A stretch of DNA of 45,826 nucleotides from Rhodospirillales bacterium (GTDB lineage Bacteria > Pseudomonadota > Alphaproteobacteria > BOG-932 > Roseiterribacteraceae), in NCBI GenBank assembly GCA_028291345.1, contig JAQGIF010000237.1, positions 1-45,826 on the forward strand, read 5' to 3'. Shown piece by piece: positions 1 through 45,826 of the stretch (its first letter is position 1; every line of letters begins with the position of its first letter). The notes below the pieces were generated by a model. That model was not told the DNA's origin. It was given only the letters and a program-made list of their open reading frames with translations, and made no database searches. Made by a program: the position numbers and the translations under genes.

Positions 1-138
1 GATGCCGAGGCGCGTATCTCGGTGTCGCTTCGACATGCGGAGCGCAGAAGGTGCAGCTCGATGCCTGTCGTTGCAGCGGGTAAGGAGATGGATGAACTTC
101 TGGGCGAGTGCCAAAGCGAGAGTGTGAAAGACCGCCAT
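1..138 (-). CDS. Possible hypothetical protein, 3' end outside window
   Basis: An open frame runs from an ATG at 136-138 on the minus strand to the window edge, 46 codons without a stop. It is preceded by a good Shine-Dalgarno, AAGGAG, six bases before the ATG. The start of the protein is mildly hydrophobic (MAVFHTLALALAQKF), followed by a very basic stretch. I do not recognise the family. The plus strand is also open here, ending at a TGA at 160-162, so the coding strand is not certain. It diverges from the metal-sensor gene at 435, so it could share that control region, but this is inference. Confidence 0.3.
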   Translation of the reverse strand, partial: MAVFHTLALALAQKFIHLLTRCNDRHRAAPSALRMSKRHRDTRLGI

Positions 139-400
139 ATGCGGCTCCTTGAACGGGGTTGATAGCCGTTACCCAGGAGGCGCCGTGGCAGCCCGCCCAT
201 TACCGCAACGCGGTTTTACCGATCGGCGAGTCCATGGTAACCGCCTGAACAACCATGTCCGTTCGAACCTCAGTTAGCGCGGAGCGCCTACTAGGAGGTT
301 CCGCCGACCTAGAGCTAGGTTGCGATTTCATCGAAATCCTTGAAGCGGGTTGGACGACGTGCCGGCGTCGAAGTGCTATAGTCACCGTTACATATCGCCC

Positions 401-420
401 GTATACCCCCCTGGGGGATG
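401..420. promoter_or_regulatory. CsoR/RcnR-family operator
   Basis: The sequence ATACCCCCCTGGGGGATG lies 15-30 bases upstream of the regulator start. C-tract/G-tract inverted repeats flanked by AT-rich ends are the known operator type of the CsoR/RcnR/FrmR family. Its position against the translation start suggests autorepression by the downstream gene. The rest of the 139-434 interval contains no gene I can support. Confidence 0.7.
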
Positions 421-434
421 GGATCAAGAGGCAA

Positions 435-713
435 ATGGCGCATACGCTTAAAGAAAAGCAAAAACGGATAAACCGGGTTCGGCGCATCCGCGGTCAACTG
501 GAGGCTGTCGAACGCGCGCTTGAGAAAGACGCAGGCTGCGCTGCCGTACTGCAGCAGGCGACAGCCTGCCGGGGCGCACTCAATAGCTTGATTGCGGAAG
601 TTGTCGAGAGTCATATCCGCGAGCATGTCATGGATGCGTCGGCGCCGCGCGACGATCCGCGCGAACAAGGCGCGGAGGAACTGGTCGAAATCGTGCGCTC
701 GTACCTTACCTGA
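435..713 (+). CDS. Metal-sensing transcriptional repressor, RcnR/CsoR family
   Basis: A 92-residue all-helical DUF156-type repressor. The ATG at 435 follows AAGAGG. An upstream in-frame start at 255 was rejected because it would translate through the operator, and the family normally begins a few residues before the KxxRINRVRRIRGQ helix. Visible ligand positions are His3, Cys35, His60 and His64, which match the nickel/cobalt sensor RcnR; CsoR uses Cys-His-Cys, and the formaldehyde sensor FrmR usually has Glu at 64. In this family metal binding releases the operator and induces an efflux gene. No efflux gene follows within the next kilobase, so the target may be the leftward gene at 1-138 or lie elsewhere. 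The Ni/Co assignment is inference from residue identities. Confidence 0.85.
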   Translation: MAHTLKEKQKRINRVRRIRGQLEAVERALEKDAGCAAVLQQATACRGALNSLIAEVVESHIREHVMDASAPRDDPREQGAEELVEIVRSYLT

Positions 714-929
714 CCTGGGGGATGGCTCGGCCGTTCCGGACCAAAGCTTCTGAGGAGACAGATGAGGCGTTCACCTGCCAAAGTCCCTTGCCCCACCTCC
801 GACCGATGATCGACCTGAAGCGGAAACCGCTTATGGTATTCAAAATCAAGCCTGCCGGCGTTGGAGCTTTGGCTGGCATCACCGGCGGAGATAGTCAGCC
901 GAATTTTCACGATCAGGCCGATCCACCGT

Positions 930-1331
930 TTATCCCAAGTGAGGGGCGATCTCTGTCGCCTGATACAGAACCAGCTGCCACGTATCGCCGTGCGGCGCCC
1001 AGATTTGGGTGCCGAAGGCATCCATCGTGCGGATTTCCCTGGTGGCCTTCACGCGCACCGTGTGTTGCATGGGACCGGTCATGATCGCGACGTCACCGTG
1101 AAACCGGATGGCGATCTCCGGCCGCTCGATGACCATGAATTCGCACATGTTTTTCACCAGCGCGAAATATTGTAGCTTCGTGTCGGCATTGCCGCTGGCA
1201 TGGATATGGATCAGGTCGTCGGCGAGAAGCCTCCCCAGGGTCGCGATATCCACCGCGATCAGCGCCGCGCGGCGGCGTTCCTCCAGCTCCAGAATTTTCG
1301 CTGCGCGCGGGTCCTCGGATTCCCCCGTCAT
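930..1331 (-). CDS. SnoaL-like / DUF4440 nuclear transport factor 2 family protein
   Basis: A 133-residue single-domain protein of the NTF2/DUF4440 cone fold. The ATG at 1329-1331 is preceded by GGGAGGGCATC, which decides the start over longer frames. An N-terminal helix rich in Glu and Arg is followed by the usual core pattern, with DDLIHIHASG near residue 40 and W-L-V-L strands at the C-terminus. Members are small-molecule isomerases, hydratases or binding proteins, and the substrate cannot be read from sequence. It is divergently transcribed from the MFS gene at 1469, sharing a 137-base control region with two operator-like repeats. Co-control with the exporter is therefore plausible. Confidence 0.75.
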   Translation of the reverse strand: MTGESEDPRAAKILELEERRRAALIAVDIATLGRLLADDLIHIHASGNADTKLQYFALVKNMCEFMVIERPEIAIRFHGDVAIMTGPMQHTVRVKATREIRTMDAFGTQIWAPHGDTWQLVLYQATEIAPHLG

Positions 1332-1384
1332 GATGCCCTCCCATCCCTTATAAATTGCCGCTCGACCGCGCACCGTTTCGCTGC

Positions 1385-1429
1385 TTTCATTAAAAGGATA
1401 GGCTGTTTTCGTTAAAACGATAGATAGGC
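1385..1429. promoter_or_regulatory. Twin operator-like repeats in divergent promoter
   Basis: Two related AT-rich motifs lie between the divergent SnoaL-like and MFS genes: TTTCATTAAAAGGATAGGC at 1385-1403 and a second copy beginning TTTCGTTAAAACGATAG at 1407. The second contains a perfect inverted repeat, TCGTT-AA-AACGA, at 1409-1420. The first is its degenerate form, TCATTAAAAGGA, at 1388-1399. The centres are 21 bases apart, two helical turns, as expected for a TetR- or MarR-type dimer pair. No regulator gene is adjacent, so the binding protein is unknown. Confidence 0.5.
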
Positions 1430-1468
1430 CGTCCGCGAAAGCCGGCGCAATAGGATGGGAAGCAGGAA

Positions 1469-2716
1469 TTGGCACTCAGCGGGCCCGAAAGCACGGTTTT
1501 GTCCCCCTCGCTGGGGACCGGCATCGCTTCAGCGACCGGCATCGTTTCAGCAACCGGGTTGCGGGCACGAATCGGGCTGCTGGTCATATTGTCCTGTATT
1601 TCCTTCAACATATTGCTGGTCCTGGCGCTCCAGCCGGTGTTGTCGACGATCGCCGCCTATTTCGATGGCGGCACCCATGGCGCGCTGATCGCGCAACTGC
1701 TCGAAACCATGTCCGGCATCGGCATCATGGTCGGCGGTCCGATCGCGGGCTGGATCGCTGAACGGCGGATCGGGCGGCGCAACCTGCTGCTTGCGGCCCT
1801 GGCGCTTTATGGCCTGTCGGGATCCGCCTGCATGTTTCTGGATAATGCCTCGGCGCTGCTGACCTTGCGTCTGCTGCAGGGGCTCGGCTCCGCTGGGATC
1901 GCGGTGTCGACGTATTCGTTGGTCAGCGAGCGCTTCCAGGGCGCCGCGCGGTCGCGGGTCATCGGCTATCAGGGTGCCTTTGTGTCGGGCATGGGCATCG
2001 TCAGCCTGCCGGTCGCCGGCCTGATCGCCGACAGCTATGGCTGGCACGCGCCCTTCGCGCTCTATCTGAGCGCTCTGGTCATGTTGGCGGTCGCCATCGT
2101 GACGGTTCCCAACAGCCCGGCGGTTTCGCAGCAGGCGGCGAAACAGGAAGACGGCGGATCGTTGATCGCGATGTGGCCGCTCTACGCCCTGATCGTCCCG
2201 ATCTACCTGCTGGCCAATATGGTCAATCTGCACATCTCGTTCGTGTTGGCGGGTGACGGCATTCACCGGCCGTCTCTGCAGTCCTACATCATGCTGGCCA
2301 GTTCGATCCTTTACATGGTTGGCGGCCTTTTTTACGGCCGGATGGTCGTGCGGCTGGGTGCGCGCAGGATGCTCGCCGCGATCCTCGCGCTGATGGCGGC
2401 AAGCGGGCTGGCCGTCGGGCTGTCGCACGGCATCGTCATGACGGCCATCGGCGTCGGCCTGTCGGGGTTCAGCGGCGGTTTCCTGATCCCGCTAATTACC
2501 AATCTGGTGCTGAACATGGCCCCGGCCGGGGCGCGCAGCCGGGCACTGGGTTTCATGTATACCGCCATGTATATCGGCAATTTCCTCAACCCGCTGATCA
2601 TGACGCCGGCGCGGGAGGCGATCGGCAATCATCAGGTTTTCTTGACGGTCGGTCTTTTGCTGGCGGTCGCTGCCGCTGCGCAGGCGCTGGTCAAGCGTTC
2701 GATTATCTCGGACTAG
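1469..2716 (+). CDS. MFS transporter, drug:proton-antiporter type
   Basis: A 415-residue membrane protein with about twelve hydrophobic segments beginning near residue 35. The MFS motif A region GGPIAGWIAERRIGRR lies at about 89-104, between helices 2 and 3, and charged loops separate the two six-helix halves. The first 30 residues are a low-complexity Ala/Thr/Gly/Ser stretch, so the TTG start at 1469 is uncertain; another TTG about 30 codons later is possible. It acts in the inner membrane as a proton-coupled exporter or importer with unknown substrate. It is divergent from a SnoaL-like gene and convergent, with only 7 bases between stops, with the SDR at 2724. Confidence 0.85.
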   Translation: MALSGPESTVLSPSLGTGIASATGIVSATGLRARIGLLVILSCISFNILLVLALQPVLSTIAAYFDGGTHGALIAQLLETMSGIGIMVGGPIAGWIAERRIGRRNLLLAALALYGLSGSACMFLDNASALLTLRLLQGLGSAGIAVSTYSLVSERFQGAARSRVIGYQGAFVSGMGIVSLPVAGLIADSYGWHAPFALYLSALVMLAVAIVTVPNSPAVSQQAAKQEDGGSLIAMWPLYALIVPIYLLANMVNLHISFVLAGDGIHRPSLQSYIMLASSILYMVGGLFYGRMVVRLGARRMLAAILALMAASGLAVGLSHGIVMTAIGVGLSGFSGGFLIPLITNLVLNMAPAGARSRALGFMYTAMYIGNFLNPLIMTPAREAIGNHQVFLTVGLLLAVAAAAQALVKRSIISD

Positions 2717-2723
2717 TTTCCGG

Positions 2724-3476
2724 CTAGAGCATCATCGCGCCGCCGCTGACGATCAGCGTCTGGCCGGTCATGAAGCGGGCGTCGCGGCCGATCAGGAAAT
2801 TGAGCGCACGGCCTATATCATGCTCGGCATCTCCCATCCGCCGCAGGGCGGCGCGCTTGAGCATATGGGGCCGCATGTGCGGTTCGCGCTCGAGATAGGC
2901 AGCAAGGGCAGGGGTCACCGCCGATGGCGACACCGCATTGACCCTGACGCCCAGCGGGCCCCATTCGCGGGCCAGGCTTTTCGCCAATGCGCGTTGTGCG
3001 CCTTTGACAGCCGAATAGACTGGCAAGGTCGCCGTGCCGTCGATCGCCGCCGGCGAAGTTAGCAGCACCATGCTCCCCTGCGATTCCACCAAAGCCGGCA
3101 GCACGGCTTGAGCGGCAAAGAAGATCGGCCGCAGACCCACGGCGACAGGCCCGTTCCAATCCCGGTCGGCGATCTCCTCGACTGCGCGCGCGCCCGCCCC
3201 GGAATCGTTGGCATTGTGGACGAAGGCGTCCAACCTGCCGAATTCCGCCTTGGCGACGGCAACCGCCGCTTCAATATCCGCGCGCTGTGTGACGTCACAG
3301 GCGATGGCGATGGCGATGCCGCCTCGGACGCGGATTTCATTCCCCACGTCCTGTGCTCCCGCCTGGTTGAGCGCGCTGACAACGACGCTGGCGCCGGCCG
3401 AGCCGGCGGCCAACGCAATGCCGCGTCCAAGCCCTTCCGCCGCGCCGGTTATTAATACGGAATATCCTGTCAGCAT
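2724..3476 (-). CDS. SDR family oxidoreductase
   Basis: A 250-residue classical short-chain dehydrogenase. The nucleotide-binding TGAAEGLGRG motif is near residues 10-19, an HNAN variant of the NNAG motif is near 90, the catalytic Ser lies in LLTSPA, and the catalytic YSAVK (Tyr-x3-Lys) is near 150. The C-terminal ISGG-like end reads IVSGGAMML. The start at 3476 (MLTGYS) places the first strand where the family expects it; an upstream ATG at 3497 adds seven residues and is less likely. It catalyses an NAD(P)-dependent alcohol/ketone reaction on an unknown substrate. It is transcribed away from the phaB-type gene at 3618 and towards the MFS gene. Confidence 0.88.
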   Translation of the reverse strand: MLTGYSVLITGAAEGLGRGIALAAGSAGASVVVSALNQAGAQDVGNEIRVRGGIAIAIACDVTQRADIEAAVAVAKAEFGRLDAFVHNANDSGAGARAVEEIADRDWNGPVAVGLRPIFFAAQAVLPALVESQGSMVLLTSPAAIDGTATLPVYSAVKGAQRALAKSLAREWGPLGVRVNAVSPSAVTPALAAYLEREPHMRPHMLKRAALRRMGDAEHDIGRALNFLIGRDARFMTGQTLIVSGGAMML

Positions 3477-3617
3477 TCTGCTCGATCCCCTTATCATCTC
3501 CGGGCGACTGGCGGCCGGGGTGGTACCAGACCATGGGATCTCAGAAGCTCAAAGAGATATGTGGAGCTTGCACGCCCGACTCTCTATGATCCTGTCAAGC
3601 GGAGCGGGAGTTGTGAA

Positions 3618-4343
3618 ATGAGTGGACGTGTAGCGATCGTGACCGGCGGAACGCGCGGGATCGGCGAGGCGATTTCCATCAGACTTCGCGATGCCGGTTA
3701 CAAGGTTGCCGCTGGTTATGGCGGTGATGCCGCCAAGGCCAAATCCTTCACCGAGGCGACGGACATCCCGGCCTGGCAATGGGATGTCGGCGATTTCAAG
3801 GCCTGCGGCGAGGCCGTTCGCGAGATCGAACAGACGCTCGGCCCGGTCGACATACTGGTCAATAATGCCGGCATCACCCGCGACGCTACCATGCACAAGA
3901 TGGCGCACGAGCAATGGATCGAGGTTATCCGCACCAATCTCAGCTCCTGCTTCAATATGTGCAACTCGGTCTTCGACGGCATGCGCGCCCGGGGCTTCGG
4001 CCGGATCGTCAATATCGGCTCGGTCAACGGCCAGATGGGTCAGTACGGCCAGGTCAATTATGCCGCCGCAAAATCGGGCATCCACGGCTTCACTAAGGCG
4101 CTGGCACAGGAAGGCGCGGTGAAGGGGATCACGGTGAATGCCATCGCGCCTGGCTATATCGATACCGATATGGTGCGGGCCGTGCCGCCCGTTGTTTTGG
4201 AAAAGATCATCGCCCGCATCCCGGTCGGCCGTCTCGGCCATGCTGACGAGATCGCACGCGGCGTCAGGTTCTTGGTGTCCGACAATGCCGGCTTCATCAC
4301 CGGATCGACCCTGTCGATCAACGGTGGGCAGCATATGTATTGA
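3618..4343 (+). CDS. phaB: Acetoacetyl-CoA reductase-like SDR
   Basis: A 241-residue SDR of the PhaB/FabG type. TGGTRGIG near residues 10-17, NNAG near 85, catalytic Ser in NIGSVNG and YAAAK near 150 are all present. The stretch NAGITRDATMHKM is typical of PhaB, which reduces acetoacetyl-CoA to (R)-3-hydroxybutyryl-CoA with NADPH for polyhydroxyalkanoate synthesis. The ATG at 3618 has GGGAG seven bases upstream, so the longer frame from 3561 is not needed. Its TGA overlaps the TTG start of the Nudix gene (ATTGA), suggesting translational coupling. No phaA or phaC is nearby, so a role on another 3-ketoacyl-CoA cannot be excluded. Confidence 0.82.
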   Translation: MSGRVAIVTGGTRGIGEAISIRLRDAGYKVAAGYGGDAAKAKSFTEATDIPAWQWDVGDFKACGEAVREIEQTLGPVDILVNNAGITRDATMHKMAHEQWIEVIRTNLSSCFNMCNSVFDGMRARGFGRIVNIGSVNGQMGQYGQVNYAAAKSGIHGFTKALAQEGAVKGITVNAIAPGYIDTDMVRAVPPVVLEKIIARIPVGRLGHADEIARGVRFLVSDNAGFITGSTLSINGGQHMY

Positions 4344-4792
4344 CCAAATCTCAGGGCTTCCCCGTTTTGCGCGAATATCCTGACCGCCCATGGGTCGGCA
4401 TCGGGGTGGTGGTCTGGCAGGATGACGAAATCCTGTTGGTCCGTCGGGGTCGCCCACCCCGTCAAGGCGAATGGGGCATTCCCGGCGGGGCGCAGGCACT
4501 GGGCGAAACGGTCTTCGAGGCCGCCATTCGCGAGGTTCGCGAGGAAACCGGCGTGACCGTGCGGCCGACGAATATCCTCACAGTGGTCGATTCCATCGCG
4601 CGCGACGACGAGGGCCGCGCGCAATTCCACTACACTTTGGTCGAGGTCTCCGCCGAGTGGTCCGGTGGCGAGGCCGAGGCGGCGAGCGATGTCACCGATG
4701 TCTGCTGGGTCAAACCGGCGGCCGCCGCCAAACTCGTTAAGTGGGATGAGACGATCCGCGTGATCGCCGAAGCCGGACGCCTGCGCGGCTAA
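4340..4792 (+). CDS. Nudix hydrolase
   Basis: A 150-residue Nudix pyrophosphohydrolase. The box GX5EX7REUXEEXGU is complete at about residues 50-72: Gly50, Glu56, the core REVREETG (64-71) carrying the metal-binding glutamates, then Val72. The IPGG motif precedes it. Such proteins cleave nucleoside diphosphates linked to another moiety, for example ADP-ribose or NADH; specificity is not predictable here. The start is the TTG that overlaps the stop of the upstream reductase by four bases, indicating one transcript and coupled translation. A link between cofactor housekeeping and the reductase is inference only. Confidence 0.88.
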   Translation: MTKSQGFPVLREYPDRPWVGIGVVVWQDDEILLVRRGRPPRQGEWGIPGGAQALGETVFEAAIREVREETGVTVRPTNILTVVDSIARDDEGRAQFHYTLVEVSAEWSGGEAEAASDVTDVCWVKPAAAAKLVKWDETIRVIAEAGRLRG

Positions 4793-4852
4793 GACTGCCG
4801 GTTCGCGGCCTGCCTCTCTGATGGGCGGACCCGACGGCACCGGCGGTGTGGA

Positions 4853-5170
4853 TTGGATCAGGTTGCCGCCTACCAGTCGGTCGACAAAATCCCGCCGGAA
4901 AATGTCGGCGGCGAGAAGATCGGCAAATCGCACCTGACCTATGGCCAGAACGCCGCGGCCGAACTCATAGCGGCGTCGGTGATCGGTGCGGCCGACGGTC
5001 TCGGTCTGCCGGTCTCGACCCGCCACGCCCTGTCATCCGGCGTAGCCGCGACGATGGCGGCGAACGGATCGGGGTTGCAACGGAGTACCGTCAAAAGCTT
5101 GGCGTTAGCCTGCGTTCTGACTTGCTACTCTATCGTCCTTTCCGGCACCTCGTTCTGGATATTCCGGATT
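4853..5170 (+). pseudogene. Remnant of Pit-type inorganic phosphate transporter (3' end only)
   Basis: The translated frame from 4853 matches my memory of the C-terminal third of PitA-type phosphate transporters: EKIGKSHLTYGQNAAAE, then GLPVSTRHALSSGVAATM, then ANGSGLQRSTV and a last hydrophobic helix ending in FWIF. Intact proteins are several times longer and have an N-terminal membrane half that is absent here. The family His-Val of STTHVLSSGVAG is changed to His-Ala, and the frame reads past the family's end into unrelated sequence up to 5500. The fragment follows the Nudix gene and is probably not expressed as a transporter. It is a deletion scar rather than a gene. Confidence 0.75.
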
Positions 5171-5271
5171 CATTCTGATCAAAAGACCGGATCGAAAACG
5201 CGACCGGAACGGCAAAAGGGCGATCCTACGGGCCGCCATTTTTTGTTGCTCCGCTTTGTCTCGGACTCCTT

Positions 5272-5457
5272 TTATCCCTGCGGGTCGTCGTGCTTAGCCC
5301 CATCCAGGGATTTACGCAGCTGTTCCGCCTCCGAGTGCTGCAAGGCGCGCTCGGCCTTGGTCCGGCCATGCCTGGCCCGATTGGTCGCCGCCACCCCCTC
5401 GCGGGCGGTGCGCGCCAGCCTTTTGCGTGCCTGGCGAAGATTGATGATCTCGCTCAA
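5272..5457 (-). CDS. DUF4169 family protein
   Basis: A 61-residue, highly basic protein of the alphaproteobacterial DUF4169 family, recognised by SEIINLRQARKRLAR at the N-terminus and NRARHGRTKAER in the middle. The TTG at 5455-5457 preceded by GGAGCGG is preferred, because the family starts directly with (M)-x-EIINLRxxRK. An ATG at 5508 would add 17 residues. Function is unknown. In relatives it sits next to a ribbon-helix-helix protein and fumC; here a secreted amidohydrolase lies between them. Confidence 0.75.
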   Translation of the reverse strand: MSEIINLRQARKRLARTAREGVAATNRARHGRTKAERALQHSEAEQLRKSLDGAKHDDPQG

Positions 5458-5566
5458 TGAAAACCGCTCCAATTGCTCATTGGAGACCTCCTCATATTGA
5501 CGGCCCATCGGATTTCCTGGGACCTTATCATGAGTTAGGACCTAAAACACCGCGCGGGAGATCCTT

Positions 5567-6883
5567 ATGAAATCGATGACGACTGTGATTGCGGCGGGCC
5601 TGTTGGCTTGTACCACATTGAGTGGCGCGCGGGCTGAAACGATTTATCTGACCGCCGCCCATATGATTGATCCCGCTGCAGGAAAGCTTATCGAGTCGCC
5701 TGCCGTGATCATCAAGGATGACAAGATCGTCTCGGTCGGCGCCGCCGCATCGCTCGCCGCGCCCGCTGACGCGCGCAAGATCGATCTCCCGGGCCAGACC
5801 ATCGTGCCCGGCCTGATTGACATGCATACCCACATCACTTCGCGGCCCGACAAGGCCGGCTATGAGAAGCTGAGCATCTCCGTGCCCGCCCAGGCGGTCA
5901 CGGGCGTGGCAAACGCCGCCAAGACGCTGCAGGCGGGCTTCACCACGCTGCGCAATGTCGGCGCACCGGGCTATGCCGACGTCGCATTGCGCGATTCGAT
6001 CAATAGCGGCGAGACGGCCGGGCCGCGCCTGTTCGTCTCGGGTCCGGCGATCGGCGCCACCGGCGGCCATTGCGACGAAAACCTGCTGCCGGCCAGCTAT
6101 CACGATACGCGCGAAGGCGTTGCCGACGGCGTTGATGCCGTGCGCAAGAAGGTGCGCGAAGTGCACAAATACGGTGCCGACCTGATCAAGCTCTGCGCCA
6201 CCGGCGGCGTGCTATCCAAGGGCGACGTGGTCGGCGCGCAGCAACTGACCTATGAAGAAATGAAGGCCGCGGTCGATGAGGCGCATATGCTGGGCCTCAA
6301 GGTCGCCGCCCATGCGCATGGCACATCCGGCGTCGCCGATGCGATTCGCGCCGGCGTCGATACGATCGAACATGCCAGCCTCGCCGATGCCGACGGGATG
6401 AACCTCGCCAAGACCATGGGCGCGGTGTTCGATATGGATATTTACAATGACGACTTCATCCTCAGCGAGGGCGCCAAGATGGGCATATTGCAGGAAAGTC
6501 TCGACAAGGAACGGATGATCGGGCGTGCTCAGCGCGAAACCTTCAAGAAGGCGGTCCAGGCGGGGGTGACCATGACCTTCGGCACCGATGCCGGCGTCTA
6601 CCCCCACGGCGACAACGCCAAGCAGTTCGCCAAGATGGTCGAATGGGGCATGACGCCAATGCAGGCGATCCAGGCGGCGACGACGACTGCCGCGAAGGTG
6701 CTGGGCCATCTGGGCGACGATCTGGGCGCGATCCAGCCGGGGAAATATGCCGATATCATCGCCGTTCCGGGCGATCCGCTGGCGAATGTCGCGGTGCTGG
6801 AGCATGTGAAATTCGTCATGAAGGGCGGCGTGGTCTATCGCCAGGACGATCTGCCGGTCGTTAAATATGCCGGCGTCAGATAA
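5567..6883 (+). CDS. Secreted metal-dependent amidohydrolase (prolidase/ochratoxinase-like, M38 type)
   Basis: A 438-residue protein with a signal peptide ending around ARA-ET at residue 23, so it is probably periplasmic. The amidohydrolase-superfamily metal site is complete: HTH at 87-89, Lys208 in LIKLCATGG as the likely carbamylated bridging lysine, His249 or His251 in AAHAHG, His269 in TIEHAS, and Asp341 in TFGTDAG. This set matches bacterial Xaa-Pro/Xaa-Arg dipeptidases and ochratoxinase-like enzymes, which hydrolyse N-acyl or peptide bonds. The ATG at 5567 follows GGGAGATCCTT. Its 3' end overlaps the minus-strand gene ending at 6876 by eight bases. The exact substrate is unknown. Confidence 0.88.
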   Translation: MKSMTTVIAAGLLACTTLSGARAETIYLTAAHMIDPAAGKLIESPAVIIKDDKIVSVGAAASLAAPADARKIDLPGQTIVPGLIDMHTHITSRPDKAGYEKLSISVPAQAVTGVANAAKTLQAGFTTLRNVGAPGYADVALRDSINSGETAGPRLFVSGPAIGATGGHCDENLLPASYHDTREGVADGVDAVRKKVREVHKYGADLIKLCATGGVLSKGDVVGAQQLTYEEMKAAVDEAHMLGLKVAAHAHGTSGVADAIRAGVDTIEHASLADADGMNLAKTMGAVFDMDIYNDDFILSEGAKMGILQESLDKERMIGRAQRETFKKAVQAGVTMTFGTDAGVYPHGDNAKQFAKMVEWGMTPMQAIQAATTTAAKVLGHLGDDLGAIQPGKYADIIAVPGDPLANVAVLEHVKFVMKGGVVYRQDDLPVVKYAGVR

Positions 6884-7094
6884 TCGTCTCCCGGCCTTCT
6901 AGGTCGGCCAGCACGAACAGGCGGATTGCGCCCGACAGCCCACCGGTCCGCTTTTCGTCTATCGCGGTGATCAGGGCACTGACACTGGTCCCGCGCTTTT
7001 CCGCCACCCGTCCAAAAGCGTCCCAGAATTCCGCCTCCAGGCTGATCGAGGTCGGATGGCCCGCGATGCGGACTGAGTATTTGTGAAGGGTCAG
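6876..7094 (-). CDS. Ribbon-helix-helix domain protein with probable CTG start
   Basis: A small basic protein clearly readable on the minus strand: HKYSVRIAGHPTSISLE, then FWDAFGRVAEKRGTSVSALI and a C-terminal SGAIRLFVLADLE helix. This is the alphaproteobacterial RHH family usually found beside fumC and DUF4169. It follows fumC by 15 bases in the same frame. Between the fumC TAA and the conserved HKYSVRI there is no ATG, GTG or TTG; a CTG at 7092-7094, preceded by GGACGG, is the only near-cognate start giving the family's usual N-terminus (72 residues). Standard gene finders may miss it. Readthrough of the fumC stop or an error in the sequence are alternatives. Confidence 0.72.
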   Translation of the reverse strand: MTLHKYSVRIAGHPTSISLEAEFWDAFGRVAEKRGTSVSALITAIDEKRTGGLSGAIRLFVLADLEGRETII

Positions 7095-7109
7095 CGTCGG
7101 TACCGTCCG

Positions 7110-8507
7110 TTAGGACGGCCCGATCATGTCTTCCGGTTTCACCCAGGCGTCGAACTGCTCGGCCGTCAAAAGGCCAAGAGCCTCGGCGGCCTGCAGCAGG
7201 GTAGTGCCTTCGGCATGGGCTTTCTTGGCCACCTTCGCGGCATTGTCATAGCCGATATGGGGGTTCAGCGCGGTGACCAGCATCAGGCTTTCATAGAGCA
7301 GCTTGTTGATGCGCTCCTCATTAGCGGTGATGCCAACCAGGCAGTTGCGGGTGAAGCTATCGGCGGCGTCGGCCAGCAGGCGGATCGACTGAAGAACGTT
7401 GTAGATGATGACCGGCTTGAAGACATTCAGCTCGAAATGGCCCGTCGCGCCCGCCACCGTCACTGTCACATGATTGCCCATCACCTGGGCCGCCACCATC
7501 GTCATTGCTTCAGACTGCGTCGGGTTGACCTTGCCAGGCATGATCGAGGATCCCGGCTCGTTCTCCGGCAAGTTCAGCTCGCCGATACCGCAGCGCGGGC
7601 CTGAGCCCAGCAGGCGGATATCGTTGGCGATCTTCATGAAAGACGCGGCCAGTGTATTCAGCACGCCCGAAACCTCGACCAGCGCGTCATGCGCGGCCAA
7701 AGCCTCGAACTTGTTCTCAGCGGTGACGAAGGGCAGCCCAGTGATCGACGCGACTTCCTCGGCAAATTTCTCAGCGAATCCCTTTCGGGCGTTGAGGCCG
7801 GTGCCGACGGCGGTGCCACCCTGGGCCAATTGCAGCAGGCGCGGCAGGGCGCTCTTGACCCGGGCGATGCTGTATTTGGCCTGGGTCGCATAGCCGGAGA
7901 ATTCCTGCCCTAGGGTCAGCGGCGTCGCGTCCTGCAGATGAGTGCGGCCGATCTTGACGATATGCTGGAATTCGTCCGACTTGGCCTGCAGTGCACCATG
8001 CAGCAATTCCAGCGCCGGCAGCAGCCGCCGCTCGATCTCCTCGACCGCCGCGATATGCATGGCGGCGGGGAAGCTATCGTTCGACGACTGGCCCATATTG
8101 ACATGATCGTTGGGATGGATCGGCTTCTTCGACCCGATCTCGCCGCCCAGCAGCTCGATGGCGCGGTTCGAGATCACCTCGTTGGCATTCATGTTGGTCT
8201 GGGTGCCGGAACCGGTCTGCCACACGACCAGCGGGAACTCCTCGGCCATCGTGCCGTCGATCACCTCGGTCGCCGCCTGAACGATCGCTGCGCCCAGCTT
8301 CGCGTCCAGCACGCCCAGTGCCATGTTGGCTTGCGCCGAGGCACGCTTCTGGATGCCCAGCGCGCGAACGAGGGCAGGCGGCATCCGCTCGCCGCCGATC
8401 TTGAAATTCTGCAGCGAGCGCTGCGTCTGCGCACCCCAATAGCGGTCGGAGGGAACCTCCACCTTGCCCATGGAGTCGCTTTCGATGCGGAAGCCGGCGT
8501 CTATCAT
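7110..8507 (-). CDS. fumC: Class II fumarate hydratase
   Basis: A 465-residue enzyme of the fumarase/aspartase superfamily that interconverts fumarate and L-malate in the TCA cycle; the class II form has no iron-sulfur cluster. The superfamily signature [11 protein letters not shown] is at about residues 316-326, with [13 protein letters not shown] near 100 and the active-site [10 protein letters not shown] near 188. Length is normal for FumC. The ATG at 8507 gives the standard start [14 protein letters not shown]. It is followed closely by the RHH gene, so the two are probably co-transcribed. Upstream lies a 270-base intergenic region holding a repeat element. Confidence 0.97.
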
Positions 8508-8630
8508 CGCGATAATCCTAGAGTTTTAAATCGGAATGGCGGGGTTGTAGCACAGAGCACACTGAGGGCAACTTAGGGCGGCTGGCTGCTTTCGAAAGCT
8601 TGGCCCAGCTATGAGCCCACGCATCACCAT

Positions 8631-8741
8631 CGTCATTCCCGCGCAGGCGGGAATCCAGTTCAATACGCGTGGTAGCGCGAAAAAGACTCCTGCCCCTGCG
8701 GATGCGGCTATTGCTGGATTCCGGCCTACGCGCGAATGACG
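8631..8741. repeat. Inverted-repeat REP/BIME-like element
   Basis: Two 28-base arms face each other. The left arm begins CGTCATTCCCGCGCAGG at 8631-8658 and the right arm ends GCGCGAATGACG at 8714-8741. They are reverse complements with a few mismatches in the right arm, separated by 55 bases. The left arm itself contains CCCGC-GCAG-GCGGG. Such elements recur in intergenic DNA of sphingomonads and other proteobacteria and can fold into a long cruciform or transcript hairpin. It sits between the fumC promoter side and the purK 3' end. Confidence 0.8.
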
Positions 8742-8777
8742 ACTACTGGATTGCCGCACCGTTTTCTTGATGAGGTC

Positions 8778-9881
8778 TTAGCCTGAAGTGGGCAAAACCC
8801 AGGTGACGTGACCCATCTTGCGGCCCGGCCTAATTTCCGGCTTGCCATAAAGATGAAGATGCGCCCTCGGATCGGCAACATAGGCCGGCCAGTTCTGGGC
8901 ATCCTCGCCGATCACGTTGATCATATGCGAGGGGCGCCACGCGACCGATCCCAGCGGCAGGCCGCAGACTGCGCGCACCAGTTGCTCGAACTGGCTGGTG
9001 GCCGCGCCCTCTATCGTCCAGTGGCCGGAGTTATGGGGCCGGGGCGCCAGTTCGTTGACCAACAGCAGGCTATCCCGCGTCTCGAACATCTCCACTGCAA
9101 GCACGCCGACATAGTCCAGGTCGGTGGCGATCGCGGCGGCCATCCGCTCGGCTTCGGCGGCGAGTGCGGGCGGAATGGAGGCCGGGACGATGGTCTCGGA
9201 TAAAATATGATCGCGGTGGCGATTTTCCACCGCGGGATAGGCCGCGATCTGCCCATCCTGTCCGCGCGCCAGCACCACCGAGATTTCGCGGACGAAATCG
9301 ACGAAGCCCTCCAGGATGGCGTCGTCGGTCTTCAGGCTGACCCAAGCCGCTTGCGCATCATCACCGGGCCCGATCTTGGCCTGCCCTTTGCCGTCATAGC
9401 CGAAGCGGTTGGTTTTCAGCACCGCTATGCCGCCGATAATGGCCAGCGCATGTTCAAGTTCGTCGGCGCTGCGCACCGGCGCCCAGCGCGCGGTCGCGAA
9501 GCCGAGCTTGTTGATTTCGCTCTTCTCCGCCGTGCGCACCTGCGTGACCGCTAGGCAGGCCGGTGGAGGGAAGAACGGCCGGCGGGCGGCCAGGAATTCG
9601 GCGGTCGCCAGCGGCACGTTCTCGAATTCGAGCGTTACCACATCGACCGTCTCCGCGAACGCGGCTAAGGCGGCAAAATCGTCGTACTGCGCGACGGTTT
9701 CGGCCGCCGCGACCTGCGCGCAAGGGCCACCGGCGTCAGGCGTGAAGACATGGACGCGATAGCCCAGCCGGGCGGCCGCCATCGCGGTCATGCGGCCCAG
9801 CTGGCCGCCGCCCAAAATACCGATCGTGCCGCCGGGAGGAATGGGTTCCTCGCCGGTCCCTAAGGAAAGGGGACGGCTCAT
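8778..9881 (-). CDS. purK: 5-(carboxyamino)imidazole ribonucleotide synthase
   Basis: A 367-residue ATP-grasp enzyme converting AIR, bicarbonate and ATP to N5-CAIR in purine synthesis. [11 protein letters not shown] near residue 22 begins the preATP-grasp fold, [12 protein letters not shown] near 155 is the ATP-binding segment, and [26 protein letters not shown] near 265 carries the metal-binding Glu and Asn. The start at 9881 overlaps purE by four bases (ATGA), so the two proteins are translationally coupled. It is the last gene of the ydcH-purE-purK unit. Confidence 0.96.
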
Positions 9882-10399
9882 GGTGAGGCGTCGATAGGGT
9901 TGTCGGTAACCGCGTCAGTCTGGGCGTTTCGCCAGAACTCCAGCTTGCCGGCGATGTTCTCGTCCTGCAACGCGATGATCGCCGCGGCGAGCAGCCCGGC
10001 ATTCTTCGCGCCGGGAATGCCGATGGCCAAGGTGCCGACGGGAATGCCGCCCGGCATCTGGACGATGGATAAAAGGGAGTCGAGGCCGGACAGGCTTTTG
10101 GATTCGATCGGGACGCCCAGCACGGGCAGGGTGGTCATGGCGGCGACCATGCCCGGCAGGTGGGCTGCGCCGCCAGCGCCGGCCACAATGACCTTGAGAC
10201 CGCGTTGTTTAGCCGACTTGGCGTAGTCGACCATGCGGTCGGGCGTGCGGTGGGCTGAGACGATTTTGCGCTCATGCGGTATGCCGAACTGTTCCAGAAT
10301 GTCGGCGGCGTGGCGCATCGTCGCCCAGTCGCTCTGGCTGCCCATGATGATGCCGACGAGGGGCATTCCTGGCAGGCTATGGCTGCTCTCGATCGTCAT
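9878..10399 (-). CDS. purE: 5-(carboxyamino)imidazole ribonucleotide mutase
   Basis: A 173-residue class I PurE that converts N5-CAIR to CAIR, the step after PurK. The active-site segments [12 protein letters not shown] near residue 18 and SAHRTPDRM near 48, with the catalytic His, are intact, as is [10 protein letters not shown] near 75. The ATG at 10397-10399 overlaps the stop of the upstream DUF465 gene, and its own end overlaps purK, so all three are probably one operon. No other purine genes occur in the window. Confidence 0.96.
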
Positions 10400-10599
10400 C
10401 AGGCGATGATGTCTGGAAGAAGCTGACTTTCGAATTTCGCAATCAAATCTTTAAGCACGAGCTTTCGCTTTTTAAGCCGTTGCAGTTTCAATTGGTCGTA
10501 GGGGAACTGATGTGCGACCCGGTCGATGACATCGTCGAGGTCGCGATGCTCTGTCTTAAGCTCGTCGAGCTTACGACGCAGCACATCCTCATCGCTCAT
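10399..10599 (-). CDS. YdcH family (DUF465) protein
   Basis: A 66-residue coiled-coil protein with heptad-like Leu/Lys/Arg repeats, including [14 protein letters not shown] and [18 protein letters not shown]. This is the DUF465/YdcH pattern: a short loop between two helices ending in a basic KKRKLxLKD segment. The molecular role is unknown. It directly precedes purE with stop and start overlapping, an arrangement I recall as common in alphaproteobacteria. A second DUF465 protein is at 14821. Confidence 0.85.
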
Positions 10600-10688
10600 T
10601 ACTGAAAGCCACTTCCCACGGGCGAACCGGGCTTGAAATTAACACAAAAGCCCGCAACAGCGAAACAGGCGTCCGCCCGAAAGATGGT

Positions 10689-11030
10689 TTAAATCGCCTC
10701 GTATCGTCCGTTACGAACCCGGACCATTCCCCGACAGCTCGGGCAATCGAGTTCGTCCTGATAGTGGGTCGCCGACATGGTGGCGCCGCAATGGGGGCAT
10801 GGTCCGAAGTAAAGGCCCCGTTTGACCTGCGGTTTTACGAAGAAGCCGCTGTAGAAGGCGCCGAGGAAGATCATAAGGCCGACCGCGACGGCCCAGGAGC
10901 CGATTCCGCAGATCGATATCCCCGCCACCATTAGCATCCACTCCACGGAATTGGGCTTGTGCAGCCCCTTGCGATCTTCCGGAACGAACTTCGCTGTGGT
11001 CGATTTGTTGTCGCTCACTTGCCCCGCCAT
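10689..11030 (-). CDS. Membrane-anchored zinc-ribbon protein (paralogue A)
   Basis: A 113-residue protein with a short polar N-terminus, two hydrophobic helices at about residues 38-75, and a C-terminal zinc ribbon, CPHCGATMSATHYQ...CPSC, on the far side. The ATG at 11028-11030 follows AGGACCGG; the upstream ATG at 11078 is less well placed. Four cysteines in two CPxC pairs should bind one zinc. It is clearly paralogous to the product of 11475-11843, sharing KRGLYxG, MSATHYQ and DCPSC. I do not recognise a named family. Its gene is separated from the other copy by a plus-strand gene and a tandem repeat. Confidence 0.72.
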   Translation of the reverse strand: MAGQVSDNKSTTAKFVPEDRKGLHKPNSVEWMLMVAGISICGIGSWAVAVGLMIFLGAFYSGFFVKPQVKRGLYFGPCPHCGATMSATHYQDELDCPSCRGMVRVRNGRYEAI

Positions 11031-11058
11031 TATACCGGTCCTGATTTCATTGTTGTAA

Positions 11059-11137
11059 CGATGCGGCCTGCGCCCCATTCCTTAGTATTATGATGCGGCC
11101 CTTGCCCAATCCTTGACGTTATGATGCGGCCCTTGCC
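11059..11137. repeat. Tandem direct repeat, about 31 bp, 2.5 copies
   Basis: Three successive copies begin GATGCGGCC: 11060, 11092 and 11123. Copies two and three share TGATGCGGCCCTTGCC exactly, and copies one and two end in a similar CCTT-A/G-T-TTA. The period is 31-32 bases; the third copy is partial. The repeat lies upstream of the minus-strand zinc-ribbon gene and ahead of the plus-strand gene at 11231. It may be a slipped-strand duplication or a repeated binding site. Confidence 0.75.
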
Positions 11138-11230
11138 GCGGGTTGTCGAGGCGATGTCTTGACTATGATGGCACAATGTGGTGCATCATGGGCGGCGTCA
11201 AGATGTGTCGCGTCGGGGTTGGAGACTGGA

Positions 11231-11467
11231 ATGACAGCGCAAACACAACCAAACGACCAGGAATTGGCACGGGCCCGCACCATCCGCACGCTTGCAATCG
11301 TTCTCGCCGTCGCTGCCATGGCCGTGCTGGTCTATGGCTTCGGGATGGGCTGGAAGCCCTGGTATCAGGTCCCGGCCGGTCTTGCCGCCTGGGCGTCCAT
11401 CGAATGGCAACGCCAGCTAGGCAAGAAGATCAAAGCGCTCGAAGAGCACAACTCAACCCGGCCATGA
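11231..11467 (+). CDS. Small two-helix membrane protein, unknown
   Basis: A 78-residue protein with a charged N-terminus (NDQELARARTIR), a first hydrophobic helix at about 20-37, a second shorter one around WYQVPAGLAAWASIEW, and a basic C-terminal tail with KKIKALEEH. The ATG at 11231 has GGAGACTGGA in front. No family is recognised. It lies on the plus strand between the two zinc-ribbon paralogues and converges with the second, with seven bases between stops. Confidence 0.65.
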   Translation: MTAQTQPNDQELARARTIRTLAIVLAVAAMAVLVYGFGMGWKPWYQVPAGLAAWASIEWQRQLGKKIKALEEHNSTRP

Positions 11468-11474
11468 GCTCCCG

Positions 11475-11843
11475 TCAGGCCGCCTTATGGCCGGCCGTTT
11501 TCTTCGGCATGGCAATGAACCGGCTGTCGCGCACGGCAACGTCGCCAGCGCAGCTGGGGCAATCCACTTCGGTTTGATAATGCGTGGCCGACATGGCGGC
11601 GCCGCAATGCGGACATTTACCGATATAGAGGCCGCGATTGACCTTGGGCGGGATAAAGACGGCGCTATAGATCGCCGCCAGGATCATCGGAATGCCGATG
11701 ATCGCGCCGATCAGCCCGATCGAGCAAGCGCCAAGACCCAGCAGGATCGCCAGAATTTCGATCGCGTTGAACCGCTTAAGCCCCCGTCTGTCGTTCGGCT
11801 GAAACGGCGCTGGGGTCGATTTGGATTCGTTGGTCAATGTCAT
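11475..11843 (-). CDS. Membrane-anchored zinc-ribbon protein (paralogue B)
   Basis: A 122-residue paralogue of the 10689-11030 product: polar N-terminus with NDRRGLKRFNAIE, two hydrophobic helices at about 28-63, then a zinc ribbon CPHCGAAMSATHYQ...DCPSC and a basic tail. GAGGGA abuts the ATG at 11843, so translation may instead begin at the TTG two codons later, where spacing is normal. It follows the 150-residue membrane protein by four bases and is probably in one operon with it and the hydroxylase-family gene. Function is unknown. Confidence 0.72.
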   Translation of the reverse strand: MTLTNESKSTPAPFQPNDRRGLKRFNAIEILAILLGLGACSIGLIGAIIGIPMILAAIYSAVFIPPKVNRGLYIGKCPHCGAAMSATHYQTEVDCPSCAGDVAVRDSRFIAMPKKTAGHKAA

Positions 11844-11847
11844 TCCC

Positions 11848-12300
11848 TCAGCTGGCGTGCCCGTTAAGCGCCTTATAGATCACGAAGGCCCCCGCTATCA
11901 GGTTCACCAGGTGGAAATATTTATGCATCGATTTCGGGATTGGCTCGTAAGCCGTTGCCATCGGTTGGGTGAAGGTCAGCAGCGCCGTGGCGGTGGTCCA
12001 GAACAGCCATAAATCGACCGTCGTCGTGGCGGTCGCGGCCAGGACACCGGCCCACAATCCAACCTTATCTTGCATCTGCGCGAATGCCGTCACAGGCCAG
12101 GGAGACATAGTGCCTTGGAGATAGCGCCCGATCACGAACGGCACCATGACCACCAGGGCCCCCAGCCAAATCGGGTGGAACAGGATGAAGTTCTTCTTTT
12201 GCGGGCCGATCGTCACGCGGCCGGTAAGGGTAAGCTTCAGGGTCGTCAGCAACGTCAGGGCACTGACGGCCGAAAGCACGGCGTAATGATTGAAGCTCAC
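11848..12300 (-). CDS. Integral membrane protein, unknown
   Basis: A 150-residue protein with four hydrophobic segments (about residues 5-25, 45-62, 78-108 and 128-145). The loop PQKKNFILFHPIW and a C-terminal HKYFHLVNL with paired histidines are the most distinctive parts. Start is GTG at 12298-12300 with AGGT upstream. I do not recognise a family. It sits downstream of the sterol-desaturase-family gene and four bases before the zinc-ribbon gene, so a shared membrane-related role is possible. Confidence 0.65.
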   Translation of the reverse strand: MSFNHYAVLSAVSALTLLTTLKLTLTGRVTIGPQKKNFILFHPIWLGALVVMVPFVIGRYLQGTMSPWPVTAFAQMQDKVGLWAGVLAATATTTVDLWLFWTTATALLTFTQPMATAYEPIPKSMHKYFHLVNLIAGAFVIYKALNGHAS

Positions 12301-12362
12301 AGCACAACCTGACTAAAGGGGCGGGGTCTGACGAAGGAGACCTGAGTTGAAAGTGAACCGGA

Positions 12363-13358
12363 TCAGGCCGGGACCGCGTCAGTCGGCAATTCAACCGACG
12401 TCGGCTTGGCCGGAGGGGCATCTTCCTGCGCTGTGCTTTTACCCTGCGCAGCCCCTTTCGGCGGAGCCTCGAAAGTCTCGCCGGGGCGGCCGAACAGCAC
12501 GACCAGCCTGTCTTTCCAGGTCGGCGCATGCCAGAGGTCGCGTGCCAGGAAGGTGTATTCCCAGAACAGCACCTTGATGGGGTTGTTGGACTTCACCGCA
12601 TGGGTGATGCCGTAGATCAGCTTTTCGTCGGTTGCGTTCTGATAAGTGCCGAAGACATGATCCCAGAAATTCAGGGCTCCGCCCAGGTTGCGGTCCATAT
12701 AGATCGGGTTGCGTGCATGATGGACGCCATGAATCGTCGGCGAGACGAAATACGTGTCCCACCAGCCCCAGCGCCCGAACCGCGCGGTGTGGCAGATCAG
12801 CTGGATACCCGCCAAAATCGTGAAGAGGAACAGGACGCCGGGATGAAAACCGACCATCGCCAGCGGCACGTACACGATCACTTTCGGCACCCACTCGAAC
12901 AGGTGGAAGCGCTCCGCGGTCGTGAAGTCGAACTCTTCGGAGCTGTGATGCACCGAATGGTCGGCCCAGAACAGCCGCATCTCATGCATCATGCGATGAA
13001 AGAAATAGGACCAGAATTCCGCCGCCAGGACATAGGCCGGCAAGGTCCACCAGTTCAGCGGAATGCGCCAGTGGCTATGATTATAAGCAAAGAAAGCGAG
13101 GCCGATCATGGCGCCGGCACCGAAGGCGCGCAGCGTCAGGTTGTAGATCGAGGTGGTCAGGAGATTGACGATGGCGTCCTTGGGCAGGAGGTCGCGTTCC
13201 CGCCCTTCCTGCTTAGCCGTCCACCATTCGAAAGTGCGGAGCATAAGCTCGACTGCCAGCAGCAGGGCGACGAATACGATGATGCCGCCCGACCAGTCTT
13301 TGAGAAGGTGTTGGACCTGGGGCAATCCGATAGATTCATTGATCAGCTTATCGAACAT
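12363..13358 (-). CDS. Sterol desaturase / fatty acid hydroxylase family protein
   Basis: A 331-residue membrane di-iron enzyme. Three histidine clusters are visible: HRMMH at 121-125, HSVHH at 134-138 and HGVHH at 210-214, with His190 between. These are the iron ligands of the superfamily that hydroxylates or desaturates lipids using oxygen. Hydrophobic helices lie at about 24-42, 77-92, 103-120 and 160-185. The C-terminal 60 residues are Ala/Pro-rich and probably disordered. The ATG at 13358 follows AGGGGGATTGCG, so the upstream extension to 13427 is rejected. It may head an operon with the next two membrane proteins. The lipid substrate is unknown. Confidence 0.88.
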   Translation of the reverse strand: MFDKLINESIGLPQVQHLLKDWSGGIIVFVALLLAVELMLRTFEWWTAKQEGRERDLLPKDAIVNLLTTSIYNLTLRAFGAGAMIGLAFFAYNHSHWRIPLNWWTLPAYVLAAEFWSYFFHRMMHEMRLFWADHSVHHSSEEFDFTTAERFHLFEWVPKVIVYVPLAMVGFHPGVLFLFTILAGIQLICHTARFGRWGWWDTYFVSPTIHGVHHARNPIYMDRNLGGALNFWDHVFGTYQNATDEKLIYGITHAVKSNNPIKVLFWEYTFLARDLWHAPTWKDRLVVLFGRPGETFEAPPKGAAQGKSTAQEDAPPAKPTSVELPTDAVPA

Positions 13359-13605
13359 CGCAATCCCCCTTCCGGCCTTGCCCGGGCGCCGCGGCGAACC
13401 CGCTGCGCCTAGCGCCGGGCGCACCAAGCGGTTGGGCCCGCCGCTCTACTCGTTCCTACCATATGGCGCGACAGTGTGTTGCGTCAAGCGGGTTCCAGCG
13501 GGCGCCTATAGGAGACGCCGCCGCCGCTCTGGTGAAATGTCGCGAACCATGCGGAAATGCGTGATAACGCTGCAACGGCGTATTTCGGCTCCGACGGATA
13601 AAATC

Positions 13606-14694
13606 ATGGCGGCGAAAACTATAGGCATTCTGACCAGCGGCGGCGATTGCGCCGGACTGAATGCCGTCATCCGGGCGGTGGTGCACCGAGCGCAACATTA
13701 TAACTGGCGGGTGCTAGGTATCCGCGACGGCACCATGGGGCTGCTCGACCGGCCGTTGCGATACAGCGAGCTCGATCTCTCCTCCGTCGACGGCAACATG
13801 CTGCGGCTCGGCGGGACGATTCTGGGCACGACGAACAAGGGCAACCCCTTTGCCTTCCCCGTGACGGGGGCGGGCGGGCGCGGGGTCAAGGACCGGTCGG
13901 CCGAAATCATCGCCGGCGTCCGCGAACTCGGGCTCGACGCGGTGATCGGCATCGGCGGCGACGGCTCATTCGCCATATTGCGGCGGCTGGCCCAGCAGGG
14001 CCGCATACCGCTGGTCGGCGTACCGAAAACCATCGACAACGATATCGGCCTCACCGAAACTTCGGTAGGCTTCGACACGGCGGTTTCGGTGGCGACGGAG
14101 GCGCTCGACCGGCTTCAGCCGACGGCGGCCAGCCATGCCCGCGTCATGGTGCTCGAGGTGATGGGGCGCGATGCCGGCCATATCGCCCTCCATGCCGGCA
14201 TATCCGGCGGTGCCGATGTGATCCTGCTGCCTGAAATTCCTTACAGCCTTGACAAGGTCGCACAGAAGATCGAGGCCTTGCGCCGCCAAGGCCGCAACTC
14301 CGCGCTCGTGGTGGTATCCGAGGCGGTCCGCACTGTCGAGGGCAAGATCCTCAAGGTCGAACATCGCGGCGGTGCTCGGCGCCTCGGCGGCATCGGCCAG
14401 TATCTCGCCGATCTGATCGCCGATGCGACAGGGGCCGAGACGCGAGTCACCGTTCTGGGCCATGTCCAGCGCGGCAGCCCGCCCTCGGCGCAGGACCGCC
14501 TGATCGGCACGGCCTTCGGCGTCCATGCGGTCGATTTGATCGCGGAACATAAGTTCGATCGTATGGTTGCGTGGCAGAATCGCCGCGTCGTCGACGTGCC
14601 ACTGGCCGATGCCATCGCGCGCTACCAAGCGGTTGACATCAATAGCGGTTTGGTCAGAACTGCACGGGCGCTCGGTATCTGTTTGGGTGACTGA
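13606..14694 (+). CDS. 6-phosphofructokinase (mixed-signature, ATP-type predicted)
   Basis: A 362-residue PfkA-superfamily enzyme that phosphorylates fructose 6-phosphate. ILTSGGDCAGLNAVIR begins near residue 8, GIGGDGS lies at 115-121, PKTIDNDIG at 140-148 (catalytic base Asp144) and MGRDAGHIAL near 189. Gly120 corresponds to E. coli Gly104, the ATP-type residue. Lys141 corresponds to position 124, which is Gly in ordinary ATP enzymes and Lys in pyrophosphate enzymes. From family knowledge, Gly at the first position favours ATP even with Lys at the second. The ATG at 13606 gives the family's N-terminus; the frame extending to 13153 is antisense to the hydroxylase gene. Confidence 0.9.
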   Translation: MAAKTIGILTSGGDCAGLNAVIRAVVHRAQHYNWRVLGIRDGTMGLLDRPLRYSELDLSSVDGNMLRLGGTILGTTNKGNPFAFPVTGAGGRGVKDRSAEIIAGVRELGLDAVIGIGGDGSFAILRRLAQQGRIPLVGVPKTIDNDIGLTETSVGFDTAVSVATEALDRLQPTAASHARVMVLEVMGRDAGHIALHAGISGGADVILLPEIPYSLDKVAQKIEALRRQGRNSALVVVSEAVRTVEGKILKVEHRGGARRLGGIGQYLADLIADATGAETRVTVLGHVQRGSPPSAQDRLIGTAFGVHAVDLIAEHKFDRMVAWQNRRVVDVPLADAIARYQAVDINSGLVRTARALGICLGD

Positions 14695-14820
14695 GGCAGG
14701 GCGAGTGATATTGGTGCCTAGAAAATAATTTTCAAGGCTATCCAGCAATCCTCAGAGTGATATCGTTCTTTAGATCGGGTAGGTTTAAAGCCCGAGATGA
14801 CGTCAACATGGAGGTGCCTC

Positions 14821-14988
14821 ATGTCGCTTGAGTCTCATGTTTCCACGCTTCGCACAAAGCATTCGGATATCGATCGAACGCTCGACCATGAACAGAACCG
14901 GCCTGCGCCCGATAGTGTGATGATCAAGAAACTGAAATTCGAGAAGCTAAGGCTCAAAGAGGAGATCGAGCGTCTCGCCCCCCACTGA
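14821..14988 (+). CDS. YdcH-like (DUF465) small protein
   Basis: A 55-residue helical protein: an N-terminal helix with LESHVSTLRTKHSDIDRTL, a Pro-containing turn (RPAPDS), then a basic helix KKLKFEKLRLKEEIERL. The two-helix pattern ending in KLKFEKLRLKEEI is that of DUF465. The ATG at 14821 has GGAGG eight bases upstream. It is the second such protein here, about half as conserved with the one at 10399. A terminator hairpin follows at 15002. Confidence 0.8.
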   Translation: MSLESHVSTLRTKHSDIDRTLDHEQNRPAPDSVMIKKLKFEKLRLKEEIERLAPH

Positions 14989-15001
14989 TCATCAAATATC
15001 C

Positions 15002-15028
15002 AGCGGCGCCTTTCGGCGCCGCTTTCAT
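15002..15028 (+). terminator. Rho-independent terminator after DUF465 gene
   Basis: A perfect 9-base-pair stem, AGCGGCGCC / GGCGCCGCT, with loop TTTC is followed by TTTCATATT. The stem is strong and the T-tract weak. It lies 14 bases after the stop of the plus-strand gene and before the convergent minus-strand TrcR gene, so it may serve both directions. Confidence 0.75.
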
Positions 15029-15054
15029 ATTCCAAACCAGCTTAAATTTCCTAA

Positions 15055-15624
15055 TCAGGCGACGTCGCCTTCATAAATCGCGGGCTCCGGATCGGGTTTG
15101 CCGGTGCGCTTGCGTGCACGGGCCATCGCGTCGTCCAATTCCCCCTGGGTGCATAGTCCCAGCATAACCGGGCTGCGCGGCTTGATCGTCGAGCTGGTCT
15201 CGTGTGTGCGGGTCTTGACCGCCAGAATCGTCGTCTTGGTTGTACCGATCAGCTTGCCGATCTGCGTATCCGACAGGTTGGGGGCGTTTTTCAGCAGCCA
15301 CGCGATTGCATCGGGTTTGTCGCCGCGCTTGGTTACCGGCGTATAGCGAGGACCTTTGCCGCGCTTGCTCGGCGCCGGCAGATCCTTGGTGACGAGCAGC
15401 AGACGTGCCTTGGGGTCTTTCTCGCAACGTTCGATCTCTTGCTGGGTCACCTGTCCGCCCGCGACCGGATCGAGCCCGACCATGCCGATCGCGACCTCGT
15501 CATCGGCGATGCCTTGGATTTCCAGTCGGTGCAGGCCGCAGAATTCCGCGATCTGTTCGAAGGTAAGGCCGGTATTCTCCACCAGCCATACGGCGGTTGC
15601 TTTCGGCATCAACGGATTAGCCAT
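15055..15624 (-). CDS. trcR: DUF1013 family protein, TrcR-like cell-cycle transcriptional regulator
   Basis: A 189-residue protein of the DUF1013 family, called TrcR in Caulobacter where it is tied to cell-cycle transcription. The N-terminus MPKATAVWLVENTGLTFEQIAEFCGLH and the central SDTQIGKLIGTTKTTI segment resemble two helix-turn-helix units, so nucleic-acid or RNA polymerase binding is likely. A basic linker (PSKRGKGPRYTPVTKRGDKPDAI) joins them. The ATG at 15622-15624 gives the family start MANPLMPKATAVWL; the upstream frame to 15735 is not needed. It lies next to qor and near DUF1192, a grouping I recall from other alphaproteobacteria. Confidence 0.88.
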   Translation of the reverse strand: MANPLMPKATAVWLVENTGLTFEQIAEFCGLHRLEIQGIADDEVAIGMVGLDPVAGGQVTQQEIERCEKDPKARLLLVTKDLPAPSKRGKGPRYTPVTKRGDKPDAIAWLLKNAPNLSDTQIGKLIGTTKTTILAVKTRTHETSSTIKPRSPVMLGLCTQGELDDAMARARKRTGKPDPEPAIYEGDVA

Positions 15625-15786
15625 AATACTTCCTTGGTCTTCCTTTTTGGCTGGCGTGAGTCGCCGCGCCCGATTTGGGGTCAATCTTTGGAGAAAGGCA
15701 GCTCTGCCTCTCATTCGCGCACAGCTATGCCACATCTGGCGGCTCGCGGTGGATTTTTCCAGCGTTTTTTTTGTTTTTATTAGGCG

Positions 15787-16791
15787 CTAATGGATCGTCA
15801 GTACGATCTTCCCGATATGGTCGCCCGCTTCCAGCGCCCGGTGCGCATACGCCGCCTGCGCGAACGGGAAAGTCGCATGAATCAGCGGCCTCAGCCGGCC
15901 CGCTGCGATGGCAGGCCAGACCGTCCGGTACAAACTGTCCGCTATGGCGCCTTTTTCCGCCGGAGACCGGGCACGCAATGTCGATCCGGTTAGCACCAGC
16001 CTTTTTTGCATGACACGGAAGATCGGGAATGTCGCCTCCGTCCCGCCCAGGCTGGCGATGCTGACATGACGTCCACCAGGGGCCAGGGTCTCGATATTAC
16101 GCCGGACGTAGTCGCCGCCAACCATGTCGAGCACAACATCGACGCCGCGCCCACCGGAGGCGTCCTTCACCGCCTTTACGAAATCCTCGACCTTATAGTT
16201 GATTGCGAGATCGGCCCCCAGCCCGCGGCAGGCCGCGCATTTCTCCGGCGATCCCGCGGTCGTGAAGACGCGCGCGCCCAGCAACTTGGCCAGCTGGATG
16301 CCGGTTGTGCCGATCCCCGACGATCCGCCGTGGATCAGCACGGTCTGGCCGGCACCCAAATGTCCTCCATCGACCAGATTGGTCCAGCAGGTGAATAACG
16401 TCTCCGGCAGCGCCGCCGCCTCGACCATCGACAGTCCCGTCGGCACCGGTAGGCATTGCACGGCCGGAACCGCCGCATATTCGGCATAGCCGCCACCGGC
16501 CAGCAGCGCGCAGACCGCATCGCCGACCGTCCAACCGGTAACCCCGGCCCCCAGCGCCGCGACGGTGCCCGCGACCTCCAGTCCCGGAATGTCGCTGGCG
16601 CCCGGGGGCGGGGGATAATTGCCCTGGCGCTGCAGCAGATCGGGCCGGTTGATCCCCGCCGCTTCGACCCGAATCAGTATTTCGCCGGCCGCTGGCCGGG
16701 GTGTCGGGCGCTCGGCCGGCTTCAGGACTTCGGGTGCGCCCGGTTCGCTGATTTCAATGACGGTCATTGTCGGCGATATTGGTTCGGCCAT
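15787..16791 (-). CDS. NAD(P)H-quinone oxidoreductase, PIG3/Qor family
   Basis: A zinc-independent medium-chain dehydrogenase of the quinone-oxidoreductase/PIG3 type that transfers electrons from NADPH to quinones. The N-terminal GroES-like half has AAGINRPDLLQRQGNYPPPPG near residue 45; the Rossmann half has HGGSSGIGTTGIQLAK near 150. The start is uncertain: ATG at 16791 (weak GAGA), ATG at 16821, or ATG at 16767 (MTVIEISEPG), the last closest to the family's usual beginning. It is divergent from the SnoaL-OYE cassette. In relatives its divergent neighbour is DUF1192, which here lies 3 kb away. Confidence 0.9.
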   Translation of the reverse strand: MAEPISPTMTVIEISEPGAPEVLKPAERPTPRPAAGEILIRVEAAGINRPDLLQRQGNYPPPPGASDIPGLEVAGTVAALGAGVTGWTVGDAVCALLAGGGYAEYAAVPAVQCLPVPTGLSMVEAAALPETLFTCWTNLVDGGHLGAGQTVLIHGGSSGIGTTGIQLAKLLGARVFTTAGSPEKCAACRGLGADLAINYKVEDFVKAVKDASGGRGVDVVLDMVGGDYVRRNIETLAPGGRHVSIASLGGTEATFPIFRVMQKRLVLTGSTLRARSPAEKGAIADSLYRTVWPAIAAGRLRPLIHATFPFAQAAYAHRALEAGDHIGKIVLTIH

Positions 16792-16852
16792 CTGCTGTCT
16801 CAATTCTGATTGCGCATTCATCGGCTTGAACGCAGATTAGGTCGATAAACGC

Positions 16853-16887
16853 GCTGGGAAGTAAATGGCTAGGCTGGGAAGTAAATG
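16853..16887 (+). promoter_or_regulatory. Duplicated ribosome-binding site with 7-codon minicistron
   Basis: GCTGGGAAGTAAATG occurs at 16853-16867 and again at 16873-16887, a 20-base tandem duplication carrying both Shine-Dalgarno (GGGAAG) and ATG. The first ATG (16865) opens a seven-codon frame, MARLGSK, whose TGA overlaps the ATG of the real gene (ATGA at 16885-16888). The arrangement could raise or couple initiation on the first gene of the cassette. Confidence 0.7.
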
Positions 16888-17364
16888 ACATACGCCGAAC
16901 AGGTCGCCATCGAAGAGATCAAACGGCTGTTCGCCCGGCGAATCCGAGCGATGGATACCAAGGATTGGGTTCTCTACGATAGCTGTCACACGCTGGACGC
17001 AACCGTTGATTCCTTCGGCACCTTGCCGGAGGAGCAGCGCCCGGCTGGCTCCATTGCGCGCGGCAAGGACCAGATACTGGCGATGATCAAGAAGGTGGTC
17101 GATGGCAAGGTCAAGGTAACGACCGTCCATCATGCCCATATGCCTGAAATCGAGATCACTTCGCCCACAACTGCCAAAGGCATTTGGGCGATGGAGGATC
17201 TGCTGTGGTGGCAGAATGGCGATGTCGAGGAGCATCTGCGCGGCTTCGGTCATTATCATGAGACCTATGAGAAGATCGATGGCGCTTGGCTGATCAAATC
17301 GCGGGTGCTGACCCGCCTGCGCGTAAACTCAACACCGGACTTCCAGTCCTATTACTACAAATAA
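16885..17364 (+). CDS. SnoaL-like / nuclear transport factor 2 family protein
   Basis: A 159-residue cone-fold protein. The N-terminal helix AEQVAIEEIKRLFARRIRAMDTKDW is the standard SnoaL_4 opening, His35 lies in SCHTLDA, and a long C-terminal strand reads GHYHETYEKIDGAWLIKSRVLTRLR. Family members act as dehydratases or isomerases on steroids and polyketides or as small-molecule binders. It is first of four closely spaced genes (SnoaL, OYE, SnoaL, SDR), so a catabolic role on a cyclic ketone or aromatic is a reasonable inference. The start is set by the second copy of the duplicated ribosome-binding site. Confidence 0.8.
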   Translation: MTYAEQVAIEEIKRLFARRIRAMDTKDWVLYDSCHTLDATVDSFGTLPEEQRPAGSIARGKDQILAMIKKVVDGKVKVTTVHHAHMPEIEITSPTTAKGIWAMEDLLWWQNGDVEEHLRGFGHYHETYEKIDGAWLIKSRVLTRLRVNSTPDFQSYYYK

Positions 17365-17388
17365 CGGTTAGGTTCGGGGGAGCACTCA

Positions 17389-18534
17389 ATGACCGAAAGT
17401 AAGCATGGCGCGTTGTTCACACCGCTCACCGTAGGGGATCTCACGCTTAAGAACCGCATCGTCATGGCGCCGATGACGCGGCAGTTCTCGGCGGGCGGCG
17501 TGCCGGGCGAAGACGTCGCCGGCTATTATCGACGCCGGGCTGAGGGCGGCGCCGGCCTCATCGTCACCGAAGGTACCGGGATCGAAGATCCGGAGGCGCT
17601 CGACAGCCCCGCGATCCCGGCGATGTATGGCGATGCGGCACTGGCGGGCTGGAAGCGTGTCGTGGATGGCGTTCATGCGGCGGGCGGCAGGATATTCCCG
17701 CAGCTTTGGCACCAGGGAGCCCTGCGCGATGCCCGCAAATCCCCGACACACCCGCACCTGCCGGGCCGCCGCCCCTCAGGCCTGTGGGGGCCAGTCGGGC
17801 ATCATTCGTTACCTAAGGACTATATCGACACGGTAATCTCGCCGACCCGGCCGATGACGGAGGAGGAGATCGCCGACGTCGTCGTCGCCTTCGCCCGCGC
17901 GGCGAAGAACGCCATCAAGGTCGGTTTCGACGGCATCGCCATCCATGGCGGCCACGGCTATCTGATCGACACCTTCTTCTGGCACGAGACCAACTGCCGG
18001 AACGACCGCTATGGTGGCGGGCTGAAGCAGCGGGCGGAATTCGGGGCCGAACTGGTGCGCGCGATCCGGCGCGAAATCGGGCCGGACAAGCCGATCATGT
18101 TCCGCTTCAGCCAGCATAAGCAGCAGGATTATTACGCCCGCCTCGGTCAGACACCGGATGAGCTCGGGGTGATACTGAACGCGCTGGGCGATGCCGGGGT
18201 CGATATCATGGATGCCAGCATCCGGGGATTCGATACGCCCGCCTTCGAAGGCTCGGACTTGAACCTCGCCGGCTGGGCCAAGAAGCTAACCGGCAAGCTG
18301 TCCAGCACGGTGGGTGGCATCGGCCTGTCAAACCGGCTCGAGGAAATGTTCGCCGGCGGCGAAACCAAGGCGCTCGACAATCTCGATCGGGTGCTTGAGC
18401 GCTTTGACAACGGCGAGTTCGACCTGATCCTGGTCGGGCGTGGCATGCTGGGCGATCCCGCCTGGAGCGACCGGGTCCGCGCCAACGCGCCCTTGGCGCC
18501 GTTTGATCGCGCGGCATTGGGCCGCCTGACCTGA
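17389..18534 (+). CDS. NADH:flavin oxidoreductase, old yellow enzyme family
   Basis: A 381-residue FMN barrel enzyme reducing activated C=C bonds. LTVGDLTLKNRIVMAPMTR near residue 15 is the family N-terminal motif, QLWHQGALRD near 105 follows, and IHGGHGYLIDTFFWHETN near 188 carries the substrate-binding His pair, followed by RNDRYGG. VGRGMLGDPAW near the end binds the FMN phosphate. GGGGGAGCACTCA precedes the ATG. It lacks the C-terminal NAD(P)H/FAD domain of 2,4-dienoyl-CoA reductases. It lies 24 bases after a SnoaL-like gene and 10 before another. Confidence 0.92.
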   Translation: MTESKHGALFTPLTVGDLTLKNRIVMAPMTRQFSAGGVPGEDVAGYYRRRAEGGAGLIVTEGTGIEDPEALDSPAIPAMYGDAALAGWKRVVDGVHAAGGRIFPQLWHQGALRDARKSPTHPHLPGRRPSGLWGPVGHHSLPKDYIDTVISPTRPMTEEEIADVVVAFARAAKNAIKVGFDGIAIHGGHGYLIDTFFWHETNCRNDRYGGGLKQRAEFGAELVRAIRREIGPDKPIMFRFSQHKQQDYYARLGQTPDELGVILNALGDAGVDIMDASIRGFDTPAFEGSDLNLAGWAKKLTGKLSSTVGGIGLSNRLEEMFAGGETKALDNLDRVLERFDNGEFDLILVGRGMLGDPAWSDRVRANAPLAPFDRAALGRLT

Positions 18535-18544
18535 GGAATTACCG

Positions 18545-19075
18545 ATGAGCGATGTCGAGAAGCGGCTGGCCGCGCTGGAAACCCGCCTGCACGAATTGGA
18601 AGACCAAGTCGCGCTCTACCAACTAATGAGCGCTTACGGCCCCCTGGTCGATAGCGGCGACGCCATGGCCACGGCGGCGTTGTGGGTCGAAGACGGCATC
18701 TATGATTGGGGCGGCGGCACGCCACCGCAGGACGGTACTACCCCGGTGAAAGAGGGGGCAGCCGGCGCCGCCTATAATCAGGCGGCGATCGCCGACATGG
18801 TGCGCGGGCCCTATCATCAGGAAATCATCAATGGCGGCGCGGGGCATGTCATCGGCCTGCCTCATATCGTGCTGGATGGCGACACGGCGGTCGCGACCTC
18901 CTATTCCAGGCTCTATCGCCGCGACGGCGAGAACTTCCGGGTCTGGCGCGTTGGCGCCAATCGCTGGGAATTTGTGCGCACAGCCGATGGCTGGCGGGTC
19001 AAGAACAGGATCAACCGGGTGCTGAACGGCGGCGAAGAGCCGCGCGCGCTGCTGCGCTCGGGCATAAAATCATGA
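18545..19075 (+). CDS. SnoaL-like / nuclear transport factor 2 family protein
   Basis: A 176-residue protein with a predicted N-terminal coiled coil (VEKRLAALETRLHELEDQVALYQLMSAYG), then the NTF2-like core with DSGDAMATAALWVEDGIYDW, HVIGLPHIVLDGDTA and a C-terminal NRWEFVRTADGWRVKNR strand pair. The pattern matches SnoaL_4 proteins of steroid and aromatic catabolic clusters. It is only distantly related to the SnoaL-like protein at 16885. It overlaps the following SDR by four bases, so it is translated together with it. Confidence 0.82.
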   Translation: MSDVEKRLAALETRLHELEDQVALYQLMSAYGPLVDSGDAMATAALWVEDGIYDWGGGTPPQDGTTPVKEGAAGAAYNQAAIADMVRGPYHQEIINGGAGHVIGLPHIVLDGDTAVATSYSRLYRRDGENFRVWRVGANRWEFVRTADGWRVKNRINRVLNGGEEPRALLRSGIKS

Positions 19076-19863
19076 CGGGGGAAGCGGGCATGTTTCTGGA
19101 AAAATACGGTCCCTGGGCCCTGGTCATCGGCGGCTCGGAGGGTATCGGCTCGGCATTCTCGCGCAAGCTGGCCGAGCGGGGCCTCAATCTCGTGCTGGTG
19201 GCGCGCAAGCCTGGGCCGCTCGAGGAATCCGCGGCGGTAATCCGCAATCTGGGCGTCCAGGTGCGAACCCTGTCAACCGATGTCAGCAAGCCGCGCGAAG
19301 CCCTGGCGGCGGTGCGGGAAATCACTGACGGTCTCGAGATTGGCTTCATGCTCTATATGGCCGGCGCGAACCTGACGCGTGGCGTGTTTCCCGACGTTGA
19401 CCTCGAGTTGGCGCGCAAGGTCGTCGCTATGAATGTCGATGGGCAAATGGAATTCACCCATCACTATGCTGGGCTTATGAGGGCGCGGGGTAAGGGCGGC
19501 ATCGTGCTGGTGGGCTCGCTCGCGGGCAATGTCGGTTCGCCGATGATCGCGCATTATTCCGCATCCAAGGCGTTCAGCCGCATCTTCAGCGAGGCGATCT
19601 GGTTCGAGCTCAGGCCGTTCGGCGTCGATGTGCTCCATCTCAACATCAACTTCACCGCGACACCGGCAATGGTCCGGCTCGGCTGGGACGTGAGCACAGC
19701 CGAAGATCCCGAGGATGTAGCCGAGGAGGGGATTCAGCATATCGCCGACGGCCCCGTCTGGGTGGTCGGCGGCAAGGCCAATCAGGATGAGGCGTTGCGC
19801 CGGACGGCCCATATGCCGCGCAGCGAGGCGGTGGCCAGCGTCGTGCTGCCGCCCAGGAAGTAG
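19072..19863 (+). CDS. SDR family oxidoreductase
   Basis: A 263-residue short-chain dehydrogenase. The cofactor motif reads GGSEGIG near residue 20, an MAGAN segment stands for NNAG near 100, the catalytic Ser is in VGSLAGN, and YSASK is near 165. Arg in VARK after the second strand suggests NADP preference. The C-terminus differs from FabG, ending in a variable substrate lid. It overlaps the upstream gene at ATGA, though GGGGAAGCGGGC precedes an alternative ATG at MFLEKYG six codons later. It is last in the SnoaL-OYE-SnoaL-SDR set. Confidence 0.86.
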   Translation: MTGEAGMFLEKYGPWALVIGGSEGIGSAFSRKLAERGLNLVLVARKPGPLEESAAVIRNLGVQVRTLSTDVSKPREALAAVREITDGLEIGFMLYMAGANLTRGVFPDVDLELARKVVAMNVDGQMEFTHHYAGLMRARGKGGIVLVGSLAGNVGSPMIAHYSASKAFSRIFSEAIWFELRPFGVDVLHLNINFTATPAMVRLGWDVSTAEDPEDVAEEGIQHIADGPVWVVGGKANQDEALRRTAHMPRSEAVASVVLPPRK

Positions 19864-19875
19864 GAGGGCCTAACC

Positions 19876-20061
19876 GTGTTCGACGATTTGGAACCGCAGA
19901 AGCAAACCAAAAAGCCCAAGCCGCTCGACGACATGTCGGTGAATGAACTCAAGGACTATGTTGCGGCTTTGCAGGCCGAGATCATTCGAGTCGAGGCCGC
20001 GATCAAGGCCAAGGTGGCTCATATGGCGGCGATGGACGCCCTGTTCAAAAATTCCAGCTAA
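19876..20061 (+). CDS. DUF1192 family protein
   Basis: A 61-residue protein recognised as DUF1192: a charged N-terminus (DDLEPQKQTKKPKPLDDMSVNEL) then one amphipathic helix with DYVAALQAEIIRVEAAIKAK. The start is GTG at 19876, with GGAGGGCC ten bases upstream. Function is unknown; the helix suggests a coiled-coil partner. In relatives this small gene usually diverges directly from qor; here four catabolic genes intervene. Confidence 0.85.
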   Translation: MFDDLEPQKQTKKPKPLDDMSVNELKDYVAALQAEIIRVEAAIKAKVAHMAAMDALFKNSS

Positions 20062-20198
20062 GCCGTAGAGTAATAAACACGGAGCCAGAGCCGAATAGGA
20101 GCGAGTGGGACAAGGCGATGAGCTTCGCACCCAAAATTGTCATTTATGCGCGGGTTTCCGACGCAAACCACCTGCGTGGAGCGACCGTCCAAAAACCA

Positions 20199-22025
20199 AT
20201 GTCTCGCTTGATTCCAACCTTATTCTTGATGGCAGCTTTGCTTTCCATACCGCTGCACGCTGCCGAAACACCCGCTTCACCGTCGAACCTTCAAGAAGGC
20301 GCGGCACTTTACGGCCTGCGTTGTGCCGTATGCCACGACAACCCGCAGTTACGCTTGTTAACGCGATTCGATATTCAGACGTGGGCGGCCGATGATTTGG
20401 CTCGGACTCTGACGGTAGGGTCGATGCGAGAACAGGCAGCTGGGCTGGGAGGAGACCAGATCCGATCCTTGGTGATTTATCTGACTGGGACGCGTCCCAA
20501 CATCGCGATAGTGCCGAATCCGTACTCAAATTCTTGTAAGGATCGAAAGGGCGCTATTCGGCTCGACGGTACTCAGTGGAACGGATGGGGGCGCGATCTC
20601 GAGGATTCCCGCTATCAGCCGCAGCCCGGCCTGAATGTTCACGACGTGCCGAGACTCGATGTTAAATGGGCGTTTGCCTATCCGGGCGGGGCCTATGGTC
20701 AGCCGGTTGTCGTCGGTGACCGAGTCTATATCACCAGCAAAAATGGGCAAATCTTTTCGCTCGATGCGCAAAGCGGTTGCACCTATTGGACGTATGACGC
20801 TGGAGTTGCGGTCAGAACTGCAATCACGATCGGCGTCATATCGTATTCAACGCCCCGCAAGTTTGCCGCCTACTTCGGCGATGAAAACGGTTCTGTCCAC
20901 GCACTCGACGCCACAACTGGAAGGCCGCTTTGGTCAACGCAGGTCGACGACCACCCAACCGCGAGAATTTTGGGTTCTCCAAAGCTTTATGACAGACGAC
21001 TGTACGTCCCGGTATCCTCGCTAGAGGAAGTGGCCGCGGCAAATCCCCAGTATCGGTGTTGCACATTCCGCGGGAGCGTTGTCTCGATTAACGCGATGAC
21101 TGGCAGGCTGATCTGGAAGACCCATACGATTCAGCGAGAACCAAAGCCATTCAAAACCAATTCTGCCGGAACGCAGATGTATGGGCCTGCCGGCGCCGCG
21201 GTCTGGTCGTCTCCAACCATCGATGCGAAGCGCAAGCTCGTCTATGTCGGAACAGGTGATTCCTACACCGCCGTTCCCACAGACGCCTCGGATGCGATTG
21301 TTGCGTTCGATCTGGAAACCGGCAAACGCAAGTGGGTAAGTCAGGTCAGGCCAGATGATGCTTGGGTGTTCGGCTGCACAGCGAACGGCCGGGGCAACTG
21401 TCCCGAACCGCTCGGGCCCGATTTTGATTTTGGAAGTTCGCCCATTCTGGCGCCGCAGCCCGGCGGCAGGCAAATCATCCTCGCCGCAGCAAAGTCTGGG
21501 GTTGTTTACGCGTTCGATCCAGACAGGCGCGGAACAATCCTATGGCAGGCCAAGCTGGGTGAGGGAAGCGGGAGCGCCGTCATATGGGGTCCGGCCGCAG
21601 ATGGCGAAAACCTTTACGTCGCCACGGCAAACCCTGAAAGCGAATCCGGCCTCACGGCATTGAGGATCACGACGGGCGAACAGGTTTGGCACACGGTGGC
21701 GGCACCGCCCTCTTGCGATTGGGGTGCAGCGAACTGTTATCAGGCCCAACCCGCCGCCCTCACGGTTATTCCAGGCGCAGTATTTTCCGGCGCGTTGGAT
21801 GGGCATCTTCGAGCTTATTCGACGGAGACTGGAAAAATTATCTGGAACTTCGATACCGCCAAGTCCTATGACGCAGTAAATGGTGGGCTCGCCAGAGGTG
21901 GAAGTCTCGACGGCGGCGCGCAGACAATTGCCAATGGAGTGCTGTACGTGACCTCGGGGAGCCATACCGCGAACTCCCCGCATCCGGGTAACGCGCTCCT
22001 TGCGCTCACAGTAGACGGCGAGTGA
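20199..22025 (+). CDS. Polyvinyl-alcohol-dehydrogenase-like cytochrome c/PQQ quinoprotein
   Basis: A 608-residue secreted protein. A signal peptide (residues 1-22, ending LHAAE) is followed by a single-heme cytochrome c domain with CAVCH at 42-46. After about residue 125 comes a PQQ-type beta-propeller with repeats such as SLDAQSG, ALDATTGRPLW and AFDLETGKRKW. A vicinal Cys pair in YRCCTFRGSVVS is the disulfide typical of PQQ dehydrogenases. This domain order is that of periplasmic polyvinyl alcohol dehydrogenase, which oxidises secondary alcohols and passes electrons to the heme. The ATG at 20199 gives a proper signal peptide; an ATG at 20118 would add 27 residues. Base composition looks more AT-rich than in neighbours, suggesting transfer. 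Confidence 0.8.
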   Translation: MSRLIPTLFLMAALLSIPLHAAETPASPSNLQEGAALYGLRCAVCHDNPQLRLLTRFDIQTWAADDLARTLTVGSMREQAAGLGGDQIRSLVIYLTGTRPNIAIVPNPYSNSCKDRKGAIRLDGTQWNGWGRDLEDSRYQPQPGLNVHDVPRLDVKWAFAYPGGAYGQPVVVGDRVYITSKNGQIFSLDAQSGCTYWTYDAGVAVRTAITIGVISYSTPRKFAAYFGDENGSVHALDATTGRPLWSTQVDDHPTARILGSPKLYDRRLYVPVSSLEEVAAANPQYRCCTFRGSVVSINAMTGRLIWKTHTIQREPKPFKTNSAGTQMYGPAGAAVWSSPTIDAKRKLVYVGTGDSYTAVPTDASDAIVAFDLETGKRKWVSQVRPDDAWVFGCTANGRGNCPEPLGPDFDFGSSPILAPQPGGRQIILAAAKSGVVYAFDPDRRGTILWQAKLGEGSGSAVIWGPAADGENLYVATANPESESGLTALRITTGEQVWHTVAAPPSCDWGAANCYQAQPAALTVIPGAVFSGALDGHLRAYSTETGKIIWNFDTAKSYDAVNGGLARGGSLDGGAQTIANGVLYVTSGSHTANSPHPGNALLALTVDGE

Positions 22026-22194
22026 GATCGCCAATCCTCGGAATCCAACCCTCCGAATATTGAAATCGAGGATGATGAAATAACGGGAACGTCGTCGGCC
22101 GCATTGAAATCGCCGATTTGTCGCACGATTTCCTACAGAAGGCATCGAGCATATCGGCTTCCCAGCCCGTAAGCCGGGGGTACTGAGGATTGTA

Positions 22195-22542
22195 ATGAAG
22201 CTGTCGCTGGCCGCTTGGGGGGTCGCCTGTATATCTTTTCCCGCCATGGGTGCGGTGGTTCAAAGTGGACCGAGTGCGATTCAGACCTTCTATAGCTACG
22301 AAAGCGATGTAGCTCTTTTCATCGAGAACCGTCCAAAGGGATGTGAGGATGGATTCTGGATCCGGCATTCCGATCCCCAATATTCAGAGAATCTCAGGAT
22401 CATCAACTCGGCGGCCCATGCGGGTGTCAAAATATCCGTAAAAGCGTTCGACGATCAGACGTGGCCTCTTTTCCAAGGTAAGGTCTGCCGCGTTCAGTCT
22501 ATTGCGATGGAGAACCCGCCGCCAAGTTCACCTGAACAGTAG
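22195..22542 (+). CDS. Small secreted protein, unknown
   Basis: A 115-residue protein with a signal peptide ending around FPAMGA (residue 20). The mature part has two cysteines, in PKGCEDGFWIRHSDP and GKVCRVQSI, likely to form a disulfide in the periplasm. GAGGATTGTA precedes the ATG. I cannot name the family. It follows the quinoprotein on the same strand after 169 bases, with similarly AT-richer composition, so it may have arrived with it. Confidence 0.7.
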   Translation: MKLSLAAWGVACISFPAMGAVVQSGPSAIQTFYSYESDVALFIENRPKGCEDGFWIRHSDPQYSENLRIINSAAHAGVKISVKAFDDQTWPLFQGKVCRVQSIAMENPPPSSPEQ

Positions 22543-22616
22543 GCTGATAGCCAGCGTCGACTCGCGCGGATCGCCTCCAACGTGCACTGGTATGCTAGTC
22601 AGAAAGCGGGGCACAT

Positions 22617-22650
22617 GAGAAAACGGCGCCCCCTGATGGGAGCGCCGTTC
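22617..22650 (-). terminator. Terminator after hsp20
   Basis: On the minus strand AACGGCGC and GCGCCGTT form an 8-base-pair stem with a further CCC/GGG inside, followed by TTTTC. It lies 23 bases beyond the Hsp20 stop. The reverse orientation could also serve the plus-strand gene ending at 22542. Confidence 0.75.
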
Positions 22651-22672
22651 CTTTAGTTGGAAACCAACTTGA

Positions 22673-23128
22673 TTAGGCGGCTTGCTTCTGCTCGATCGTC
22701 GGTTGGTTCGCGACCGCCGCGATCTCGATCTTACGGGGCTTCAGCGCCTCGGGAATGCGGCGGACCAGCTCGATATGGAGCAGGCCGTTCACGAGGTGAG
22801 CGGTCTCGACCTCGACATGCTCGGCAAGCTGGAAGCGGCGCTCGAAAGCGCGTCCGGCGATGCCGCGATGCAAGTACTGCGCGCCTTCGGGCTCAGGCTG
22901 AGCCTTGCCTTTAACAGTCAGCGCATTGTTCTCGACGGTGATATCAACGTCACCCTCGCCGAAACCGGCGACCGCCATCGTGATTCGGTAGGCATTCTCG
23001 CCGAGTTTTTCGATATTGTAGGGCGGATAAGCGACAGCGTCGGTTGCCTGAGAGGCCTCGATCAACCGGCTGAGCCGGTCAAAGCCGACCGACGAACGGA
23101 ATAAGGGCGACAGATCGTAAGTACGCAT
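22673..23128 (-). CDS. Small heat shock protein, Hsp20 family
   Basis: A 151-residue alpha-crystallin-type chaperone that holds unfolding proteins in the cytoplasm. The N-terminus MRTYDLSPLFRSSVGFDRL is the IbpA/class A form. The alpha-crystallin domain spans about 35-130 with YNIEKLGENAYRITMAVAGF, LTVKGKA and a GLLHIELVR segment before the C-terminal extension. The ATG at 23126-23128 follows a strong AAGGAGGATATCC. Heat control is indicated by a sigma-32-like promoter and a structured leader upstream. The longer frame to 23275 runs through the leader and was rejected. Confidence 0.94.
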   Translation of the reverse strand: MRTYDLSPLFRSSVGFDRLSRLIEASQATDAVAYPPYNIEKLGENAYRITMAVAGFGEGDVDITVENNALTVKGKAQPEPEGAQYLHRGIAGRAFERRFQLAEHVEVETAHLVNGLLHIELVRRIPEALKPRKIEIAAVANQPTIEQKQAA

Positions 23129-23213
23129 GGATATCCTCCTTGAGCGACACCAAAACGGCCCACCACAATGGTCGGACCTATTCGAAATGACGGCCCCGAG
23201 CGGGCACCGCCAT
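23129..23213 (-). ncRNA. ROSE-like RNA thermometer in hsp20 leader
   Basis: The leader just before hsp20 has the layout of ROSE thermometers. A 3' hairpin is possible in which GCUC faces GGAGG over a tiny loop (UCGCUCAAGGAGGAU), hiding the Shine-Dalgarno through weak and G-G pairs. Upstream, GGUCC-G-ACCA-UUG-UGGU-GGGCC (23157-23178) makes a strong stem. The pairing is my reading by eye, not a computed fold; ROSE elements before hsp20 genes are established in alphaproteobacteria. Confidence 0.5.
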
Positions 23214-23220
23214 GCACTCA

Positions 23221-23248
23221 AGATGGATAGGTGGAATTTGATTTCAAG
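23221..23248 (-). promoter_or_regulatory. Sigma-32-type heat shock promoter
   Basis: On the minus strand CTTGAAA (23242-23248) is followed after 13 bases by ATCCATCT (23221-23228), close to the CTTGAAA and CCCCATnT consensus of RpoH. It would start a leader of about 85 bases before hsp20. Confidence 0.65.
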
Positions 23249-23273
23249 AGGTTTTTTGCGTTTTGACCCCAGC

Positions 23274-23302
23274 AAAAGCCGCCGGACTTTTGATCCGGCG
23301 GC
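23274..23302 (-). terminator. Terminator after rpmE
   Basis: Minus strand GCCGCCGGA-TCAAAAG-TCCGGCGGC followed by TTTTG: a perfect 9-base-pair stem with a T-run. It sits 41 bases after the L31 stop and separates it from the hsp20 promoter. Confidence 0.85.
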
Positions 23303-23342
23303 GTGCTCAATTCCCCCGATCAGACCGAACTGGTCCAGGAGT

Positions 23343-23579
23343 TCAGGTGTTGTCTTTCTTCAGGCCGAAGCCCTGGAAGCGCTTGTTGAAGCGCGCGAGC
23401 TGGCCGCCGGTGTCGAGTATCTTGCCAGCGCCGCCGGTCCAGGCCGGATGGGTCCGCGGATCGACGTCGAGGCGAATCGTGTCGCCTTCTTTCCCGTAGG
23501 TGCTACGGGTTTGGAAACTGCTCCCATCGGTCAGCACCACGTTAATGGTGTGATAATCGGGATGGATGTCTTTCTTCAT
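23343..23579 (-). CDS. rpmE: 50S ribosomal protein L31
   Basis: A 78-residue L31 beginning [19 protein letters not shown]. The zinc-binding CxxC of the metal-bound form is absent, so it is the cysteine-free type. HPAWTG near residue 44 and [15 protein letters not shown] at the C-terminus are typical. The start at 23579 has GAGAG upstream. It is divergent from the region leading to the ABC exporter, a neighbour I recall from other sphingomonads, and is followed by its own terminator. Confidence 0.94.
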
Positions 23580-23730
23580 GGCGGGGCTCTCTTCTCGAAG
23601 CCGGTGCGTATACTTCTTTAATGGGCGGAGCGCAACTGCGGGTGCTGTTCCGATTTCACAAGTTCGAGTGAAAAACGGCATGATCTGGGAATGTCGGACG
23701 ACGTTATGGCATTCATGGAAGCCGCCTGAC

Positions 23731-23851
23731 GTCAGCGGGTCGCCCGATCGACCGCTGACCCCGGCGAACGATGCCGATCAACACACGGAGCCCCGCCGGA
23801 ACATGCCAATGACCCGGGTCATATAGGCTCAGGCCCGGATAGGGTCGGGCC
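23731..23851. repeat. Cluster of inverted repeats in intergenic region
   Basis: Three palindromic units follow each other: GTCAGCGG...CCGCTGAC at 23731-23759, a perfect TGACCCGGGTCA at 23810-23821, and GGCCCG...CGGGCC at 23832-23851. They occupy the stretch between rpmE and the decayed SDR, which otherwise shows no gene. They may be remnants of a repeat element or structured transcript ends. Confidence 0.45.
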
Positions 23852-23929
23852 CAATCCTTCAATACATGGACCACCCCTCCGCCGGCGACGTGGTTCCGAC
23901 CGACCATTCGTTGATCCAACTAATCCCAT

Positions 23930-24294
23930 CCCGTGCAGTGCGCGCTTCGATGAGATGGCTTCGCAGAATATCGGCGTCAAACTGGTCAACCCGCATGGCG
24001 GCGTCACGGCGACGCATTTCAGCGACCGACCGACCGGCGACGCCGCGCTCGAACCATCGCTGACCGATCACGCCAAATTCGTCGCCCGCACGAACGCGGC
24101 CTCCGCCAAATCCGACAGCGGCGCGGGCGATGAGCTGCGACCATGTCGCACAGGTCATCCATAAGACTGCGACGAACGGAACCAACCGGCTGCGCTAGCT
24201 GATCGCGGCGACACCGGCGGCTTTATCAAAGGCCGCGGGAGATGCCGGACCAGGACTATCTCGATTTCATGCGGGCGCGCTTTCCGTTGCCGGC
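23930..24294 (+). pseudogene. Decayed SDR oxidoreductase (3' part)
   Basis: Pieces of an SDR C-terminus can be read in successive frames: ASQNIGVKLVNPHGGVTATHF, then VAQVIHKTATNGTNRLR followed by an in-frame TAG at 24196-24198, then GFIKG and EMPDQDYLDFMRARF. The order and spacing match the C-terminal part of an intact SDR as I remember the family, but at least two frameshifts and a stop separate the pieces. The Rossmann half with the cofactor motif is missing. It is not expected to give a working enzyme. Confidence 0.75.
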
Positions 24295-24404
24295 CCGAGT
24301 CGGAACTCCCCTGCGGCGCTGCGCCTGGTTGACTTAGATGGCATACCGGCAACATTGATCCCAAGGTGTGGATAAGGGGAAGAACCGCGCCAAAGGGTGA
24401 TTTT

Positions 24405-26240
24405 ATGTTCAATCCACGACGACAGGCTCGACAGGCCTCGGCCGGCGAAGTCGATCCCGCGACCGGTGTTGCAACGGACGTGCGGCAGCGCGATCTGAAA
24501 CCGCTATTGCGGCTGTGGCCGTTCGTCAGGCCGCATGGCTGGCGAATCGCCGGGGCGGGCATAGCGCTCGTCATCGGCGCGGTTAGCACCTTGGTGCTTG
24601 GGCTGGTGCTGCGCGGGTTGGTCGATCGCGGTTTTTCCGAGGGCAATCCGGCTTTCCTCGACCGCGCGCTGCTGTTCATGCTGGGGGCGATCGCGATGAT
24701 GGCGCTTGCCGCCTATATGCGCATGTATCTGGGCACCTGGCTGGGGGAGCGACTGGTCGCCGATCTGCGCAAGGCCCTATTCAAGCATATGCTGAGCCTG
24801 GATATGGCGTTCTACGAAACCGCTAAGACTGGCGCCGTCGTGTCGCGCATCACCGCCGATACGACGCTGCTGCAAAGCGTGGTGACGACGTCGGCACCGA
24901 TCGCGTTGCGTCAAATGATGACTTTGATTGGCGGCTTGGCGCTGCTGTTCTACACCAGCGCCAAGCTCACGGCGCTGGTGTTGATCGTGGTGCCGCTCGT
25001 GGTCGGATCGATCATCGTCTTCGGACGGCGCGTCCGTGTCTTATCGCGCAACACCCGCGACCGAGTGGCGGATATCGGAGCCTATGTGTCCGAGATGCTG
25101 AATGCCATCGCCACCGTCCAGGCTTTCAGCCGCGAACCGACGGCCCGGCGTGAGTTCGGGGCATCGGCCGAGCGCACCTTCATGGCTTCGGTCGATTACG
25201 CCCGCGTGCGGGCGATGCTGACCGCCTTTGTGATGCTGGTGGTCTTTGCGGCCATCGGCATCATCCTCTGGGTCGGCGGCCGCGAGGTCTTTGCCGGCCG
25301 CATGTCGGGCGGCGATCTTGCCGCCTTTATTTTCTATTCGACTGTGGTGGCCGGCGCGGTCGGCTCGATCAGCGAGATCATGGCCGAGCTTCAGCGCGGC
25401 TCGGCGGCGATCGACCGCATCCAGGGGCTGCTGGACGTGCGTCCAGCGATCGCTCCGCCGGCGGAACCGGTCACGCTGCCGATAGCGGCGGGCGCCATCC
25501 AGTTCGACGAGGTCGAGTTCCGTTATCCGACACGCCCGGATGCGCCCGCATTGACCGGTTTCAGCCTGTCCGCCGAGCCAGGCGACACCATCGCCCTCGT
25601 CGGCCCCAGCGGCGCCGGTAAGACGACGGTATTCCAGCTGCTGCTGCGCTTCTTTGACCCGCAGCAGGGGGTGATCACGATGGATGGCGTCGACCTGCGA
25701 GCCTGCGATCCCCAGGCGCTCCGCTCCCGGATCGCGATCGTGTCGCAGGACCCGGTGATCTTCTCGACCACAGCGATGGAAAACATCCGCTATGGCCGGC
25801 CTGAGGCGAGCGACGCCGAGGTGCGGGCCGCCGCGGTGGCGGCCAATGCCTCGGGTTTCATCGAGGCGCTGACCGATGGGTACGGCACGTTCCTGGGGGA
25901 ACGCGGCGTCCGCCTATCCGGCGGCCAACGTCAGCGGATCGCCATCGCCCGCGCCATCCTGCGCAATCCCTCGGTCCTGCTGCTGGACGAGGCGACGTCG
26001 GCGCTGGATGCCGAAAGCGAACGGGCGGTCCAGGATGCGCTCGAGCCCCTAATGCGGGGGCGCACCACCCTGATCATCGCCCACCGCCTGGCGACCGTAC
26101 AGAAGGCTCAGCGTATCGTTGTGATGGAGGAGGGGCGGATCGTCGCCAGCGGCACCCACGCCGAGCTCGTGCGCCATGGCGGCCTCTATGCGCGTCTGGC
26201 TGCCCTCCAGTTCGACGTACACGCCGCCGCCGCCGAGTGA
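24405..26240 (+). CDS. ABC exporter, fused permease and ATPase (MsbA-like)
   Basis: A 611-residue half-transporter. The permease half (about residues 45-335) has six hydrophobic helices; the ATPase half has Walker A GPSGAGKT near 399, the Q-loop in IAIVSQDPVIFS, signature LSGGQ near 504, Walker B LLLDEATSALD near 524 and the H-loop IIAHRLAT. It would act as an inner-membrane homodimer exporting lipids or hydrophobic compounds. The ATG at 24405 follows AAAGGGTGATTTT. A protein of this type beside rpmE is a grouping I recall in sphingomonads. Substrate is unknown. Confidence 0.93.
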   Translation: MFNPRRQARQASAGEVDPATGVATDVRQRDLKPLLRLWPFVRPHGWRIAGAGIALVIGAVSTLVLGLVLRGLVDRGFSEGNPAFLDRALLFMLGAIAMMALAAYMRMYLGTWLGERLVADLRKALFKHMLSLDMAFYETAKTGAVVSRITADTTLLQSVVTTSAPIALRQMMTLIGGLALLFYTSAKLTALVLIVVPLVVGSIIVFGRRVRVLSRNTRDRVADIGAYVSEMLNAIATVQAFSREPTARREFGASAERTFMASVDYARVRAMLTAFVMLVVFAAIGIILWVGGREVFAGRMSGGDLAAFIFYSTVVAGAVGSISEIMAELQRGSAAIDRIQGLLDVRPAIAPPAEPVTLPIAAGAIQFDEVEFRYPTRPDAPALTGFSLSAEPGDTIALVGPSGAGKTTVFQLLLRFFDPQQGVITMDGVDLRACDPQALRSRIAIVSQDPVIFSTTAMENIRYGRPEASDAEVRAAAVAANASGFIEALTDGYGTFLGERGVRLSGGQRQRIAIARAILRNPSVLLLDEATSALDAESERAVQDALEPLMRGRTTLIIAHRLATVQKAQRIVVMEEGRIVASGTHAELVRHGGLYARLAALQFDVHAAAAE

Positions 26241-26299
26241 TCTTCAATTAAGCGCTGCCCCAACTTCTAGCGTTGGCCGGACTTCTAACTAATCTTAGT

Positions 26300-27241
26300 C
26301 TAGCGCTGGTCGAACTTTAGTTCGATGCGGCGGTTATGGGCCAACGCATCGTCGCCGGTTCCCGGGTCCACCGGCTGATATTCGGCGAAGCCCGCGGCGG
26401 CCAGCCGGCTCGCGGGCACACCCTGCTGAATGAGATATTCGACGACAGCGGTCGCACGGGCGGTGGACAGTTCCCAATTGCTGGGAAACATCTCCGTATG
26501 GATCGACAATCTGTCGGTATGGCCATCGACGCGCAGCACCCAATTGACGTTGTCCGGGATCGTTTTGGCGATATCGTTCAGCGTACTGGCCAGCTTGGCC
26601 AGCTGCGCCTTGCCGTTGTCCCCCAATGTCGCGGACGCTGATGGGAACAGCACCTCCGACTGGAATATGAAACGGTCGCCGACGATGCGGATGTCGCTTC
26701 GGTTGCCCAGAACCTCGCGCAGCCGCCCAAAAAACTCCGATCGGTAACGCGCAAGCTCGGTAACCTTTGCCGATAGCGCCAGGTTCAGCTTCTGGCTCAG
26801 CTCGCTGATCGTCGCTGTCTGCTCCTGGGTCTTGGCATCGGCCTGGCCCAGCGCATTGTTCAGCCGTTGCAATTCCGCCGTCAGGTCGGCGATCTGCTGC
26901 GACAGCGCCTGCACCTGGCTGAGCGACACATTCACCGATTCGTTGGCCTTGTCACGTTCGGCGGTCAGTGATTCCAACTGTGCAGTGATGCTGTCGATCT
27001 TGGCCCGCTGCGTAACGCCGGCCTCCCGCTCTTTTCCCAGCATCTGGTTCAGTTCGAGAATCCGCCGGTTGAGCTCGACGAGCGACCGGTCCTTGCCGAC
27101 CAGCTGCTGCTGCAGGAACGCCTGGGCGATGACGAAGACCATCAGCACGAACATGACGACGATGATGAGCGACGATAGGCCGTCGACCCATCCTGGCCAG
27201 ACATTCAGTTCCGTGCGGTACCCGCGTCGCGACAGGGCCAT
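26300..27241 (-). CDS. MotB/OmpA-domain peptidoglycan-binding stator-like protein
   Basis: A 313-residue protein with a MotB layout: short cytoplasmic N-terminus, one transmembrane helix (about residues 22-44) with Asp20 in WPGWVDGL at its edge where MotB carries the proton-binding aspartate, a long coiled coil (about 48-150), and an OmpA-like domain (about 185-313). The peptidoglycan residues in DGHTDRLSIHT and LSTARATAVVEYL are present. The coiled coil is longer than in MotB. It lies three bases after the MotA/TolQ-type gene and should pair with it as an ion channel. No flagellar, Tol or Exb genes are nearby. Confidence 0.82.
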   Translation of the reverse strand: MALSRRGYRTELNVWPGWVDGLSSLIIVVMFVLMVFVIAQAFLQQQLVGKDRSLVELNRRILELNQMLGKEREAGVTQRAKIDSITAQLESLTAERDKANESVNVSLSQVQALSQQIADLTAELQRLNNALGQADAKTQEQTATISELSQKLNLALSAKVTELARYRSEFFGRLREVLGNRSDIRIVGDRFIFQSEVLFPSASATLGDNGKAQLAKLASTLNDIAKTIPDNVNWVLRVDGHTDRLSIHTEMFPSNWELSTARATAVVEYLIQQGVPASRLAAAGFAEYQPVDPGTGDDALAHNRRIELKFDQR

Positions 27242-27243
27242 GA

Positions 27244-28389
27244 TCAGGCGCCGGATTGTTCGTCGGCGAAGATTCCGATCGTGCGTGCGAGCCGCTTGAT
27301 CTCGTTCCGTGCTTCTTCCAGCGCTTCTACCCGCGACTGGCTCTGCTCTTCCGCCACCCGGTTGATGCCGGCTTCGATGGCCTTCAGATGGGCGCGCACT
27401 GCTTCGCCGCCGCCTAACTCGCCGGCGTCGAGCGCCTGATCGACCTTGTTCAGCAGACCGACCAGGGTGGCGTCAGTCTCCACCCTCTGGGTGAGCATGG
27501 CATGGGCGATCCTTTGCGCGTCCTGCTGGGCGACGACCAGCCCTTCTATCCGGTCGGCCAGGGCCTGCAAGGCGAGCGTGATCTCCTGTCGGCCATATTC
27601 CGTCTCCGCCATGATCTGCCGGAACTGATCGATATTGCCGGCGGTCTTCTCGACCAGGGCCTGAATTTCCGGCAACGGCGAGCTTTCGTCGCTCGTGCCG
27701 CGATCGCCGGCCGAGGCGAACAGCCAGTTCTCCAGGTCGACGAAGAAGCGGTTCTGCGCCTGCCCCATCTGGAGGTCGAGGAAGCCCAGCACCAGCGAAC
27801 CGGCCAGCCCGAGCAGCGACGAGCCGAACGCCGTCCCCATGCCGACCAGCGGCCCTTGTAGACCAGCTTTCAGCGTCGTGAACAACTCGGTCGGGTCGGC
27901 GGTGACTGACAGGCCGTTGACTACGGCGCCGACCGACCCCACGGTCTGGAGCAGTCCCCAGAACGTGCCAAGCAATCCCAGGAAAATCATCAGCCCGATG
28001 AAATAGCGCGCGATTTCCCGGCTCTCGTCGAGCCGTACCGCGATACCGTCAAGAACGGCGCGCAATGCCGTCGGTGTTAGCATCAGGGGCGTCTTTCGGC
28101 CCTCCATAAGCCGCGCCAGCGAGCCCATCAGCGGCGGCGGATCCAGTTCGATAACCGCCTGTCGGCTGCGCTGAACCTCGCGAACCCACCTGATCTCAGG
28201 CGACAGGCGCAGGGTTTGCACGAAGATATAGATGATGCCGATGAGCCAGACGGCGATCAACACCGCATTCAGCAGGGGGTTGGCGAGAAAGGCGCTTTCA
28301 AGCCGGACAATCAGCCACGCCGCGACGCCCGCGACCGCGAGGAGAAAAATCGTCATCGACGCTAAATAGCGGGAGAGGCGCATTGGCAT
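27244..28389 (-). CDS. MotA/TolQ/ExbB-type proton channel protein
   Basis: A 381-residue membrane protein. Hydrophobic helices lie at about 10-28 and 40-60, then 128-146 and 170-196; the latter pair contains GLLGTFWGLLQTVGSVGAV and GMGTAFGSSLLGLAGSLVLGF, the MotA/TolQ/ExbB core. Residues from about 225 form a long cytoplasmic tail with predicted coiled coil, much longer than in ExbB or TolQ. With the MotB-like partner it probably forms a 5:2-type proton-driven unit. It is 29 bases downstream of an OmpA-like gene. Confidence 0.82.
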   Translation of the reverse strand: MPMRLSRYLASMTIFLLAVAGVAAWLIVRLESAFLANPLLNAVLIAVWLIGIIYIFVQTLRLSPEIRWVREVQRSRQAVIELDPPPLMGSLARLMEGRKTPLMLTPTALRAVLDGIAVRLDESREIARYFIGLMIFLGLLGTFWGLLQTVGSVGAVVNGLSVTADPTELFTTLKAGLQGPLVGMGTAFGSSLLGLAGSLVLGFLDLQMGQAQNRFFVDLENWLFASAGDRGTSDESSPLPEIQALVEKTAGNIDQFRQIMAETEYGRQEITLALQALADRIEGLVVAQQDAQRIAHAMLTQRVETDATLVGLLNKVDQALDAGELGGGEAVRAHLKAIEAGINRVAEEQSQSRVEALEEARNEIKRLARTIGIFADEQSGA

Positions 28390-28418
28390 GTCCTCGTGGT
28401 GATGACGCTGACCTCACG

Positions 28419-29084
28419 TCAGCGTTCTATATACAGTTCGACCCGATCCGCGTTCAACTCGGTTGGCAACGAGATCAGCGGCCGGCCGTCGATTCGGTCG
28501 TCACCGACCCCATTGCGCGTCAAGAAATCGCGGATGGCGAGAAACCGCGCGAGGGACAGGCGGTGTGCGGAACTTTCGCTGTGCGGCTTGCTCGGCGAAA
28601 ATGTCCTGACCTCCAGCCTGGCGGTTTTGTTCTGAATCATTTCCTTGGCGAGGTTCGCCAATTTGCTTTGCGCCGCCGCGGACATATGGCTGGCACCGGG
28701 ATCGACGATGAACATCGCTTCTTCGATCTGCGCGGCGGCGTTGCCGGGGCTGACGATGGGCGGGGCGGCGGTCATTAGGCCTGACTTCGGTGCCGGTATG
28801 GGATCGGTTGGGTCGGCCGAGGTAATCGCGGCTTGGGGCGGTATCGGCAACCGATCTAATTCGGCGGCGTCGGGCATGCCCATGACGGGGCGGGCCGGCG
28901 GAGCCAGTGATGGAAGACTGAGTCTTGGAGTGGGACCCAGTTGGGGTGGCGCCGGAATCGGCGGCGTCGGGATTGGTGCGGGCGTGCCAACAGCCTGCGC
29001 CCAGGCAGCTGGCATCCAGACGGCAGGCGCGCTTATCATGGCCAGGAGCGCGAGGGTGAGACCTGTTATGGCGGGCCTGTTCAC
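28419..29084 (-). CDS. Secreted OmpA-like protein with proline-rich linker
   Basis: A 221-residue protein starting at a GTG (29082-29084). A signal peptide ending around AWAQA is followed by a Pro/Ala-rich segment (about 32-70) and a C-terminal OmpA-like domain (about 120-221) with VDPGASHMSAAAQSKLANLA and HRLSLARFLAIRDFL. The Asp that binds peptidoglycan in OmpA-type domains is replaced by Ser in RTFSPSKP, while the following Arg helix is kept. It may therefore bind differently. It sits between suhB and the MotA/MotB-like pair with very short gaps and is likely a third periplasmic part of that unit. Confidence 0.68.
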   Translation of the reverse strand: MNRPAITGLTLALLAMISAPAVWMPAAWAQAVGTPAPIPTPPIPAPPQLGPTPRLSLPSLAPPARPVMGMPDAAELDRLPIPPQAAITSADPTDPIPAPKSGLMTAAPPIVSPGNAAAQIEEAMFIVDPGASHMSAAAQSKLANLAKEMIQNKTARLEVRTFSPSKPHSESSAHRLSLARFLAIRDFLTRNGVGDDRIDGRPLISLPTELNADRVELYIER

Positions 29085-29088
29085 GCTG

Positions 29089-29931
29089 TTACCCGCGTGC
29101 TGCCTTCGCACCCGGCGCGCTGCCGGACGCCTTATCGTTGGCGCGGCGCAGCAAATCGCCGAGCGGGCGGCCCAGTTCGGCATTAGCGGCCAGGATCGAC
29201 GAGCCGAAGACCGGGTTGGTCCCGCCACCGACTTCACGGACGAATCCGCCCGCTTCGGTCACCAGGATCAGGCCCGCCGCGGTATCCCAAGGCGACAGGC
29301 CATATTCCCAGAAGCCATCGAACCGTCCGGCGGCGACATAAGCGAGGTCCAGTGCGGCGGAGCCAAAGCGGCGCACGCCGGCGACCTCGCCCATTACCAG
29401 ATCGAGCTCGGCCGTGTAGTTCGGTCCGGATGCGCGGCCCTTGAAGGGCATGCCGGTGGCGATCATCGCGACCTCGAGCGAGCGGCGCCCGGAAACCCGC
29501 AGCCGTGTCGAATTCATGAACGCTCCCTGGCCGCGCTCCGCCCAGAACAGCTCGTTCTTGACCGGGTCATAAACGATGCCGGCTACGATCGCCCCGTCGG
29601 TTTCCGCCGCGATCGAGATCGCCCAATGCGGTACGCCGTGTAGGAAGTTGGTGGTGCCGTCCAGCGGATCGACGATCCAGCGGCTTCGCGCGTTTGCTGG
29701 TCCGCCTTTCCCGCTTTCCTCCATCAGCCAGCCGAAATCCGGCCGTGACTTGGACAGTTCGGTGCGAATGGCTTTTTCGGCCGCCAGGTCGGCGGAACTG
29801 ACGAAATCGGCTGGTCCCTTCTTCGAGACCTGCAACTGTTCTACCTCGCCGAAGTCGCGGACGAGGGTTCGGGCAGCCTTTTCGGCAGCGCGGACCATGA
29901 CATTGATAAGGGCTGAACGCGAACCGGCCAA
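29089..29931 (-). CDS. suhB: Inositol monophosphatase family protein
   Basis: A 280-residue magnesium-dependent sugar phosphatase. The family motifs are WIVDPLDGTTNFLHGVPH near residue 85 (metal-binding Asp residues) and GSAALDLAYVAAGRFDGFWEYGLSPWDTAAG near 190. It starts at 29931, six bases after the efp stop, so both are probably on one transcript. SuhB proteins hydrolyse inositol phosphates, and in enterobacteria SuhB also acts in rRNA transcription antitermination. Length is slightly above average because of a C-terminal Ala/Lys tail. Confidence 0.92.
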   Translation of the reverse strand: MAGSRSALINVMVRAAEKAARTLVRDFGEVEQLQVSKKGPADFVSSADLAAEKAIRTELSKSRPDFGWLMEESGKGGPANARSRWIVDPLDGTTNFLHGVPHWAISIAAETDGAIVAGIVYDPVKNELFWAERGQGAFMNSTRLRVSGRRSLEVAMIATGMPFKGRASGPNYTAELDLVMGEVAGVRRFGSAALDLAYVAAGRFDGFWEYGLSPWDTAAGLILVTEAGGFVREVGGGTNPVFGSSILAANAELGRPLGDLLRRANDKASGSAPGAKAARG

Positions 29932-29936
29932 AAGAT

Positions 29937-30503
29937 TTAATCCTTCGCGCGTTCGACGTAGGACCCGTCTTCGGTCTTCACCACGATGCGCGTACCGGCG
30001 CCGATGAAGGGCGGGACGCTGGTCTTGACGCCGTTCGACAGCAGAGCCGGTTTATAGGAGGACGAGGCGGTCTGCCCCTTTACCACGGCATCGGCTTCGG
30101 TGATTTCCAGTATGACAGTGTCGGGGATCGAAACCGCGAGCGGCTGTCCCTCATAGGTCTTGATCGAACACATCATGCCGTCCTGCAGGAAGGCGGCCGG
30201 ATAGCCGATGATGTCCCGCGGGATGCTGATCTGTTCGAAGGTTTCCTGATTCATGAAGGTGAAGCTGTCGCCTTCGGAATAGAGGAACGAATATTCCGAT
30301 TCGTCCAAATTCACCCGTTCAACCGTTTCCTGGGTGCGATAACGCACATTGGTCTTATTGCCAGACCGCAGGTCGCGCATCTCGACCTGGACGACGGATG
30401 CGCCTTTGCCCGGGTTGAAAATTTCGCTCTTCAGCACGACCCAAAGCTTGTTGTCTTGTTCCAGCACATTGCCGGAGCGGACTGTAATCGCCGCTACTTT
30501 CAT
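29937..30503 (-). CDS. efp: Translation elongation factor P
   Basis: A 188-residue EF-P that relieves ribosome stalling at polyproline. Three beta-barrel domains are visible. The modification loop reads NPGKGASVV with Lys33 at its tip, the type of lysine loop that EpmA beta-lysylates in E. coli; a matching epmA lies divergently at 31433. The signature near residues 150-170 includes PPFIGAGTRIVVKTEDGSYVERA. The ATG at 30501-30503 overlaps the stop of a five-codon minicistron. The proline-rich OmpA-like protein in the same operon could be an EF-P client, which is inference. Confidence 0.96.
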   Translation of the reverse strand: MKVAAITVRSGNVLEQDNKLWVVLKSEIFNPGKGASVVQVEMRDLRSGNKTNVRYRTQETVERVNLDESEYSFLYSEGDSFTFMNQETFEQISIPRDIIGYPAAFLQDGMMCSIKTYEGQPLAVSIPDTVILEITEADAVVKGQTASSSYKPALLSNGVKTSVPPFIGAGTRIVVKTEDGSYVERAKD

Positions 30504-30544
30504 CGTTTCGCTCTCATCTTATTGACCGCGCATCTTATTGACCG
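30500..30544 (-). promoter_or_regulatory. efp leader: direct repeat and 5-codon minicistron
   Basis: On the minus strand CGGTCAATAAGATG occurs twice (30531-30544 and 30515-30528), 16 bases apart, just before efp. The ATG of the inner copy opens a frame, MRAKR, whose TGA overlaps the efp ATG (ATGA). The outer copy opens ATG CGC GGT CAA TAA. Coupling of initiation to efp is possible. Confidence 0.6.
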
Positions 30545-30731
30545 TCATCATTCAGGGAATGAAGGTCTGGCGTGCCGCTGTCGGGTTCAATTTCGGCGGA
30601 TGCCTCATCCGTCGGGCCAAGAGGACTAGCAGTTCACTTGAACACCCGCAACCAAGCGGCGAGTCGCTGTGTTATCCCATCTGCGTGCAAATCTTCAGGC
30701 GCAGCGTGCAGAGCAGGTATATTCATCCGCC

Positions 30732-31436
30732 ATGGCCGACCTATCCAGCATATTCGACCGCACCGGCGCCGTAAGACGCCCCGATTATGCACAATTATTG
30801 CACGAATTGGGCGCGTTGCTGAACAGTCGGCCCGAGCCGCCGCCATTCGCCACCTTACCGAACGGGCGAGGACAGGTCGCATTGGTCCTGCCGGGATTTC
30901 TGACCAGCGATCTTCTCACTTTGTCCTTGCGTCAGTTCCTCACCGCGCAGGGCTTCCGCCCGTTTGGCTGGCAGCATGGCGTCAATGTCGGGCCGACGAC
31001 CAGCGCGCTGCTGCATCTGCGCGACCGTGTGCGGGCGCTATCCGATTTGAACGACGGCCCGATCGCGGTGATCGGCGTCAGCCTCGGCGGCCTGCTCGCG
31101 CGGGATCTGGCCTATGATTGTCCCGAACGCATCCGGCATGTCGTCACCCTGGCCAGCCCGTTTCGTCTGCCGACCGCGAGCACATTCGAACCGCTTGTCC
31201 GCATGTGCGGCCCGCTCTTCGACGCCGAACTCAATATCGCCCGGCTATCGACGCCGCTGCCGATGCCCTCGACCGCCTTCTTCACCCGCGACGATGGTGT
31301 GGTGGCTTGGGAAAGCTGCCGGTCGGACGATCCGGACTGTGCCAATTTCGAGGTCACCGGCCGCCATATGACGATCTGCCGCAACCCGGAGGTATTGACG
31401 CAAATCGTGCACGCGCTGGCGAAAGACGTTCGATGA
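30732..31436 (+). CDS. Alpha/beta hydrolase
   Basis: A 234-residue hydrolase-fold protein. VLPGF near residue 52 forms the oxyanion region, GVSLGG at 115-120 holds the nucleophile Ser117, and His in GRHMTICRNP near 218 is the probable catalytic base. FTRDDGVVAW near 188 is the usual position of the acid. The fold resembles lipase-like/PGAP1-type esterases. The start is the ATG at 30732. Its TGA overlaps the epmA ATG (ATGA), so the two are translated together. Substrate unknown. Confidence 0.82.
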   Translation: MADLSSIFDRTGAVRRPDYAQLLHELGALLNSRPEPPPFATLPNGRGQVALVLPGFLTSDLLTLSLRQFLTAQGFRPFGWQHGVNVGPTTSALLHLRDRVRALSDLNDGPIAVIGVSLGGLLARDLAYDCPERIRHVVTLASPFRLPTASTFEPLVRMCGPLFDAELNIARLSTPLPMPSTAFFTRDDGVVAWESCRSDDPDCANFEVTGRHMTICRNPEVLTQIVHALAKDVR

Positions 31437-32473
31437 GTTCCGTTGCGCCACCCTGGTGGCGTCCCGACATCTTTGCCCGCCGGCGCCCGATGCTGGAACT
31501 CCGCTCCCGGCTGACCGCCGCCACGCGCGGCTTCTTCGCCGAACGCGAGTTCCTGGAGGTCGAGACGCCGGCCCTGCAGATTAGCCCGGGGCTTGAGCCG
31601 CATCTGATGGCCTTTGTCACCGAACTGGTCGCCGCCGACCAGCAATCGGCGCAGCCGCTGTATCTGCACACATCGCCCGAATTCGCGATGAAGAAGCTCC
31701 TGGCGGCCGGCCTGCCGAGAATCTTCCAGCTGGCCCATGTCTTCCGCAATGGTGAGCGTGCTTCGACCCACCATCCCGAATTCACCATGCTCGAATGGTA
31801 TCGCCCCGGCCATTATGACGGCGTGATCGCCGACACCACCGCCTTGATGCATGCGCTCGCCGCCGTGGCGGGCAATGCCAAGGTGACCTGGCGCGGCCTC
31901 GCCTGCGATCTCGCTGCCGAACCGGAGCTGCTGACCGTCCAGGACGCGTTCGCCCGTCATGCCGGCGGCATCGATTTACTGGCAACGGTCGGCGACATGG
32001 GCGCGTTGATTGCCGAGGCGCGCCGCATTGGCGTTAGGGTTGATGCGGGGGATCGCTGGGACGATCTGGTCCTGCGCATTCTCGCCGAACGGCTCGAGCC
32101 GCATCTGGGGGCGGGGCGTCCGACGTTCCTGGTCGAATATCCGGTCGAGATGGCCGCCTTGGCGCAGGTCAAGCCCGGTAATGCCCAAGTGGCCGAGCGG
32201 GTCGAACTCTATATCTCGGGTGTCGAAATCGCCAACGGCTTCGGCGAACTGACAGACGCCGAGGAGCAGCGCCGCCGCTTCACCGCCGACATGGATTTGA
32301 AGGAAGGACTATACGGCACGCGCTATCCGATCGACGAGGAATTCCTCGCGGCCCTGGCGCACGGCATTCCCGAAAGCGCCGGGATAGCTTTGGGCTTTGA
32401 CCGGCTGGTTATGCTGTTGGCAGGCGCCGATCATATCGAAGAGGTCTTATGGGCGCCTGTCACGCGTGAATGA
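31433..32473 (+). CDS. epmA: EF-P--(R)-beta-lysine ligase
   Basis: A 346-residue paralogue of the class II lysyl-tRNA synthetase catalytic core, without the anticodon-binding domain. Motif 2 is seen in FRNGERASTHHPEFTMLEWY near residue 103 and motif 3 in GIALGFDRLVMLL near 315; PALQISPGLEPHL near 45 is typical of EpmA/GenX. It attaches beta-lysine to the EF-P loop lysine. Start is the ATG at 31433 overlapping the hydrolase stop. efp lies 930 bases away on the opposite strand. No epmB (lysine 2,3-aminomutase) occurs in the window. Confidence 0.94.
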   Translation: MSSVAPPWWRPDIFARRRPMLELRSRLTAATRGFFAEREFLEVETPALQISPGLEPHLMAFVTELVAADQQSAQPLYLHTSPEFAMKKLLAAGLPRIFQLAHVFRNGERASTHHPEFTMLEWYRPGHYDGVIADTTALMHALAAVAGNAKVTWRGLACDLAAEPELLTVQDAFARHAGGIDLLATVGDMGALIAEARRIGVRVDAGDRWDDLVLRILAERLEPHLGAGRPTFLVEYPVEMAALAQVKPGNAQVAERVELYISGVEIANGFGELTDAEEQRRRFTADMDLKEGLYGTRYPIDEEFLAALAHGIPESAGIALGFDRLVMLLAGADHIEEVLWAPVTRE

Positions 32474-32497
32474 GAAGGGTATTGAAGGTCGCATGTT

Positions 32498-32525
32498 GAA
32501 AATGATAGCATATGATATCATTTCC
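32498..32525. promoter_or_regulatory. Palindromic operator of toxin-antitoxin operon
   Basis: A 28-base near-perfect palindrome (GAAAATGATA - GCATATGA - TATCATTTCC) lies 14 bases before the antitoxin ATG. Antitoxins with a ribbon-helix-helix fold bind such sites and repress their own operon. It overlaps the likely promoter and is strikingly AT-rich for this genome. Confidence 0.75.
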
Positions 32526-32539
32526 ACCGAAGGTGACCA

Positions 32540-32773
32540 ATGGCTCAGCTTTTAGTGCGAAATCTTCCCGATGATTTGGTCGATGCGCTTCGGCGGCGTG
32601 CCGCCATTCATCGTCGCAGCGTAGAGGCGGAACATCGCGCCCTGCTCGAAACGGTTCTACGTTCTAAGACAGACGACTTTCGGGGGAAACTTGCTGCTCT
32701 TCGGCGCGCCACGGAAGGCCGCATCAAGGATTCCTCGCAAATGCTCCTGCGGGAAAGCAGGGACGAGCGGTGA
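32540..32773 (+). CDS. FitA-like ribbon-helix-helix antitoxin
   Basis: A 77-residue protein starting MAQLLVRNLPDDLVDALRRRAAIH, the FitA/VapB ribbon-helix-helix opening, in which the beta strand (QLLVRNLP) contacts DNA. The C-terminal part after residue 45 is charged and probably wraps the toxin. A tight overlap of four bases (GTGA) couples it to the PIN-domain gene. AAGGTGACC precedes the ATG. Confidence 0.88.
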   Translation: MAQLLVRNLPDDLVDALRRRAAIHRRSVEAEHRALLETVLRSKTDDFRGKLAALRRATEGRIKDSSQMLLRESRDER

Positions 32774-33174
32774 CGCTGGTCATCGATGCTTCGGTCGCCG
32801 CGAAATGGGTGGTGAGTGAATCCGACAGCGATCGGGCCGATGCGTTGTTCGATAATGGCCCTCTGATTGCTCCCCGCCTGTGGCTTACTGAGACGGCTAA
32901 TGTGCTCTGGAAGTATTGGCGGCGCGGCCAACTCACCGCAAACGATGTTTCGGAACGCGTCCGGATCCTTGCCGGGCTGCCGATCGAGCCGGTCGATCAG
33001 CACGAAGTTCTGAGCATTGCAGTGGGATTCGCGACAAGCCTCGATCATTCCGTCTATGACTGCATGTATCTCGCGGCTGCAACCGCGAGGAGCGCGATTC
33101 TCGTAACAGCCGATCACTCCTTTGTACGTGTCGTCGAGAAATCTCCGTTTGCCGCCTTTATTCGATCGCTGTAA
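32770..33174 (+). CDS. VapC/FitB-type PIN-domain toxin
   Basis: A 134-residue PIN-domain ribonuclease starting at GTG. Acidic metal-site residues are visible: Asp6 in VIDASVAAKW, Glu in LTETANVLW near 41, Asp in VYDCMYLAAA near 96 and Asp in VTADHSF near 115. Such toxins cleave tRNA or rRNA until bound by the antitoxin. The pair is flanked by chromosomal genes (epmA, LLM oxidoreductase) and is AT-richer, suggesting later acquisition. Confidence 0.9.
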   Translation: MTLVIDASVAAKWVVSESDSDRADALFDNGPLIAPRLWLTETANVLWKYWRRGQLTANDVSERVRILAGLPIEPVDQHEVLSIAVGFATSLDHSVYDCMYLAAATARSAILVTADHSFVRVVEKSPFAAFIRSL

Positions 33175-33219
33175 TGCGTCGAATACCGCACCGACAAACG
33201 GATGCAATGAGGGGAAGAA

Positions 33220-34089
33220 ATGAAATTCTGGCAAAATGTGAGCTGGATCGAAACCGATCAGCTGATCGAGGTGGCGAAGTTCGCCGAGCACGTCGGCTTC
33301 GAAGGGGTGATGGATGGCGATCATGTCGCCTTCCCGGAGCCGCTGCGCAGCCCCTATCCCTACACGCCCGACGGCAAGCCGCCGATGAATTCCAACTGGA
33401 ACTATCCCGATAATTTCGCCTGCGCGTCGGCGATCTGCGCGGTCACCACCAAACTGCGCTACGCCACGGACATCTTCGTCCTGCCCGCGCGCAACCCGCT
33501 GATGGTCGCGAAGGCGGCGGGAACGGTTGCGATCCTCGGCAATCACCGGTTCATTCTTGGCATCGCCGCAGGCTGGATGAAGGATGAGTTCGACCTGTCG
33601 GGTGTCGATTTCGCCACGCGCGGCAAGCGCATGGACGAGATGATCGAGCTGATGCGTAAATTATGGATGGGCGGCCCGGTCGAGCATCACGGCACCTTTT
33701 TCGATATCCCCTCCTTGAACATGGAGCCGTCGCCCAGGCGCCTCGTGCCGATTTATGCCGGCGGAGCCAGCAAGCCGGCCTTGCGCCGCGCGGCGACACT
33801 CTGCGATGGTTGGCTCAACGCTGGCAACACGCCGGACGAACTGCTCGGGCTGATGGCCGAGCTCCGCCGTATGCGCAAGGAGGCGGGCCGCGAGCATCTG
33901 CCGTTCGAATCGATCGTCGCGCTGACCACCCCGCCAAGCCTGGACGATTTCAAGCGCGCCGAGGATGCAGGGGTCGACGGCATCCTCGCCTACCCGCCGA
34001 CATTCACCTTGGGCCACACCTCGACTCTCGATCAGAAGAAGCAGGTGATGGAGCAATATGCGGAGAATTTCATCCGCAAGATGGGGTGA
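33220..34089 (+). CDS. LLM-class flavin-dependent oxidoreductase
   Basis: A 289-residue bacterial luciferase-like monooxygenase-family barrel. The N-terminal EVAKFAEHVGFEGVMDGDHVAFP, the central TDIFVLPARNPLMVAKAAGTV and RFILGIAAGWMKDEF segments match the F420/FMN-dependent LLM group often annotated TIGR03619. AGGGGAAGAA precedes the ATG. Substrate and cofactor cannot be settled; F420 genes are not in the window, so FMN is possible. A repeat element follows the stop. Confidence 0.88.
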   Translation: MKFWQNVSWIETDQLIEVAKFAEHVGFEGVMDGDHVAFPEPLRSPYPYTPDGKPPMNSNWNYPDNFACASAICAVTTKLRYATDIFVLPARNPLMVAKAAGTVAILGNHRFILGIAAGWMKDEFDLSGVDFATRGKRMDEMIELMRKLWMGGPVEHHGTFFDIPSLNMEPSPRRLVPIYAGGASKPALRRAATLCDGWLNAGNTPDELLGLMAELRRMRKEAGREHLPFESIVALTTPPSLDDFKRAEDAGVDGILAYPPTFTLGHTSTLDQKKQVMEQYAENFIRKMG

Positions 34090-34104
34090 TCGGTCCAAGA
34101 AGTG

Positions 34105-34251
34105 CCTCCCCCCTTGAGGGGGAAGTCGGCGGCCTAAGCCGCGGTGGGGGGCGCGAGGCGAGTGGGCCAAATATCGGTGGCGAGAAGGCAGGGCCAGTAC
34201 CCCTCACCCGTCAACTGCTGCGCGTTGTCGACCTCCCCCTCAAGGGGGAGG
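34105..34251. repeat. MITE/REP-like element with inverted CTCCCCCTTGAGGGGG ends
   Basis: CCTCCCCCCTTGAGGGGGAAG starts at 34105 and its reverse complement, as ACCTCCCCCTCAAGGGGGAG, ends at 34250. The second copy is itself a near-perfect hairpin. The 100 bases between carry GGCCTAAGCCGCGGTGGGG, a motif recurring in such elements of Caulobacter and sphingomonads. The element fills the gap after the LLM gene, where no coding sequence is supported. It could also act as a terminator. Confidence 0.75.
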
Positions 34252-34262
34252 CGATTTTCTCG

Positions 34263-34292
34263 ACATGATGGCGCGATGCATGATGGCGCGAT
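34263..34292. repeat. Perfect 15-bp tandem duplication
   Basis: CATGATGGCGCGATG occurs twice head to tail at 34263-34277 and 34278-34292. It lies in the downstream side of the secreted protein gene ending at 34346 and next to the repeat element. It looks like a recent slippage event. Confidence 0.8.
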
Positions 34293-34345
34293 GTATGAAT
34301 CCCGTAGCTTGCTGAGGCGAGCGAGTTTTTGGGCGCGACCTGCCC

Positions 34346-34804
34346 CTACTCCACCCGGCTCCAGACCTCGACATAGGGCTCCTTCTTTCCCTTGGTGACG
34401 GAGGCGCCCCGGATGGTGATCTTGTCCGGTGTGATGGTGAAGGTTTCTTCGCCGCGCATGCCGCTGTCGTTCATCACATAGCGGTCGTGGAACTGGTTGG
34501 CGGAAATCCGCTTGAAGGCGAACGACATCCAGGCCGAGGCTTTGCGCATCTTGTTGTCGTAGGGCGCCTCGATGTTCCAGCTGAAGGTCTTGCCGTCCGG
34601 CGGTGTCACGACCTGTGAGACGGCGATGCCGTCCTTGTCGTTGCGGGTGATCTCCATCGTCTGCTCGGTCGCATAGGCGCCGGTTGCATAATGCGATTCG
34701 GCGGCGCTCCAGCGCCATTTGCCGACGCCGGGTCCGTCCGCCGCGTGGGCCCCGCCCGCGAAACCGAAGGCTGCGACGATGGCTGACAGAATGATCTTGC
34801 GCAT
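34346..34804 (-). CDS. Secreted protein, unknown
   Basis: A 152-residue protein with a signal peptide ending around GAHAAD (residue 22). The mature part is rich in beta-strand pattern, with GKWRWSAAESHYATG near the front and PDKITIRGASVTKGKKEPYVEVWSRVE at the end; no cysteines are visible. The family is not recognised, though short periplasmic proteins of this look are frequent in sphingomonads. It follows the D-aminoacylase-like gene by 27 bases, so it is probably the second gene of that operon. Confidence 0.78.
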   Translation of the reverse strand: MRKIILSAIVAAFGFAGGAHAADGPGVGKWRWSAAESHYATGAYATEQTMEITRNDKDGIAVSQVVTPPDGKTFSWNIEAPYDNKMRKASAWMSFAFKRISANQFHDRYVMNDSGMRGEETFTITPDKITIRGASVTKGKKEPYVEVWSRVE

Positions 34805-34831
34805 TATCTTCCCCTATTATGGTCGTTTTGG

Positions 34832-36526
34832 TTAATGAGCTGATGGACGGCTGGTAAAGGCTCGTCCGGGCCTCTCGCCGGTGGCTTTGCCGTCCAGGAA
34901 AATCGGCGTTCCCTTGACCAGGGTCGCCCGGAACCCGGCGGGCTTGCGGATGAAGCGCCAGGACCCGCCGGGAACGTCGAACGCTTTTTCCTCCGGATGC
35001 AGCTGGATTTCGTTAAGGGCGAACACGTTGAGGTCCGCCGTGCGGCCCGGCGCGATGACACCTCGATCATGCAGCCCGAAACAGGCCGCCTGCTTGCTGG
35101 TGATGGAATGGACCGCCTCTTCGATCGAAAGCTGGGCGGTGTCGCGCACATAGTGGGTCAGCAGATAGATCGTCTGTCCGGCCGCCTCGAAAAGCTGCAG
35201 ATGCGCGCCGGTGTCGTTTGGACAGGCCAGCGTATGCGGATCGCGGATCAGCTGGCTGATCGTCACCTCATCCAGCGCGTCGCCGACGACGCTCAGGATC
35301 GAACCCAACCCATTGCTCTGCAGCCACTTGGCCATGGCGTCGGATGGGTGCAGCCCGGCATCCCGGGCATAATCGCCGAGTGAGATGCCGACCGGCCCGG
35401 CGCCATTCTCCGAATAGGACAGCATAACAATGTCCGGGCGCTCGAAGGGATAGCCAGGCGGCCCGCGATGATGGTCCATGTCGTTGCGGGCTTTGGCACG
35501 CCATTCGGGGTCGGCCAGTATCGCCTCGCGCTCGTTCTTGGGCGCATACATCATGTCGTGCCAGGCGGGCATCCATTCGAACATCAGCGAATGGTCGAAA
35601 TTCAGGAAGATGGCGAAAGGCTTGTGAATGAAAGTCGGCCAGAAATCCGCCCCGCTGTCGCGGATGCGCTTGTGCAGGGCCAGGCCCGCCTCGATCAATT
35701 GCGGCATGCGCGCGATCGTTAGTAGGTTCAGCCAGACCGCTCGAACGCCGCGCGGGCCCGCGATACTCGCCATCCGCTCCATATCGGCCGCGAAATGATC
35801 GGGCTCGGCAAAGCGCGCCTCGATCTGGGCGATGGCGCTGGGATAGCGGGCCAATACATCGAACAATGCCTCAAACTCGTCGTCGTCGGCGACGCGGCTG
35901 GGCACCGGCCGGTGATGCTGGTCGTTATCCATCAGATTTGTCGACAGGCCTAGTGAACCGTTGCGCATCGCATCGTCCAGCAGGGCCGCCATCTGGGTGC
36001 GTTCCTCCGGCGTAGCGATGCGGTCCCAGGCGCCTTCGCCCATCACGCAGGCACGCAGGTTGATATGGCCGACATAGCCCTCGAGATTGATAGAAGTGGG
36101 CGTGGCCCTGGCCTTGCGGCTATAGTCACCGAACGACATGTCCCAGCCCCAGGGCACATGCTGCTCGAACGCCTCGACCGGCAGATCCTCCAGATAGCAG
36201 AACAGCTCCAGCACTTCCCGGCGCAGCTTCGGCGGCAGCGGTGCCATGGTGATCCCGCAATTGCCCATCACCGCCGTGGTGGTGCCATAGCCGGGGATGG
36301 GATGCAGGTCTGGCGCCCAGAACATCGCCCCGTCGAGATGAGTGTGGGAATCGATGAAACCCGGCGTCACGAAGGCGCCCTTGGCGTCGATCTCGGTCTC
36401 GCCGCGCGATATCAGACTGGGGCCGACTTCGACGATTGTGCCGTTTTCAATGCGGACATCGGCCGCGAAGCCGGCCGCACCGGTCCCGTCGACCACCGTG
36501 CCGCCGCGAATCAAGGTTCCGCTCAT
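34832..36526 (-). CDS. N-acyl-D-amino-acid deacylase family amidohydrolase
   Basis: A 564-residue amidohydrolase. HTH at 61-63 in GFIDSHTHLDG and the Cys89 metal ligand in MGNCGI are the hallmarks of D-aminoacylases, which use a Cys-bridged zinc. DLNVFALNEIQLHPEEKAFDVPGG near the C-terminus is typical of the family. The ATG at 36526 follows GGGGAGACGACC. No signal peptide is visible, so it is cytoplasmic. Many relatives are wrongly named; the true substrate is unknown. A palindrome overlapping a TTGACA promoter lies 60-86 bases upstream. Confidence 0.88.
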   Translation of the reverse strand: MSGTLIRGGTVVDGTGAAGFAADVRIENGTIVEVGPSLISRGETEIDAKGAFVTPGFIDSHTHLDGAMFWAPDLHPIPGYGTTTAVMGNCGITMAPLPPKLRREVLELFCYLEDLPVEAFEQHVPWGWDMSFGDYSRKARATPTSINLEGYVGHINLRACVMGEGAWDRIATPEERTQMAALLDDAMRNGSLGLSTNLMDNDQHHRPVPSRVADDDEFEALFDVLARYPSAIAQIEARFAEPDHFAADMERMASIAGPRGVRAVWLNLLTIARMPQLIEAGLALHKRIRDSGADFWPTFIHKPFAIFLNFDHSLMFEWMPAWHDMMYAPKNEREAILADPEWRAKARNDMDHHRGPPGYPFERPDIVMLSYSENGAGPVGISLGDYARDAGLHPSDAMAKWLQSNGLGSILSVVGDALDEVTISQLIRDPHTLACPNDTGAHLQLFEAAGQTIYLLTHYVRDTAQLSIEEAVHSITSKQAACFGLHDRGVIAPGRTADLNVFALNEIQLHPEEKAFDVPGGSWRFIRKPAGFRATLVKGTPIFLDGKATGERPGRAFTSRPSAH

Positions 36527-36585
36527 GGTCGTCTCCCCAAAGGCGCGTTGCCCGGTTTCGTTTTGCATCTTGCGCGCCAACCATT

Positions 36586-36612
36586 AATCATATGGTCACG
36601 TATGATTGTCAA
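36586..36612 (-). promoter_or_regulatory. Promoter with palindromic operator for the deacylase gene
   Basis: On the minus strand TTGACA (36607-36612) is followed 17 bases later by GATTAA. Between and overlapping them is AATCATA-CGTGACCA-TATGATT, a perfect 7-base inverted repeat (36586-36607). Such a site would block transcription when bound by a GntR- or TetR-type dimer. No regulator gene is adjacent. Confidence 0.6.
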
Positions 36613-36618
36613 TTTGGT

Positions 36619-38286
36619 TTAACGTCGGCACCATTCTACCAATGTTAACGACCCGCGATATCGCACGAGACGTCTTAATAGTGGCACCGCGATCGGCACC
36701 TCGAAAGAAAACAGGCCTTCCCCGTCGACACTTTCGAACGCGTTCGACCTTGGCGCCAGCGATCTCGGCAGGACCAATTTTCCGAGACGCCATCCCACCA
36801 CGCGCATGGTCAGCCCTCGCGGTTCAGCCTCGACGGCCACGTCGAAAGTGAATGGGCCGAAACTCTCGGTAATTCTGGCTCTTCCGGATGGGGCAAGCCG
36901 GCTCCGGAGTCGCCGACCGCCAAAATCACGCTCCCAGGTCTCGGTCCCGTCGGGATGAAGACGCATCATAACCCGCACGCCCACGTGCTCGCTCGCTGCT
37001 GGAAATCCGAACAGCCGCGCAAAAAGGACCCCTATCCGGGATTGCGCACCCTCGACCTGCGCAGTCCCGACAAGCCATGCCGTCGGTCCCGCACGATGAA
37101 CCGCCTTTACGGCGTCTGGCAGCAGGTCGAAGCTATCGCCGAGCGCAACCTCCAAGGGTGTCCTGCGCTGGCTCGTAGTGGTCGCGGTCTGGATTCGGTG
37201 GCGGGAAAACTCAGCTCCGATGAGCTCCAAAGACAATAGGCCGGCTCCCGTATGGGCGCCGGCTGGAATGGCGCCCCGCTGGTTTACCAGCACGCGAACC
37301 AGGGCGAGCGCGGGCAATGTCGGCACAAATGGGCCGTCACCGGCTTCCGCCACCAGGCTCCAGCCGGCGAAAACGGGCATCCCTTGCGCATCCCGCCCCG
37401 CCGCCTCTATCATCATGCCTCCGCGGTCCGTCCCGAATGGCTTGAATGCATCCGCGAAATATCGAGCCGCGGGCGCCAAAGGTGAGAGGCTGCGGATACT
37501 GCTAAATTCTGTGAACCACGCCAAAACGACAAGCCCATAATGTAGGATGCCGAGTTCCAGCCCGGCGCGAAACAAGGCGGAATCGCGCGGTTTGAAGCGG
37601 GCTTCCAAAAGGTCGAGGTCGGGTGTTTCGGCCAGGGCGAGTCTCCGGTCGCCAAGGTCGCCGATGCGCCGGCTCACCGTACCCGACCAGCCTCGGCGTG
37701 AAATCCAAGAGCCGCCTGAGAAAATACGGATCGGTTGCCCGGCCCATGCAAGGATGGCGCTGACAACCGAGAGGCCCCGAGGCGCGCGATTTCCCGTAGA
37801 TATGCCGACCTCGATCCGGTCGATCCGCCGCCAGCCGGCGGTAAGGCTATCGAGTACGGCGTGGGAGAGGGCGGGTGTCGAACTCATGCCGGTAACGGCG
37901 ACCGCTCCGGTTGCCTTGGCGGCGGCGTCCAGCATGGGGAAGCGCGCGACAAAGTCGCGGGCATCGGCAAGATCGATATAGTCGCATCCTGCTTCTATGG
38001 TCGTCTCTGCGAGGCGCGGTTCGGCCCCCTGGAAGGGTCCGGCCGCGTCGATAACGACGGCCGCGTTCAGCGCGTGAATATCGATGGGTGTCACGGACCG
38101 GGCATCGATTGTCGCTGTTTCTATCCGTGCCGCCGGATAGCGCTTACGAACCGCGCCCGCCGCTGCTTCACATCGGCTTGGATCGCGACCGGAGATAATG
38201 ATGCAGAAGTCGGTGGTTGCGACCAATCCGTCGACGAGGCGAGAACCGAACACGCCGGTTCCGCCCACTACGAGAATCCGCGTCAC
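36619..38286 (-). CDS. Saccharopine-dehydrogenase-like protein with DUF4166 domain
   Basis: A 555-residue two-domain protein. The N-terminal Rossmann half opens with ILVVGGTGVFGSRLVDGL and has AGPFQGAEPRLAETTIEAGCDYIDLAD near 85-110, as in saccharopine-reductase-like proteins. The C-terminal 200 residues include AEHVGVRVMM-type ExHVGV and RLHPDGTETWERDFGGRRLRS, the DUF4166 pattern. The reaction is unknown. Its start overlaps the stop of the DCC-family gene (ATGA), so the pair is translationally coupled. Confidence 0.8.
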   Translation of the reverse strand: MTRILVVGGTGVFGSRLVDGLVATTDFCIIISGRDPSRCEAAAGAVRKRYPAARIETATIDARSVTPIDIHALNAAVVIDAAGPFQGAEPRLAETTIEAGCDYIDLADARDFVARFPMLDAAAKATGAVAVTGMSSTPALSHAVLDSLTAGWRRIDRIEVGISTGNRAPRGLSVVSAILAWAGQPIRIFSGGSWISRRGWSGTVSRRIGDLGDRRLALAETPDLDLLEARFKPRDSALFRAGLELGILHYGLVVLAWFTEFSSIRSLSPLAPAARYFADAFKPFGTDRGGMMIEAAGRDAQGMPVFAGWSLVAEAGDGPFVPTLPALALVRVLVNQRGAIPAGAHTGAGLLSLELIGAEFSRHRIQTATTTSQRRTPLEVALGDSFDLLPDAVKAVHRAGPTAWLVGTAQVEGAQSRIGVLFARLFGFPAASEHVGVRVMMRLHPDGTETWERDFGGRRLRSRLAPSGRARITESFGPFTFDVAVEAEPRGLTMRVVGWRLGKLVLPRSLAPRSNAFESVDGEGLFSFEVPIAVPLLRRLVRYRGSLTLVEWCRR

Positions 38287-38729
38287 GCGATTTCGTTCGA
38301 TCTGTCGATAAACCGGCTGTGGATCTCGGGGGTTGGTACGAGACAGCTTTCCAGCTTTCCGAACAGGCGATAGCGGTTTCGCGCGATAGCATCGTAGACG
38401 AGATTACGCAGGACCCAGGGGACAAACCAGAAGACGCCGGTCCACCGCCACCCCGGCAAGTCCTGTAGAACGCGTAAAGCAGAATCCGCCTTGAACCAGG
38501 CCAGTCCGTCGCGGATGACCACATTGGATTGTGGCGCATCAGGGTCAATTCCGAAGCGTATTGCCAGTGCGCGGCCGAATTCCGATTGAATTGGGACGAA
38601 CCGGTAGAGCCCCTCGCGGTCGCGCGGAATGATGAATTTAACCCAGCCCGCGCAGAGGACGCAGGCGCCGTCGAACAGAATGAGGGCTTCCGGCAGGTCT
38701 GCGATAGCCGAAGGTCGCCAACGCGTCAT
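38283..38729 (-). CDS. DCC1-like thiol-disulfide oxidoreductase family protein
   Basis: A 148-residue protein of the DUF393/DCC family, named for the DxxCxxC motif seen here as FDGACVLCAGWV near residue 20. RFVPIQSEFGRALA follows, then an aromatic segment WRWTGVFWFVPWVLRNLVYD. The fold is thioredoxin-like and redox activity is presumed. It is coupled to the DUF4166 protein downstream, suggesting a shared redox step. It lies just after thiE but without overlap. Confidence 0.87.
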   Translation of the reverse strand: MTRWRPSAIADLPEALILFDGACVLCAGWVKFIIPRDREGLYRFVPIQSEFGRALAIRFGIDPDAPQSNVVIRDGLAWFKADSALRVLQDLPGWRWTGVFWFVPWVLRNLVYDAIARNRYRLFGKLESCLVPTPEIHSRFIDRSNEIA

Positions 38730-38731
38730 GG

Positions 38732-39379
38732 CTACGATTCCGACGCGGCATCGATCGCGCTATTATAGGCCGCCACGCCCGCGGCCGGGCCCTCCGGATG
38801 CTGCCACACGCCTGACGACGCGCAGATGAAATCGGCGCCGGCCTTGACCAGCGGCCCGCAATTTTCCGGCGTGATTCCGCCGATGGCGACCGAAGGCACC
38901 TCCATCAGCTGGCTCCACCACTCCAGTATTTCGGGGTCGGCTTCGGCCATCACGCCGCGCGTCGCCGAATCGAAGAACGCACCGAAGGCGACATAGCTTG
39001 CGCCCTGTTCGGCGGCTTCCATGGCGTGATGGCGGCTGACCTTGCAGGTGACGCCGATGATGGCGTCTTTGCCGAGAATGCGCTGCGCCTCGGCCAGCGA
39101 CATATCCTCGGCACCGATATGCGCGCCGTCGCAGCCGGTCTTGGCCGCGATATCGGGCCGGTCGTTCAGGATGAAGGCGACGCCGCGATCCTGCACGACG
39201 GGCCGCAGGAACTCTGCGGCACGGGCGATGATGTCATCATCTGCCGGTTTCAGGCGCAGCTGTACGGCGCCGACATCGCCCGCGTCGAGCGCCGCCGCAA
39301 GCCTGTCGGCAAAGGCGGGGAGCTCGATCGCGGGCGGCGTCAGCAGGTAGAACCGGCAGCGCGGTGTCGGGCGTGCCAT
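38732..39379 (-). CDS. thiE: Thiamine phosphate synthase
   Basis: A 215-residue TIM-barrel enzyme joining the pyrimidine and thiazole halves of thiamine. [23 protein letters not shown] near residue 90, Lys in VTCKVS near 130, the phosphate loops [13 protein letters not shown] near 163 and a following [10 protein letters not shown] match ThiE. The usual VGxSxH is VTCKVSRH, a variation. No other thiamine gene or TPP riboswitch is visible; it follows the aldolase gene by 15 bases. TPP is the cofactor of the transketolase encoded nearby. Confidence 0.9.
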
Positions 39380-39394
39380 TATTGCCTTACGGCC

Positions 39395-40324
39395 TTACGA
39401 CTTACCGAGATAGATGTTGATGATCTCGTTCAGCATGGCCAGGGCTTCTTCGCGCGGACGCTGGAAGGTATTGCGCCCGATGATCGAGCCGTTGGCGCCG
39501 CCGTCGCGGATGCCCCGAATCTCGGTATAGAGCTGGTCGAGGCCCTTAGGATCGCCGCCGGAGAACACCAGGATCCGGCGCCCGGCGAAGCAGGCCTGTA
39601 GAATGTGCGCAACCCGCTCGGCCATCGTGCCGATCGGGATATTCTGCGTCTCATAAGTCTTGCGGGCCGCTTCAAGCCCGATCACGTCGGTCGGCGGCTT
39701 CACCTTGATGATGTGCGCGCCGAGCAGTGCCGCCATATGGGCGGCATAAGCACAGATATCGACGGCGGTCTCGGCCGGCTTGGTCAGGTCCCCGCCGCGG
39801 GGATAGGACCAGATGACAACGGCAAGGCCGACCGACTTGGCTTCCGCAGCCAGTTCGCGGATTTCCTCGAACTGCTCATAGGCCGCGTCCGAGCCCGGAT
39901 AGATGGTGAAGCCGATGGCCGCGCAACCTAGCTTCAGCGCGTCGGAGACGCTGGCGGTGACGGCCTGGTCGGCATCTTGCTTCAGGCGCGACAGGCTATT
40001 GGCGCTGTTCATCTTCAGGATGGTCGGAATCTGTCCTGCGAACGTGTCGGCGCCCGCTTCCAACGAGCCCAGCGGCGCGGCATAGGCCGACAGGCCGGCG
40101 TCGATCGCCAGCTGGTAATGGTAATGCGGGTCATAGGCCGGCGGATTGGGGGCGAAGCTACGGGCCGGCCCGTGTTCGAAGCCCTGATCGACCGGGAGGA
40201 TGACCAGTTTGCCCGTGCCGGCAAGCCGTCCCTGCATCAAAATACGTGCCAAGTTGCCCTTGGTGCCCGGGTTATCGCTTTCATAATACGAGAGAATCTT
40301 GCGGACGCGCGGCGTCATTTTCAT
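39395..40324 (-). CDS. fbaB: Class I fructose-bisphosphate aldolase (DhnA/FbaB type)
   Basis: A 309-residue Schiff-base aldolase cleaving fructose 1,6-bisphosphate. VILPVDQGFEHGPARSF near residue 40, IWSYPRGGDL near 165, the probable Schiff-base Lys in HIIKVKPPTD near 205 and VFSGGDPKG near 255 fit the archaeal-type class I family, not the metal-dependent class II enzyme. The ATG at 40322-40324 follows GGAAGACAATC; the longer frame to 40384 is not needed. It follows the gap/tkt block but is separated by two non-glycolytic genes. Confidence 0.92.
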   Translation of the reverse strand: MKMTPRVRKILSYYESDNPGTKGNLARILMQGRLAGTGKLVILPVDQGFEHGPARSFAPNPPAYDPHYHYQLAIDAGLSAYAAPLGSLEAGADTFAGQIPTILKMNSANSLSRLKQDADQAVTASVSDALKLGCAAIGFTIYPGSDAAYEQFEEIRELAAEAKSVGLAVVIWSYPRGGDLTKPAETAVDICAYAAHMAALLGAHIIKVKPPTDVIGLEAARKTYETQNIPIGTMAERVAHILQACFAGRRILVFSGGDPKGLDQLYTEIRGIRDGGANGSIIGRNTFQRPREEALAMLNEIINIYLGKS

Positions 40325-40399
40325 GATTGTCTTCCGGCTGGAGGTATATGCGTGGTCAATAACCGAAAGCCCGCCACCGGGCAAATAATAGCCGCTGTA

Positions 40400-40831
40400 C
40401 TAGCTCCTTCTCACAGAGTTTTCACAGAAGGCGCGGGCGGCATAGGCGGGATCGCTGGAATGCAGCAGGTCGAACGCTTCAGGACGATCCATGACGATCG
40501 AAGCGCCGTATTCCAGCGCGATCTTCGCCAGCCTTTCGCCGGCTTGCGGATGACCGGTGAAGACGATGTGCTTCAGGCCGGTCTCGAAGGCGGCCAGCAC
40601 GTCGCCGGCGCGGTCGGCGCAATCCAGAATCGCGGTCAATTCCACACCCGGAAATTCGCTCCGGCCGTGCTCGACCAGGCTTGCGAACCAGGCGGCTCCG
40701 GCAAAGCCGCTGGCACCGACGGCGCTCAGCGCGACGATCGGCCGTCCGCTGGCCGCGCCGGCGGCCAGCGCTGCACGCAGATGCGAAAGGCTATGAACGA
40801 CGAAACACGCGCATTGCGCCCGCTCTGTCAT
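40400..40831 (-). CDS. Conserved hypothetical protein
   Basis: A 143-residue soluble protein with alternating helix and strand (VVHSLSHLRAALAAGA, PIVALSAVGASGFAGAAWFASL, TAILDCADRAGDVLAAFETGLKHIVFTG, ALEYGASIVMD), resembling part of a TIM-barrel or Rossmann-like fold. I do not recognise a named family, but I recall similar small genes near aldolase/phosphoglycerate kinase genes in alphaproteobacteria. Its ATG overlaps the antiporter stop by four bases, so it depends on translation of that gene. Confidence 0.65.
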   Translation of the reverse strand: MTERAQCACFVVHSLSHLRAALAAGAASGRPIVALSAVGASGFAGAAWFASLVEHGRSEFPGVELTAILDCADRAGDVLAAFETGLKHIVFTGHPQAGERLAKIALEYGASIVMDRPEAFDLLHSSDPAYAARAFCENSVRRS

Positions 40832-42489
40832 CGGGCGTTGGCCGCCTGGTCTTGATCGTCGCTTTTATCTACATAGCGCGCGGGGTCCAGCCAACTGGTC
40901 ATTGAAGATTCCGGCCGCCCGCGTTTCACCGATGCTTCTGCGAGGTCCAGTTCCCGCTGTATCTTGTGAAGCGGCCCGTCGCCAATCACTTTTTTGTGCC
41001 GCAGCCGCAGGATCGCGGAACGTTCCGAGCCGATCGCGGCCAGCCTGACCGCATCCAGGAAGTCGGCATTGGTCGGATTGTGCGAGCCTTCGGTCTGATC
41101 GCCGCTCGCCTGCTGAAGCCGCGCGAAATAAAGCAGGCGCAGCCGGTCCAGGACCTCTTGCGGCAGCGCAGGGGTTTCCGCCAGCTTATCGATGGTGGCG
41201 ATGGCGGCAACGGCGGCCTCGGCTCGCGCTAATTTTTCCTCGCGCTCCGCGCTGCCGTCATTTTCGATGCGGACCAGCTGGACGAGCCCGCTCAATGTCA
41301 GGCCCTGGACGACCAGTGTCGCCAGGATCACCGCGAAGGCGACGAACAGGATGATCGCGCGCGCGGGAAAGGGCGCGCCGCCGTCGATCGTTTCGGGAAG
41401 CGCCAGTGCGGCGGCCAGCGACACCAGTCCGCGCATGCCGCTCCAGCCGATGACAACGGCTTCGCGCCAATCGACAATCTTGCGGCGGCCTTGCTCGCCG
41501 CCCAGCATCCGTAGCAGTTGCGACAGCCCGACCACCCAAACGAGCCTGACGACGATGGCGGTCAGCGCTATCAGCGCCGCATCGATGTCGAGCGTCACGA
41601 GCGAATAGTCGGGAAGGTCCGCGACGATCCCGGGCAGTTGCAGGCCTATCAACACGAAGGCGAGGGCGTTGAGGGTGAATATCACCAGCCCCCACACCGG
41701 TGCCGCGCCCAGCCTCACCTCGGCCGTCAGGCTTGTCGGCGCGCGCCAAGCAAAGACGAGGCCGACCGTCACGACCGCCAGTACGCCGGAAACATGCAGC
41801 GCCTCGGCGGCCAGATAGGTCGCGAACGCGACGATGAAGCTGGCGGCGATGCTGATCAGCGGATCGGACAGCCGTTCGGCCAGCCGGGTCCAGACAACGC
41901 CGATGACGATCCCCAGCGCCAGACTGCCGAGGACGCTAATCGCCAGGGACAGCCCGGCTTCGGTCACCGAGAATGTCCCGGCGACGGTCAGACGCACGGC
42001 GAAATTATAGAGCACCAGGGCGATGGCGTCGTTCACCAGGCTTTCGCCTTCGACGATGGTGACGATCCGCCCCGGCAGCTTCATCCGGCTCAGCACTGCG
42101 GTGGCGGCGGCGGCGTCTGGCGGCGATATAATCGCGCCCAGAACGAAAGCGGCCTGGATCGGCAGTTCAGGGATCAGATAGTGGGCGACGATCGCCACGA
42201 CATAGGTCGTCACTGCCACCAGGACGATGGCGAGCGCGGCGATCGGACGGATATTGTCGCGAAAATCGCGCCATGATGTTGAATAGGCCGCTGCGAACAG
42301 AACGGGCGGCAGGAACAGAGTAAAGACCAGCCGCGGCTCCAGCGCAACGCCCGGTGCGATCGGCAGAAACCCGATCGCTAGCCCGCCGATGACAAGGAAG
42401 GACGGGTAGGGGACACGCAGCCGGCCGGCGACGACCGACAATATCAAAGCCATGCTGAGGAGGGCGAGGGTTGCTTCGAAAATCTCCAA
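40828..42489 (-). CDS. Sodium:proton antiporter, CPA1 (NhaP/YjcE) family
   Basis: A 553-residue protein with about twelve hydrophobic helices in its first 400 residues. The ion-binding CPA1 motifs are visible as IISPPDAAAATAV near residue 125 and EGESLVNDAIALVLY near 150. The C-terminal 150 residues are cytoplasmic and charged. It exchanges protons for sodium or potassium at the inner membrane. It is 23 bases after gap and may share that transcript. pgk, commonly found after gap, is absent. Confidence 0.9.
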   Translation of the reverse strand: MEIFEATLALLSMALILSVVAGRLRVPYPSFLVIGGLAIGFLPIAPGVALEPRLVFTLFLPPVLFAAAYSTSWRDFRDNIRPIAALAIVLVAVTTYVVAIVAHYLIPELPIQAAFVLGAIISPPDAAAATAVLSRMKLPGRIVTIVEGESLVNDAIALVLYNFAVRLTVAGTFSVTEAGLSLAISVLGSLALGIVIGVVWTRLAERLSDPLISIAASFIVAFATYLAAEALHVSGVLAVVTVGLVFAWRAPTSLTAEVRLGAAPVWGLVIFTLNALAFVLIGLQLPGIVADLPDYSLVTLDIDAALIALTAIVVRLVWVVGLSQLLRMLGGEQGRRKIVDWREAVVIGWSGMRGLVSLAAALALPETIDGGAPFPARAIILFVAFAVILATLVVQGLTLSGLVQLVRIENDGSAEREEKLARAEAAVAAIATIDKLAETPALPQEVLDRLRLLYFARLQQASGDQTEGSHNPTNADFLDAVRLAAIGSERSAILRLRHKKVIGDGPLHKIQRELDLAEASVKRGRPESSMTSWLDPARYVDKSDDQDQAANAR

Positions 42490-42512
42490 CCGCCGCCCTC
42501 CTCAACGGGTAG

Positions 42513-43523
42513 TTATCCCAGCGCGGCCATCTTCACGGCCGTGTCGCTCATGCGGCAGGAAAAGCCCCACTCATTGTCGTACCAGCTCATGACGCGCACG
42601 AATGTGCCCTCGATAACCTTGGTCTCGTTCAGCGCGAAGATCGAGGAATGCGGGTCGTGGTTGAAATCGCTCGACACCAGCGGGTCGGTATAGGTGCCGA
42701 GGATCCCCTTGAGCGGGCCGCTGCTGGCGGCCTTCGAAATCGCCGCGTTGATCTCTTCCACCGTGGTCGGACGTTTGGCGACGAATTTGAAATCGACCAG
42801 CGAGACATTCGGGGTCGGCACGCGGACCGAGACGCCGTCCAGCTTGCCCTTCAGATCCGGCAGAACCTTGCCGACAGCCTTGGCGGCCCCCGTCGAGGTC
42901 GGGATCATGTTCAGCGCGGCGGCGCGGGCGCGATGCAGGTCGCTATGCATCGTGTCGACCGTGGTCTGGTCACCGGTATAAGAATGGATCGTGGTCATGA
43001 AGCCATGGGTGATCCCCACGGCGTTGTTGATCACGAAGGCCACGGGCGCGAGGCAGTTGGTGGTGCATGAGGCGTTGGACACGATCGTGTCGCCGGCCGT
43101 CAGCTTGTCGTCATTGACTCCATAGACGACCGTCAGGTCCTCGTCGGTCGCCGGCGCCGAGATCAGGACCTTCTTCGCGCCGGCCCCCAGATGCTTGCTG
43201 GCTTTCTCCCGTGAGGTGAAGATGCCCGAGCATTCCATGGCGATATCGATCTTGTGCTCTGCCCAAGGCAACTCCGAAGGATCCCGAATCTGGGTGCACA
43301 GGATCCGATGGCCATTGACGATCAAGGTCTGCCCGTCGACCTCGACCGTCCCGGGGAAGCGCCCATGGACGCTGTCATATTTCAGCAGATGCGCGTTGGT
43401 CTTCACATCGGCCAAGTCATTGATTGCAACGAACTCCAGATCGTTGCGGCCGGCTTCGAAATAGGCTCGTAACACCAGCCTTCCAATACGCCCGAACCCG
43501 TTTATCGCTATGCGTGCAGTCAT
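42513..43523 (-). CDS. gap: Type I glyceraldehyde-3-phosphate dehydrogenase
   Basis: A 336-residue NAD-dependent enzyme. INGFGRIGRLVLRA at the N-terminus is the nucleotide-binding motif, SNASCTTNCLAP near residue 150 has the catalytic Cys, and the terminal SWYDNEWGFSCRM segment is typical. Leu/Asp near 33-35 (NDLADVKTNAHLLKYDS) fits NAD preference. It follows tkt by 15 bases and precedes an antiporter; tkt-gap adjacency is usual in alphaproteobacteria. Confidence 0.97.
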   Translation of the reverse strand: MTARIAINGFGRIGRLVLRAYFEAGRNDLEFVAINDLADVKTNAHLLKYDSVHGRFPGTVEVDGQTLIVNGHRILCTQIRDPSELPWAEHKIDIAMECSGIFTSREKASKHLGAGAKKVLISAPATDEDLTVVYGVNDDKLTAGDTIVSNASCTTNCLAPVAFVINNAVGITHGFMTTIHSYTGDQTTVDTMHSDLHRARAAALNMIPTSTGAAKAVGKVLPDLKGKLDGVSVRVPTPNVSLVDFKFVAKRPTTVEEINAAISKAASSGPLKGILGTYTDPLVSSDFNHDPHSSIFALNETKVIEGTFVRVMSWYDNEWGFSCRMSDTAVKMAALG

Positions 43524-43538
43524 TTTATCGCTATACCT

Positions 43539-45542
43539 TCATTTTCCGAGACGAGATGTGACCGCATCCGTAACGGCTTCCGCCGTAATATTGAAGTGCT
43601 TGTACAATTCGGGCGCTGGGCCGGACTCGCCGAAGCCCTTCATGCCGATGAAAATACCCTCCTGGCCGATGATGGAATCCCAGCCGAACCGCACCGCCGC
43701 CTCGATGCCGACCTTCACCAGGTCGCGCCCGCCGAGCACTTCATTGCGATAGGCGTCGTCCTGCTCGACGAACAGATTGTAGCAGGGCATCGAAACCACC
43801 GAGGCGTTTATGCCCTTCTCGGCCAGCATCTTGCGCGCGTCGCGGGCGAGATAGACCTCGGTGCCGGTCGCGAAGATCCGGACATGCTCCGTCCCCTCGG
43901 CCTTATCCAGGATATAAGCGCCCTTCGCCGACTTGTTGACCTCATAGTCCTCGCGCAGCGCGGGGACGCCCTGGCGGCTCAGCGCCAGAATGGTTGGCCG
44001 GGTCGGGTGGGTGATCGCCAGTTCCCAGCATTCCGCCGTTTCGATCAGGTCGGCCGGGCGCATCGTCATAAGGGTGGGAATGGCGCGCAGAGCCGCCAGA
44101 TGCTCGACCGGCTGATGGGTCGGGCCGTCTTCGCCCAGCCCAATCGAATCGTGCGTCATCACGAAGATCACGCGCTGCTTCATCAGGGCGGATAGGCGGA
44201 TGGCAGGGCGGGCATAGTCGGAGAAGCACATGAAGGCGCCACCATACGGGATGATGCCGCCATGCAACGCCATGCCGTTCATCGCGGCGCACATGCCGAA
44301 CTCGCGCACGCCGTAGTGGATATAGCGGCCGCCGAACGAGCCGGGCGCGATCTCGGGGAAGCCCTTGACCTTGGTGTTGTTGGACGGGGTCAGGTCGGCC
44401 GAGCCGCCGATCAGTTCCGGCAGTAGCCCGAAGATCGTCTCCAGCACCTTGCCCGAGGACTGGCGGGTCGCCAGCTTGGGCTTCGACGTCGCGGCGTCCT
44501 TCTTCAATGCCGTCAGCGCGTCGCCGACCGTGGCCGGGATCACGCCGGCCACCGCGTTTTTGAACTCGTTCTGCTTGGTCGGGGAGACCGACTTCAGCGT
44601 CTCTTCCCATGCCTGGCGCACCGCGGCGCCGCGTGCGCCGAAGCTGCGCCAGGCGCTCATCACGTCCTCGGGGATTTCGAAGGGGCCATAGGGCCAGTTG
44701 AGCGATTCGCGCGTCGCTGCCAGCTCTTCCGGGCCGAAGGCGTTCGAATGCGCCTCATGCGTCCCGGCGAGGTGGGGCGAGCCGAAGCCGATGATCGTCT
44801 TGCACGCGATCAGCGACGGGCGCGGGTCGCTCTGCGCCGCGGCGGTGGCGGCGGCGATGGCGGCGGTGTTGTGCCCGTCGATCCGCTGCACATGCCAGCC
44901 ATAGGCGGCGAAGCGGGCTGGGGTGTCGTCCGAGAAGGCGAGGCTGGTCGGCCCATCGATCGAGATCGAGTTGTCGTCATAGAACACGATCAGCTTGCCC
45001 AGGCCCAGATGGCCGGCCAGTGACGAGGCCTCGTGGCTGACCGCCTCCTCCATGTCGCCGTCGCTGGCGATCACATAGGTATAATGGTCGACCAGCCCTT
45101 CGAACCGCACCGCCATATGGGCCTCGGCGATCGCCATGCCGACCGAGGTGGCCAGGCCCTGGCCCAGCGGGCCGGTGGTGGTCTCGATGCCGGCTGCCAG
45201 ATCGTGCTCCGGATGGCCGGGCGTGCGGCTACCGGTCTGGCGGAAATGCTGGAGCGCATCCAGGGTCATCGCCTCATAGCCGGTCAGGTAATTCAGCGCA
45301 TAAAGCAGCATAGAGCCGTGACCGGCCGACAGGATGAAGCGGTCGCGGTCCGGCCAGCTCGGGTCGGTGGGGTCGAACTTCAGGAAACGGCTGTAAAGCA
45401 CGGTCGCGACATCGGCCATGCCCATCGGCAGGCCGGCATGGCCGGAATTCGCTTTTTCCACCGCGTCGAGGGCGAGAAAACGAAGGGCGTTGGCCAGTTT
45501 ATCATGCGCCACGCTGCTGATTGCCGCTGCATCCTGAGCCAT
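43539..45542 (-). CDS. tkt: Transketolase
   Basis: A 667-residue TPP-dependent enzyme of the pentose phosphate pathway. [16 protein letters not shown] near residue 30, the TPP-binding [20 protein letters not shown] near 155 and [21 protein letters not shown] near 470 are all present. The ATG at 45540-45542 with CGGAGTGGACA upstream gives the standard start; the frame open to 45797 is an artefact. It is the first gene of the tkt-gap block. Confidence 0.97.
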
Positions 45543-45760
45543 TGTCCACTCCGTTTTCAAATCATCGGTCGCGAGAGCCGGGCACCATGCAATCCCCCGC
45601 GAAGTCCCGTCAACCGGATTCGAGCATTGCCCGTGATCTACAAGGTTCATCGTGAAAACCCGGCCTTGGCCCCAGATATTTACGCCGCGAATCAGGCCTC
45701 GGATTGACGTGACATGGAGGGGCTCATAGTCTCCTGTCAGGTGAACCTGCGAGAGACGCA

Positions 45761-45826
45761 ATGACCGTAAGTGTTTCGGAAAGGCTGCGCGACGCACTCG
45801 AACGCCTGGACCAGGCGATCGACCGC
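45761..45826 (+). CDS. N-terminus of a coiled-coil protein, truncated by window edge
   Basis: Twenty-two codons are visible, beginning [17 protein letters not shown], an amphipathic helix rich in Arg, Glu and Leu. GAGAG precedes the ATG at 45761. In many alphaproteobacteria the gene divergent from tkt encodes a DUF4164-like coiled-coil protein upstream of zapA, which this opening would fit. The 218 bases between it and tkt show no gene and presumably hold both promoters. Confidence 0.55.

Follow-up and report, generated by a model that had tools for sequence, protein, structure and literature searches.

A conserved channel and OmpA-bearing partner beside efp and suhB: a possible housekeeping envelope motor in Alphaproteobacteria

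What does a stator-like pair of membrane proteins do when its genes sit beside those for elongation factor P and an inositol monophosphatase? The question is raised by a run of minus-strand genes in a Rhodospirillales bacterium (contig JAQGIF010000237.1, positions 1 to 45,826; this whole stretch of 45,826 nucleotides was analysed and is called the window here). The original prediction saw three genes next to efp and suhB, encoding a channel (A), a peptidoglycan-binding partner (B) and a secreted Pro-rich protein (PROX), an observation borne out by the open reading frames, hydropathy, and Pfam and NCBIfam matches:

26300..27241, minus strand: B, MotB/ZorB-type protein of 313 aa, family NF006543 (PRK09039.1-2); NCBIfam 402.9 bits, Pfam OmpA 61.3 bits
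27113..27184, minus strand: membrane helix of B with Asp20 (motif WPGxVD); hydropathy, Asp20 in 36 of 36 aligned sequences
26717..27109, minus strand: coiled-coil-like linker of B, residues 45-175; 140 Pro-free residues
26330..26647, minus strand: OmpA peptidoglycan-binding domain of B with Asp243, Asn255 and Arg262; PF00691, each residue in 36 of 36 sequences
27244..28389, minus strand: A, MotA/TolQ/ExbB/ZorA-type protein of 381 aa; fold matches of a low-confidence model, PADLOC ZorA1 38.9 bits
27832..27966, minus strand: pore region of A, from Thr142 (GTFWG) to Thr186 (GMGTAF); Thr142 in 34 of 34 and Thr186 in 32 of 34 sequences
27247..27714, minus strand: predicted cytoplasmic helical tail of A, residues 226-381; estimated as shorter than 90 residues in 9 of 74 loci
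28419..29084, minus strand: PROX, secreted Pro-rich protein of 221 aa with a GTG start; translation, family alignment A3 (n=31)
28425..28727, minus strand: predicted OmpA-like domain of PROX lacking the peptidoglycan Asp; AlphaFold and Foldseek, Arg at A3 position 66 in 31 of 31
29089..29931, minus strand: suhB, inositol monophosphatase family; Pfam 207 bits, a linked neighbour, with no membership of the motor implied
29937..30503, minus strand: efp, elongation factor P; NCBIfam NF001810 228.8 bits against a cut-off of 161, a linked neighbour

By open reading frame coordinates, the minus-strand gaps are 5 bases (efp–suhB), 4 (suhB–PROX), 29 (PROX–A) and 2 (A–B); the 29 and 4 reported earlier stand, and the 3 given for A–B does not. 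The listed start of suhB is a TTG, and the actual start may differ. Pfam scans of 24 window proteins, part of them with a limit of E 1e-5, turned up A's own weak MotA_ExbB match and nothing else of Tol, Exb or flagellar type. PADLOC, run on 13 window proteins, returned A and B as distant ZorA and ZorB with coiled-coil cross-hits and mad3/mad8 on an ABC transporter; the ten further proteins among these 13 gave no match to ZorC, ZorD or ZorE. The two scans agree with the earlier claim that flagellar, Tol, Exb and ZorC/ZorD genes are missing from the vicinity. The accompanying placement in Sphingomonadales was rejected, as the nearest named relative found, whose A is 74% identical, is a Rhodospirillales MAG (L033).

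The NF006543/PRK09039 score of the B subunit exceeds the curated NCBIfam cut-off of 305, and that of its OmpA domain the Pfam cut-off of 27.2. A single hydrophobic segment (residues 25-43) directly follows Asp20 and leads into the Pro-free stretch and then the OmpA domain, an arrangement that confirms the predicted MotB-type protein with a membrane-edge Asp, a long coiled coil and a complete OmpA domain. Asp20, Asp243, Asn255 and Arg262 are invariant in the B alignment (A2, from which L057 and L061 were left out), and a WPGxVD-type motif is present in 85 of 88 B frames. The linker is far from uniform, with an estimated length of 133-624 aa over the 83 loci, out of 92, where it was measurable. 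The family is already catalogued, under database names such as "peptidoglycan -binding protein" that state no function. No difference was seen between the A–B pair and NF006543/PRK09039 with its neighbour annotated as a "MotA/TolQ/ExbB proton channel family protein"; the pair of S. meliloti Ak57 carries precisely these two annotations.

The A subunit contains four hydrophobic segments, at about residues 10-28, 39-57, 126-153 and 186-204, followed by a helical tail of about 155 residues. Its score against PF01618 (MotA_ExbB) is 15.3 bits, under the gathering cut-off of 22.9, which is reached at the A position in 9 of 25 A-bearing genomes. Members of the MotA/TolQ/ExbB channel superfamily carry pore threonines in membrane segments three and four, and the near-invariance of Thr142 and Thr186 in alignment A1 (L042, L043, L050, L051, L056, L057 and L061, seven of 40 relatives, left out) indicates that this feature is present. 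The AlphaFold model of A is weak (mean pLDDT 55, pTM 0.42). In VIA-align its top 20 rows are filled, rank aside, by chains of ExbB, TolQ and ZorA (Z 10.7-12.2 over 181-204 residues), with MotA and PomA at Z about 9; a designed helical bundle reached Z 10.5, exceeding MotA, and such bundles may, by the tool's own warning, score up to Z 13 by chance. Foldseek placed the same families first among the best 50 matches listed (probability 0.91-1.00), with a best E of 5.8e-03 and none below 0.001. In PDB sequence searches, the A profile found mostly coiled-coil and other helical proteins, with MotA, ExbB, TolQ and ZorA not among them, and the membrane part alone gave three unrelated matches and no MotA or ExbB. 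HHalign of A1 with two other channels of the source genome was likewise weak (probability 17.8). We assign A a MotA/TolQ/ExbB/ZorA-type channel fold with low to moderate confidence; the four segments and the helical tail agree with the earlier description of a MotA/TolQ-type protein with a coiled-coil tail.

The tail invites a reading in which the pair is a trans-envelope sensor: B would read the state of the peptidoglycan, and its rotation or strain would pass through the coiled tail of A to a cytoplasmic partner, in housekeeping and not in defence. For ZorAB, a signal through the ZorA tail to a cytoplasmic partner has been proposed. Congruent with this reading are the predicted cytoplasmic tail itself, the closest defence-library profiles in PADLOC (ZorA1/ZorA3, up to 38.9 bits, for A; ZorB3, 80.4 bits, for B), and an alignment of A1 with a ZorA-like protein of 855 aa over 330 columns (E 7e-12). 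However, the tail is estimated at under 90 residues in nine of the 74 loci, out of 92, where it could be measured, such that the family does not depend on a long tail, and the conserved gene clusters showed no obvious constant cytoplasmic partner near A–B. On balance the sensor appears unlikely.

How constant, then, is the pair? A was detected in 39 of the 59 relatives searched and, among the matches listed, at E <= 1e-50 in 79 of 299 Pseudomonadota genomes, 74 of these being Alphaproteobacteria; B exceeds its NCBIfam cut-off in 121 of 192 genomes of that class. In loci picked by A, B lies beside A in 75 of 79, and in 67 of 69 when the locus spans 8 kb or more (L122-L134, picked by B, were left out of this count; L033, on the same contig as L036, was left out too). 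Relatives' frames were read stop to stop, and their lengths thus include upstream residues. Among the nine genomes of up to 1.0 Mb in this set of 192, six have a strong B, and these six, chosen for further study by that very B, include five with A; each of the five (0.7-1.0 Mb) has one other MotA/ExbB-type channel. A strong B is absent from the other three, and A was not found in the near-complete 2.5-4.6 Mb genomes G016, G029, G042, G068, G141, G168, G318, G338, G356 and G378, so the motor is not universal; G008 has one weak A match, to the tail only. The conserved gene clusters at 45 loci show the neighbourhood to be an ancestral gene order. Across Alphaproteobacteria the pair is old, widespread, usually in one fixed place and, by its gene order, vertically inherited. 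The predicted conserved linkage to efp and suhB is thereby upheld by the survey of relatives, and since the order is ancestral, the linkage tells little about function.

PROX has a looser tie to the pair. It begins with a signal-like N-terminus, has 25 Pro within residues 31-115, and ends in a domain that scores 24.5 bits against Pfam OmpA, slightly under the cut-off of 27.2. The AlphaFold model of this domain (residues 121-221, block pLDDT 76-94) matches 99 PDB chains at E <= 0.001 in Foldseek, with a best E of 3.2e-07, and is OmpA-like. In alignment A3 (31 sequences, L045 left out), the motif G[HQ]T[DC] occurs in none, and the column equivalent to the Asp of GHTD, picked by eye, holds an Asp in one sequence (L048) and lacks it in the window PROX. 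Loss of the peptidoglycan Asp is therefore a family feature of this OmpA-like protein, extending to 30 of 31 sequences what had been noted for one. Four columns further along lies an acidic position, an Asp in 14 of the 31 sequences, that might in principle take its place.

As first conceived, A, B and PROX formed a single obligate machine, its Pro-rich part dependent on EF-P. PROX is indeed matched in 45 of 92 A loci, between suhB and A wherever both are labelled (the match at L078 is the B-like frame itself, leaving 44 that are sound). But no match was found in the other 47, some of them truncated by contig ends, and PROX, efp, suhB and B may all go undetected in short contigs. Moreover, 13 of 28 genomes lacking A have a PROX match of at least 50 bits, and in eight of the 12 such places read the gene still follows suhB directly; seven of the 28 (G006, G020, G024, G026, G034, G049 and G051) are under 90% complete, and some absences of A may hence be gaps. 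What survives of the three-protein module is A–B as a stable unit, while PROX is not obligate. EF-P dependence was rejected as the reason for the linkage: the window PROX lacks PPP, a motif carried by 13 of 25 full-length PROX sequences, and 17 loci without PROX still keep efp and suhB together. The obligate trio is accordingly improbable.

Descent from a Zorya defence system would account for the distant ZorA and ZorB profile matches. Like ZorAB, the pair combines an ExbB/TolQ-like channel bearing a cytoplasmic helical tail with a B subunit carrying a full OmpA domain. Unlike ZorAB, its A tail is short (about 155 aa, less in some relatives), and it sits in a housekeeping locus conserved across much of the class, retained in five genomes of 0.7-1.0 Mb. 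A scores 18.4 bits against the NCBIfam ZorA model, far below the cut-off of 500; the ten further window proteins scanned gave no ZorC or ZorD match, and none of ZorC, ZorD and ZorE was noticed by eye in the conserved clusters of the 45 loci. A defence role was rejected on these grounds and has very little probability. Orthology to TolQR or ExbBD was rejected as well. Both resemble A–B in channel fold (Z up to 11.8 for TolQ and 12.2 for ExbB, with the low-confidence A model), and TolQR also in its envelope setting. TolR is short and without an OmpA domain, however, and the source genome holds a separate TolQRA-like set (L002) and a separate ExbB-like gene with two ExbD-like genes (L001), all named from reading open reading frames; tolA, tolB and pal are absent among the 24 window proteins scanned. 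An unusual flagellar stator is hardly credible: MotA has four hydrophobic segments and MotB bears an OmpA domain, and A–B shares both, together with the transmembrane Asp of MotAB/PomAB, but the fold of the low-confidence A model lies nearer ExbB, TolQ and ZorA (MotA/PomA Z about 9), A–B also occurs in genomes without FliG (FliG is above cut-off in 13 of the 25 A-bearing genomes searched), and no FliG was matched in the source genome (G000, 97% complete), which refutes a stator there unless FliG lies in the missing 3%. Comparison with the TolQR, ExbBD, Zorya and flagellar proteins tested yielded no orthology. There is also a likeness to the "generic ion transporters" described by Puente-Lelievre et al. 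(PMC12505986): according to the part of that paper available, they share with A a short stretch between membrane segments two and three and an ExbB/TolQ-like fold, and differ in that their B subunits lack the OmpA-type domain that is complete here.

The reading we prefer, at close to even chances, is that A and B form a housekeeping 5:2 ion-driven motor of the envelope that acts on the cell wall, separate from TolQR and ExbBD. A stator-like, probably ion-driven machine was foreseen in the original prediction, and the fold ranking (at low confidence), conserved pore threonines, Asp20 and OmpA domain support it. By analogy with relatives, from which the 5:2 assembly, ion flow and peptidoglycan binding are inferred, five A subunits would form a membrane ring enclosing two B helices. 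Ions passing Asp20 of B and the threonine ring of A would make B turn or shift, and its long coiled coil would transmit the motion to an OmpA domain anchored on peptidoglycan. The motor might then exert force on the peptidoglycan layer, or sense it, as the envelope grows, with PROX, or a periplasmic RgsF-type Sel1-repeat protein in other lineages, perhaps an adaptor in the same compartment; this role in growth is weakly supported, as is any contact with PROX or RgsF. More tentative is a further version, possible yet doubtful, in which such a rotary motor, additional to Tol and Exb, would drive peptidoglycan insertion at growth zones, or set its timing, by means of its anchored rotating arm, with RgsF-type Sel1 or PROX proteins as periplasmic partners.

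The RgsF link derives from gene order in other families; the window locus has no Sel1 match, and the best elsewhere in the source genome is 56 bits. Of 82 loci that span 8 kb or more, 15 have a Sel1 gene upstream in the same orientation, seven of them strong; the Sel1-repeat gene in the cassette of Sinorhizobium and its relatives matches RgsF, an essential polar-growth protein. RgsF (SMc03995) is periplasmic, its depletion yields short round cells, and it was found in RgsA pull-downs that also contained TolQ and TolR (PMC7327166; PMC5929573). The Ak57 gene was equated with SMc03995 by gene count from tkt2 and a matching description. By the same count SMc03993 may be A, inside which a table row in the accessible part of PMC3687685 places a ChvI-bound fragment; at odds with the count, SMc03994 is named as a ribosomal S21 gene in PMC9611204. 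The available portions of an Agrobacterium motility screen (PMC9812332) do not mention ExbB, TolQ, proton channel, OmpA or suhB, those of a CenKR paper (PMC9275681) do not mention MotA, proton channel, OmpA or suhB, and those of PMC12204202 hold nothing on the A–B family. No experiments on A or B were found in the literature searched, where the slashed family name is unsearchable and supplementary files fall outside the scope.

Few ion-driven motors of the 5:2 kind are known, and every one of them serves a purpose of its own. The A–B pair is an apparent further housekeeping envelope motor beside the Tol and Exb motors, widespread in the class, vertically inherited and kept even in some very small genomes. 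It joins a channel of the ExbB/TolQ/ZorA type to a complete OmpA anchor for peptidoglycan, a domain that the generic non-flagellar B subunits lack according to the available part of PMC12505986. Through the possible RgsF link, Sinorhizobium offers a direct test of a role in polar cell-wall growth.

The efp, suhB, PROX, A and B genes form one tight run on the minus strand, with gaps of 5 bases between efp and suhB, 4 between suhB and PROX, 29 between PROX and A, and 2 between A and B.

29937-30503, minus strand: efp
29089-29931, minus strand: suhB
28419-29084, minus strand, GTG start: PROX, a secreted Pro-rich protein
27244-28389, minus strand: A, a MotA/ExbB-type protein
26300-27241, minus strand: B, a MotB-type protein
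31433-32473, plus strand: class-II lysyl-tRNA-synthetase-like gene (Pfam tRNA-synt_2), near efp on the opposite strand
36619-38286, minus strand: saccharopine-dehydrogenase NADP domain fused to DUF4166

The original prediction had joined A, B and PROX in one stator-like three-protein module. Its A-B pairing stood and PROX as a fixed third member did not, which is the chief amendment to that prediction: A-B is the stable unit and PROX is separable, because PROX is unmatched in 47 of 92 A loci (some ending at contig edges) and present, at 50 bits or more, in 13 of 28 genomes without a true A match. Matches across the 92 loci number 88 for B, 60 for suhB, 50 for efp, 45 for PROX (44 if locus L078, whose match is the B-like frame, is dropped) and 15 for a Sel1-repeat gene. 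B itself had been used to choose thirteen of the 92; without them, B is found in 75 of 79, and in 67 of the 69 loci of at least 8 kb. The 28 A-less genomes, from 35 searched with the A and PROX profiles, include one (G008) with a single weak tail-only match and seven that are <90% complete. Twelve of their PROX places were read, the thirteenth genome (G020) lying outside this set. PROX directly follows suhB in eight (L135, L136, L139, L140, L141, L143, L145, L146) and efp in L137, where no suhB is labelled; it lies at a contig end in L138 and L144, and elsewhere in L142. Since it keeps its place next to suhB or efp in genomes that gave no A, PROX may have its own job.

The wider neighbourhood recurs as GAPDH, pgk, fba, thiE, efp, suhB, PROX, A, B, ABC transporter, rpmE. 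Frame clustering of 45 loci, with gene names assigned from reading sequences, recovered A in 45, B in 42, suhB in 31, PROX and efp in 29 each and thiE in 19; the same-order flanks were GAPDH (10), pgk (11), fba (11), the ABC transporter (26, mostly on the opposite strand beyond B) and rpmE (20). The window itself contains transketolase, GAPDH and the ABC gene; genes for rpmE and a small heat-shock protein were recognised there by eye. Sinorhizobium meliloti Ak57 carries tkt-gap-pgk-fba and rpmE-ABC-B-A-suhB-sel1-thiE within one stretch. The A-B locus looks old and vertically inherited, and neighbours with unrelated jobs are therefore expected. An unusual order occurs in the divergent locus L078 (5593-8133, a long A frame), where a B-like frame precedes A and efp follows. 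The synthetase-like gene near efp, which we take to be EpmA-like, suggests that EF-P is lysylated here; by eye, similar-looking genes adjoin efp in several relatives without A-B.

For the assignment of A, residue evidence and profile links weigh as much as fold. Window A scores 15.3 against the Pfam MotA_ExbB cut-off of 22.9, and that cut-off is reached at the A position in 9 of 25 A-bearing genomes. The presumed pore residues Thr142 and Thr186 are kept in 34/34 and 32/34 aligned sequences. Membrane proteins are oriented from Arg/Lys in their loops by the positive-inside rule, by which both termini of A would be cytoplasmic, since among its four hydrophobic segments Arg/Lys is concentrated between 2 and 3 (11 in 68 residues, against 1 in 32 between 3 and 4). 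Confidence in the structure model is low, at a mean pLDDT of 55; compared by its membrane part, rows 1-20 are ExbB, TolQ and ZorA chains (Z 10.7-12.2 over 181-204 residues), with MotA and PomA further down (Z about 9) and a designed helical bundle at Z 10.5, the tool itself cautioning that such bundles reach Z 13 by chance. Foldseek again placed the ExbB, TolQ and ZorA families first, but with a best E of only 5.8e-03.

B belongs to an already catalogued family, NCBIfam NF006543 (PRK09039.1-2, "peptidoglycan -binding protein"), at 402.9 bits against a cut-off of 305. Its OmpA domain is complete (61.3 bits), and the domain's Asp243, Asn255 and Arg262 are each present in 36/36 sequences, as is Asp20, where the single membrane helix begins. 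Estimated linker lengths run from 133 to 624 residues across 83 loci, a range that disfavours a fixed-ruler role. Generic non-flagellar B subunits, in the part of a recent stator survey available to us (PMC12505986), are without an OmpA-type domain; window B, in contrast, has one and sits beside an ExbB/TolQ/ZorA-type A.

PROX falls just short of the Pfam OmpA cut-off (24.5 against 27.2), and its C-terminal domain gives a confident OmpA-like model (block pLDDT 76-94) matching domains of OprF, OmpA, Pal and MotB (best E 3.2e-07), families also recovered by sequence with the profile of its 31-member alignment. No G[HQ]T[DC] motif occurs in any of the 31, and only the L048 protein has Asp at the presumed GHTD Asp column, which was picked by eye in a loop that hhalign (probability 95.9) aligns uncleanly. 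An acid four columns later (Asp in 14/31) could substitute for it; the later Arg is kept in 31/31. By eye, many relatives (L034, L038, L049 and L141, for example) carry VxV[DN]xxxL just past the signal peptide, with or without A-B; the motif, degraded in window PROX, may be a docking segment at the mature N-terminus.

A is widespread yet not universal. It is present in 39 of 59 relatives searched, the window's own genome counted, and at E ≤ 1e-50 in 79 of 299 Pseudomonadota genomes, 74 within Alphaproteobacteria and five outside (G266, G326, G350, G337, G416). Several near-complete genomes, 2.5-4.6 Mb in size, gave no A match. B exceeds its cut-off in 121 of 192 alphaproteobacterial genomes, and its profile finds some match, other OmpA proteins included, in 186. 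In the three strong outside loci read (L075-L077), A and B are adjacent, with no efp, suhB or PROX match. The remaining 26 outside matches are weak, none better than 1.7e-15: 15 fall in frames of ~700-1100 aa, a ZorA-like length, and 11 in ~280-380-aa frames from genomes of one family (L088 and other f158 genomes), possibly another short relative of A. One outside locus, L087, encodes a ZorA-like 855-aa protein (5159-7726) that aligns with the A profile at E 7e-12, with a MotB/OmpA-like match downstream (7954-8322). Among nine genomes no larger than 1.0 Mb, six have strong B, and five of these six (G103, G129, G073, G172, G192; not G126) have A plus one other MotA/ExbB-type channel each.

Of the 82 loci that span 8 kb or more, 15 carry a Sel1-repeat gene in the same orientation as A and no more than ~5.1 kb upstream of it. 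Against the 381-aa Ak57 protein (Sel1 at 101.3 bits in Pfam, signal-like start), encoded directly before suhB-A-B, seven score at least 285 bits, the query's own locus included, and the other eight 84-154 bits; no RgsF-type match was found near the window's A-B locus. The Ak57 gene is likely, though not certainly, SMc03995 (RgsF). Counted from tkt2 (SMc03978 in the portion of PMC9611204 at hand), it comes 16 annotated genes along, one short of the 17 expected for SMc03995, a gap that one unlisted gene would close; the same portion names SMc03994 ribosomal S21, at odds with the count. By that count SMc03993 may be the A subunit; an excerpt of PMC3687685 has the envelope regulator ChvI binding a 256-bp fragment inside it. 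RgsF is described, in the sections of Krol et al. (PMC7327166) available, as a periplasmic TPR/Sel1 protein recovered in RgsA pull-downs also with TolQ and TolR, localizing to the growing pole and the septum but in part diffuse, and not deletable, its depletion giving short round cells; part of a Tn-seq paper (PMC5929573) reports smc03995 as essential, confirmed by targeted knock-out.

The literature searched, by terms other than the unsearchable slashed family name and in main texts rather than supplementary files, held no experiments on A or B. The best-supported reading is an ion-driven motor of the 5:2 kind whose arms hold on to peptidoglycan and which does a housekeeping job in the envelope. 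Its chief rival, a sensor signalling inward through A's tail, is disfavoured because that tail is short in some relatives (for 9 of 74 loci the estimate is below 90 residues). Compared with the Zorya, Tol, Exb and flagellar systems, A-B fell outside all four. Beyond the genes, residues, conservation and distribution observed here, the motor's 5:2 stoichiometry, ion flow, rotation and peptidoglycan binding would be those of homologous machines. Such a motor might, more tentatively, act at cell-wall growth zones, with RgsF-type proteins or PROX as conceivable partners.
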